Positions 1 through 41,673 of a stretch of DNA of 41,673 bases are shown here, piece after piece. Location of the stretch: contig JADZEF010000130.1 in the NCBI GenBank assembly GCA_020850695.1, positions 1 through 41,673 of the forward strand, in the 5' to 3' direction. Under the pieces are notes generated by a model that was not told the DNA's origin, searched no databases, and was given only the letters and a program-made list of their open reading frames with translations. The position numbers and the translations under genes were made by a program. The stretch is from Planctomycetaceae bacterium (GTDB lineage Bacteria; Planctomycetota; Planctomycetia; Planctomycetales; Planctomycetaceae). Each line of letters starts with the position of its first letter. The stretch's first letter is position 1.

Positions 1-1239
1 CGGATCGGCGATCGGGTTCGTCTGGCCATCGATCTGATACATGGCGCGGGAATCGATTCCCAGGGCCTTGAGGTAGGTGTGGAACAGGTCCCCGAGTTTG
101 ACCGTGTTCTCTTTGACCTCGGTCCCGGTGTCGTTGGTCGATCCATAGATCGTGCCCGGCTTCACGCCGCAGCCGGCCATCGCCATGCTCCAGGCGCGGC
201 CCCAGTGGTCGCGCCCGCCGAGGTTGTTGATTTGCGGCGTGCGTCCCATTTCCCCGACGGCCACGACCAGCGTGTGCTCCAGCATCCCCCGCTCCGAGAG
301 GTCATCCAGGAGCGTGATGAAGGTGCGGTCGAACTCGGCGCAGCGAATCTGGTGCCAGTAGAAGTTGTCCTGGTGGGCGTCCCAGTCGAAGTGAGTGACA
401 CGCACGCAGCTGACTCCCGCCTGAAGCAGTCGCCGGGCGAGCAGGCAGTGCTGACCGAATTCGTGCCGGCCGTAGCGCTCGTGGTCGGCGACCGATTCTT
501 TCGAAAGATCGAAAATTTCGCGCCGTTGCATCAGGGCCCTGGCCTGATGGAACGTCGTGCCGTAACTGTGAACGGGCTTGGCGTCGCGCCCCTTGCGGAA
601 CCGCTCATCGGCCGCGGTGCGGATGCGGTCGATCGAGTCTGCCAACGCCGGGGTGACGGACGCAGGTGAAATGAGATTCGCCGGAGGCTGGTTATTGACG
701 ATCCGCACGGCTTCGTACTTCGCGCCGAGGAACCCCGCGTCGCCCACATCCGTATAAGCCTTCGGTCCATCGCGACGAATGCTGACGTAGCCCGGAAGCA
801 GGTCGTCGGGCCGCTCCAGAAGCTTCGCCGCCGCCGAGCCCAGGACGGGATACCCCGTCGCGATGCGGCCCGACTGGAGGGCGTAATGCCCCTGAAAGTG
901 ATCTGCGATGCCGGAGTTGACGCTGCGGACCACCGTGAGGCGGTGCAGGTTTTTCGCCGAATGGGGCAGCAGTTCGCTGACGCTTACGCCGGGGATGGAG
1001 GTCGAGATCGCGCGGTAGGGGCCGCCGGTCCGCGTCCCGGGCTTCGGGTCCCACGTCTCGTACTGGCTGGCGCCTCCGGAGAGAAAGAGCAGGAGGAGCT
1101 TCTTACGCGGAGGTGCGGGCGATTCGGCTCGGAGGGGCGACGTCAGGCCGGCACATCCGATCCCGGCTGCGGCCGCTGAGGCGAGCCAGTCGCGGCGGGA
1201 CATGCCGGGAAGCGAAGGCGTCATGCGCGGTTGGCTCAT
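1..1239 (-). CDS. DUF1501 family secreted protein (partial, C-terminus off the left edge)
   Basis: The frame is open from an ATG at 1239 to the window edge, giving 413 visible residues without a stop. DUF1501 proteins are exported planctomycete proteins distantly related to the sulfatase/alkaline phosphatase fold; their substrate is unknown. Visible family features are a twin-arginine-like start (SRRDWLASAAAAG), LFLSGGASQYETWDPKPGT near residues 50-70, the ADHFQGHYAL segment, FDLSKESVADHERYGRHEFG, THFDWDAHQDNF, and VAVGEMGRTPQINNLGGRDH. It lies 57 nt downstream of the DUF1549/DUF1553 gene on the same strand, so the two are probably co-transcribed. The paralogue at 15653 ends about 20 residues past the matching position, so little is missing here. 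The family call is secure; the biochemical function is not known. Confidence 0.9.
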   Translation of the reverse strand, partial: MSQPRMTPSLPGMSRRDWLASAAAAGIGCAGLTSPLRAESPAPPRKKLLLLFLSGGASQYETWDPKPGTRTGGPYRAISTSIPGVSVSELLPHSAKNLHRLTVVRSVNSGIADHFQGHYALQSGRIATGYPVLGSAAAKLLERPDDLLPGYVSIRRDGPKAYTDVGDAGFLGAKYEAVRIVNNQPPANLISPASVTPALADSIDRIRTAADERFRKGRDAKPVHSYGTTFHQARALMQRREIFDLSKESVADHERYGRHEFGQHCLLARRLLQAGVSCVRVTHFDWDAHQDNFYWHQIRCAEFDRTFITLLDDLSERGMLEHTLVVAVGEMGRTPQINNLGGRDHWGRAWSMAMAGCGVKPGTIYGSTNDTGTEVKENTVKLGDLFHTYLKALGIDSRAMYQIDGQTNPIADP

Positions 1240-1296
1240 GCGAATTGAAATTCCGTGGCAGGTGCCCGTGGTGCAGCGATCAGGGATTCAGAGCGG

Positions 1297-3063
1297 TCAG
1301 TGATTCAATCGGAACTCGGCGGACAGCAGCAGCCCCCACACAAGCGGTTGGAGGGCATCACGACGTTCTTTCGCCGTCTTTGCCGCCTCGATGACTGACC
1401 GCACTGCGGCAACTTCTTCCGCGTCCGGACGACGGCTGAGGAGCGACAGATAAAGTTCTTCGGCGACCGGCTCCGGAGTGTCGATTTCCGAGAGCCGGGA
1501 AAGCAGCGGAGCGTCCTTCACAAGTGCCAGGATGGCGGGGCTGTTGAGCAGATGCAGCGCCTGGTCGACCACCGGCTGAAAGTCTCCGTCCGGCTGCCCC
1601 GGAAGCCCCGCAAAGACGGCGCTCAAAGTCCTGGCCTGACGGTCGAGCGCATCCAGCTGGACCAGTCGCGCCTTCCATACGGGAGTGGCTTCCATCGGCG
1701 TGTCAGCGGGCGGCGTCGGTGAATTGGTTGCAGGCTTCGATTTCGCCTTCTGTTGGGCTTCCCATCGGGCGACGTGTTCTTCGACCCGCCCCGTCGCCTG
1801 CAGCAGCGACCAGGCGAACTGCTCGGGTGATAGGCCGCGCAGCTTCGCGGCGGCGAACCCGTCGACTGGCGACTCCTGGACCCCTTCGGGAAGAATGCTG
1901 GACCGCTGATAGGCGCGGCTCTGCATGATCTCCCGCATCAAGGTTTTGATGTCGAACTTCTGCTCGACAAACCACGATTCCATCCGGGCGAGCAACTCCG
2001 GGTGGGAGGGAGGATTGTCGGGATGGTGCAGGTCAAGCGGATGGACGAGGCCACGCCCCATCAGCTGTGCCCAGACGCGATTGACGATGTTTCGCGAGAA
2101 GCCGTGCGTCTCGGCCCGCGGCAGCAGTTCCGCCAGTTTCTTTCGCCGGCTGTAGGCGGGGACTCCGCGGTCGTTCGGACCGGGCTTCGTCACGTACTCC
2201 TTGCCGGCTTCGATCATCGGGTCGGCGACCATCTCGCCGCCGGGAAGCCGCGGGTTGGTCTCACCGCTTTTGGCAGTGAAGACGGAGACGAACGTCGCCT
2301 TGCCGGCCGCCGTTTCGCCGAGCAGCGACACATTCTTCTTCGAATCGCGGAAGGACGTGACCCGCTGCAGGAAAGCGTAAATGCCGTAGTAGTCGGCCTG
2401 CTTGTACGTCTCGATCCGCGGGTCGTCATGGCACTGGGCGCATTGCAGATCGATGCCCAGGAAGAGCCTGCCGACGTCCCGCGTCAACAGGTGCGGCCCC
2501 GCGTCCCGCACCAGGGCGAACTTCACTCCGGCCGCGTTGACGTCGCCTGTTCCATCGCTTTCCAGGATCTCCCGCACGATCCGGTCCCAGGGACGGTTCT
2601 CCGCGAACGCCTGCGTGAGGTATCCGCGCCAAGTGGGTGACGGAACATCGTAGGAGCTGATCGTCGGAATGCGCCGTTCGATCAGCATCACATCGAAGAC
2701 CCGCGCCATGTGGACCGCGTAATCGGGACGAGCCAGGAGTTGATCGACCAGACGCTGGCGCTTGTCGCTCGATGGATCGCCGAGGAATGCACGAACTTCC
2801 GAAGCCGTCGGCACCATCCCTGTCAGATCGAGATGAGCCCGCCGCACAAACTCCGCATCATCACAGACCGCTGCCGGAACGACGCCTTGTCCAGTCCATC
2901 GATGCTCGACGAGGCGGTCGATTTCTGCATGCAGCGAGGCCGCCGGCTGCGCGTGAACGACATCACCACCGGCGATCAGAGCCAGAAGGATCGCGACGAC
3001 TCCCGCGCCACGGGAGATCGCCCGTGCCGGTCGTGGTGCAATTAAGATCGGAGGACTCTTCAT
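1297..3063 (-). CDS. DUF1549/DUF1553 (PSCyt2/PSD1) secreted protein
   Basis: 588 residues. The N-terminus has a basic stretch and a hydrophobic run (GVVAILLALIAGG) ending in VHAQ, a good Sec signal peptide. DUF1549 covers about residues 42-245 and includes the heme-type motif CAQCH at 208-212. DUF1553 follows, with SRRKKLAELLP, NRVWAQLMGRGLVHPLDLHHP, SRAYQRSS and LSPEQFAWSLLQATG, ending in SAEFRLNH. Between the two DUF1553 blocks there is only a short linker, unlike the paralogue at 12628. It is the first gene of a likely two-gene unit with the DUF1501 gene. The role is unknown; CXXCH hints at covalent heme, but this is inference from the motif and from the family's PSCyt name. Confidence 0.92.
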   Translation of the reverse strand: MKSPPILIAPRPARAISRGAGVVAILLALIAGGDVVHAQPAASLHAEIDRLVEHRWTGQGVVPAAVCDDAEFVRRAHLDLTGMVPTASEVRAFLGDPSSDKRQRLVDQLLARPDYAVHMARVFDVMLIERRIPTISSYDVPSPTWRGYLTQAFAENRPWDRIVREILESDGTGDVNAAGVKFALVRDAGPHLLTRDVGRLFLGIDLQCAQCHDDPRIETYKQADYYGIYAFLQRVTSFRDSKKNVSLLGETAAGKATFVSVFTAKSGETNPRLPGGEMVADPMIEAGKEYVTKPGPNDRGVPAYSRRKKLAELLPRAETHGFSRNIVNRVWAQLMGRGLVHPLDLHHPDNPPSHPELLARMESWFVEQKFDIKTLMREIMQSRAYQRSSILPEGVQESPVDGFAAAKLRGLSPEQFAWSLLQATGRVEEHVARWEAQQKAKSKPATNSPTPPADTPMEATPVWKARLVQLDALDRQARTLSAVFAGLPGQPDGDFQPVVDQALHLLNSPAILALVKDAPLLSRLSEIDTPEPVAEELYLSLLSRRPDAEEVAAVRSVIEAAKTAKERRDALQPLVWGLLLSAEFRLNH

Positions 3064-3305
3064 CAGGTATTACCAACTGTCGATTTTGGCGACAAAGCAT
3101 CGCCGCTCGTTGATGCATCCATCCTAAGAAGAGTGCACGCATTCCGGCAATCGAGGAGCATTTTTGAACGTTTATTCAGAACTGTCGCTAAGCATGGCTC
3201 GATCGACACGGCCCTGAGTTCGGCCACAGCGAACGGGTGGCCTCTGGGCGATTCCCTCATGACGTCGATCGTGGGAAGCGACTTCCTCATTGCGGAATGG
3301 GCCGC

Positions 3306-4988
3306 TCAAATGAGCCATTCCGGCTTGAACAGCATCACGATTCCCAGCATGAGGATGATGGCTCCGCTGACGAGTTTGAGCCATCGGCCCTCTCGTTCCT
3401 GAAGGCGACGGCGACTCAGCGTGATGACCACGACTCCCAGCATCAGCGCGTCATCGAGCATGTACGTGACTTCGTACAGCGCGAGGTAGGCATAACATTT
3501 CCAGCGCGGCAGCCCCTGCTGCGAAAGAATGCTGGTGTAGACCGCCGGCAGACCCGCCGTGCAAAGGAACTCCACCACGTTGACCATCACCGCCAACACC
3601 ACCGCTCCGCAGACCGCGGCCGTGAGGTTGGGTGCCGCCACGATCCTCCGGACTCGTTCCGCAATGCCGGGTTTCGCGGATTCTGGAATCGAGAGCGTCA
3701 AGCCCTTCTTGAACGCAAAGAAGTCCTTGACGTTCACAATCCCGATGAAAACGGCCATCAAGCCGAGTGCGACCTGAATCCACCGAAGGTAACCGACCAG
3801 AAAGAAAACATTCATCCAGGCGGCCATGAACATGAAATAGGCAAGCCCGCTGACGACAACAAAAGTCCCCGCCACCGCCAGCATTTTCCAACGACTCTGG
3901 AGATTGACGAGGATGGACAGCAGGAAAATCAGAACCCACATCGCGCAGGGGTTGAACCCGTCGACCAGCCCCACGGCCAGCGTGAAAAGTGGAAGACCCA
4001 GATCCCGGACGTTGATCGTTCCAATGAGGGGGAGTGTGACCGAGCCGTTCTCGGTTCTCTCCGATGCCGCCCGAGGAGTCTCTGCGGCCGAGGGGCTCTC
4101 ATCCACCGAGGGAAGCGGAGCATCGCCGGGCATTGGCGGCGGGGGCTCGTCGGCGGCGAGCGGCGCCGGGGGAGCATCGGCCGGAGCCGGTTCACCTGGC
4201 TTCGTGGTTCCGGACTCGGCACGCCGGTCTCCCGCCACGCGCGGCCGTTGACCGGCGTGGCGCACCGTCACCGCAACGATTCGTGATTGCCGCTGCGCTC
4301 GCGGAGTCCTCTTCGACGGTGCGTCGGCCGGTTGTGCAGGGACCGTCACCGAGCGCAGCAGCGTTTCGATCTTCGCGCCGGTCGTGTCGGGACCGTCGAA
4401 ACCGACGAACAGCTTTCCGAACGCATGAACGGTCGGAATCCCCGGAACCTGGATGTCGTGCTGGCGGCAGAGTCGCTCCCAACGAGCCCGCGCTTCGGAG
4501 TTCTGTATGATGTCGCCATAGACAAACCGCAACCCGGGATACTGCGGCGCGATCGTTGCCAGATAGGCCTTGCTCCGGGCACATCGGGGGCAGCCTTCGC
4601 GGACGAACACTTCGACCGTCAGCAGCCCCTCGATTTCGCGCCCGGTCGTCTTCTCGTCATGAAATCCCGTGATCACCTGGCGTCCCAGGTAGAAGGTGGG
4701 CGTCGCCGGCTTATCGATTCGAAAGTATCGGGCGATCTCCTCGAGCCGTTTCGCTGCAAAGTCCGAGTGTCCGACGTCCCGACGAACCACGTGCAGTCCG
4801 GGCCGTTGTTTCACCAGTTCGTGAAGGTACTTCGTTGCGGCATCGGACGCTTCCGAACCCTCGCGGACAAACGCTTCGATGACGACGAGTCGCGGACCGT
4901 CTCGATCGGCGTCGGCCGCCATCGCCCAAGGCGCCGCGGCCGCCGCAAGGGCGACGGAAAGGATCAGGAAGCGGATTGGCCGGGGCAT
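3306..4988 (-). CDS. Secreted tandem thioredoxin-like protein fused to a CcdA/DsbD-type membrane domain
   Basis: 560 residues from the ATG at 4988, chosen because a signal peptide follows (residues 1-25, ending AMA); the open frame upstream has no such feature. Residues 32-122 and 124-214 are two thioredoxin/glutaredoxin-like repeats. The second keeps a CPRC site (C133, C136); in the first both cysteines are replaced (S45, S48). A Pro/Ala-rich linker (about 215-318) leads to a multi-spanning domain (about 330-558) with NPCAMW (C348) and EFLCTAGLPA (C476), the cysteine pair typical of CcdA/DsbD thiol-electron transporters. It probably moves reducing power across the membrane to the exported CPRC domain. 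It lies 242 nt upstream of the CXXCH-containing DUF1549 gene on the same strand, so a role in keeping that motif reduced is possible but unproven. Confidence 0.85.
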   Translation of the reverse strand: MPRPIRFLILSVALAAAAAPWAMAADADRDGPRLVVIEAFVREGSEASDAATKYLHELVKQRPGLHVVRRDVGHSDFAAKRLEEIARYFRIDKPATPTFYLGRQVITGFHDEKTTGREIEGLLTVEVFVREGCPRCARSKAYLATIAPQYPGLRFVYGDIIQNSEARARWERLCRQHDIQVPGIPTVHAFGKLFVGFDGPDTTGAKIETLLRSVTVPAQPADAPSKRTPRAQRQSRIVAVTVRHAGQRPRVAGDRRAESGTTKPGEPAPADAPPAPLAADEPPPPMPGDAPLPSVDESPSAAETPRAASERTENGSVTLPLIGTINVRDLGLPLFTLAVGLVDGFNPCAMWVLIFLLSILVNLQSRWKMLAVAGTFVVVSGLAYFMFMAAWMNVFFLVGYLRWIQVALGLMAVFIGIVNVKDFFAFKKGLTLSIPESAKPGIAERVRRIVAAPNLTAAVCGAVVLAVMVNVVEFLCTAGLPAVYTSILSQQGLPRWKCYAYLALYEVTYMLDDALMLGVVVITLSRRRLQEREGRWLKLVSGAIILMLGIVMLFKPEWLI

Positions 4989-5170
4989 GGATCGTCTCGC
5001 GTTTGAGATCGAACTTCGGTCCACTCCACTCCGTCGGACGACTCCTGTTGCGGCGAATGGGCGCACTGCGACGTTCCCCACCGTCTCGCTGCGCTCCGAT
5101 CCTCTTCGACCGGAGCGATCAGCGCGTTGCCAATGCCGTAGGCCAGAGGAAACTTGCGTTGCCGTCTCCC

Positions 5171-6331
5171 TCACCATCGATAGACGGCGACCATGGCCGA
5201 ATGTCCTGGCACATCACTCTGCGGCACGACACACACGTGCCCGTCGTGTCGAAGCGTTTCGATGAGCGCCAGGTTGACCAGGTCAATCCGCGCCGGGTTT
5301 TCGGACGGGTCCGCTGCGATCTCGACACGAGTTGCCGCCTCGTCCCACGTCCCCCAGAGACGTTCGCCGAAGGCCGCGATGAGCGAGTCGATGCGACCGG
5401 CTGCCGCCGCCTCGACGATTGTCCCGGGGTCGCGTGCCCCGGCGGTCTCGGCGGCACGGTGGTACCGGTCGAGAGCAGACTTCACCGCTCCGGAATGCGT
5501 CGTCTCGAGGAGGTGGACCCCCCGCATGCGCACTTCCTCGGTTCCCATTTCATCGGGGCTTCCGTGGATGCCCTGCTCCACGAGGTTCTGACCCGCGTAG
5601 CCCTGCCGGAAGATCGCCTGGATCTCATGAACGGCGGCGAGCACGAGCGGAATCTCCTCCTTCTTCGTCAAAGCCTCCATGTCTTTCGCAACCTTCTGGA
5701 TGTACTCGCGGAATTGCACATGAGCATCGTCCTTGGTGCTTGTTCCACCGTGCACGAGGCCAATCGCAGGACCGCCGGGACCGGTGCCGACACCCGTCTG
5801 GAAGCGAACCGCCCGACCGATCTCGGTTTCCTGCAAAAAATTCTCGAGCGATGTCGGGACCGAGGCCGGAAGGTCAACGGGCACCGCTTCCTTCCGGTTG
5901 CAGCGGAACAACCGGACGGCCTTTCCGCTGACCGTCAGAAGCAGGAAATCGACCGGCCACACGAGAAGCCGCATCAACGGCGCAAGGTGGAACCTCGCCC
6001 CCACATCAACTGTCGCAGGACAGGGGTAGGGAAGAGAGTACGAATGCAATGCCCCTTCCTCGACCAGGAGCGCCAGCCCGGCAGAATCGAGTTGGGGTTG
6101 GGTGTTGCTTGCGGCGTGGTTCCGTGCCGGTTCGAGGAACCGCTTCGCTTCGCGGGCTCCCATCCCACCGCTCTGGAGCTTCTGTTCCGCTTCGTCCAAG
6201 GCGTCCCGCAGGCGCGTCGGATCTTGTTGTGCCTCGGGGTATGTCCGACCGAGCGGAAGATAGATCGAGGCACGAGGTCCGGTTCCAGGTTCCGCCAGTC
6301 CGAGCAGTTCAGTCCGTGAAATGTGGTCCAT
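5171..6331 (-). CDS. baeRF-like protein (bacterial archaeo-eukaryotic release factor family)
   Basis: 386 residues. The ATG at 6331 is chosen because AAGGAAAG lies 4-5 nt upstream; the much longer open frame above it is antisense to other genes. The N-terminal pattern SIYLPLGRTYPEAQQDPTRL followed by DALDEAEQKL, and the later LLLTVSGKAVRLFRCN strand, match the baeRF families, which are related to eRF1/Pelota and thought to act on stalled or hibernating ribosomes. The C-terminal part contains a HLLETTHSGAVKSALDRYH helix and ends in HVCVVPQSDVPGHSAMVAVYRW-like strands typical of the family. It is divergent from the CBS-domain gene and opens a cluster of stress-type genes. The family call is by eye; the exact subfamily (baeRF3 or a neighbour) is not certain. 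Confidence 0.7.
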   Translation of the reverse strand: MDHISRTELLGLAEPGTGPRASIYLPLGRTYPEAQQDPTRLRDALDEAEQKLQSGGMGAREAKRFLEPARNHAASNTQPQLDSAGLALLVEEGALHSYSLPYPCPATVDVGARFHLAPLMRLLVWPVDFLLLTVSGKAVRLFRCNRKEAVPVDLPASVPTSLENFLQETEIGRAVRFQTGVGTGPGGPAIGLVHGGTSTKDDAHVQFREYIQKVAKDMEALTKKEEIPLVLAAVHEIQAIFRQGYAGQNLVEQGIHGSPDEMGTEEVRMRGVHLLETTHSGAVKSALDRYHRAAETAGARDPGTIVEAAAAGRIDSLIAAFGERLWGTWDEAATRVEIAADPSENPARIDLVNLALIETLRHDGHVCVVPQSDVPGHSAMVAVYRW

Positions 6332-6928
6332 GATCTTTCCTTCGCGTTGATTGTGGGAAGCGTCGCCGGACACATCGCACTTCCCGTTCCGTGACCGACG
6401 AACTTCGCTTCCGAAGAGAATCCTGAGGTCGGATTGCAGGGAAACGGTCTGAAAGGAGATTTCCGCCGACCGCGCCTTCTTTGACAACTGGCGCGCGGCT
6501 GGAGGAGCGGGGGCGTGGCATTTTGTCGCAGAGGCGAGCGGTGGGGCGCGCCTTCCGGGGCGCCAGCCAGAACAACCCGCGTTTTCACGCGGCAAAGCGT
6601 GGACGGACTCATCGGCATGAAACTCGCACCGCTTCTGTTCGCTGTCCTTGGAAAGTTGAAACGCTGCCGGGATCCGTTCGAGGTTTTTCGCGGGGGGAGG
6701 GCGATCGCCGCGGCGCTTGCGAAGACGTTCGGGATGGAACTGAAAGTCCCGACGGTTGCGACCCTCCGCGGCGTGCCAGCCAGCCTTGCCGACTCGCAGA
6801 GAGTGTCGGTGGCGTCCCTCGGAACCGGCCGTCGCCGCAGAAAGCTGATCCGAAATCGCTGGCCGGTGTGTCTGAAGAATAAAGTCTATTCCTCGAGTGT
6901 CCGGTCCCTGGGCCGGAAGGAGGCCGCC
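6332..6928. other. Divergent intergenic region, no convincing gene
   Basis: About 600 nt separate the start codons of the baeRF-like gene (minus) and the CBS gene (plus). Open frames cross it on both strands, but the translations are Arg/Pro-rich and lack domain-like patterns. The start codons with good ribosome binding sites lie at either end. It most likely holds two divergent promoters; I could not pick a firm -35/-10 pair. Confidence 0.5.
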
Positions 6929-7369
6929 ATGTCCGTCGGAAGGATTTGCATTCGAACCGTCGACACCGTCGATCCCGAGGAAACGGCGCTGACCGCCGCC
7001 CGCCGGATGGCCGACCGGAACGTCGGGACGCTCGTCGTTCTCGACGAGAGGCGTCAGCCGGTCGGCATCGTGACCGACCGGGACTTGACGATCCGGGTGT
7101 TGGCCCAGAGTCGTGATCCGGTCGAAACGCGGGTGCGGAGCATCATGACGACCGACATCGAGACAGTGTCGGAGGCCACGCCCATTGAAGATGCACTTCA
7201 GAGAATGCGACGCGGTCCCTGCCGCCGCATCCCGGTCGTCAAGGGGGACGGCACGCTGGCCGGTTTGCTGAGCCTGGATGACATCCTCGATCTCCTCGCC
7301 GAGGAGTTCGACAGCATCGGCCGCATTCTCCGCCAGGAATCCCCCGCGACCCTCGGCGTCATCGAATAG
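6929..7369 (+). CDS. CBS-domain pair protein
   Basis: 146 residues. The ATG at 6929 follows a strong ribosome binding site (GGAAGGAGG, 6916-6924), which decides the start against a longer open frame. Two CBS motifs fill the protein: residues about 10-65 (VDPEETALTAARRMADRNVG, then TLVVLDERRQPVGIVTDRDL) and about 75-135 (MTTDIETVSEATPIEDALQR, then RIPVVKGDGTLAGLLSLDDIL). CBS pairs bind adenine nucleotides such as AMP, ATP or NAD and act as energy sensors; stand-alone versions are common in bacterial stress regulons. It is followed after 81 nt by the DUF2267 gene and is probably co-transcribed with it. Confidence 0.9.
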   Translation: MSVGRICIRTVDTVDPEETALTAARRMADRNVGTLVVLDERRQPVGIVTDRDLTIRVLAQSRDPVETRVRSIMTTDIETVSEATPIEDALQRMRRGPCRRIPVVKGDGTLAGLLSLDDILDLLAEEFDSIGRILRQESPATLGVIE

Positions 7370-7450
7370 AACGACCACGGGCGGAGAGGTCGCCCGGCGA
7401 CGCCCTCGCTTGAGAGGGCCGACCATCACACTTGCCGAAGGAGAACGAAG

Positions 7451-7876
7451 ATGAGCGCGACCGGACTCGACGTGTTCGACAGCACGCTGCAAGCCACTCA
7501 CATCTGGCTCGACGAAATACGGGACAATCTCGGCTGGAGCGATCGTCACAAGGCCTATCATGCGTTGCGCGCCGTCCTGCACGCGCTGCGCGACCGGCTC
7601 CCCGTCAACGAAGCGGTCGATCTGGCCGCCCAGCTGCCGCTGATGATTCGAGGCATCTACTACGAGGGCTGGCGGCCGGTCGGAAAGCCGGTGAAGGAAC
7701 GTTCGCTCGACCAGTTTCTGGCCCACGTCACGGACCAGTTCCTGTTCGACATCGGGGCCGACTCGAAAGAGATCGCTCGAACGGTGATCCATACTCTGGC
7801 CCGGCACGTCTCGCGGGGCGAAATCGACGACGTGAAAGGCGCGCTCCCGCGGGAGTTCGCCGCGTTGTTCGAGTGA
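7451..7876 (+). CDS. DUF2267 domain protein
   Basis: 141 residues with a clear ribosome binding site (GAAGGAGAACGAAG) ahead of the ATG. The whole protein matches the DUF2267 pattern: THIWLDEIRDNLGW, YHALRAVLHALRDRLP, EAVDLAAQLPLMIRGIYYEGW, and a second half with FLFDIGADSKEIARTVIHTLARHVSRGE-like helices. The family is small, helical and probably cytoplasmic. Its function is unknown, but it recurs beside CBS, BON, universal stress and Hsp20-type genes. Here it sits between the CBS gene and the hydrolase-phosphoribosyltransferase fusion, consistent with that setting. Confidence 0.88.
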   Translation: MSATGLDVFDSTLQATHIWLDEIRDNLGWSDRHKAYHALRAVLHALRDRLPVNEAVDLAAQLPLMIRGIYYEGWRPVGKPVKERSLDQFLAHVTDQFLFDIGADSKEIARTVIHTLARHVSRGEIDDVKGALPREFAALFE

Positions 7877-7879
7877 GGC

Positions 7880-7913
7880 GAAGCGGGACGCCACGCGCGT
7901 GGGGTCACGCTTC
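7880..7913 (+). repeat. Nested inverted repeat just past the DUF2267 stop
   Basis: GAAGCG (7880-7885) pairs with CGCTTC (7908-7913), enclosing the perfect palindrome CCACGC/GCGTGG (7891-7902). It begins 4 nt after the DUF2267 stop codon. There is no T-tract, so termination is possible but not shown. Confidence 0.4.
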
Positions 7914-7959
7914 AGAATGCCAGAATGACTATTTGTCCGATCCTCCCGCCGGCGCAGGA

Positions 7960-7982
7960 GATTGCCCGTAGCGGGCGCAATC
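7960..7982 (+). terminator. Candidate terminator hairpin between the DUF2267 and hydrolase genes
   Basis: GATTG-CCCG (7960-7968) pairs with CGGG-(CG)-CAATC (7972-7982) around a TAG loop, a 9-bp stem with a 2-nt bulge. The following bases are fairly T-rich (TTCGTTGCCTTTTCC). It lies 40 nt before the next start codon, so it could equally be a leader hairpin of that gene. Confidence 0.4.
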
Positions 7983-8022
7983 TTCGTTGCCTTTTCCAAG
8001 CTCCAGGTTTCTGAGAACTGCC

Positions 8023-9390
8023 ATGAACCGGCCCCAGCGCCTCGCTCGACTTGAAAAGGAAGTGCTCGTCGGACCCAACGCCCTGGCCGGGGATCTGGTT
8101 GTTCCCGGAGGAGCGACCGGGCTCGTGCTGTTTGCTCACGGCAGCGGAAGCAGCCGCCGCAGCAGTCGCAACCGCTTCGTTGCCGAAGTTCTGCAGGAGG
8201 CGGGGCTCGCGACGCTGTTGTTTGATCTGTTGCACGAGGACGAAGAGAACGACCGTCGGAACGTATTCGACATTGGCCTCCTCGCCGAACGACTCGAGGA
8301 AGCGACCGATTGGGCCGCGTCGCAGTCGGAGACTCGCGATCTCCGAATCGGTTACTTCGGGGCCAGCACGGGAGCCGCGGCCGCCCTGGTCGCCGCATCG
8401 CGGCGGCCCGATGTCGTTCGTGCGGTTGTCTCGCGCGGCGGACGCCCCGATATGGCCGGCACCACCCTCGCGGACGTCAAGGCCCCAACTCTGCTGATCG
8501 TCGGGGGCGATGACGTCTCGGTCGTGCCCCTCAATCAACAGGCCTATGAATCTCTGTGGTGCGACAAAAAACTCGTCATCGTGCCGGGCGCCACACACCT
8601 CTTTCCGGAGCCGGGCACTTTGGAAGAAGTGGCCCGGCTGGCCCGCGACTGGTTCGTGTCCCACTTGTCAGCCTCTGCTCCGCGCGAGAGGGCCCGCGCG
8701 TCCCACCATCCCCGACCGGAAGCCGATCCTGCGGTGTTGTTCCGCGACCGGGAGGAGGCGGGCCGGCGACTGGCGGACGAACTCAGGACGCTGGAATTGC
8801 ACGATCCCGTCGTGTTGGGCATCCCGCGAGGAGGCGTCGCGACCGCCGCCGCCCTGGCACGCGAACTGGGCGCCGAGCTGGACGTTGTCCTTTCCCGCAA
8901 GCTTCGAGCGCCGATGCAGCCGGAGTTTGCCGTCGGTGCCGTCGGCGAGGATGGCAAGATCTACGTGACCCCCGAGGCGAGGTTGGTTTCTGGAATCTCG
9001 AACGACTACATGGCTCGGGAACGCCAACATCAAATGCAGGAGATCGAGCGGCGCAAGCGGCTGTTCCGGGCGGTACGACCGGCCGCCGTCCTGAAGAATC
9101 GGACGGTGATCGTCACCGACGACGGTATTGCCACGGGATCGACGATGATCGCGGCCCTCGAAACGATTCGCCTTCATTCGCCGCGTGAGCTGATCGTCGC
9201 AGTCCCCGTGGCGCCGCCCGAGCGTCTCCCTTCCATTCAGCAGCGCTGTGATCGCTTGATCTGCCTCCACGCGCCCGACCCATTCTGGGCGGTGGGACAA
9301 TTCTACCAGGACTTCCGACAGGTCGAAGACGACGAAGCCGTCGCGATGCTGCGAGAATCCACGCTCGGAGTTGCCCAGGGAGCGGACTGA
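8023..9390 (+). CDS. Alpha/beta-hydrolase fused to a phosphoribosyltransferase domain
   Basis: 455 residues from the ATG at 8023 (another ATG lies 12 codons upstream). Residues 20-215 form an alpha/beta hydrolase of the dienelactone-hydrolase type: FAHGSGSSRRS near 38-46 (oxyanion region), nucleophile S115 in GASTGA, acid D163/D164 in VGGDD, and H192 in GATHLF. Residues 235-445 form a type I phosphoribosyltransferase: GIPRGGVATAAALARELGAE, SRKLRAPMQPEFAVGAVGEDG, and the PRPP loop VIVTDDGIATGSTM at about 362-375. This two-domain arrangement occurs in environmental bacteria, usually in stress-gene neighbourhoods. The substrates of both halves are unknown, and whether the product of one feeds the other is speculation. 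Confidence 0.88.
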   Translation: MNRPQRLARLEKEVLVGPNALAGDLVVPGGATGLVLFAHGSGSSRRSSRNRFVAEVLQEAGLATLLFDLLHEDEENDRRNVFDIGLLAERLEEATDWAASQSETRDLRIGYFGASTGAAAALVAASRRPDVVRAVVSRGGRPDMAGTTLADVKAPTLLIVGGDDVSVVPLNQQAYESLWCDKKLVIVPGATHLFPEPGTLEEVARLARDWFVSHLSASAPRERARASHHPRPEADPAVLFRDREEAGRRLADELRTLELHDPVVLGIPRGGVATAAALARELGAELDVVLSRKLRAPMQPEFAVGAVGEDGKIYVTPEARLVSGISNDYMARERQHQMQEIERRKRLFRAVRPAAVLKNRTVIVTDDGIATGSTMIAALETIRLHSPRELIVAVPVAPPERLPSIQQRCDRLICLHAPDPFWAVGQFYQDFRQVEDDEAVAMLRESTLGVAQGAD

Positions 9391-9509
9391 AGTCGCCCGA
9401 TCCAGCGACGGTCAGCCGTCAGGCCCGAATGGCGGAAGAGTCGATTTGCCGGCAGAATTGTGGCGAGATGGACCGTCTCACACGCATTCCCCCGAATCGG
9501 AGGTCGATC

Positions 9510-9770
9510 ATGGCGAACGGGCATGAAATGGGCGGCGATCCGAACGAAACGATCGCCGTCTACACAACAAACGACCTGTTGGAGGCCGAAATTGTCAGGA
9601 ACGCGCTGCGAACGGAAGGAATGCGGTGCGAACTCGACAGCCAATCGCAGGGGGGATTTGTGGAACTTGTAGAAAGCAAAGTTCTGGGGAGCGCCGCGGA
9701 CGCCGACCGCGCCCGCCGCCTGATCGCGCACCACCGGTACATCCACGGAGGCGGTTCGGCTCGCCGGTAA
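9510..9770 (+). CDS. DUF2007 family small protein
   Basis: 86 residues. The ATG at 9510 is chosen because GGAGG lies just upstream; the longer frame from 9429 adds an unlikely N-terminus. The core TIAVYTTNDLLEAEIVRNAL-(RTEGMRCEL)-VESKVLGSAADADRARRLI fits DUF2007, a ferredoxin-like fold described as a putative signal-transducing domain that often regulates or accompanies other proteins. It has no membrane segment. It lies 119 nt downstream of the hydrolase fusion on the same strand and may share its transcript. Confidence 0.8.
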   Translation: MANGHEMGGDPNETIAVYTTNDLLEAEIVRNALRTEGMRCELDSQSQGGFVELVESKVLGSAADADRARRLIAHHRYIHGGGSARR

Positions 9771-9832
9771 TGCGTTTCACCAGGTTTCCCGCAATTCACT
9801 GAGTGGATCGGCGGCGTTTCGGGATCACTCTT

Positions 9833-9855
9833 GCTTCGGGCTTCAGCCCGAAAGC
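9833..9855. terminator. Candidate bidirectional terminator hairpin between converging genes
   Basis: TTCGGGCT (9835-9842) pairs perfectly with AGCCCGAA (9845-9852) around a 2-nt loop. The stem extends to GC/GC with one bulged A. It lies between the converging DUF2007 (plus) and hemerythrin-like (minus) genes, where a shared terminator would be expected. There is no clear T-tract on either strand. The rest of the 308-nt gap (9771-10078) shows no gene. Confidence 0.4.
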
Positions 9856-10078
9856 CGGATTGGCGATAACGCCTTTCATGCACATCGTGCGGCAAGCCTT
9901 GATGTCCGGCGACACTTTGGTCAGACCCGGCCACTTGGAAAGCACGAATTCAGTCTCCCGCAGGGGGCGTTGCGATGAGGGGGCGCGATGTCGGGTCCGA
10001 TTCGTCGTGCGGCCCCCTCGATCGGATGATGGCGGCCGTACGGCCCGCAGGGCGAGGTGATCGACAACCGCGGGCAGG

Positions 10079-10534
10079 TCAGTCGGCGGTGCCGGCGTCG
10101 CGTTCGAACGCGGACTGCACAATTTCGTTCTCGGCGTGCTCATGTTCACGCAGGCTGACAAGAAACGCCTCGAACTCGCGGCAGGCATCGCTCCAGGTGG
10201 GAAACTGTGCGGGGGAAGAGGTCAGGCGGACAATCAGTTCATCGAGCTGCTGCAGGAATTCCCGGTGCTGCAGCTGAAGCTCTTCGGCACGACGCGCGAA
10301 TTGCGGTGCGACGCTCAGCGCCGACGCCAGATATCCTCCTTCCTCTTCGGTCGCAAAGTGGTCGGCGAGAAGCTGGCGAATTTGCTGCAGCCGCACGCCC
10401 ATTTCACCGAATCGCGGCTGTCCGAGCTGACAGAGGTCGGCCCTCCAGCGGCTGAATTCGTCCAACTGGTGCTCGACCCGGGCATGTTCGTCAAGAAGAG
10501 CCGGATGCACGGCTTCCTGGGTGCTTGCGCTCAT
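10079..10534 (-). CDS. Hemerythrin-like (HHE) domain protein
   Basis: 151 residues. The second of two close ATGs (10534) is preferred because AAGGAG then sits about 6 nt upstream. The helical bundle shows the expected iron ligands: DEHARVEH (H17/H22), ADHFATEEE (H59, E63), LQLQHREFLQQLDEL (H90) and REHEHAENEI (H131/H133, E135). HHE proteins bind a di-iron centre and sense or carry oxygen, nitric oxide or iron. It is probably co-transcribed with the BON gene, whose stop is 78 nt upstream. The ligand assignment is by pattern only. Confidence 0.82.
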   Translation of the reverse strand: MSASTQEAVHPALLDEHARVEHQLDEFSRWRADLCQLGQPRFGEMGVRLQQIRQLLADHFATEEEGGYLASALSVAPQFARRAEELQLQHREFLQQLDELIVRLTSSPAQFPTWSDACREFEAFLVSLREHEHAENEIVQSAFERDAGTAD

Positions 10535-10612
10535 GGTCATCTCCTTTCGGAAGGCCGCAACGGACGAGCGGAAATGGCTCCACGGCCGCTGGCCTCCAAC
10601 AGTCGGTCGCCT

Positions 10613-10858
10613 TCAGCAGACTTGCAGTGTGCTCTCCACGCGTTCGACGCCTCCCACCGACAGGGCGGCCGCCTGCGCGACTTGCCGCAGGTGCCAGGTC
10701 GGTACGCGGCCCGCGAGACAGACCCGGCCGGATTGGACAGTCACCATGACATTCCAATGCGTCGAGTAGCCGCTCCGATGGAGCGCTCGAATGACTTCGT
10801 CGCGAAGCCGGTCATCCGCTGAGTGCGACAGCGGAACAGGGAGAGACTTTCCCAGCAT
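10613..10858 (-). CDS. Small BON-domain protein
   Basis: 81 residues from the ATG at 10858, preceded by AAGGTGG. The body is one BON domain: ADDRLRDEVIRALHRSGYST, VMVTVQSGRVCLAGRVPTWH, then QVAQAAALSVGGVERVESTL. BON domains in OsmY-like proteins bind membranes or small ligands and are induced by osmotic or general stress. I see no signal peptide, so it is probably cytoplasmic. It lies upstream of the hemerythrin-like gene on the same strand. Confidence 0.85.
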   Translation of the reverse strand: MLGKSLPVPLSHSADDRLRDEVIRALHRSGYSTHWNVMVTVQSGRVCLAGRVPTWHLRQVAQAAALSVGGVERVESTLQVC

Positions 10859-11375
10859 GAGCCCACCTTCTCGCCGAGGGTTGTTCGTCGTCTGGCGCGC
10901 AGAGTTGCGCCCGCACGCCAGAGAACGAGAGCATGTGCCGTGCCGGATGCTCTCAACCATTGGACTTGACGGATTTTGACGAGAAATCCGCGTTTTCTAC
11001 GCAGCTCGGCATCGTCACGAATCCCGCGCTGTGCCGGGGGGCACAGTCAATGTGCTTGACCGCTCACGACGGGGACTCGATGGTCGAGCCACTGACTTCT
11101 CCGCAACTCGTGTCTCACGCCGGAAGTTCCTGGCTCGATGCGACACGCTGTTGACTGGAAGGAGAACACACGCCAAGTCTTATCTCTGCGTCCGCGGACG
11201 CCCGATCTATAGGAGTGTCAGCATGCGAGCATCCGGGAAAGCTCCCCGGCACAACGGAGCTCCGAATCCCGTAACGCAACTCCGCGCCGGCACGTCAACT
11301 GCACTGAACCGGTCAGAGACGGCTTGAAGCCCGGAGACATGACTCTCCCGCTTCCAGCCGAAATTTCCTCAAGGA
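10859..11375. other. Divergent intergenic region with a perfect palindrome
   Basis: About 517 nt lie between the BON gene (minus) and the secreted protease (plus). It contains a 7-bp hairpin (CTGTGCC 11029-11035 with GGCACAG 11040-11046), the perfect 14-nt palindrome GCGTCCGCGGACGC at 11188-11201, and a possible short reading frame described separately. Other open frames look non-coding. Confidence 0.45.
11223..11327 (+). CDS. Possible 34-residue small protein, unrecognised
   Basis: An ATG at 11223 follows AGGAGTG at good spacing and opens a 34-codon frame ending in TGA at 11327. The peptide is basic and Ala/Thr/Asn-rich (begins MRASGKAPRH, ends NRSETA) with no membrane segment or motif. It lies just downstream of a perfect 14-nt palindrome and 48 nt before the first ATG of the protease gene, so it could be a leader peptide of that gene or pure chance. 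The only support is the ribosome binding site. Confidence 0.2.
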   Translation: MRASGKAPRHNGAPNPVTQLRAGTSTALNRSETA

Positions 11376-12071
11376 ATGAGAAGCACCGGGAGCATGAGGC
11401 TCATGGAAACTTCCATCGCACGCTGGGCTATTGGGATTCTGTCCGTCGTTCTTGCCTGGAACTCCGCGGTCGCGGAGGACTTGGGCTTCGTCCGCATCGA
11501 AGCACGGATCGAACAAGGCCGAGCCATCGTCGCCTTCAACGGCGCTCAAATTGGCCGAGGACTCATCTTGACCTGCGCCCACTGCTGCCAATCGGCGGGG
11601 GGTCGCGGCGCGGCGGTCTCTGTCCAGATTCTGGCCGCAGGCACCTGGAAGCCCTATCGGACGGTTCGCGGAGTCGTCCTCTGCTATGACCCGGCTTCGG
11701 ATTGCGGCCTGATCCGCCTCGAAGATCCTGATGCCCTGGCCACTGCGTATGTTCTTGCCCCGCGGCGAACGGTGATGCAGCCGGGCGACGAAGTCCATGC
11801 CTTTCGTTGGCAGGCTTCTTCCGAATCCCTGAGTCCGGTCCGGGGCGAGATCACGCGCATGAACCCCTATGTGGGTTCGCCGGTCATCGAGACAAGCACC
11901 GCGCCGCGGCCGGGAGATTCCGGCGGTCCCCTGATTCTTGCCGAGCGACGACAGATCGTCGGTGTGACCAGCGCGCTTAACCTGGAATTGCAGCGCGGGA
12001 TCTACTGCGGCCTCGATCCGATCTGGCAGTTGATCGATCGATGTGGACAGACGGCCCTCGTCGAACCGTAA
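11376..12071 (+). CDS. Secreted trypsin-like serine protease
   Basis: 231 residues if read from the first ATG; ATGs at 11394 or 11403 are also possible, and the last gives the cleanest signal peptide (METSIARWAIGILSVVLAWN, ending SAVA). The S1/trypsin fold residues are visible: H in LTCAHCC, D in DPASDCGLIRL, and S in GDSGGPL. The protein is short, about the size of one protease domain, with no PDZ domain, so it is not a full DegP/HtrA. It probably acts in the periplasm or outside the cell. It lies about 560 nt upstream of the second DUF1549 gene and seems to be a separate unit. Confidence 0.85.
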   Translation: MRSTGSMRLMETSIARWAIGILSVVLAWNSAVAEDLGFVRIEARIEQGRAIVAFNGAQIGRGLILTCAHCCQSAGGRGAAVSVQILAAGTWKPYRTVRGVVLCYDPASDCGLIRLEDPDALATAYVLAPRRTVMQPGDEVHAFRWQASSESLSPVRGEITRMNPYVGSPVIETSTAPRPGDSGGPLILAERRQIVGVTSALNLELQRGIYCGLDPIWQLIDRCGQTALVEP

Positions 12072-12627
12072 GTCTCCCTGCGTGAGTTTCCACTCCGCTC
12101 TTGTCGCACTGCCGCCGGAGCGACGCCCGCTTTGGCGTCCTTGGGTCCGGAAGCCCCGGTGCGGAAACCCCTGGGGTGGCCATCCGTCGGTTCCAAATGA
12201 CGGTGACAGGGCCGCATCAGACGACAGACAACCGAAGCATAATCACGGGATGAAGCCGACCTTATGTTCGGTTCACCGTGGCTTTAGCCGGCTTCCTGCA
12301 GAATCCGTGCGTTGCGTTCGCCTCATCGCACGAGATCGGCCGCCAATGCCGACGTGCCGACGCTCGACTCCTGCCGCGCCGTCCGCGGACCTGAACGGAA
12401 GACAACTCCATGCGATCATCCAAGAGAGCCGCACATTGACAGGGCGGTTTTTCATCACCTATCGTATAAGCACCGTTTGATTGTTCGGGACGACCGCCAA
12501 TGAAGTCGCTCCGGCGTCAACACGCCTTCCAGTGACCGCCCCGCCATCCTTTTCCCCCTGTCGACTCCCCCTCCGTCCTGAATGCTTGTTCGACCTCCGG
12601 GTCGGTCCTCCCCCGCCATCGAACGAG
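12072..12627 (+). other. Intergenic region ahead of the DUF1549/DUF1553 gene
   Basis: About 556 nt without a convincing gene. An open frame starts at a TTG (12481) and runs into the next gene, but the codons before 12628 lack a signal peptide and are Pro-rich. The region holds the promoter candidate at 12436-12465. Confidence 0.5.
12436..12465 (+). promoter_or_regulatory. Sigma-70-type promoter candidate
   Basis: A perfect -35 box TTGACA (12436-12441) is followed after 18 nt by TATCGT (12460-12465), a four-of-six -10 box. The predicted start of transcription near 12472 would give a leader of about 155 nt before the DUF1549/DUF1553 start codon. A TATAAG at 12465-12470 is an alternative -10, but at 23 nt it is too far from the -35 box. 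Confidence 0.5.
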
Positions 12628-15537
12628 ATGACTGGCTTGCCCATGAGACGATGTATTCTCCCTTCGGGGTGTTTGTTCAAGGCTCTCACCTCTCTGGCGG
12701 TGGCCTTGGTCATCGGTTCGGCGAGTACCGCATGGGCTCAGAATGCGTCTCTACACGCGCGGATCGATGAACAGATCGCCCTTGGGCATATCGGACCCAT
12801 GTCGCCGGTGGCGAGCGATGCCGATTTTGTGCGGCGGGTGCACCTCGACCTGATCGGCATGCTGCCGTCGGGCGCCGAGGCCCGTGCGTTCCTGGCGGAA
12901 TCCGCGCCCGACAAGCGGGTTCGTCTCATCGATCGTCTGCTGGCCGACCCGCGGCATCCCCGGCACATGGCGAATGTCTTCGACGTCATGTGGATGGAAC
13001 GGCGGGCCGACAAGCACGTTCCAGCGGCTGACTGGCAGAAGTATCTCTTCGATTCTTTCACGGCGAACAAGCCTTACGATCAACTCGTGCGCGAGGTGCT
13101 GGCGGCGGACGGAACTGATCCCGCCACGCGACCGGCCGCGAAGTTCCTGCTCGACCGCGATGCGGAGCCCTTTCGCGTTGCCCGCGACGTCGGCCGGATG
13201 TTCTTCGGCCACGACCTGCAATGTGCCCAGTGCCACGACCATCCGAACATCGATGATTACTATCAGGCCGACTACCACGGTCTCGTCGCGTTCTTCAGCC
13301 GCACTTCGGTCTTCATTCCCAAGGACAAGGACAAGAAAAACCTTCCTGCGGTGCTGATGGACGCGGCCACCGGGGAAGTGGGCTATCAGTCGGTCTTTGT
13401 TCCGACCGCCAAAGGGGTCACGCTTCCCAAGGTGCTCGGTGGCCGACAGGTCGAAGAGCCTCGATTCAAGGCGGGAGAGGAGTATGCGGTACCGCCGGCC
13501 CCCGAGGCTCGGCAGGTGCCGAAATACAGCCGCCGCGCCCAGCTTGCCGCACAGATTGGCCCGGCCAACCGCCCGTTCAACCGCAACATTGCCAATCGGC
13601 TGTGGGCGATGATGATGGGACGAGGCCTCGTCGAGCCGGTCGATCTGCATCACAACGCCAACCCGCCGACGCACCCCCAGCTCCTGGAATTGCTGACCGA
13701 CGAATTCGTCGCCATGAAGTACGACGTTCGCGCCTTCCTGCGCGAGCTCGCCCTGTCGCAGACGTACCAGCGGTCGATTGACCTTCCCGCCGATTTCGTC
13801 GCTCAGGGAACGGCCCTCGCGGCCCAGGTTCCGGCGCTCGATCAACAGGAGCAGCAGACGGCGGCGGTCAGCAAAGTGTCGAGCGATGCCGCATCGAAGG
13901 CGCTGGAAGCCGCCCAGGCGGCCCGCGCCACGCTTCCCCCGATCTACGAGGAACGGACCAAGGCCGCCCAACCGATCGCCGAGACGCAGAAAGCGATCGA
14001 TGCGGCGAACAAGGCGCTGGCGGAAGCATCGGCAAAGCTTGCGCCGAAGCAGGACGTGGCCAAGCTCGTTGTCGAAGCGGCAGCCAAGGCGAAAGAGGCT
14101 TCGGTCAAGCTGCCGGGCGAAGCCGACCTGGTCGAGGCCGCGGCCAAATTCGAAGCCCGCTCGACAGCCCTCAACGCAGAGGTGGCTGCGCTGACCAAAG
14201 AGGTTGCCGACAAGACCGCGGCATCGAAGGCCGCCAGCGACAAACTCGCCACACTCAACACGGCCGTCGATGCCGTTCAGACGAAGATTGAGGCGGCTCG
14301 CAAGCAGCTGATGGCGCTGGAAGACCAGCACGACGCAGCCGCGGCGAAGAACCGCGCCGACCTCGCCGCAACGGCCCTCGCAAAACGCAAGGCGGCCGAA
14401 GCGAAATCGCTTGTCGAAGCAGCGAACCTGGGGACGGCATCGCAATCCTCGCAGGCTGCCGCGGCGAAACTGTCCGCCGATCTTGCGGCAGCCAAAGCCA
14501 CGCTGGCGAAGCTGACCGCCGAACTTCCCGCCATGCAGGCCGCGCAAGCGGCTGCTCAAAAGGCGAACGATGACGCTGCGGCGGCAATGACCGCCGCGAA
14601 AGGCGTGCTCAATATGAAGCAGCTCGCCATGAAGGAATTCGGCGAAGTCCTGGCCAAGGCGGATGCGGCGGCGCAGAAACTCGCCGGCGATGCCGAAGTG
14701 GCCGCGACCGTGCAGAAACTCAAGGCCCGGAGCGAAACGCTGACGGCCGAGCTCGCAGCCGTGACGAAAGATTTCACCGCAAAGGACGAAGCCGCCAAGA
14801 CAGCGGCCGCGAAACTGGCCGCCGCCACGCAGGTCGTTGCCGCGACGACGGCTCAGATGACCGACCTTTCGCAGAAGACGCCCGTCCTCGAGCAGCAGGT
14901 TCCAGCCGCAACCGCCAAAGCGGCAGCCGATGCGGCGGCATTCCAGCGCGTGACGGCCGAGATCCCCGAGCGATGGGCAAAGGAGTTCGCGACCGGCCGC
15001 GTCCGCCATCTCAGTCCCGAGCAATTCGCATGGAGCGTGCTGGTCGTGACGGGGGTCTATCACAACTACACCATCGCCACCGCGGCCGAGATCGAGAAGG
15101 CCAAGCCGCTGACCGAAGAAGCGAAGAAAGACCCGGCCCAGCTGACCGCCCGGCAGCGGGAACTCGAAGCGGCCGTCTTCGCCAAGCTCGCGCCGAGCGT
15201 CGTGCAGTTCGTCAATCTCTTCGGAAACGGACAGGCCGCCCCGCAAACCGATTTCTTCGCGACAGTCGACCAGGCCCTGTTCGTCGCCAATGGCGGCACG
15301 GTCCGCAGCTGGCTCGCTCCGAGCGGCGAGAACCTCACCGCCCGCCTGATGCCGTTGAACGATCCGAAGGCGCTCGCCGAGGAAATGTACATCAGCCTCT
15401 TTGCCCGCACGCCGACGGCGGCAGAGGTTGCCGAAGTGACTCAATACCTGGCGGCCCGTCCCAACGAGCGCCTTCAGGCGGTGCAGGAAATGTGCTGGGG
15501 CCTGATCAGTTCAACGGAGTTCCGGTTCAATCATTAG
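12628..15537 (+). CDS. DUF1549/DUF1553 secreted protein with a giant Ala-rich coiled-coil insertion
   Basis: 969 residues from 12628; an ATG at 12643 is an alternative. A signal peptide (ALTSLAVALVIGSASTAWA) precedes DUF1549, which carries CAQCHDHP (C199, C202, H203). The first part of DUF1553 follows: SRRAQLAAQIGP, NRLWAMMMGRGLVEPVDLHHN, SQTYQRSIDLP. From about residue 405 to 785 the sequence turns into an Ala/Lys/Glu-rich coiled coil with many heptad-like repeats. DUF1553 then resumes at VRHLSPEQFAWSVLVVTGVY and ends SSTEFRFNH. The paralogue at 1297-3063 has only a short linker at that point. It starts a same-strand run with DUF1501, an Rpn-type nuclease and a WD40 protein. Function is unknown; the coiled coil suggests a long rod or an oligomerisation arm outside the cytoplasm. 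Confidence 0.92.
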   Translation: MTGLPMRRCILPSGCLFKALTSLAVALVIGSASTAWAQNASLHARIDEQIALGHIGPMSPVASDADFVRRVHLDLIGMLPSGAEARAFLAESAPDKRVRLIDRLLADPRHPRHMANVFDVMWMERRADKHVPAADWQKYLFDSFTANKPYDQLVREVLAADGTDPATRPAAKFLLDRDAEPFRVARDVGRMFFGHDLQCAQCHDHPNIDDYYQADYHGLVAFFSRTSVFIPKDKDKKNLPAVLMDAATGEVGYQSVFVPTAKGVTLPKVLGGRQVEEPRFKAGEEYAVPPAPEARQVPKYSRRAQLAAQIGPANRPFNRNIANRLWAMMMGRGLVEPVDLHHNANPPTHPQLLELLTDEFVAMKYDVRAFLRELALSQTYQRSIDLPADFVAQGTALAAQVPALDQQEQQTAAVSKVSSDAASKALEAAQAARATLPPIYEERTKAAQPIAETQKAIDAANKALAEASAKLAPKQDVAKLVVEAAAKAKEASVKLPGEADLVEAAAKFEARSTALNAEVAALTKEVADKTAASKAASDKLATLNTAVDAVQTKIEAARKQLMALEDQHDAAAAKNRADLAATALAKRKAAEAKSLVEAANLGTASQSSQAAAAKLSADLAAAKATLAKLTAELPAMQAAQAAAQKANDDAAAAMTAAKGVLNMKQLAMKEFGEVLAKADAAAQKLAGDAEVAATVQKLKARSETLTAELAAVTKDFTAKDEAAKTAAAKLAAATQVVAATTAQMTDLSQKTPVLEQQVPAATAKAAADAAAFQRVTAEIPERWAKEFATGRVRHLSPEQFAWSVLVVTGVYHNYTIATAAEIEKAKPLTEEAKKDPAQLTARQRELEAAVFAKLAPSVVQFVNLFGNGQAAPQTDFFATVDQALFVANGGTVRSWLAPSGENLTARLMPLNDPKALAEEMYISLFARTPTAAEVAEVTQYLAARPNERLQAVQEMCWGLISSTEFRFNH

Positions 15538-15652
15538 CCGCTCGCGGCGGAACGGGATTTGGATTCCATGGTCCAATCCCCGCTATGCCGCAAGCGGTCG
15601 CGGTCGTCTTACTCGTTCGCCCTCTCCTGACCTATCTTTCGGACTGTCCCCC

Positions 15653-16948
15653 ATGAAATGTAACTACGCCTGTGGTAGCGCCGAACACGGCATGGCACGA
15701 CGCCAGTTCCTGGGGACGATGGCTGGGCTGGGCGCGACCGGCCTCGGAGTCGTCGGCGGGCTCGGCGCGTTCACCCGGCCTGCGGTCGCCGATCAACTCG
15801 CGAAGCAGCAGAAGCGGGTCGTCGTCATCAACATGCACGGCGGACTCTCGCAACTCGAAAGCTGGGATCCGAAGCCGGGAACGACCACCGGCGGACCGTT
15901 CCGCGCCATCCCCACCAGCGTGCCCGGCATCCATATCTCCGAGTTGCTCCCGCACACCGCTAAGGTCATGCAGCACATGGCCCTCGTCCGCGGCATCAAC
16001 ACCAAGGAGAACGACCACGGCAAGGGGGCCTACATGATGCTCCACGGCCGCCGCGAGCAGCCCGGCATGGAGTATCCGCAGATCGGCGCGGTGATGGCCA
16101 AGGCGCTGGGAACCGACACCGGGCTTCCCGGCCACATCGTCATCACGCCGGGGGGCGGCGGCGGACGCGGCAACGATTCGGCCTACCTCGGCCCCAAGTA
16201 CAGCAGCATCGCCCTGGGCAACGGCAATCCCCCGCAGAACGTGGCTCGCCCCGGCGACATCACCGAAGCAGCCGAAGCGGCCCGGCAGGCATTCCGCAAG
16301 AAGGCCAACGACGCCTTCTCGGCCCGTCGCCGCACGGCCCTCACCGACGCCTATGTTTCGAGCTACGATCAGGCGACCGAACTGATGAAGCGTGGCGAAG
16401 TCTTCGACGTCTCGAAGGAGCCGGCCGCCGATCACGAACGGTACGGCAAGCACGACTTCGGCCGCCACTGCCTCCTCGCCCGGCGACTACTTGAAGCGGG
16501 CGTCACCTTCGTGCAGGTCTCGCACTCGAACTACGACACGCACAACGAGAACTTCGATTTCCACCTCGAGCAGGTCGGCGAGTTCGACAAGCCGTTCGCC
16601 ACGCTGGTCGAAGACCTCGCTCAGCGGGGCATGCTCGAAAGCACGATGTTCGTGGTCCTCTCGGAGTTCGGCCGCACTCCCAATATCAACATCTACTACG
16701 GCCGCGATCACTGGGGAACCGCGTGGAGCGTCTGCATGGGAGGCGGCAAGATCGCCCGCGGTGCGGTGTTGGGCAAGACGAACGAAACGGGCACCGCGGT
16801 CATCGATCACGAAGTCGACCACGCGAACCTGTTCCACACCTACCTGGCGGCGCTGGGCGTCGACTCGAGCGGCAATTTCGACATCGCCGGCCGCAAGATG
16901 CCAATGGCCGATCCGTCGTCGAAGGTGATCAAGGATCTGCTCACCTGA
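15653..16948 (+). CDS. DUF1501 family secreted protein
   Basis: 431 residues. An N-terminal ARRQFLGTMAGLGATGLG motif looks like a twin-arginine signal, followed by a hydrophobic stretch and AVADQ. DUF1501 features are INMHGGLSQLESWDPKPGT, KENDHGKGAYMMLHGR, ITPGGGGGRGND, FDVSKEPAADHERYGKHDFG, SHSNYDTHNENF, VVLSEFGRTPNINIYYGRDH, and the C-terminal DIAGRKMPMADPSSKVIKDL. It lies 115 nt after the DUF1549/DUF1553 gene, the usual planctomycete order, and is a paralogue of the truncated gene at the left edge. If the Tat signal is real, the protein folds before export, perhaps with a metal bound as in the related alkaline phosphatase superfamily; that is inference. Confidence 0.92.
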   Translation: MKCNYACGSAEHGMARRQFLGTMAGLGATGLGVVGGLGAFTRPAVADQLAKQQKRVVVINMHGGLSQLESWDPKPGTTTGGPFRAIPTSVPGIHISELLPHTAKVMQHMALVRGINTKENDHGKGAYMMLHGRREQPGMEYPQIGAVMAKALGTDTGLPGHIVITPGGGGGRGNDSAYLGPKYSSIALGNGNPPQNVARPGDITEAAEAARQAFRKKANDAFSARRRTALTDAYVSSYDQATELMKRGEVFDVSKEPAADHERYGKHDFGRHCLLARRLLEAGVTFVQVSHSNYDTHNENFDFHLEQVGEFDKPFATLVEDLAQRGMLESTMFVVLSEFGRTPNINIYYGRDHWGTAWSVCMGGGKIARGAVLGKTNETGTAVIDHEVDHANLFHTYLAALGVDSSGNFDIAGRKMPMADPSSKVIKDLLT

Positions 16949-16966
16949 GGACAGGAAACGCGTCTG

Positions 16967-17920
16967 ATGCGCACGGGCATCGATCCCACGGTCGACTACG
17001 CCTTCAAACGCGTCTTCTCGAAGGAGAATGAGGCGCTCCTCATCCATTTTCTGAATGCGATCCTCCAACCGGAGTCCTCACGCCAGATCGCCGGCATTGA
17101 TCTCATCACCACTGTCAACGACCGGCACACCGAGGACGACAAGCTGACGATCGTCGACCTGAAAGTCCGCGACACGGAAGGCCGCCGCATCATCATCGAG
17201 ATGCAACTGGCCGTCACCCGGGCCTTTCGCGAACGGATCCTCTACTACGGTTGCCGGGACTATGCGGGACAGCTTCACGACGGAGACGATTACTCGCTCC
17301 TGACCCCGACGATCGTGATCTGCATTGTCAGCCGTCAGCTGTTCCCGCAAGACAAGCCGCACCACTTCCGGTTCCGCCTCACGGCGGAAGGTTGCAGCGA
17401 GCCATTCACGGACCGATTGGAAATTCACACGATCGAGTTGGGCAAGTTCGCCGCAGAAGGCGACAAGCTTTGGACGCCACTGGACCAGTGGCTGTATTTT
17501 CTGAAGAATGGAGACGAGTTGGACGTCCGGAACCTTCCGCAAGGTCTGGCCGATCCTCAAGTCCGTCGGGCCGTGGAGGTGCTGGACATGATTTCGCAGA
17601 GCGAACTCGACCGCGAACGATACGAGCAGGAATTCAAGCGGCGGAAAGACATGCTCAATCGCGATAAGCTGCTTGTCGAGTACGAGAGTGAGGTCGCCCG
17701 CGCTGAAGGTCTGGAGAAGGGCCTGCAGGAAGGCCGCGAGAAGGGGCTTCAGGAAGGACGTCAGGAAGGCGAGTTGATCGGGCGGATCCGTATCCTCTGC
17801 CAGATTCTCGGAGATCCGGTTCCGTCCGTCGAAGGGTTGGCGTCGCTTTCGCTGGAAAAGCTCGCCGAGATGGCGGCCGACTGCCAGCGGCGGGCCCGCG
17901 AGCGTGGAATGCCCGTCTGA
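16967..17920 (+). CDS. Rpn-family PD-(D/E)XK nuclease / putative transposase
   Basis: 317 residues. The opening TGIDPTVDYAFKRVFSKENE and the nuclease core VDLKVRDTEGRRIIIEMQL (D64, E78, Q80) match the Rpn/PDDEXK_2 family, whose members include RecA-independent recombination-promoting nucleases and are often annotated as transposases. The C-terminal part is charged and ends with the repeated EKGLQEGREKGLQEGRQEGE segment, a typical tail of this family. It starts 18 nt after the DUF1501 stop, so it is probably translated from the same message, which is an odd partner for an exported-protein gene. I saw no terminal repeats, so it is unlikely to be an active mobile element. Confidence 0.88.
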   Translation: MRTGIDPTVDYAFKRVFSKENEALLIHFLNAILQPESSRQIAGIDLITTVNDRHTEDDKLTIVDLKVRDTEGRRIIIEMQLAVTRAFRERILYYGCRDYAGQLHDGDDYSLLTPTIVICIVSRQLFPQDKPHHFRFRLTAEGCSEPFTDRLEIHTIELGKFAAEGDKLWTPLDQWLYFLKNGDELDVRNLPQGLADPQVRRAVEVLDMISQSELDRERYEQEFKRRKDMLNRDKLLVEYESEVARAEGLEKGLQEGREKGLQEGRQEGELIGRIRILCQILGDPVPSVEGLASLSLEKLAEMAADCQRRARERGMPV

Positions 17921-17994
17921 CTTCTCGTTCTCTGCAAAGCGCACTCGACTTCCTGGCAAACATCGAGAACTCGACTCCGAACATCGGACCGCTC

Positions 17995-18987
17995 ATGCCC
18001 GACCCTCAGCCGGCCCAGTCCCACGTCGCCACGCAGTGGCCCCACGACGCTCCGCTCATCGCGTGCCGGTTCGAGCCGAAGGGCCGCTACGTCTTCTCGA
18101 CGTCCGAAGACGCCAAGATCGAACGCTGGCTCCTCGCCGACGGTAAGAAGACCGTACTCGCCGGGCATGAAAGCTGGGTCTGGTGTCTCGGCTTTTCGAA
18201 GGACGGCGAGACGCTCTACTCGGGCGGCGGCGAGGGGCGGCTGATCTCTTGGCCCGTCGCGGCGGATGATCCAAAGCCCGCCCGCACCATCGAAGCCCAT
18301 CAGGGATGGATCCGCTGCCTCGCGGTCAGCCCCGACGGCCAGTTCATTGCCACGGCGGGTAACGATCGCATCATCCGCCTCTGGAATGCGGCAGACGGCA
18401 CGAAGGTGAAGGAGTTCGCCGGGCACGAGGTTCCTGTTTACAGCATCCTCTGGCATCCGGGGGGGCAGTTTCTGCTCTCGGGCGACCTCCGAGGCGTCGT
18501 CAAGCAGTGGGATGTGCCCGGGGGGATGCTGGCGCGGACGTTCGACGCCAAGCTGCTTCACAACTACAACGGCGGCCAGGGAGTCGACTTCGGCGGCGTC
18601 CGCAGTATGGCCCTCAGCCCGGATGGAAGATTCTTGTGCTGCGGTGGGCTTTACAAGGCCGAGAACCCCCTCGGCGCGGTGCTCGAACCCCTCGTGTTGC
18701 GGTTCGAGTGGGACAGCCAGAAGCTTGTCCAGCAGCACATCACGGAAGGACTCAAGGGGCCGATCTGGCGAATCGTCTTTCTTCCGGACGGAACGCTGGT
18801 TGGCGCGTGCGGAGGCTCGGCCGGCCGGCATGTCCTCTTCTGGAAATCGGATTCCGCAAAGGAATTCCACCGGCTCGAGTTGCCGAACCTCCCGCGCGAC
18901 ATGGACCTCTCTTCCGACGGCATGCAGCTTGTCACCACCCATCATGACCGGAATCTGCGGATCAGCAGGTTGTCGCCGAAGACATAG
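17995..18987 (+). CDS. WD40 repeat protein
   Basis: 330 residues with at least six WD40-type repeats, at about 17-48, 57-88, 101-132, 143-173, 199-240 and 255-290. Examples are GHESWVWCLGFSKDGETLYS, HQGWIRCLAVSPDGQFIATA and NDRIIRLWNAADGTKVKEFA. The length suits one beta-propeller. There is no signal peptide, so it is probably cytoplasmic. WD40 proteins scaffold other proteins and are often encoded right after DUF1549/DUF1501 genes in planctomycetes. It is the last gene before the large inverted repeat at 19141-19249. Confidence 0.88.
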   Translation: MPDPQPAQSHVATQWPHDAPLIACRFEPKGRYVFSTSEDAKIERWLLADGKKTVLAGHESWVWCLGFSKDGETLYSGGGEGRLISWPVAADDPKPARTIEAHQGWIRCLAVSPDGQFIATAGNDRIIRLWNAADGTKVKEFAGHEVPVYSILWHPGGQFLLSGDLRGVVKQWDVPGGMLARTFDAKLLHNYNGGQGVDFGGVRSMALSPDGRFLCCGGLYKAENPLGAVLEPLVLRFEWDSQKLVQQHITEGLKGPIWRIVFLPDGTLVGACGGSAGRHVLFWKSDSAKEFHRLELPNLPRDMDLSSDGMQLVTTHHDRNLRISRLSPKT

Positions 18988-19140
18988 TGCGAGCAACCCA
19001 CTGTGGCGAGTGCTCTATCCGGTGCGCAAATCTTTCGGGCTGTCCTTGCAGATCGGGCGACCTGCACTGGCGGGGCAACGCTGCCTTCCATCGACCCGCC
19101 GGGATTCGTGATCGGCGGCACTCGAGCGCATGACCTTCGC

Positions 19141-19249
19141 GTTTTCCGGGTGGCCGGGTCTGACCGAAGGGAAGGCCCGGAATCCGCGTTCAAACCGGGC
19201 CTTCGCAAAGCCTCAGACCCGGCCACCCTTGGTTCTTTTTCCGGAAAAC
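19141..19249. repeat. Nested inverted repeat (about 109 nt) between converging genes
   Basis: Three stems are nested. The outer one pairs GTTTTCCGG (19141-19149) with CCGGAAAAC (19241-19249). The middle one pairs the 14 nt at 19150-19163 perfectly with 19213-19226 (core GGCCGGGTCTGA). The inner one pairs GAAGGCCCGG (19171-19180) with CCGGGCCTTC (19195-19204). A T-rich insertion (19228-19240) lies between the middle and outer stems on the right side. It sits between the WD40 gene (plus) and czcA-like gene (minus). It could be a bidirectional terminator, a structured RNA, or a small repeated element of MITE type. Confidence 0.75.
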
Positions 19250-19265
19250 CCGTCGGTAATGCGCC

Positions 19266-22200
19266 TTAATGTTCGTCATAGACTCCGTCCGCATCCGGGT
19301 CGAGCGGCAGCCCGCGTGAGAACCAGGGGTAGATTGCCGGGATGACAAGTGCGGTCAGCAATGTCGATGTCACCAGGCCGCCGATGACCACGCTTGCGAG
19401 CGGACGCTGGATTTCGGCGCCGTCTCCGTGCGAGAGGGCCATCGGCAGGAATCCCAGGCTGGCGACCAGGGCCGTCATCAAGATCGGCCGCAAGCGGATC
19501 TCGGCCGTTTTCTCGGCCGCGGTGCGGGGATCGATGCCGCGGCGGCGAATGTGCTCCGCCGCACTCACCCACACCAGTCCATTCAGCACGGCGACGCCGA
19601 ACAGAGCGATGAATCCGACGCCGGCCGAGATGCTGAAGGGCATCCCGCGGACCGCCAGTGCGAAGATCCCGCCCGACGCCGCCATGGGAACCGCCGAAAA
19701 AATCAACAGCGCCAGCCGCGGCGAGCCGAAGCTGGAATGCAGCAGGAGAAAGATCACCAGCAACACGATGGGCGTGATCATCACGAGCCGGCGGCTGGCG
19801 GTCTGCAGGTGTTCGAAGTCGCCCCCCCAGCGGATTTCATAACCCGTGGGAAGCGAGACTTTCTCGGACACGGCCCGGCGGGCCTCCTGCACGAAGCCCG
19901 CGACGTCCCGCCCGCGCACATTCGCCGCAACGTAGGTGCGGCGTCGATTGGCGTCGTGATCTATCGAAGGCGGGGAGTCCTCCGCGATCAGGTCCGCCAG
20001 TTCGCAGAGCGGGATCTGTCGCCCCGCGGCGTCGCGGATCGGAAGCTGTTCGAGCAGCGACACATTTTCGCGCCACGCCTGTGGGACCCGCACGATCATC
20101 GGATACCGCGCCCGTCCTTCGAACATCGTCCCCACCTGATAACCGCCGAGGGACGACACCGCCCGCATCACGATCGACGCATCGATGCCGTACTTCGCCA
20201 GTTGATCGGGCCGCGTCTGGATGCGAAGCGTCGGCAGGTTCGCCTGATAGTCGGCCTTCACGTCGACCGCGCCGGGAACCCCCTTCAGAACGCGCTCGAT
20301 CTCCTTCCCCTTCGCTCCAAGAGTGGCCAGGTCGTCGCCGTACAGCAGCACGGCCACATCCGACTTGACCCCCGCGACCAGTTCATCCACCCGCATTTCG
20401 ATCGGCTGCGTGAAGCCGAAAACGACCCCCGGAACCTTCTCGTGCAGTTCTTCCGACAGGGCCGCAATCAATTCATCGCGCGTGCGTCCGCTCGGCCAGT
20501 CGTGTTGCGGGTGAAGCAGCACCCACACATCGGTCTGATGAACTCCCATAACGTCGTTCGCGATCTCCGGCCGGCCCGTCTTGCAGAAGACTGTCCGCAC
20601 CTCGGCATACTCGCCGACGATCCGCTCGATCCGCGTCGACATCGTGATCGAGTCTTCCAGCGTCGCACTGGGAAGCCGCACCGCTTCGATCAGCATGTCC
20701 CCCTCTTCCAGTCGCGGCATGAACTCCGCCCCGAGGAACAGCGCGACCGGCAGCCCTGCGGCCAGGACTCCGACGGCGATCACCATCGTTTTCACCGGGT
20801 GAGCGATCGCCCGCATCACGACCGGCCGGTAGAACTTCTTGATCCACCGGATGAGAAACACATCCTTCTCGTCCATCACCTTCGGCAGCGCCAGCGAGGC
20901 CAGCGCCGGCATCAACGTCAGCGACAGGACGAGCGAGCCGGCCAGTGCGAACAACACGGTGAGCGCCATCGGCCGGAAGAGCTTCCCTTCCGTCCCCTGC
21001 AACATGAGGATGGGGACGTAGACAACGGAGATGATCAGCTCGCCAAACATCGTCGGCTTGCGGACCTCGATGGCCGCATCGCGGACCACTTCGAGATGGT
21101 CGCGCCGGCCATGGTTGAGCGAGATGCGGCGGATGCAGTTCTCCACCATGATGACCGAGCTGTCGACGATCAGTCCGAAGTCGATCGCTCCGAGACTCAT
21201 CAGGCTCGCCGTGATCCCGGTGAAATGCATCAGGTTCGTGGCGAACATCATCGACAGGGGAATGGCAAGGGCCACCACGACGCCCGCGCGGAAGCTGCCG
21301 AGCATGAACAGCAGCACGATGATGACGAGCGAGCCCCCTTCGAAGAGATTCTTGACGACGGTGCGCAGCGTGCGCCCGATGAGGGCGGCCCGGTCGTAAG
21401 TCACCTCCAGCCGCACTCCCTTCGGCAGCGTCGGTTCGATCTCGGCCAGGCGCTGCTTCGCCGCTTCGACCACGACGCGAGAGTTCTCTCCCATCAGCAT
21501 CATCACCAGGCCGGTCACCGCCTCGCCGCGGCCGTCGCGCGTCACCGCCCCCTGCCGCGTCATCGGCGCGATCACCACATCCGCCACGTCGCGGACCAGC
21601 AACGGCGATCCCTCGTCCCGGTGACGCACGACGACGTTCTCGATGTCCGCCGCGGAGGTCAGCAGAGACTGCCCGCGAATGAACCGCTGCTCTCCATGAT
21701 GGACGACATACCCGCCGCCGGCCGTGGCGTTGTTCTGCTCGAGACTGCGGAAGAGTTCCTCCAGCGAGACCTCGTCGCTCGCCATGCGGTCGGGGTCGGG
21801 GCGGATCTCGAACGTCTTGAAATGCCCGCCATGGACATTGACCTCGGTAACGCCTGCCACGGTTCGCAGCCGCGGCACGACATCCCAGTCGAGGATCGAA
21901 CGCAGTTCCATCGGCGTGCGTCCCTCTCCACGAACTTCGAACTGCAGGACTTCGCCGAGGGCGGTCGTGAGAGGGCCAAGACGCGGAGTGCCGTAGCCCT
22001 GCGGAATCTTCTCCGCCGCTTCGACGAGTCGTTCCGTCACCAGTTGCCGCGCCCGGTAGATATCGGTTCCCTCTTGAAACACGATGGTGACGAGGGACAA
22101 CCCCAGCCGCGAGATGCTTCGGATCTCTTCCAGCTTGGGAAGGCCTCCCATCGTCGATTCGACCGGATAGGTGACGTACCGCTCGACCTCGACAGGCGAC

Positions 22201-22367
22201 AGCGCTCCCGCATCGGTGACCACCTGGACCTGCACGTTGGTCATGTCGGGGACGGCATCGATCGGCAGGTGGATGGCGCAATAAAGCCCCCCCAGCGCCA
22301 TGAGACCGGTCAGAACCAACACGAGAAAGCGATTGGGCAGCGAAAACTCGATTAGCTTCGTCAGCAT
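19266..22367 (-). CDS. CzcA/CusA-type heavy-metal RND efflux pump
   Basis: 1033 residues from the ATG at 22367, the first with a proper N-terminus (MLTKLIEFSLPNRFLVLVL); the longer upstream frame is antisense noise. The protein is the inner-membrane proton/metal antiporter of a tripartite efflux system, with 12 membrane spans and two periplasmic loops. The segment AIDFGLIVDSSVIMVENCIRR contains D396, D402 and E409, the charged triad at the same spacing as in CzcA-type (divalent cation) pumps. The C-terminal MALSHGDGAEIQRPLASVVI motif is also typical. It lies 50 nt downstream of the adaptor gene. No outer-membrane factor (CzcC) is encoded in the window. The metal is probably Zn/Co/Cd or Ni rather than Cu/Ag, judged from that triad. 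Confidence 0.92.
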   Translation of the reverse strand: MLTKLIEFSLPNRFLVLVLTGLMALGGLYCAIHLPIDAVPDMTNVQVQVVTDAGALSPVEVERYVTYPVESTMGGLPKLEEIRSISRLGLSLVTIVFQEGTDIYRARQLVTERLVEAAEKIPQGYGTPRLGPLTTALGEVLQFEVRGEGRTPMELRSILDWDVVPRLRTVAGVTEVNVHGGHFKTFEIRPDPDRMASDEVSLEELFRSLEQNNATAGGGYVVHHGEQRFIRGQSLLTSAADIENVVVRHRDEGSPLLVRDVADVVIAPMTRQGAVTRDGRGEAVTGLVMMLMGENSRVVVEAAKQRLAEIEPTLPKGVRLEVTYDRAALIGRTLRTVVKNLFEGGSLVIIVLLFMLGSFRAGVVVALAIPLSMMFATNLMHFTGITASLMSLGAIDFGLIVDSSVIMVENCIRRISLNHGRRDHLEVVRDAAIEVRKPTMFGELIISVVYVPILMLQGTEGKLFRPMALTVLFALAGSLVLSLTLMPALASLALPKVMDEKDVFLIRWIKKFYRPVVMRAIAHPVKTMVIAVGVLAAGLPVALFLGAEFMPRLEEGDMLIEAVRLPSATLEDSITMSTRIERIVGEYAEVRTVFCKTGRPEIANDVMGVHQTDVWVLLHPQHDWPSGRTRDELIAALSEELHEKVPGVVFGFTQPIEMRVDELVAGVKSDVAVLLYGDDLATLGAKGKEIERVLKGVPGAVDVKADYQANLPTLRIQTRPDQLAKYGIDASIVMRAVSSLGGYQVGTMFEGRARYPMIVRVPQAWRENVSLLEQLPIRDAAGRQIPLCELADLIAEDSPPSIDHDANRRRTYVAANVRGRDVAGFVQEARRAVSEKVSLPTGYEIRWGGDFEHLQTASRRLVMITPIVLLVIFLLLHSSFGSPRLALLIFSAVPMAASGGIFALAVRGMPFSISAGVGFIALFGVAVLNGLVWVSAAEHIRRRGIDPRTAAEKTAEIRLRPILMTALVASLGFLPMALSHGDGAEIQRPLASVVIGGLVTSTLLTALVIPAIYPWFSRGLPLDPDADGVYDEH

Positions 22368-22417
22368 GGCGGAATCCTGGAAACAGTGAGGAGGGATGAT
22401 TCGTCGAGACCGTCGAC

Positions 22418-23896
22418 CTATTCCTCGGCTTCCAGCAAAAGCTCGGACTTCAGCACGAACACACCTTCCACGACCACCTTGTCTCCAGGTGCGACTCCCG
22501 TTTTCACTTCCGTCCATTCCTCGGATTGACGCCCCACCTCGACCGGCGTGCTGCGATACCTTCCAGGTTCCGTTTCGACAAAGACGCATTTCTGGCCGTC
22601 CCGTTCGAACAGCGCTGCGGTGCGGACGGCCGGCACGTCGGCAGCGTCCTGAGCGCTGGCCTCGGGAACGGAGACGCGGGCGAACATTCCCGGACGCAGC
22701 TCTCGCCGCGAGTTATCGATCGAGGCGACGAGCGGCAGGGTATGCGTCATTTCCCCCACCACGCGTCCGATATAATGCACCGTGGCCGAAAAGCGGCGAT
22801 TGCCGAGTGCCGGGATCTGCACCTGAATTTCGCCCCCGGGACGCAGGCTGACCACATTCCAATCCCGCTCGCGGATGTCGGCGGCCACCCACAGCCGCGA
22901 GCTGTCGGCGACGACGAACAAGTCCGCTCCCGCTGCAATCCGCTCGGCCGCCGCGATGCGACGCTCCTCCACGGTTCCTGCAATCGGGGCCCGGATTTCG
23001 AGAATCGACAGCGAGTCGCCGTCGGATTTCGTTTCGACCTCTTTGCGACCGATGAGGGTCCCCAGGTGGCTCTCCGCGATCTGCAGACGACGCAGGGCGT
23101 CATCCGCGGCCGTCTCGGACGTGGTGCTGTTCTGACGGGCGTCGAAGACCGCCTGCTCGCACGCCGCACGGAACGCGGACTCGGCAACCTGGCGATTGCT
23201 GGTTCGCTCGCGCACCGTGCGCCCTTCCGCGATTCCCTGCTCGGCGAGCGACTGAAGCTGCTTCGACAGCGTCTCGGCCAGTAACAGGCGGGAATAGGCC
23301 GAGATCACCTTTTCGCGATAATCGCCGAGCGTCTTCCGATCGACGGACTGCTCCACTGAAGTCAGCGGGGGGCGGTTCTTGAGCAGTCCCACAAGATCCT
23401 CGACATTCGTGGCCACCTGCGATTCCCATTCCGCCCGCCGCGATGCGATTTCCCATTCCGCCTTCCGCCGCATGACGTCGGCCCGTGCGGTGCCCACTGC
23501 GGGCGAATTGATGACTGCCAGCACGGCGCCTTGCTGCACGGCGTCTCCCGGCTTGACCAGCACCTCGCGCACCACCCCGTCGACTGGAAACCGCACCGTG
23601 ACGTGCCGCGCCTCGTCGTAAGCGATCCGGCCCGAGACGACACGGTGATTCACCAAGGGACGCCGTTCGCAGGGCTCGATCTTGAGCCCCGCGGCGGACA
23701 TCTTCGCTGGGCTGAGAACGACTTCCTGCTTCGGTTCGTCCGGGTCTGACGCGGCGCCGGAGCCTTTCGATGGCGGACCTTCCGACAGGGCCCACCACAA
23801 TGCGACCAGAACGGTCGCGGCGCCGACGACGAGGAGAATCGTCGGACGGGAAGCCAGGCGAAAGGATCGGATAGGAGGTTGGGTCACGACGGACAT
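22418..23896 (-). CDS. CzcB-type RND periplasmic adaptor (membrane fusion protein)
   Basis: 492 residues. An N-terminal membrane anchor (TILLVVGAATVLVALWWAL) is followed by the barrel-sandwich half FPVDGVVREVLVKPGDAVQQ, a long helical hairpin (about 150-290), the second lipoyl-type half IRAPIAGTVEERRIAAAERI, a beta-barrel with LRPGGEIQVQIPALGNRRFS, and a membrane-proximal end VKTGVAPGDKVVVEGVFVLK. It links the CzcA-type pump encoded just downstream to an outer-membrane channel encoded elsewhere. There is no His-rich metal-binding N-terminus in this protein, but the small gene upstream is His-rich. Confidence 0.92.
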   Translation of the reverse strand: MSVVTQPPIRSFRLASRPTILLVVGAATVLVALWWALSEGPPSKGSGAASDPDEPKQEVVLSPAKMSAAGLKIEPCERRPLVNHRVVSGRIAYDEARHVTVRFPVDGVVREVLVKPGDAVQQGAVLAVINSPAVGTARADVMRRKAEWEIASRRAEWESQVATNVEDLVGLLKNRPPLTSVEQSVDRKTLGDYREKVISAYSRLLLAETLSKQLQSLAEQGIAEGRTVRERTSNRQVAESAFRAACEQAVFDARQNSTTSETAADDALRRLQIAESHLGTLIGRKEVETKSDGDSLSILEIRAPIAGTVEERRIAAAERIAAGADLFVVADSSRLWVAADIRERDWNVVSLRPGGEIQVQIPALGNRRFSATVHYIGRVVGEMTHTLPLVASIDNSRRELRPGMFARVSVPEASAQDAADVPAVRTAALFERDGQKCVFVETEPGRYRSTPVEVGRQSEEWTEVKTGVAPGDKVVVEGVFVLKSELLLEAEE

Positions 23897-24143
23897 GGAA
23901 ATCTCTGCTTCTGGAGAGAATGAGCTTCATGGAGACAGTCCGGAGGCCCGTCGCGTCATCAGCGCGAGGAATGGCCATGGTCGACCACAGAGGCCAGACC
24001 GCGACGGACTGTGAATCGCGGAACACCTGGCGATTGGCGCGCCGCGGGGCGTCAGGGCCCATGCGGACGATGCGGGTTCCAGCAGGCGTCGAGGGGGCGT
24101 ATTTATGGCGAGCAGCGGCGGCGCGAAGTCCGCCCCACATCAG

Positions 24144-24662
24144 TCAGCAGCGCGCGACGCAGACCAGCACGTTGATCGTGGTGGAATCCACGAAGGTGGT
24201 CAAGAAACTTCCCACGGTCGGACGCTTCTGGCCGTGGGATACCTGAAAGGCAAGGGGCTCGGGGCCAGACAGAAGTCGCTCGAACTCCAGGCCTGCCGCC
24301 AGACTCAATTCCAGCCGCGTTTCTGCGACGGCAGTGCGGTCGAGGCAACTCGCGCCGTTCTTCGGCTTGACCGGCGAATCCTCGTCTTCCGTCGAGGATC
24401 CCAGAAGTTCGTCAGGCAAGCCGAAATGAACATGCCATCCCAACTGGAGGCCGGGATGTCTCAAAGCATCTCCGTGATACCGTGTGAGATGCTGCTGGAA
24501 CCCCGAGTTCCCTCTTGCATCCTCCGCCCGAAGCGAATGGTAATGAACAAGGGGGATGGGAGCCTGCCACATCGAAAGGATCAGCAGGACGTGCAGGAAA
24601 CCCTGCAGTCGAGTGCCCCTCGGAATGTGGCGGCGTGCATTCATCGAACACCGTGGATCCAT
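24144..24662 (-). CDS. Hypothetical secreted His-rich small protein upstream of the efflux genes
   Basis: 172 residues, or 166 from a second ATG at 24644; neither start has a good ribosome binding site. A hydrophobic run (LQGFLHVLLILSMWQAPIPL) resembles a signal peptide or anchor. Residues 40-79 hold seven histidines, including HYH and HVH, which could bind a metal. The rest (about 85-172) has no recognised motif. It lies 247 nt upstream of the CzcB-type gene on the same strand and has a promoter candidate of its own, so a periplasmic metal-sensing or metal-buffering role is plausible. I do not recognise the family. Confidence 0.6.
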   Translation of the reverse strand: MDPRCSMNARRHIPRGTRLQGFLHVLLILSMWQAPIPLVHYHSLRAEDARGNSGFQQHLTRYHGDALRHPGLQLGWHVHFGLPDELLGSSTEDEDSPVKPKNGASCLDRTAVAETRLELSLAAGLEFERLLSGPEPLAFQVSHGQKRPTVGSFLTTFVDSTTINVLVCVARC

Positions 24663-24676
24663 GAATTGACAACGCC

Positions 24677-24705
24677 AGTATAGGCTTCGCGCGGGGGCAG
24701 GTCCA
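24677..24705 (-). promoter_or_regulatory. Promoter candidate for the His-rich gene and efflux operon
   Basis: On the minus strand TGGACC (24705-24700, four of six to TTGACA) is followed after exactly 17 nt by TATACT (24682-24677, five of six to TATAAT). The -10 box ends about 14 nt before the ATG at 24662, so the leader would be very short and would explain the missing ribosome binding site. I saw no MerR-type dyad between the boxes. Confidence 0.35.
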
Positions 24706-24821
24706 GAATTTCCCTATCGGAATGAGCGGGAAAGGGGGAAGGCTCGAAGTTCGTTCCGTTCGGGCATCCACGCGGACCGTCGATGACGACGCGGCTCGAT
24801 GGTCGAATTCTGGCAGAACCT

Positions 24822-25958
<1,137 letters not shown>

Positions 25959-26399
25959 CAGAATCTCCACCGGCGCGGGGTTCCGCGGACGCAATGCGTC
26001 CGCCTGGAAACAAACCAGGGAACAACGCCGGCAGCGCAGGACAGGGGCGGGACAACGGACGGGGGGGAGCGAGGACTGCGAGTGAACGGCCCCGTCGCAA
26101 GCGTTTCGCGGGGACAATCGCCCCGCCGTGGCTCGCGCTGCCGGAGTGTCCACTCGGTTCACCCGCTGGGAGAGCAGGAGAGAGGAGCGGATTCGACTTT
26201 TGATTCTAAACCGGAGTGGAGGGGTGTCAACTCACTCGATTTGCCGTGGATTGCGGGCCGCGGAATCCGTTCCTTGGCACGACGTGAGGCGAGAGACGCT
26301 GCAACCGGGTTGCGGTTCGAGGCGTCGGATCGCGTCTTGCGGGGAGGCCCGGGCGGGGCTACCGTGAGCGTGAGGAATGGACGCGGGGAGGAGAAACGC
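25959..26399. other. Divergent intergenic region, no convincing gene
   Basis: 441 nt between the start codons of tatC (minus) and the next gene (plus). Open frames cross it but are Arg/Ser/Pro-rich with no domain pattern. A short hairpin GCGGGG/CCCCGC lies near 26110. It presumably holds both promoters. Confidence 0.4.
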
Positions 26400-27017
26400 A
26401 TGACGAGCCTGTTGTTGTGCTGCATGCTGGCGGGGCAGGCGACGCCCGTTGCGACCGCCGACGGCCCGGCGATCGCCGAGATCCCGGGAGAGACGATCCT
26501 CGACCTGTCGACCGCCGCCGGATTGCGGGCGGGCTATCGCGACGTGATGCGGCGATCGGCGAACCGTGTCCCGGACGATCTCCTGGAGGTTGCGGCAGAC
26601 CTCGTCACGGTTTACACCGCACTGGACCAATCGAGGGTGATTGCGTCGGGGGAATCCTTCCGAATGCGGCAAGCCCTCAAGCCGCGGCTGGAGCTGACAC
26701 GCGAACGCCTGATGAAGAGCGTGCGTCAGGATCGAGAGCAGGCCCGCCGCGACGCCGCCCGGCGTTCGAAGAGCCCACGAGTCGAGCCGACTGACGAAGC
26801 CCGCCTCGACGCAACCCTGGCGGGCGGCAATGCGGTTGCCGCGAGCGCTCAGCAACTCATCGACCTCATTACAGCGACGATCGCGCCCGAGTCGTGGGAG
26901 GTGAACGGCGGCAACGGCCGGATCATGTTTTTTCGACCGCTGAACGTCCTCGTCATCCGCAACTCGAGCGAAGTGCACGAACAGATCGGCGGCACGCTGC
27001 AGCAGTTGCGGAAGTAG
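26400..27017 (+). CDS. Hypothetical secreted protein with a secretin-N-like C-terminus
   Basis: 205 residues from the ATG at 26400, preceded by GGGGAGGAGAAACGC, which decides the start against a much longer open frame. A short hydrophobic N-terminus (TSLLLCCMLAG) may be a signal peptide, possibly lipoprotein-like because of the cysteine pair. The middle is helical and charged. The end reads LIDLITATIAPESWEVNGGN, then MFFRPLNVLVIRNSSEVHEQ and IGGTLQQLRK, which resembles the short secretin/TonB N-domain seen in many planctomycete proteins (strand, VLVIR, HEQI helix). The protein has no pore domain, so it is not itself a secretin. The function is unknown. Confidence 0.7.
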   Translation: MTSLLLCCMLAGQATPVATADGPAIAEIPGETILDLSTAAGLRAGYRDVMRRSANRVPDDLLEVAADLVTVYTALDQSRVIASGESFRMRQALKPRLELTRERLMKSVRQDREQARRDAARRSKSPRVEPTDEARLDATLAGGNAVAASAQQLIDLITATIAPESWEVNGGNGRIMFFRPLNVLVIRNSSEVHEQIGGTLQQLRK

Positions 27018-27061
27018 CCGTGAGACAGGCTTTCAGCTTGCCAGGCTACCCCGAGAGAATT

Positions 27062-27121
27062 GTCATTGATCGTTGATCATTGGTCATTTCTGGAAATGAT
27101 CAATGATCAACGGCGAATGAC
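27062..27121. repeat. Long imperfect hairpin built from a short repeated word
   Basis: Arms 27071-27089 and 27094-27112 (CGTTGATCATTGGTCATTT and its near-complement) pair over 19 bp with a single mismatch and a 4-nt loop. GTCATT (27062-27067) and AATGAC (27116-27121) extend the stem after a 3-nt internal loop. The word TGATCATTG/GGTCATT recurs within and around it. It lies between converging genes and is AT-rich compared with its surroundings, unlike a normal GC-rich terminator stem. Confidence 0.75.
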
Positions 27122-27221
27122 CAACGACCAATCTGCCGACAGTTCGCGGCATGCGATTGCGTCGTGTCGGCGTAAGCTTCACCAACCGCCGACCCGTTTC
27201 GCTCGGAATAACTCCATCGGT

Positions 27222-28109
27222 TCAGCCGAAGTACTCCACGGCATTGCGGAAGATCTGCATGCCGGAGCCTTCGCCGCTCAGCTTGCGGCGGGTCCATTGC
27301 GGGTGCTGCGTCGCGAAGAGGAACCGTTCGGGATGGGGCATCAAGCCGAGCACGCGGCCTGTCGGATCGCTAAGCCCCGCGATATTCGCCGTCGAGCCGT
27401 TCGGATTGTGAGGGAACGGAAGCAGCGCATCAGGATCGCCGTCCGATGCATCCGCATCGTCGCTCAACCCGCCGAATGTCGCTCCGCCGCCGGCCGCGGC
27501 CACCACTGCTCCGGCCATCGCACGACAGCTCGCCTCGCGCCATGTGTATTGCAGCACCACCTGCCCCTGCGCCTTCCACTGCTCGATGACCGAGGGGTCG
27601 CGCGGCACGATGCGCCCCTCACCGTGGGCGACGGGAAGTTCGATCTCGTCGATTCCCTTCAGAAAGACGTTCTTGCCCCCTGCAACCTTCAGCTTCGTCC
27701 AAAGGGCGGTGTACTTGCCGTTGAGGTTCCAGGTCAGCGTCGCGGGGAAGTCAACAGCCGCCGGCGGAGGCCAATGCCCGCCGGGAAGAATCCCCGCCTT
27801 CAGCAGCACCTGGAAGCCGTTGCAGATGCCGAGAATGAGCGTATCGCGCTGCAGAAACTCACCAAGGGCCTCGCCCAGCCGCCCGCGGAGATGCCGCGAA
27901 AAGATGACGCCTGACCCGATGTCATCCCCATAGCTGAACCCGCCGGGAATGCACAGGATCTGATACGACTTCAACCGCGCCGGATCTTCGAGCAGCCGGT
28001 AGAGATGAACGCGCTCGGCCGTCCCCCCGCACGCCTCGAAGGCATACGCCGTCTCGACATCGCAGTTGGTTCCGGGGGCACGCAGAACGCAGACGGAAGG
28101 GGCGGGCAT
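27222..28109 (-). CDS. purQ: PurQ, phosphoribosylformylglycinamidine synthase glutaminase subunit
   Basis: 295 residues. This class I glutamine amidotransferase supplies ammonia to PurL in the fourth step of purine synthesis. Visible features are VCVLRAPGTNCDVETAYAFE, CIPGGFSYGDDIGSG, the nucleophile C96 in LGICNGFQVLLKAG, VAHGEGRI, and the catalytic pair H259 and E261 in GLMPHPERFLF. It is longer than the roughly 230 residues of Bacillus PurQ. Part of the difference is an Ala/Gly/Asp-rich stretch at about 191-232. No purL or purS lies nearby. Cytoplasmic. Confidence 0.93.
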   Translation of the reverse strand: MPAPSVCVLRAPGTNCDVETAYAFEACGGTAERVHLYRLLEDPARLKSYQILCIPGGFSYGDDIGSGVIFSRHLRGRLGEALGEFLQRDTLILGICNGFQVLLKAGILPGGHWPPPAAVDFPATLTWNLNGKYTALWTKLKVAGGKNVFLKGIDEIELPVAHGEGRIVPRDPSVIEQWKAQGQVVLQYTWREASCRAMAGAVVAAAGGGATFGGLSDDADASDGDPDALLPFPHNPNGSTANIAGLSDPTGRVLGLMPHPERFLFATQHPQWTRRKLSGEGSGMQIFRNAVEYFG

Positions 28110-28253
28110 AGTGCGAGGAAGAATTCAGGATCTCAATCCGGGGCAACGAACGACTTCCTAGTCATATCGTATTCGAGGCGGGAATTGAATTCGTCGTCGA
28201 AAAGTTGACCGCGTAGAGAATAGTCACGCACGGAACCAGCCGCCTCACCAGGA

Positions 28254-28688
28254 TCAGCCAGCGACCTGTGGCGGAAAACCACCGAGTTGAATAAGCAACT
28301 CCCGATGTCGGACTCGCTCGGGCTGATTCATCTCGAGAACGTCGATCGTCGTCCGGCCGACGGCGGTCTTGCCGACAAGGACCGCTCCATTCCACTGAAA
28401 ATGATCGTCCCACCCATCGGACCTGGGATGAAACAATCGCGTCAATTCGCCTGATTCGGGATCCATTCCCGCAATGTTTGCCGCCTTGAACAGATTGCAG
28501 GCTGGGCAACTGAGCGCGAGATTCGACAGCACCGAACGGCCGTGGTGCTTCTTCGAGATGACATGCTCGACGTGGAACGGGAGCAGGTCGAAACGAGAGG
28601 GAACGCGGCAATACTCGCAGCAATGATTGGCTCGAAGCCGCACCTGCTCCCGTCGGGACGGTTGGCGAGAAGGCTTACGCTTCGCCAC
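28254..28688 (-). CDS. HNH endonuclease
   Basis: 144 residues. A basic N-terminus (MAKRKPSRQPSRREQVRLRA) leads to a zinc-ribbon type HNH core: CCEYCRVPSRFDLLPFHVEH (C24/C27, then H), VISKKHHGRSVLSNLALSCP, and ACNLFKAANI. The two CXXC pairs and the HVEHV-(13)-NLALSC pattern fit the stand-alone HNH nucleases common in planctomycetes and cyanobacteria. The last third (FQWNGAVLVGKTAVGRTTID) is also typical of that group. Its start overlaps the end of the small upstream gene by 14 nt, implying translational coupling. The biological role (homing, defence or repair) is unknown. Confidence 0.88.
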   Translation of the reverse strand: MAKRKPSRQPSRREQVRLRANHCCEYCRVPSRFDLLPFHVEHVISKKHHGRSVLSNLALSCPACNLFKAANIAGMDPESGELTRLFHPRSDGWDDHFQWNGAVLVGKTAVGRTTIDVLEMNQPERVRHRELLIQLGGFPPQVAG

Positions 28689-28965
28689 GGGACTTCAGCG
28701 TCAGGCGAGCCCGCGCCTGCAGGACGGAGAGGAACTGGCTGACACGGACATATCGTTCCAGTTCGTCCCGCTCCTCCGCAGTGATGGTTCCGGCGTTGTT
28801 CTTCTCCTGGAGCTTCCCGACGCGAGTGAGGTCCCGCTTGGGAAATTTCCAGGTCAGCACGCTCCGCGCGACGCTGATCGGAAGGGAGTCGTCCCCGCCG
28901 ATGACTCGGGAGAAGATTTCCGCTTCGGTGATGGAGTCGAGCGCGGTAGCCATGATTTTCAGCAT
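28675..28965 (-). CDS. Small conserved partner protein of the HNH nuclease
   Basis: 96 residues, or 92 from a second ATG at 28953. Pattern: SITEAEIFSRVIGGDD, ISVARSVLTWKFPKRDLTRV, GKLQEKNNAGTITAEERDEL, then ERYVRVSQFLSVLQARARLT. The KNNAGTITAEERDELERYV segment is typical of a short helical family that often sits directly ahead of an HNH gene. It overlaps the HNH start by 14 nt. I know of no characterised function. The fixed order and overlap suggest the two products act together or that this one controls the nuclease. Confidence 0.8.
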   Translation of the reverse strand: MLKIMATALDSITEAEIFSRVIGGDDSLPISVARSVLTWKFPKRDLTRVGKLQEKNNAGTITAEERDELERYVRVSQFLSVLQARARLTLKSRGEA

Positions 28966-29246
28966 ATCGGCGGTCGCTGCCTGCCGCGAGAGATTTCGTC
29001 TTAGCCGGAGTCTGCCACCGACCGGCCCCGCACAGTTCTGTGGCTGCGCGGGTCGGAAAAGGACTTGCTCGTTTCGCGTGACAGGACAACGATTGTATTG
29101 GTTCGGATTCGCCTGGCATCAGGAGTGAAATCCCGCATCGGGATTGGTCGATGTCAATTGGGATGGGGTACGACGGTCGAGTGACAGTCCCTCCCCGGTG
29201 CTCGCGGAAGCCATCGCCGCGGAACCGTTCCATTCGGGAACTCGTC

Positions 29247-29615
29247 ATGGCGAGCGAAAAAAAGTCAAAGTCGTCCGTCCCCCGTAAAATGCCGGGCGGC
29301 GACGAACGTCCGAAACAGCATTCCTACCTCGTGACTTTCAAGGACGAAGTGGAATCGGCGAAGTCGGCGGGCAAGGGCCGAGCCGCGGTGGTCCAGGCCA
29401 AGACGGCCCGGACGACCGCGCTTCGTGAAAAATTGCGGCAATTCGTGCAGAGTTCTGGGCTGGCGCCGCAAGTGCAACAAATCGGGGAGGCGATGGCGTT
29501 CCCGATGGTTTCCATCATTTGCACTCCGGAAGCCGCTCGACAATTGAGCGAGCTTCCAGAGGTGGATTCCGTCCTTTCCGACGGACCCGACCTTGTGTTG
29601 ATTGACGAGACCTGA
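29247..29615 (+). CDS. Stand-alone peptidase-inhibitor I9-like protein
   Basis: 122 residues from the ATG at 29247; the longer open frame starts at 29151 but its first 32 codons look non-coding. After a Lys/Ser/Pro-rich leader, residues 25-120 read HSYLVTFKDEVESAKSAGKG, helix TTALREKLRQFVQSSG, AMAFPMVSIICTPEAARQLS and ELPEVDSVLSDGPDLVLI. This is the pattern of the subtilisin propeptide/I9 inhibitor fold. No protease domain follows, so it would be a free inhibitor or chaperone of a subtilase encoded elsewhere. There is no signal peptide. It ends only 5 nt from the converging thrS stop. Confidence 0.6.
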   Translation: MASEKKSKSSVPRKMPGGDERPKQHSYLVTFKDEVESAKSAGKGRAAVVQAKTARTTALREKLRQFVQSSGLAPQVQQIGEAMAFPMVSIICTPEAARQLSELPEVDSVLSDGPDLVLIDET

Positions 29616-29620
29616 GTCAC

Positions 29621-31816
29621 TCAGTCTGCGTAAAGCTCAGCCCCGCTCTCGTTCGTCGCAGCCGCCGGCGCCTCGGACTTCACGACCTGCCGCACCACGC
29701 GATCCTCGTTTTCCTTTTTGAGACGGGCGATCGCCGCTTCGACCGACATGGCGCCAAGGTCGCCGTCGATGCGGTCGCGGACGGCGACCTGGCCGGTCTC
29801 GGCTTCCTTCGGACCGACCACCAGCATGTAGGGGACGAGGTCGAGCTGCGCCTCGCGAATTTTTGCCTGCACCTTCGAGCTTTTGAGGTCGGTGCTGGCG
29901 CGGAAGCCCGCCTCGCGGAACTTCTTCTCGACCTGGCGGGCGTACTCCTCGGTCTTCTCGCTGACCGGCAGCACCCGCACCTGCTCGGGGGCCAGCCACA
30001 GCGGGAAGGCGCCGGCGAAGTGCTCGATGAGCATTCCGCAGAAGCGCTCCATCGAGCCGAAGGGGGCGCGGTGGATCATCACGGGGCGGTGCGGCTTGTT
30101 GTCGTTGCCGATGTATTCGAGCTGGAACCGCTCGGGCAACAGGAAGTCGAGTTGCACGGTGCCGAGCTGCCACTCGCGGCCGATGGCGTCGCGGACCATG
30201 AAGTCGGTCTTCGGGCCGTAGAATGCCGCTTCCCCCTGGCGCTCGGTGAACGGCAGCTTCGAGTCCTGCAGCACCTTGCGGAGGGTGGCTTCGGCCTTCG
30301 ACCACATTTCGGGCTCGCCCGCGTACTTGTCGCTGGCGGGGTCGCGCAGCGAAAGCTGGATGCGATAGTCGTCGAGACCGACGCTCGCGAGGACGAACTT
30401 CACGAGGTCGAGGGTCTGGCGGAATTCTTCTTCGACCTGCTCCGGTGCGACGAACAGGTGCGCGTCGTCCTGGGTGAGGCCGCGCACGCGGAGCATGCCG
30501 TTCAACTCGCCCGACTGCTCGTGGCGGTAGACAGTGCCGAACTCGGCCAGCCGCACTGGAAGGTCGCGGTAGCTGCGGGGCTGGCTCTTGTAGATCTGGA
30601 TGTGGTGCGGGCAGTTCATCGGCTTCAGCAGGTAGCGTTCCTGCTTCTGCTCCCACTCCCGCAGCGCGGCGACCTTCGCCTCGGTGTTGTCGCTCGCCCT
30701 GTAGCCGCTCAGGTCGGCCCCCATCAGCTTCGCAGTGCCGACGAGCTTCGACTCTTCCTCGCTGCTCAGCTTGTGTTCCTTGAGCCGGCGGATCCAGAAG
30801 TCGACGAGCTGGCCCGCATCATGCCCGAAGAGCGGGGCGAACTGCGAGTCGCGGTAGTAGGGGAAGTGCCCGCTGATCTCGTAGAGCTCGACGCGGGCGA
30901 TGTGCGGGGAGTAGACCGGCTGATACCCGCGATTGATGAGTTCGCGCTTGATGAACTCTTCGAGGGTCGAGCGGACGATGGCCCCCTTCGGCAGCCAGAG
31001 GCAGAGCCCCTGGCCGACGTCGTTCGCGATGCTGAAGAGGTTGAGCTTCTTGCCGAGGACGCGGTGGGCGCGGCGCTTGGCCTCTTCGATCTGGTCGAGG
31101 TACGCCTGCTGCTCCTTCGAGCTGAAGAATGCGGTCCCGTACAGCCGTTGCAGGCGGCGGTTGTTGGCGTCCCCTTTCCAATAGGAACCGGCGACGCTCA
31201 GCAGCTTGAACGCCTTCACGCGCCCTGCATCGGGAATGTGCGGGCCGCGGCAGAGGTCGACGAATTCGCCCTGGCGGTAGAAGCTGACGGTCGACTGGTC
31301 GCCGAGGCCGGTGTCGATGTGCTCGACCTTGAGGTCCTGCTTGAGGTCCATGCACAGCTTGCGGGCTTCGTCGCGCGGAAGGACGAACCGCTCGAACTTC
31401 TCCGCGTCGCCGATGATCTTCTGCATCTCGGCTTCGATACGGGGGAAGTCGTCCTCGCTGATCGGCCGGTCGAGGCCGATGTCGTAGTAATAGCCGGTCG
31501 AGAGGGTCGGCCCGAAAGCGAGGCTCACTCCGGGGAAGAGCTTCATCACTGCCCGCGCCATGATGTGGGCGCACGAGTGCCGGAGCACGCCCAGGGCTTC
31601 GGGGTTCTTGTCGGTGAGGAGCTTGAGCGAGTAAGGCTGGGGGGCGTCGCCGGCGCTCTCGGCGATGGGGCGGGCGGCGTCGACGACCTTGCCATTGACC
31701 TGCGCGGCGATGACTGCGGCGGCGAGACGAGCGCCGATCCCCGCAGCAACATCCATCGCAGTGGCCTGGTCGGGATACTCCTTGACGGTTCCGTCGGGCA
31801 GCTGAACCTGAATCAT
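29621..31816 (-). CDS. thrS: Threonyl-tRNA synthetase
   Basis: 731 residues from the ATG at 31816 ([10 protein letters not shown] begins the TGS domain); the open frame extends further upstream without meaning. Domains in order are TGS (about 1-65), the editing domain (H80, H84, C189 and H193 match the editing-site residues), the class II catalytic core with zinc ligands C402 (MNCPHH), H432 (YRHEQSG) and H582 (MIHRAPFGS), and the anticodon-binding domain (about 610-705). It is longer than E. coli ThrS (642). Much of the extra length is at about 330-395, between [10 protein letters not shown] and the MNCPHH motif. It attaches threonine to tRNA-Thr in the cytoplasm. Confidence 0.96.
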
Positions 31817-31841
31817 CGGACTGAGCAAGCTCCATCTTTGC

Positions 31842-31906
31842 AGGGTGGGCACTGCCCACCAACGATCGGCGATCGATGGCCGAATGTGGAGGGCAGTGCC
31901 CACCCT
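31842..31906. repeat. Inverted repeat of a self-palindromic word upstream of thrS
   Basis: AGGGTGGGCACTGCCC (31842-31857) is repeated in inverted form as GGGCAGTGCCCACCCT (31891-31906), a perfect 16-bp pair with a 33-nt spacer. Each arm is itself a near-palindrome (GTGGGCA/TGCCCAC). It lies in the 235-nt gap just upstream of the thrS start, within its likely leader or promoter region. Confidence 0.75.
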
Positions 31907-32051
31907 ACCGTGGGACCGGACGGCGTCGCCGGAACAAAGGGCGATCGAAGACCGTGGCGGTCGAAAGTGGGAGTCTATCGGCGATTTCGGCAAAGCGTCA
32001 ATCGGCGCCGACGCATGAGTGGACACTCTGCCGGCGGAAATGTTCGGGACG

Positions 32052-34250
32052 TCAATCCGCCTTCTTCGTCGCAGCAACTTCCTTCAGAAGTTCCAGTAGC
32101 GTGGTGCGGATCTTCGGCTCGGCGTCCGCGTCGAGATAACTGGACCGCGCCCGCCACGTTTCATACCCGCCCAGCTTGTGATGCTCGGGCGTGGGCAGGT
32201 AGCCGTTGTAGCCGTTCGCCAGGTCGATCGTGAACGTCGGCTTCAGCGGACTTTCCTTCTTGATCGCCAGACCGGTCTCGACGAACGTCTCGCAGGGGCT
32301 CGAAACAATTCCAAGTTCGCCAATCCGAATCGCCTGCAGACGCGCCTTGACCGTCTTCGGATACTCCTTCATCAGAAGCGTCTCGCGGGCGTAGACCTCG
32401 GGCATGCCGTTGTACGGACCCGCGCCCGCCTTTTCGAGAAGCCTTTTCGCGTAGCCGACGTCGTCTTCGGACGGCAGACGAACCCCCAGTTCCACTTCGC
32501 GCTCTGCCATTGCCAACGTGGCGAAGGGATCGTGCTCGACCTCTGCGTAGGCTTCGAACGCCGCTTCGGATACCGAAGTCGCCACCCGAATGATCTGCTC
32601 GAACGGTTCCCGCTTCATCGGCGTCGCCGAGAAATCAATGTTGTTGATGTTGCCGCTCGTCCCGTTCGACATGATGCCGACGAACGGATTGTCTTTTCCG
32701 GCCGACTTCAGCCGCATGGCAATCCGGTTGGCGAACTCGCCGAAGTAGTCCGCGGAAACCTGTCCCCCCGGCACGCCGCCGACGTAATGGAGCGAGTAGT
32801 TCGCCAGGAATGCCAGGGGCCGTCCATCGGCCGCCTGGACCGAGAGGAAGCAGACCTCCGGATCGGTCGGACCGGACGGCTTGTCATTCGCCGGGTTCGC
32901 CTGCCCCGGGTTCATTTTTACCTGGTCGGTCTCCTTGCCGAACGGGTCGACGAGCTTTGTGCCGGGCTTCATGAACCAGCGACGGTTGTGGACGTTCCCC
33001 GCATCCCGGCCGACGCCCCAGCCGACGCGGGCCGGCTCGAGGCGCGAATGGGCCGTGATGATCCCCTCGGCAATTCTGGCCGCGAGAAACTTGCGGTACT
33101 CCTGGTCCGGCTCGCTCTGAAAGACGCCCGCGACCGTGGGACATGAGTGGGCGTGCGTGGCGCTCATCAGCATGTGCTCGACCGGAATGCCGGTCTTCTT
33201 CGAAGCGATCTCCTTGGCCTCGTCGAAGATTTCACGGGGGATCATGCAGCTGTCACACACGGCGAAGGCAATCTTCGTCCGCCCGTCATCGAGAACCAGG
33301 CAGCGGGCGTGAATCGGGTCGTGGGCCGACATCGCCTGCACGTCCCGCATATTGCCGTTCAGCGAAATCGGGAACTTCAGCGGAGTGGTGTCCATCGCGA
33401 ACGCTCCCGCCCGGATTGGGGTGGCGTCCCTGGGAGCCTTTTCGAAGAAGACCATGTGTTGCAGCGGGAGCGCTCCGATGGTCTTTTTCCAGAAGAGACC
33501 GAATTCGGGACGACCGGCTTCGCGCTTCACCTGCGCCTCGGTCATCTTGTGGACTTCCTTGATGGCAACCTTCGGATCTTCCTTGCGGTACTCCACGAAG
33601 ACGATCTGCCCGCCGGGACGCAGCGCCCGCGCCAGTTCGGTCGTCATTTCATGCGGGTGCTCGAACTCGTGATAGACGTCGACCATCAGGGCGAGGTCGA
33701 TCGAATTGGGCTTCAGGTTCGGCGACCTGGCCGTCCCCAGGACCAGTTCCACGTTGTCGATCTTGCGCCGCTTCAGCTTCTTGTCGAGCAGCGACAGCAT
33801 CTCTTCCTGGATGTCGACCGCCATCACCTTCCCCTCGGGGCCGACGGACTCGGCCATCATCAGCGTAATGACGCCGCTTCCCGCCCCCACGTCCGCGACG
33901 GTCATTCCGGGCTTCAGACCAAGAGACTTCACGAGCAGCGACAATCGCTCTTCTTCCTCGCGTTCCGAACGTTCGAGCCAGTTGGCCGCCTGGTACCCCA
34001 TGACATGGGCAATCTCCCGCCCCATGTAGAACTTGCCGATGCCGTTCGGATCGTGCTCCTTCTTGAACACGTACAGGGCCGAGGCATCAACGCGGTTATC
34101 GGAAGTTGACTCCGCGACGGACCCATTCCCCTGTGCCGGCAAATCGTCGGCGAAGGCCGGCCCAGGCATTGTCGCCGGGGCGCAAAAGCCGATCAGCACG
34201 AACGAGAAAAGGAGGGTCGCGGCTCGAGGGCAGGAGGTCTTGTCACGCAT
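32052..34250 (-). CDS. Secreted SAM-dependent methyltransferase fused to a ceramidase-like domain
   Basis: 732 residues. The N-terminus is a signal peptide ([15 protein letters not shown], cut near AFA). Residues 60-272 form a class I methyltransferase: [23 protein letters not shown] motif [11 protein letters not shown] (118-128), [23 protein letters not shown] and the motif [16 protein letters not shown]. From about 279 a neutral/alkaline-ceramidase-like domain begins: [22 protein letters not shown] (H366, H368, likely zinc ligands), [10 protein letters not shown] (H488), and [13 protein letters not shown] (530s, the nucleophile region). The residues match by pattern, not by alignment. Neither substrate is known. 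There is no obvious co-transcribed partner; thrS lies 235 nt downstream on the same strand. The fusion in one exported protein is unusual. Confidence 0.85.
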
Positions 34251-34401
34251 GGGCGGAATCCCGGATGATCAGGGCGTGCGAATGTCTTTGGCTGAGGCGA
34301 TTTTATCCGACCATGTCTTCAGCGTCTTCCGAAGCACGTGGCGAATCCTCGACAGGTACCAAAGCCACATTCGAGACGTGAACGTCAATTCAAGCGACGA
34401 T

Positions 34402-35085
34402 ATGGCGCAAAACCCGATTGCTGCATCGCTCGAGATCCTCGCGGAACCGGTTTCGGGCATCCGATCGAGCGGCGGCCGCGAGGCCGCACGCAATCCCACC
34501 TTGTGGCATCGCCTCGTTGAAGTCATCCGGGGCTCGATTCGGACGGGGCGAACATCGAAGCCTGTCGCCGATCTTTCCTATCCGCTCTCATCGCCGCAGG
34601 AATGCGCCGACGCTCATCTGGAAGAGATCGAGGAAGCGTTCGGCAAGTCATCTCGCGGTTCGAATCAGGCAGCGCTTCTGAAGAAGCTCGCGGGGTGGTG
34701 GATGACCTCCTTCGGCAACGAACTGGACGCCGAATGGGATGGTTCGACCGATCGTTGGCGCGAGTCGTTGCGGTCGATTCGCGGGGTGAATCACGAGACA
34801 GCGGATCGACTCCTGCTGTGGGTCGCCGAGAAGCCGGCCTGGCCGGTCTCTCGGGCTTCCATACGCATCGCCTGCCGTCATGGATGGATCGAACCGACCG
34901 CGGAATATGACGAATGGCAATCGCTGTTTGTTCGAGGCTGCGATTCGAACGTTGACGCGCTGCGGGCCCTGTCATCCCGTTTTGACGAGATCGGCCGCAC
35001 CCACTGCGGGCCGAAACCGAAGTGCGAGGGGTGCCCTCTCGCCCCGCTCCTTCCATCGGGCGGACCGCGAGAGATGTTCGATTGA
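34402..35085 (+). CDS. Degenerate endonuclease III-like (HhH-GPD) protein
   Basis: 227 residues from the ATG at 34402, close to the 211 of E. coli Nth; starts at 34282 or 34249 are possible, and none has a clear ribosome binding site. The body follows the HhH-GPD fold: LVEVIRGSIRTGRTSKPVAD, LKKLAGWWMTSFGNEL, a helix-hairpin-helix at IRGVNHETADRLLL (about 126-139) and WPVSRASIRIACRHGWI. The C-terminus HCGPKPKCEGCPLAPLLP resembles the iron-sulfur loop, but with only three cysteines (C202, C208, C211). By eye, the catalytic Lys position is Glu (HETAD) and the catalytic Asp position is Ser (PVSRAS). It may bind DNA without cutting it, or use other chemistry. It is divergent from the fusion gene at 34250. 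Confidence 0.75.
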   Translation: MAQNPIAASLEILAEPVSGIRSSGGREAARNPTLWHRLVEVIRGSIRTGRTSKPVADLSYPLSSPQECADAHLEEIEEAFGKSSRGSNQAALLKKLAGWWMTSFGNELDAEWDGSTDRWRESLRSIRGVNHETADRLLLWVAEKPAWPVSRASIRIACRHGWIEPTAEYDEWQSLFVRGCDSNVDALRALSSRFDEIGRTHCGPKPKCEGCPLAPLLPSGGPREMFD

Positions 35086-35203
35086 GCGTGCCATCCGTTG
35101 AAATCGCCGATCAGAGCTACCGACATCCACCCTTCTCGCTACACTTAAGGCACCAGTCGCGCACCCTCCGAATTCCGCATCAGTCCGCGAAGGACGAATC
35201 TGC

Positions 35204-35497
35204 ATGCCGGTCAAACCTTCCGATTCCCAGCGCAATGCCGCGACGTTCCTTGCGCTGTTCGGGTTGATGATTATCGCGTCCAGCCTGCTGGCCCTGATCA
35301 TCATGGTTTTGCCGCAAGCGATTGGTGTCGTGCTCGTCGTCGGCGGTTTCGCGATCATGGCCGCTCTGCAGTACATGATCTGGGGGTATTGGCTGTCGAA
35401 CACCGCTCCTGCCGCACCGGACCTGGTGGACGGTCACGCCGGTCCTGCGCGAGGGGGGGGTGGAATCGGTTCTGCCGGGGACGACGAACACTCCTGA
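35204..35497 (+). CDS. Small two-TM membrane protein, unrecognised
   Basis: 97 residues, with AAGGA about 8 nt before the ATG. Two hydrophobic helices (TFLALFGLMIIASSLLALII and VVLVVGGFAIMAALQYMIW) are separated by a short turn (VLPQAIG). The C-terminal 30 residues are Gly/Ala/Asp-rich and probably disordered. I recognise no family. It lies 119 nt after the endonuclease III-like gene and 152 nt before the HDOD gene, all on the plus strand. Confidence 0.65.
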   Translation: MPVKPSDSQRNAATFLALFGLMIIASSLLALIIMVLPQAIGVVLVVGGFAIMAALQYMIWGYWLSNTAPAAPDLVDGHAGPARGGGGIGSAGDDEHS

Positions 35498-35649
35498 GTC
35501 GGTCGCCGCGAACCGTGCGGCACACTCGGTTTTCCATGAGTCCCCATGCAGATGAGCTCCCTTGACCTATCCTTCCGGCGAAGACGGGATGCCGGGCGAA
35601 CGCAGTGAAGCGTTCCGTCGAGTCCCGAGAGGTCCGGAGTGGAAACGTC

Positions 35650-36609
35650 ATGGCCGCCCCCGTCGATTGGACCGCAATTCGCGAAGAAGCCCTGAAGGAC
35701 TTCTCGATTGCCGCCCTGCCGCCGACCCTGAAGCTTCCCGCTCTCCCCCACGCCGTCACACGATTCGTCGAACGGGCGAACGATCCCAACGTGACGATGA
35801 AGGACCTGGCGGGGATTGTCGAGACCGACACGGGCCTGACCGTTGAACTGCTGCGGCATGTCAACTCGGCCTTCATGGCGTTGCGGAATAAGGCGGGCAG
35901 CGTTCAGCAGGCGCTGTCGCTGCTGGGGTTGCGGCCCAGCAAGATGTTCCTGATGACAACCGGCATGCAGGCGGCCGTGCGGGCCAAGAATTCGAAGTTG
36001 ATCAATCAGGCGTGCTTTTGGAATGCGAGCCTTCAAAAGGCGCTGTTCGCCAAGGAAGTCGCCGTGCTGCTGAAGACGGACGCCGATCTGGCGTTCGCTG
36101 GAGCACTTCTTCAGGACTATCTTCTGCCCGTCGTGACGAACGACCTGTTCGATCCGTACCTGGAGTTCGTCAAGAATCGCGAGATGCATCCCCCCAACCT
36201 CTGCGATTACGAGCAGGGGCAGTTCCAATGGGATCATGCAGTCGCCGGCGCCTGTCTGGCGCATCGCTGGAACCTGCCGGACGATCTGGTCTGCTGCATC
36301 CTGTTCCATCACCAGGGCCTGCGATTGCTGGCCCATCCACAGCTCGGTCGTTCTCCCGCGGCGGCGGTGGCCCTCTCATCGCTCCTGCCCGATCAGCTGC
36401 GACAGAACTTTCACGGCCTCGAGCAGCTCGTCCTGCTCGAAAAGAAGTGGCCGGCCTTCAACGTGGAAGCGCTGGCGACCCGCGTCGACGAACAGCACAG
36501 GGAACTGGGGATCGGCGTCCACAACGACTTTCCGTTGCTCCGGCGCTGCAAGCCGGTCCTCGAGACCGATTTCAGCGACGGCATCCTGACAGCCGCGGCG
36601 AAAGCATAA
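35650..36609 (+). CDS. HDOD domain signalling protein
   Basis: 319 residues from the ATG at 35650 (GGAG upstream at somewhat long spacing). The HDOD domain spans about residues 25-230: [60 protein letters not shown] and [24 protein letters not shown] proteins resemble HD-GYP phosphodiesterases but lack the metal-binding HD pair; here the position reads [10 protein letters not shown]. They act as adaptors in signalling, motility and stress control. The last 90 residues have no recognised domain. It converges with the carboxylase gene, 17 nt apart. Confidence 0.87.
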
Positions 36610-36626
36610 CGAGCGGCCAGCAGCCA

Positions 36627-38264
36627 TCACACCTGCAGCACGCCGGTGCGGAAGGGCTCGTTCTCGGCGTGGCGGGTCGAGACGTCGAGGGCGGTGATCA
36701 GCGCCGCACGCGTCTGCGCCGGCTCAATAATCTCGTCGACCCATCCCCGGGCGGCCGCGTAACGGATGTCGGTCTGCTCCTCATAGGATGCGACGATTTT
36801 CGTTCGCAACTCCTCCAGTTCCGCCGCGTCGGGCGCTTTGCCGCTGCGTTTGAGCGCTGCGATGTTGACGTCGAGAAGCGTCCCGGCCGCCTGGTGAGGG
36901 CCCATGACGGCGTATTGGGCCGTCGGCCAGGCAAAGATGAATCGCGGGTCGAACGCCTTGCCGCACAGCGCGTAATTGCCGGCGCCGTAGCTTCCTCCCA
37001 TCACCAGCGTGATCTTCGGCACGCGGCTGTTGGAGATTGCGTTGACCAGCTTGGCACCCGCCTTGATGATCCCCGCCTGCTCGCTGTCGCGGCCGACCAT
37101 GAAGCCGTAGACGTCCTGCAGGAAAACCAGAGGGGTCCACGTCTGGTTGCAGTCCATGATGAAGCGCGCCGCCTTGTCGGCGCTGTCGTGATAGATCACG
37201 CCGCCGAACTGCAAGCCTTCCTTCGGCGTTTTCTCCGGGTGGTGCTGATTGCCGACGATCCCAACCGTGTATCCGCCGATCCGGGCATATCCGCACACCA
37301 CGGTGCGGCCATACTCGGCCTTGTATTCCTGGAACGAATCCGCATCAACGAGGCAGGAAAGAATCTCGCGGATCTCGTAAGGCTTCTGCCGATCGAGCGG
37401 GAAGAGCGTCGTCAGATCGCCGGTCGGTCGGGCAGGATCCACCGAGTCGTCCCGGCGGAATAGCGGAGCGCGGACGTCGGTCGGCAGGGTCGCGGCGAGG
37501 GACCGCAACCGATTCAGGCAGGCGTTGTCGTCGGGTTCGCGGAAATCGATCGTCCCACTGATCTGAGCGTGCATCGCCGCCCCGCCCAGTTCTTCGTGGG
37601 AGACGTCCTGCCCGATCGAACTCTTCACGAGAGCCGGTGCGGCGAGATACATCCCCGAGCCTTCGGTCATCACCAGCTTGTCGCACAGCACGGGAAGATA
37701 GCCGCCCCCGGCGACGCAGTTCCCCATGATGGCCGCGAGCTGTGGAACGCCCATGGCGGAAAGGACCGCGTTGTTTCGGAAGATGCGGCCGAAGTCGTCC
37801 TCGTCCGGAAAGATCTCATCCTGGAGCGGCAGGAAGACGCCCGCCGAGTCGACGAGGTAGATCAGCGGCAGCCGGTTGATCATGGCGATCCGCTGGGCAC
37901 GCAGCACCTTCTTCGCCGTCATCGGAAAGAAGGCGCCGGCCTTCACCGTGGCATCGTTGGCAATGACCATGAAAGTGCGGCCCGCGACATGACCGAGCCC
38001 GCACACGACGCTCGCCGACGGGGCTCCTCCCCATTCCTGGTACATCTTCCACGCCGCGAAGCGGCCGAGCTCGAAGAACTCGGTGCCGGGGTCGATCAGA
38101 CTCGCGATCCGCTCGCGTGCGGTGAGCCGTTTTTTCTCGTGCTGACGTTCGATCGACTTTGCACCGCCCCCCAGCGCGATCTCGTCGCGCTGCGTGCGGT
38201 GCTCCGCGAGAAGCGTCGGCCAGTCGGCCTGCGGTCGAACGTCGCGGCGGGTGGAAGCGGGCAT
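36627..38264 (-). CDS. Acyl-CoA carboxylase beta (carboxyltransferase) subunit, methylcrotonyl-CoA type
   Basis: 545 residues from the ATG at 38264 (a longer frame adds 14 codons that overlap a hairpin). Carboxyltransferase features are QHEKKRLTARERIASLIDPG, AGAFFPMTAKKVLRAQRIA, YLVDSAGVFLPLQDEIFPDE, MGNCVAGGGYLPVLCDKLVM, and the C-terminal FLQDVYGFMVGRDSEQAG, VMGGSYGAGNYALCG. The pattern is closest to the beta subunit of methylcrotonyl-CoA carboxylase (leucine breakdown), but geranyl- or propionyl-CoA carboxylases are similar. The biotin-carrying alpha subunit is not in the window. Cytoplasmic. Confidence 0.9.
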   Translation of the reverse strand: MPASTRRDVRPQADWPTLLAEHRTQRDEIALGGGAKSIERQHEKKRLTARERIASLIDPGTEFFELGRFAAWKMYQEWGGAPSASVVCGLGHVAGRTFMVIANDATVKAGAFFPMTAKKVLRAQRIAMINRLPLIYLVDSAGVFLPLQDEIFPDEDDFGRIFRNNAVLSAMGVPQLAAIMGNCVAGGGYLPVLCDKLVMTEGSGMYLAAPALVKSSIGQDVSHEELGGAAMHAQISGTIDFREPDDNACLNRLRSLAATLPTDVRAPLFRRDDSVDPARPTGDLTTLFPLDRQKPYEIREILSCLVDADSFQEYKAEYGRTVVCGYARIGGYTVGIVGNQHHPEKTPKEGLQFGGVIYHDSADKAARFIMDCNQTWTPLVFLQDVYGFMVGRDSEQAGIIKAGAKLVNAISNSRVPKITLVMGGSYGAGNYALCGKAFDPRFIFAWPTAQYAVMGPHQAAGTLLDVNIAALKRSGKAPDAAELEELRTKIVASYEEQTDIRYAAARGWVDEIIEPAQTRAALITALDVSTRHAENEPFRTGVLQV

Positions 38265-38281
38265 GGATGGGATGGGTGTGG

Positions 38282-38318
38282 CGAGAACCCGTGCGTCTGA
38301 TCGCACGCGAGGTTCTCG
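38282..38318 (-). promoter_or_regulatory. Leader hairpin just upstream of the carboxylase gene
   Basis: CGAGAACC-CGTGCG (38282-38295) pairs with CGCACG-(CGA)-GGTTCTCG (38302-38318), giving 8 bp plus 6 bp with a 3-nt bulge and a 6-nt loop. It ends 17 nt before the ATG at 38264 on the minus strand, so it could be an operator or a leader stem affecting translation. Confidence 0.55.
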
Positions 38319-38585
38319 GTTGTGTGATGCGATGTCTGCGGTGTCCGCAAACCCTGTTGAACGGGCCTCAGAATTCTAAGGAGATCCCTGCCGGGGGAGA
38401 ACGTAACTTCGTCGGTCCGAAAGGGAAATCTTCGCCGAGAGTGATGCAGCAACGCCAAGCGACTGGTGAGTCCCGAGCCCGTGTGCGACGCGAGAAACCA
38501 TTACGGATGGTGGCCGCGCAACGTGAGATCCACGGCACTCGACACAAATCGAACGATTCGCAGGTCTTACGAAAAGTTTCCGCTG

Positions 38586-38602
38586 TTGGCATACCAGTTG
38601 CA
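38586..38602 (+). promoter_or_regulatory. Sigma-54 (RpoN) type promoter
   Basis: TTGGCATACCAGTTGCA carries the invariant -24 GG and -12 GC at the required spacing of 10 nt between the pairs. It differs from the TTGGCAC-N5-TTGCW consensus by one base (T for C after GGCA). Transcription would begin near 38613, about 65 nt before the start codon of the secreted protein gene. The rest of the 38265-38678 gap holds the carboxylase leader hairpin and no gene. Confidence 0.6.
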
Positions 38603-38678
38603 TTTTGATGTTCCGTCGCGAGCCGTCAGTGGCCGAGCGATTCTTAGGAGTTCATCTATTTCGAGTGAGGAGATGGCA

Positions 38679-39263
38679 ATGCCCCGCTATTGGAAACCGC
38701 AATACCTTCTCGCCCTGTTCGGCCTCGCAACTTTCGGCCTGGCCCCCGTGTTGGCTCAGGACGAATTTCGGCCGGATCCGCCTCGGGCGGCCATTGAAAA
38801 CCCCAACGCGCCGACCGGCGATCTTTCGGCGACCGTGCCGAGCGTTCGAGTCCCCGTGACGACTCCGGCAACCACGCCCCGCGCGGTGGTCGCCCCTCGT
38901 GTGAACTCGGCCACGACGATTCTGCGGCCCCCCGCCCTCATTGACTCGGATCCGGCCGACACCGCGGCGACCACCGACCCGGTGATCGGTCCCGCTCAAC
39001 AGCGGGCCCGGACTCTCCCTCGCATCACCCGATACAATCCCCGGCTGGTCCCTGGCGTCCGCGGACTTCGCGCACCCGTGCAGCAGGCGGATGAGGGTGT
39101 TGCAACGCCCGGCCTGCGAGTCCTCCCGATCAGGTCCCATTTGATCGGCAGCGAACAGTCCGGTCCCTACCATCGCGATCGATACCTGTTCTACGAACGC
39201 GACCGCCGCTTCAACCCGTCGCCCTATCCGGGCGGCGGCGGCAACTACAACCTGGTCTGGTGA
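38679..39263 (+). CDS. Hypothetical secreted Pro/Thr-rich protein
   Basis: 194 residues from the second of two close ATGs (38679), because AGGAG then has proper spacing; the first (38673) directly abuts it. A signal peptide (PQYLLALFGLATFGLAPVLA, cut before QDEF) is clear. The mature protein is rich in Pro, Thr, Ala and Arg, probably disordered (residues 35-130), and ends with an aromatic/basic part, RDRYLFYERDRRFNPSPYPG, then a Gly run and NYNLVW. I recognise no domain. It stands alone between a sigma-54-type promoter and a strong terminator, so it appears to be a separately regulated single-gene unit. Its coding value rests on these signals and on the signal peptide. Confidence 0.72.
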   Translation: MPRYWKPQYLLALFGLATFGLAPVLAQDEFRPDPPRAAIENPNAPTGDLSATVPSVRVPVTTPATTPRAVVAPRVNSATTILRPPALIDSDPADTAATTDPVIGPAQQRARTLPRITRYNPRLVPGVRGLRAPVQQADEGVATPGLRVLPIRSHLIGSEQSGPYHRDRYLFYERDRRFNPSPYPGGGGNYNLVW

Positions 39264-39313
39264 TCTGTGATCTCCGCTCGAAACTCCTTCGAGTCAGAGA
39301 AGTCGTCCCACGA

Positions 39314-39361
39314 GAATCGGCCGTCCCTCGCAGTTCAATGCGGGGGACGGCCGATTCGTTT
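39314..39361 (+). terminator. Rho-independent terminator of the secreted-protein gene
   Basis: GAATCGGCCGTCCC (39314-39327) pairs perfectly over 14 bp with GGGACGGCCGATTC (39344-39357), with an inner CGCA/TGCG pairing. GTTTTCTG follows on the plus strand. It lies 50 nt after the stop at 39263. Confidence 0.8.
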
Positions 39362-39420
39362 TCTGTCGTCGATTGTCGGAACGATGCGAGCGGCGTGGCT
39401 TCTGCGGGCGGAGTCGCCGT

Positions 39421-40326
39421 CTACGGCTTCGCAACCGAGTGCTGCCGCGCGCCGCCGAAGTACGTCCGATCCCGTTCTTCGAAGCCGGTGTAGTTGAGTA
39501 ATTCGTAGAGTTCCGAACGGGTCAACATCCGATCGACGAAGTCCCCCTGTGATCCTTCCGCGGCCAGCGCCTTCAAGGCGGCCTCCACCGCCCCCATCGC
39601 GACGCGCAGCATGGTCACCGGGAACAGCACGGCGGCGACTCCCACATCCCCCAGCTGCTTCAACGATAGCAGAGGGCTCTTCCCGAACTCCGTCATGTTC
39701 GCAAGAACGGGAACTGACACCTCGCGAGCGAAACGTTCGAATTCGGCGAGCGATTCCATCGCCTCGGGAAAAATCATGTCGGCGCCGGCCTCGACATACG
39801 CTTTCGCCCGATCGAGAGCGTCATCCATTCCGTTGACTCCCCGCGCATCCGTCCGCGCGATGATCACGAACGACGAGTCACGGCGTGCGGCGACCGCAGC
39901 GCGGAGCTTCGACACCATTGCGTTGCGGGTCACCAGCGATTTTCCGCTGAGGTGTCCGCACCGCTTCGGCATCTCTTGGTCTTCGAGATGCAACCCCGCC
40001 AGTCCGGCCCCTTCGAACAACTGGACCGTCCGTTCGACGGAGAGCGCCTCGCCGAACCCGGTATCGGCATCCGAAATGATCGGGATCTGAACGGCCTGGG
40101 CCAGGTAACGTCCCTGCTCCGCGAACTCCGTCTGGCTGATGAGTCCGACATCGGGCACCGCAGCCAGAGACGCGGACAGCGCCGCGCCGGACTGGTATCC
40201 CGCCCGAAATCCGGCCCGCTCGGCCATTCGGGCGACCAGAGCATTGAACACGCCGGGAATGGCGAGCGGTGCGGATTTCAGCGCCTCGCGGAAGCGGGCT
40301 CCGGGCGAAAGGGCGCTCGTGGTCAT
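39421..40326 (-). CDS. PrpB/ICL-family lyase (2-methylisocitrate lyase-like)
   Basis: 301 residues from the ATG at 40326. This is the isocitrate lyase/PEP mutase fold: GVFNALVARMAERAGFRAGY, SDADTGFG (metal-binding Asp at 86 and 88), GLHLEDQEMPKRCGH with the catalytic KRCGH loop (C123), FVIIARTDARGVNGMDDALD and DMIFPEAMESLAEF. The KRCGH loop and the length match PrpB, which splits 2-methylisocitrate to pyruvate and succinate in propionate breakdown. Oxaloacetate decarboxylases and carboxyphosphonoenolpyruvate-type enzymes share much of this. No prpC or prpD is nearby. It lies 72 nt after the dapL stop on the same strand. Confidence 0.88.
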   Translation of the reverse strand: MTTSALSPGARFREALKSAPLAIPGVFNALVARMAERAGFRAGYQSGAALSASLAAVPDVGLISQTEFAEQGRYLAQAVQIPIISDADTGFGEALSVERTVQLFEGAGLAGLHLEDQEMPKRCGHLSGKSLVTRNAMVSKLRAAVAARRDSSFVIIARTDARGVNGMDDALDRAKAYVEAGADMIFPEAMESLAEFERFAREVSVPVLANMTEFGKSPLLSLKQLGDVGVAAVLFPVTMLRVAMGAVEAALKALAAEGSQGDFVDRMLTRSELYELLNYTGFEERDRTYFGGARQHSVAKP

Positions 40327-40398
40327 TGCCGACTTCCTCGAAGATGCCGAGTTCCGATCCACGCGCCCGGTCCGCCCGAATTTCTGATTGGCACTTCT

Positions 40399-41628
40399 TT
40401 ACTTCGAGAGGGCGGCGAACCGTCGGACCGCCTCTTCGACGTTCTCCCGGCTGTTGAAGGCGCTCAACCGGAAGTACCCTTCGCCGCTGGCTCCGAACCC
40501 GCTGCCGGGCGTTCCGACGAGATGGGCCTGCGTGAGGAGCTTGTCGAAGAAGACCCAGCTCGACAGGTTGCCGGGCGTCTTGAGCCACACATACGGAGCG
40601 TTCACGCCTCCATACACCGCGACGCCCGCTTTGGTCAGGCCCTCTCGGAGCAGTCGCGCGTTTTCGAGGTAGAAGGCGATGATCTCGCGAACCTGCTTTT
40701 GTCCCTCGGGAGAGTAGACCGCTTCGGCCCCGCGTTGAATCACGTACGAGACGCCATTGAACTTCGTCGTGTGACGGCGGTTCCACAGAGCATGGACCGA
40801 CTGCCGCGTTCCGTTCGCCGTTCCGGTCAGTCCCTTCGGCACGACGGTGAAAGCGCACCGCGTTCCCGTGAAGCCGGCCGTCTTGCTGAAGCTGCGGAAC
40901 TCGATCGCCACGTCCTTGCCCCCTTCGATCTCGTAGATCGAATGCGGAATGGACGGATCGGTGATGTAGGCCTCATATGCCGCATCGTAGAGGATGATCG
41001 CATCGTTCGCCTTGGCGTACTGCACCCACTTCGCGAGCGTCTCGCGGGTGGCGACGGTTCCCGTGGGGTTGTTGGGATAGCAGAGATAGATGAGGTCGAC
41101 CTTGCGGTCGGGGAGCGGCGGCGTGAAATCGTTCGCCGCGGTCGCCGGCAGATAAACGAGGCCGCCGAACCGCCCCGCGTCGTCCGCCGGACCGGTATGG
41201 CCGGCCATCACGTTGGTGTCGACGTAGACGGGGTAAACGGGGTCGGTCACCGCCACGACGTTCTGCGAGCCGAAGATGTCGAGGATGTTGCCGGTGTCGC
41301 ACTTGGAGCCGTCGCTCACGAAGACTTCGTCGGCGACGACATTCACGCCGCGGGCGTTGTAGTCGTGCTTCGCGATCGCCTCGCGGAGGAAGTCGTACCC
41401 CTGCTCGGGTCCGTACCCGCGGAAAGTGGAACGGACCGCCATCTCATCGACCGCCTTGTGCATGGCGGCCGTGATGGCGGGGGGGAGGGGTTCGGTGACG
41501 TCGCCGATTCCGAGCCGGATGACCTTGGCCGAGGGGTTTTCGTCGCAGAACTTTTTGACGCGGCGGCCGATCTCGGGAAAGAGGTAGCCAGCCTTCAGCT
41601 TGAGGTAGTTCTCGTTGACCTGGGCCAT
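40399..41628 (-). CDS. dapL: DapL, LL-diaminopimelate aminotransferase
   Basis: 409 residues. This PLP enzyme converts tetrahydrodipicolinate straight to LL-diaminopimelate for lysine and peptidoglycan synthesis. Visible features are [20 protein letters not shown] at the start, [54 protein letters not shown] (N187), YDAAYEAYI (D215, Y218) and the PLP lysine K249 in [13 protein letters not shown]. The [13 protein letters not shown] and SKCDTGN patterns are specific to DapL among class I aminotransferases. The route occurs in plants, Chlamydiae, Planctomycetes and some others, in line with the assigned phylum. Cytoplasmic. Confidence 0.96.
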
Positions 41629-41673
41629 CAGACGGTTCCGAAACGTTGGTGCAAGGACAGGGGACGGCGAGAC

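Follow-up and report, generated by a model that had tools for sequence, protein, structure and literature searches.

In a planctomycete of the family Planctomycetaceae (assembly GCA_020850695.1; contig JADZEF010000130.1, 41,673 nucleotides, hereafter the window), the DUF1553 domain of an exported protein is split by a 396-residue insert that contains a 190-residue internal duplication. Structure prediction indicates that the insert very probably forms two antiparallel hairpins with a common 186-residue middle helix, with LPxDxEL turns as their tips. The insert is old rather than recent, and we give about an even chance to the whole explanation, in which it is a length-constrained, two-armed antiparallel coil with the role of a spacer.

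The host protein and its insert

The 969-aa protein is encoded by a forward-strand ORF (12628–15537) with the following parts outside the insert:

12628–12738, +: signal peptide, residues 1–37, ending in ASTAWA before QNA (read from the sequence; helix at residues 15–36 in the model)
12799–13305, +: DUF1549 (PSCyt2), residues 58–226 (Pfam PF07583, E 1.6e-38)
13222–13236, +: CAQCH, a CxxCH haem attachment-like motif, residues 199–203 (homologue alignment)
13531–13797, +: DUF1553 (PSD1), N-terminal half, residues 302–390 (Pfam PF07587, positions 1–91)
14983–15537, +: DUF1553, C-terminal part, residues 786–969 plus stop, containing LSPEQFAWS (Pfam, translation)
1297–3063, −: P0002, a coil-less paralogue of 588 aa (translation, Pfam)

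Both domains scored well above their curated cut-offs (PF07583, 133.2 versus 29.8 bits; PF07587, 91.5 versus 28.5 bits, in two stretches flanking the insert), and C199, C202 and H203 of the CxxCH motif were invariant across 49 homologues. The DUF1549/DUF1553 family has been termed cytochrome-like (PMC2754498, PMC5615132), published work covers the combinations of PSCyt and PSD domains and the genes that are conserved beside them (PMC5615132), and Rhodopirellula baltica RB10051 has been described (PMC2754498). The core of the 969-aa protein is predicted to bind haem, and the whole is probably a periplasmic, c-type-cytochrome-like protein. Pfam identified 94 DUF1553 match stretches in the source genome. 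No sequence relative of the globular part was found in the PDB, and Foldseek returned no match at E ≤ 0.001 for the model of either this protein or P0002.

The DUF1553 profile halts at position 91 (residue 390) and picks up at position 99 at window position 14980, placing the insert at residues 390–785 (13795–14982). It is 32% alanine and balanced in charge (49 basic versus 48 acidic residues). Its core hydrophobics recur every 3.46 residues, with a spectral power 49 times the mean, and AlphaFold2 models continuous helices throughout (pLDDT ~69–97); given this periodicity and these helices, the insert is not chance low complexity. A preliminary description of the window had proposed a long coiled coil lying in frame within a conserved domain of an exported protein, which the Pfam split, the periodicity and the model confirm. 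It had placed the coil at 13840–14985, which is right to ~15 residues, the insert starting about that much earlier on the N-terminal side. P0002, which it had described as having a short linker at the same point, indeed reads QRSSILPEGVQESPVDGFAAAKLRGLSPEQFAWS there, ending in LSPEQFAWS.

P0002 further matches DUF1800 weakly (E 8.5e-4), short of the curated cut-off. In other bacteria DUF1800 genes are found paired with DUF1501 (PMC5122149), so a distant kinship between DUF1553 and DUF1800 is possible. Phycobilisome linker domains were rejected as structural kin of P0002 residues 106–372, the VIA-align score (Z ~5) being too weak. An 897-codon, Gly/Arg-rich open frame antisense to the coil gene (12751–15444, −) probably arises from the GC-rich codons that encode the Ala-rich protein. 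Elsewhere in the window, a 1,075-aa ORF (5171–8398, −) carries a baeRF (archaeo-eukaryotic release factor-like) domain at its C terminus; its first 800 residues match nothing in Pfam, and its true start may lie further downstream than annotated.

Predicted fold and internal duplication

With 49 window and locus sequences as input, AlphaFold2 modelled the 969-aa protein with a mean pLDDT of 89.6 and a pTM of 0.80. The insert was divided into three helices, with the two turns falling exactly on two copies of one sequence motif:

13795–14109, +: helix H1, residues 390–494, kinked at 434, outgoing strand of hairpin A (AlphaFold2, heptad phase)
14110–14121, +: turn A, residues 495–498, with the tip motif LPxDxEL over 495–501 (AlphaFold2, alignment)
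14122–14679, +: helix H2, residues 499–684, the 186-residue shared middle helix (AlphaFold2, heptad phase)
14680–14691, +: turn B, residues 685–688, with LAGDAEV as second copy of the tip motif (duplicate of turn A at an offset of 190 residues)
14692–14982, +: helix H3, residues 689–785, returning strand of hairpin B (AlphaFold2)

Model confidence was higher at the middle of H2 than at the tips. If H1 packs on the first half of H2 and H3 on the second half, on opposite sides, the hydrophobic seam is expected to change face midway along H2. Hydrophobic periodicity was heptad (3.5) in four segments of ~80–95 residues, with the phase constant within segments and stepped between them, and at residues 577–590, inside the continuous H2, the core positions shift by two residues (~170° at period 3.5). 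From the continuous middle helix and this swap of the seam, we infer that the two arms point in opposite directions. Two hairpins sharing one helix also bring both ends of the insert back to the DUF1553 domain. The preliminary description had spoken of an exported rod; the long coiled coil stands, but as two predicted hairpins rather than a single rod, spanning ~28 nm (H2, 186 residues at 1.485 Å per residue) rather than ~57 nm.

In shape only, residues 434–558 superpose on the antiparallel hairpin 2ysu_B (2.0 Å over 123 residues) and residues 620–753 on the antiparallel hairpin 5ew5_A (1.8 Å over 132). The coiled-coil domains of the peptidoglycan hydrolases PcsB, RipA and Cg1735, which are likewise extracytoplasmic antiparallel helical hairpins, gave some of the best shape matches (6ewy, Z 13.2, 8.5 Å over 199; 4cgk_A, Z 9.9, 4.2 Å over 168), a Z of ~13 being common for long helices. 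The coil protein differs in having no hydrolase domain, and the match is one of shape only. Matches to colicins, toxins and ABC transporters were likewise set aside as long-helix shape matches.

When the coil profile was compared with itself at all offsets, a lone peak appeared at 190 (0.597; mean −0.013, s.d. 0.122), with the neighbouring offsets 183 and 197 at the heptad background (0.205 and 0.282). Similarity at offset 190 was strongest at LPGEADLVEA/LAGDAEVAAT and positive in nearly every block, and the coil therefore contains a 190-residue internal duplication. Single-sequence BLAST scores between the coil halves were inflated by composition and were not relied on. The tip residues are kept in most of the 49 homologues (D498 in 39, D688 in 36, and L501 and L691 in 34 each).

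Length is held while sequence diverges

Across the 49 aligned homologues, mean pairwise identity was 19.8% in the coil, compared to 52% in DUF1549 and 54% and 42% in the two halves of DUF1553. The modal length was nevertheless kept by 65% of the sequences in the coil, versus 49% in the C-terminal half of DUF1553 and 31% in the inter-domain linker. DUF1549 (88%) and the first half of DUF1553 (71%) are also length-stable, yet far more conserved in sequence than the coil. Turn A lies 109 residues from the start in 35 of the 49 homologues, and at insert position 105 in nearly all; the two turns are exactly 190 residues apart in 44, and 98 residues separate turn B from the end in 43. In the Pirellula clade turn A is found at 119 with the A–B spacing still 190, and in two homologues (L063 and L085) that spacing is 182. 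Between the tips, the surface has diverged strongly (~3 bits of entropy per column). Conserved length with divergent sequence, together with antiparallel helical hairpins, here a prediction, are the marks of antiparallel coiled-coil spacer proteins.

The arms of SMC/Rad50 and MukB resemble the insert: they too are long intramolecular antiparallel coils in a globular protein, diverged in sequence, conserved in length and superposable. The coil protein differs in being exported, in having neither an ATPase head nor a hinge domain at the tip, and in having two arms with a common helix where SMC/Rad50 and MukB have one arm. Membership of the SMC family was rejected: there is no Walker A/B ATPase head or hinge, Pfam finds only DUF1549 and DUF1553, and the coil alone scored 20.3 and 16.9 bits against NCBIfam SMC models with cut-offs of 567 and 729.

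Distribution and gene neighbourhood

Among 59 relatives searched, matches to the whole protein (or to all of it that the contig holds) occurred in ~22–23 of 36 genomes of the same family and in four genomes from two other families of the class. Dozens more were found in named genomes (Schlesneria, Lacipirellula, Thalassoglobus, Fuerstiella, Pirellula and Planctomycetaceae MAGs), a scan that partly overlaps the search of relatives. A phylum-wide search at the strict cut-off of E 1e-100 recovered no full-length match outside the family to which the window belongs. The comparison of insertion length among relatives that the preliminary description had proposed covered 106 ORFs with both flanking domains: 77 carry inserts of >300 residues, most of exactly 396, a few carry inserts of 235–291 residues and the others none.

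That description had taken the coil for an in-frame expansion within a conserved domain, a reading suggested by its Ala/Lys/Glu-rich composition and by P0002, which lacks the coil although it lies in the window too. Most relatives examined, and members of other families of the class, nevertheless carry this insert at almost identical length, which refutes a recent repeat expansion in this genome; we assign that reading a negligible probability. It had also considered that the insert might be a normal part of a described DUF1553 subfamily: most relatives do carry it, but NCBIfam has no model for a coil-bearing DUF1553 subfamily and our literature search found no description of a long coiled coil inside DUF1553. 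In the source genome itself, four other DUF1553 proteins with a split Pfam match (L146–L149) carry other sequence, not the coil. Three contigs titled Akkermansia muciniphila or Candidatus Kuenenia stuttgartiensis (L063, L085 and L081) group among Planctomycetaceae-type sequences, and these MAG names are probably wrong.

Downstream of the coil gene the window contains:

15653–16948, +: DUF1501 protein, the conserved next gene (Pfam PF07394, E 3.6e-98)
16967–17920, +: PDDEXK_2 transposase-family ORF between the DUF1501 and WD40 genes (Pfam PF12784, E 1.3e-52)
17995–18987, +: WD40 protein without signal peptide, the usual third gene of the cluster (Pfam, N-termini)

The DUF1501 neighbour typical of the DUF1549/DUF1553 family is thus present (15653–16948), and DUF1501 is the next gene in essentially all coil loci with enough downstream sequence (~50 homologues). 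In 41 of these ~50 loci a WD40 gene lies no more than 2 kb away; planctomycete WD40 genes often neighbour DUF1501 (PMC5587647). The two are adjacent in most relatives and are separated by the PDDEXK_2 ORF in this genome. WD40 N-termini had no signal peptide in nearly all loci read, so these proteins are probably cytoplasmic, unlike the coil protein and DUF1501. A WD40 protein without signal peptide (for example, 17995–18987) is in this way genetically tied, across the membrane, to two exported proteins. A DUF1501 gene likewise comes after P0002 (1–1287, −); it is 44% identical to the other DUF1501 and runs off the window edge.

In its domains, CxxCH motif, signal peptide and DUF1501 neighbour, the coil-bearing protein matches ordinary planctomycete DUF1549/DUF1553 proteins. 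That ordinary kind is represented by coil-less orthologues from Gemmataceae, Isosphaeraceae and Gimesia that share the gene neighbourhood, with a DUF1501 neighbour in 21 of 22 and a WD40 neighbour in 20 of 22; the long coil in DUF1553 sets the coil-bearing protein apart.

Evolution of the coil

A quick unrooted tree of the globular parts (74 rows, most duplicates dropped, backbone poorly resolved) included the coil at ~396 residues in 40 rows. It requires two changes for presence or absence of the coil and five for the shortened form. All seven shortened homologues keep turn A at insert position 104–108, and the loss falls in hairpin B, which was lost about five times on this tree. Given these losses and the coil-less orthologues with the same neighbours, full length is not indispensable. 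The simplest account would start from an ancestor without the coil, in which one hairpin was inserted into DUF1553. Tandem duplication of that hairpin would then have given two arms, with the inbound helix of the first copy merged end to end with the outbound helix of the second, and arm B would later have been lost repeatedly. Because the tree is unrooted, the direction of these changes is not proven.

Possible functions

According to a review of coiled coils, coils that diverge in sequence while conserving length act as spacers (PMC5082667). This rule, the fixed tip spacing and the conserved tips together point to a spacer or ruler role, and a spacer acting in the periplasm seems to us about as probable as all other roles combined. 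H1 would run out ~15 nm from the DUF1553 domain to turn A, H2 would pass the domain again on its way to turn B on the opposite side, from which H3 would return, so that the domain would sit in the middle of a crossbar (~28 nm) with two similar tips. The crossbar would fix how far the two conserved tips lie from the predicted haem-binding core, the tips probably being docking sites for partners or other copies, and the protein would be partnered with DUF1501 and often with the cytoplasmic WD40 protein. The more specific proposal of a new molecular ruler, a pseudo-two-fold, two-armed coil whose fixed 190-residue tip spacing sets envelope distances or spaces copies, is tentative and on balance unlikely. 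Natural one-armed and armless forms, the latter with the same DUF1501 and WD40 neighbours, argue against a strict ruler.

A rival explanation is that the coil is a structural decoration without ruler function, its length kept only because antiparallel packing forbids unmatched indels. In its favour, orthologues lacking the coil occupy the same operon context, hairpin B was lost about five times on the tree, and a purely structural constraint would make indels rare in any antiparallel coil, where helix-packing register alone could fix the length. Under this explanation, however, one would have to account for the sequence motif retained at both turns (D498, D688, L501 and L691) and for turn A keeping its position in every shortened coil-bearing member seen; moreover, unmatched length changes do occur, if rarely (the Pirellula clade, L063 and L085). 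We consider decoration possible but doubtful. It is more improbable still that the arms are oligomerisation devices, joining copies by their tips or sides into a lattice or assembly of cytochrome-like heads: a pseudo-two-fold arm with a similar tip at each end would lend itself to polymer formation and the protein is an exported member of a much-multiplied family, but the highly diverged surface between the tips disfavours lateral self-contacts.

DUF1549, DUF1553 and DUF1501 are among the most multiplied planctomycete protein families. A subfamily with a long coil of fixed length, two conserved tips and natural two-, one- and no-arm forms offers an experimental handle on what these proteins touch, and the coil shows how duplicating one hairpin inside a domain can yield a double hairpin.
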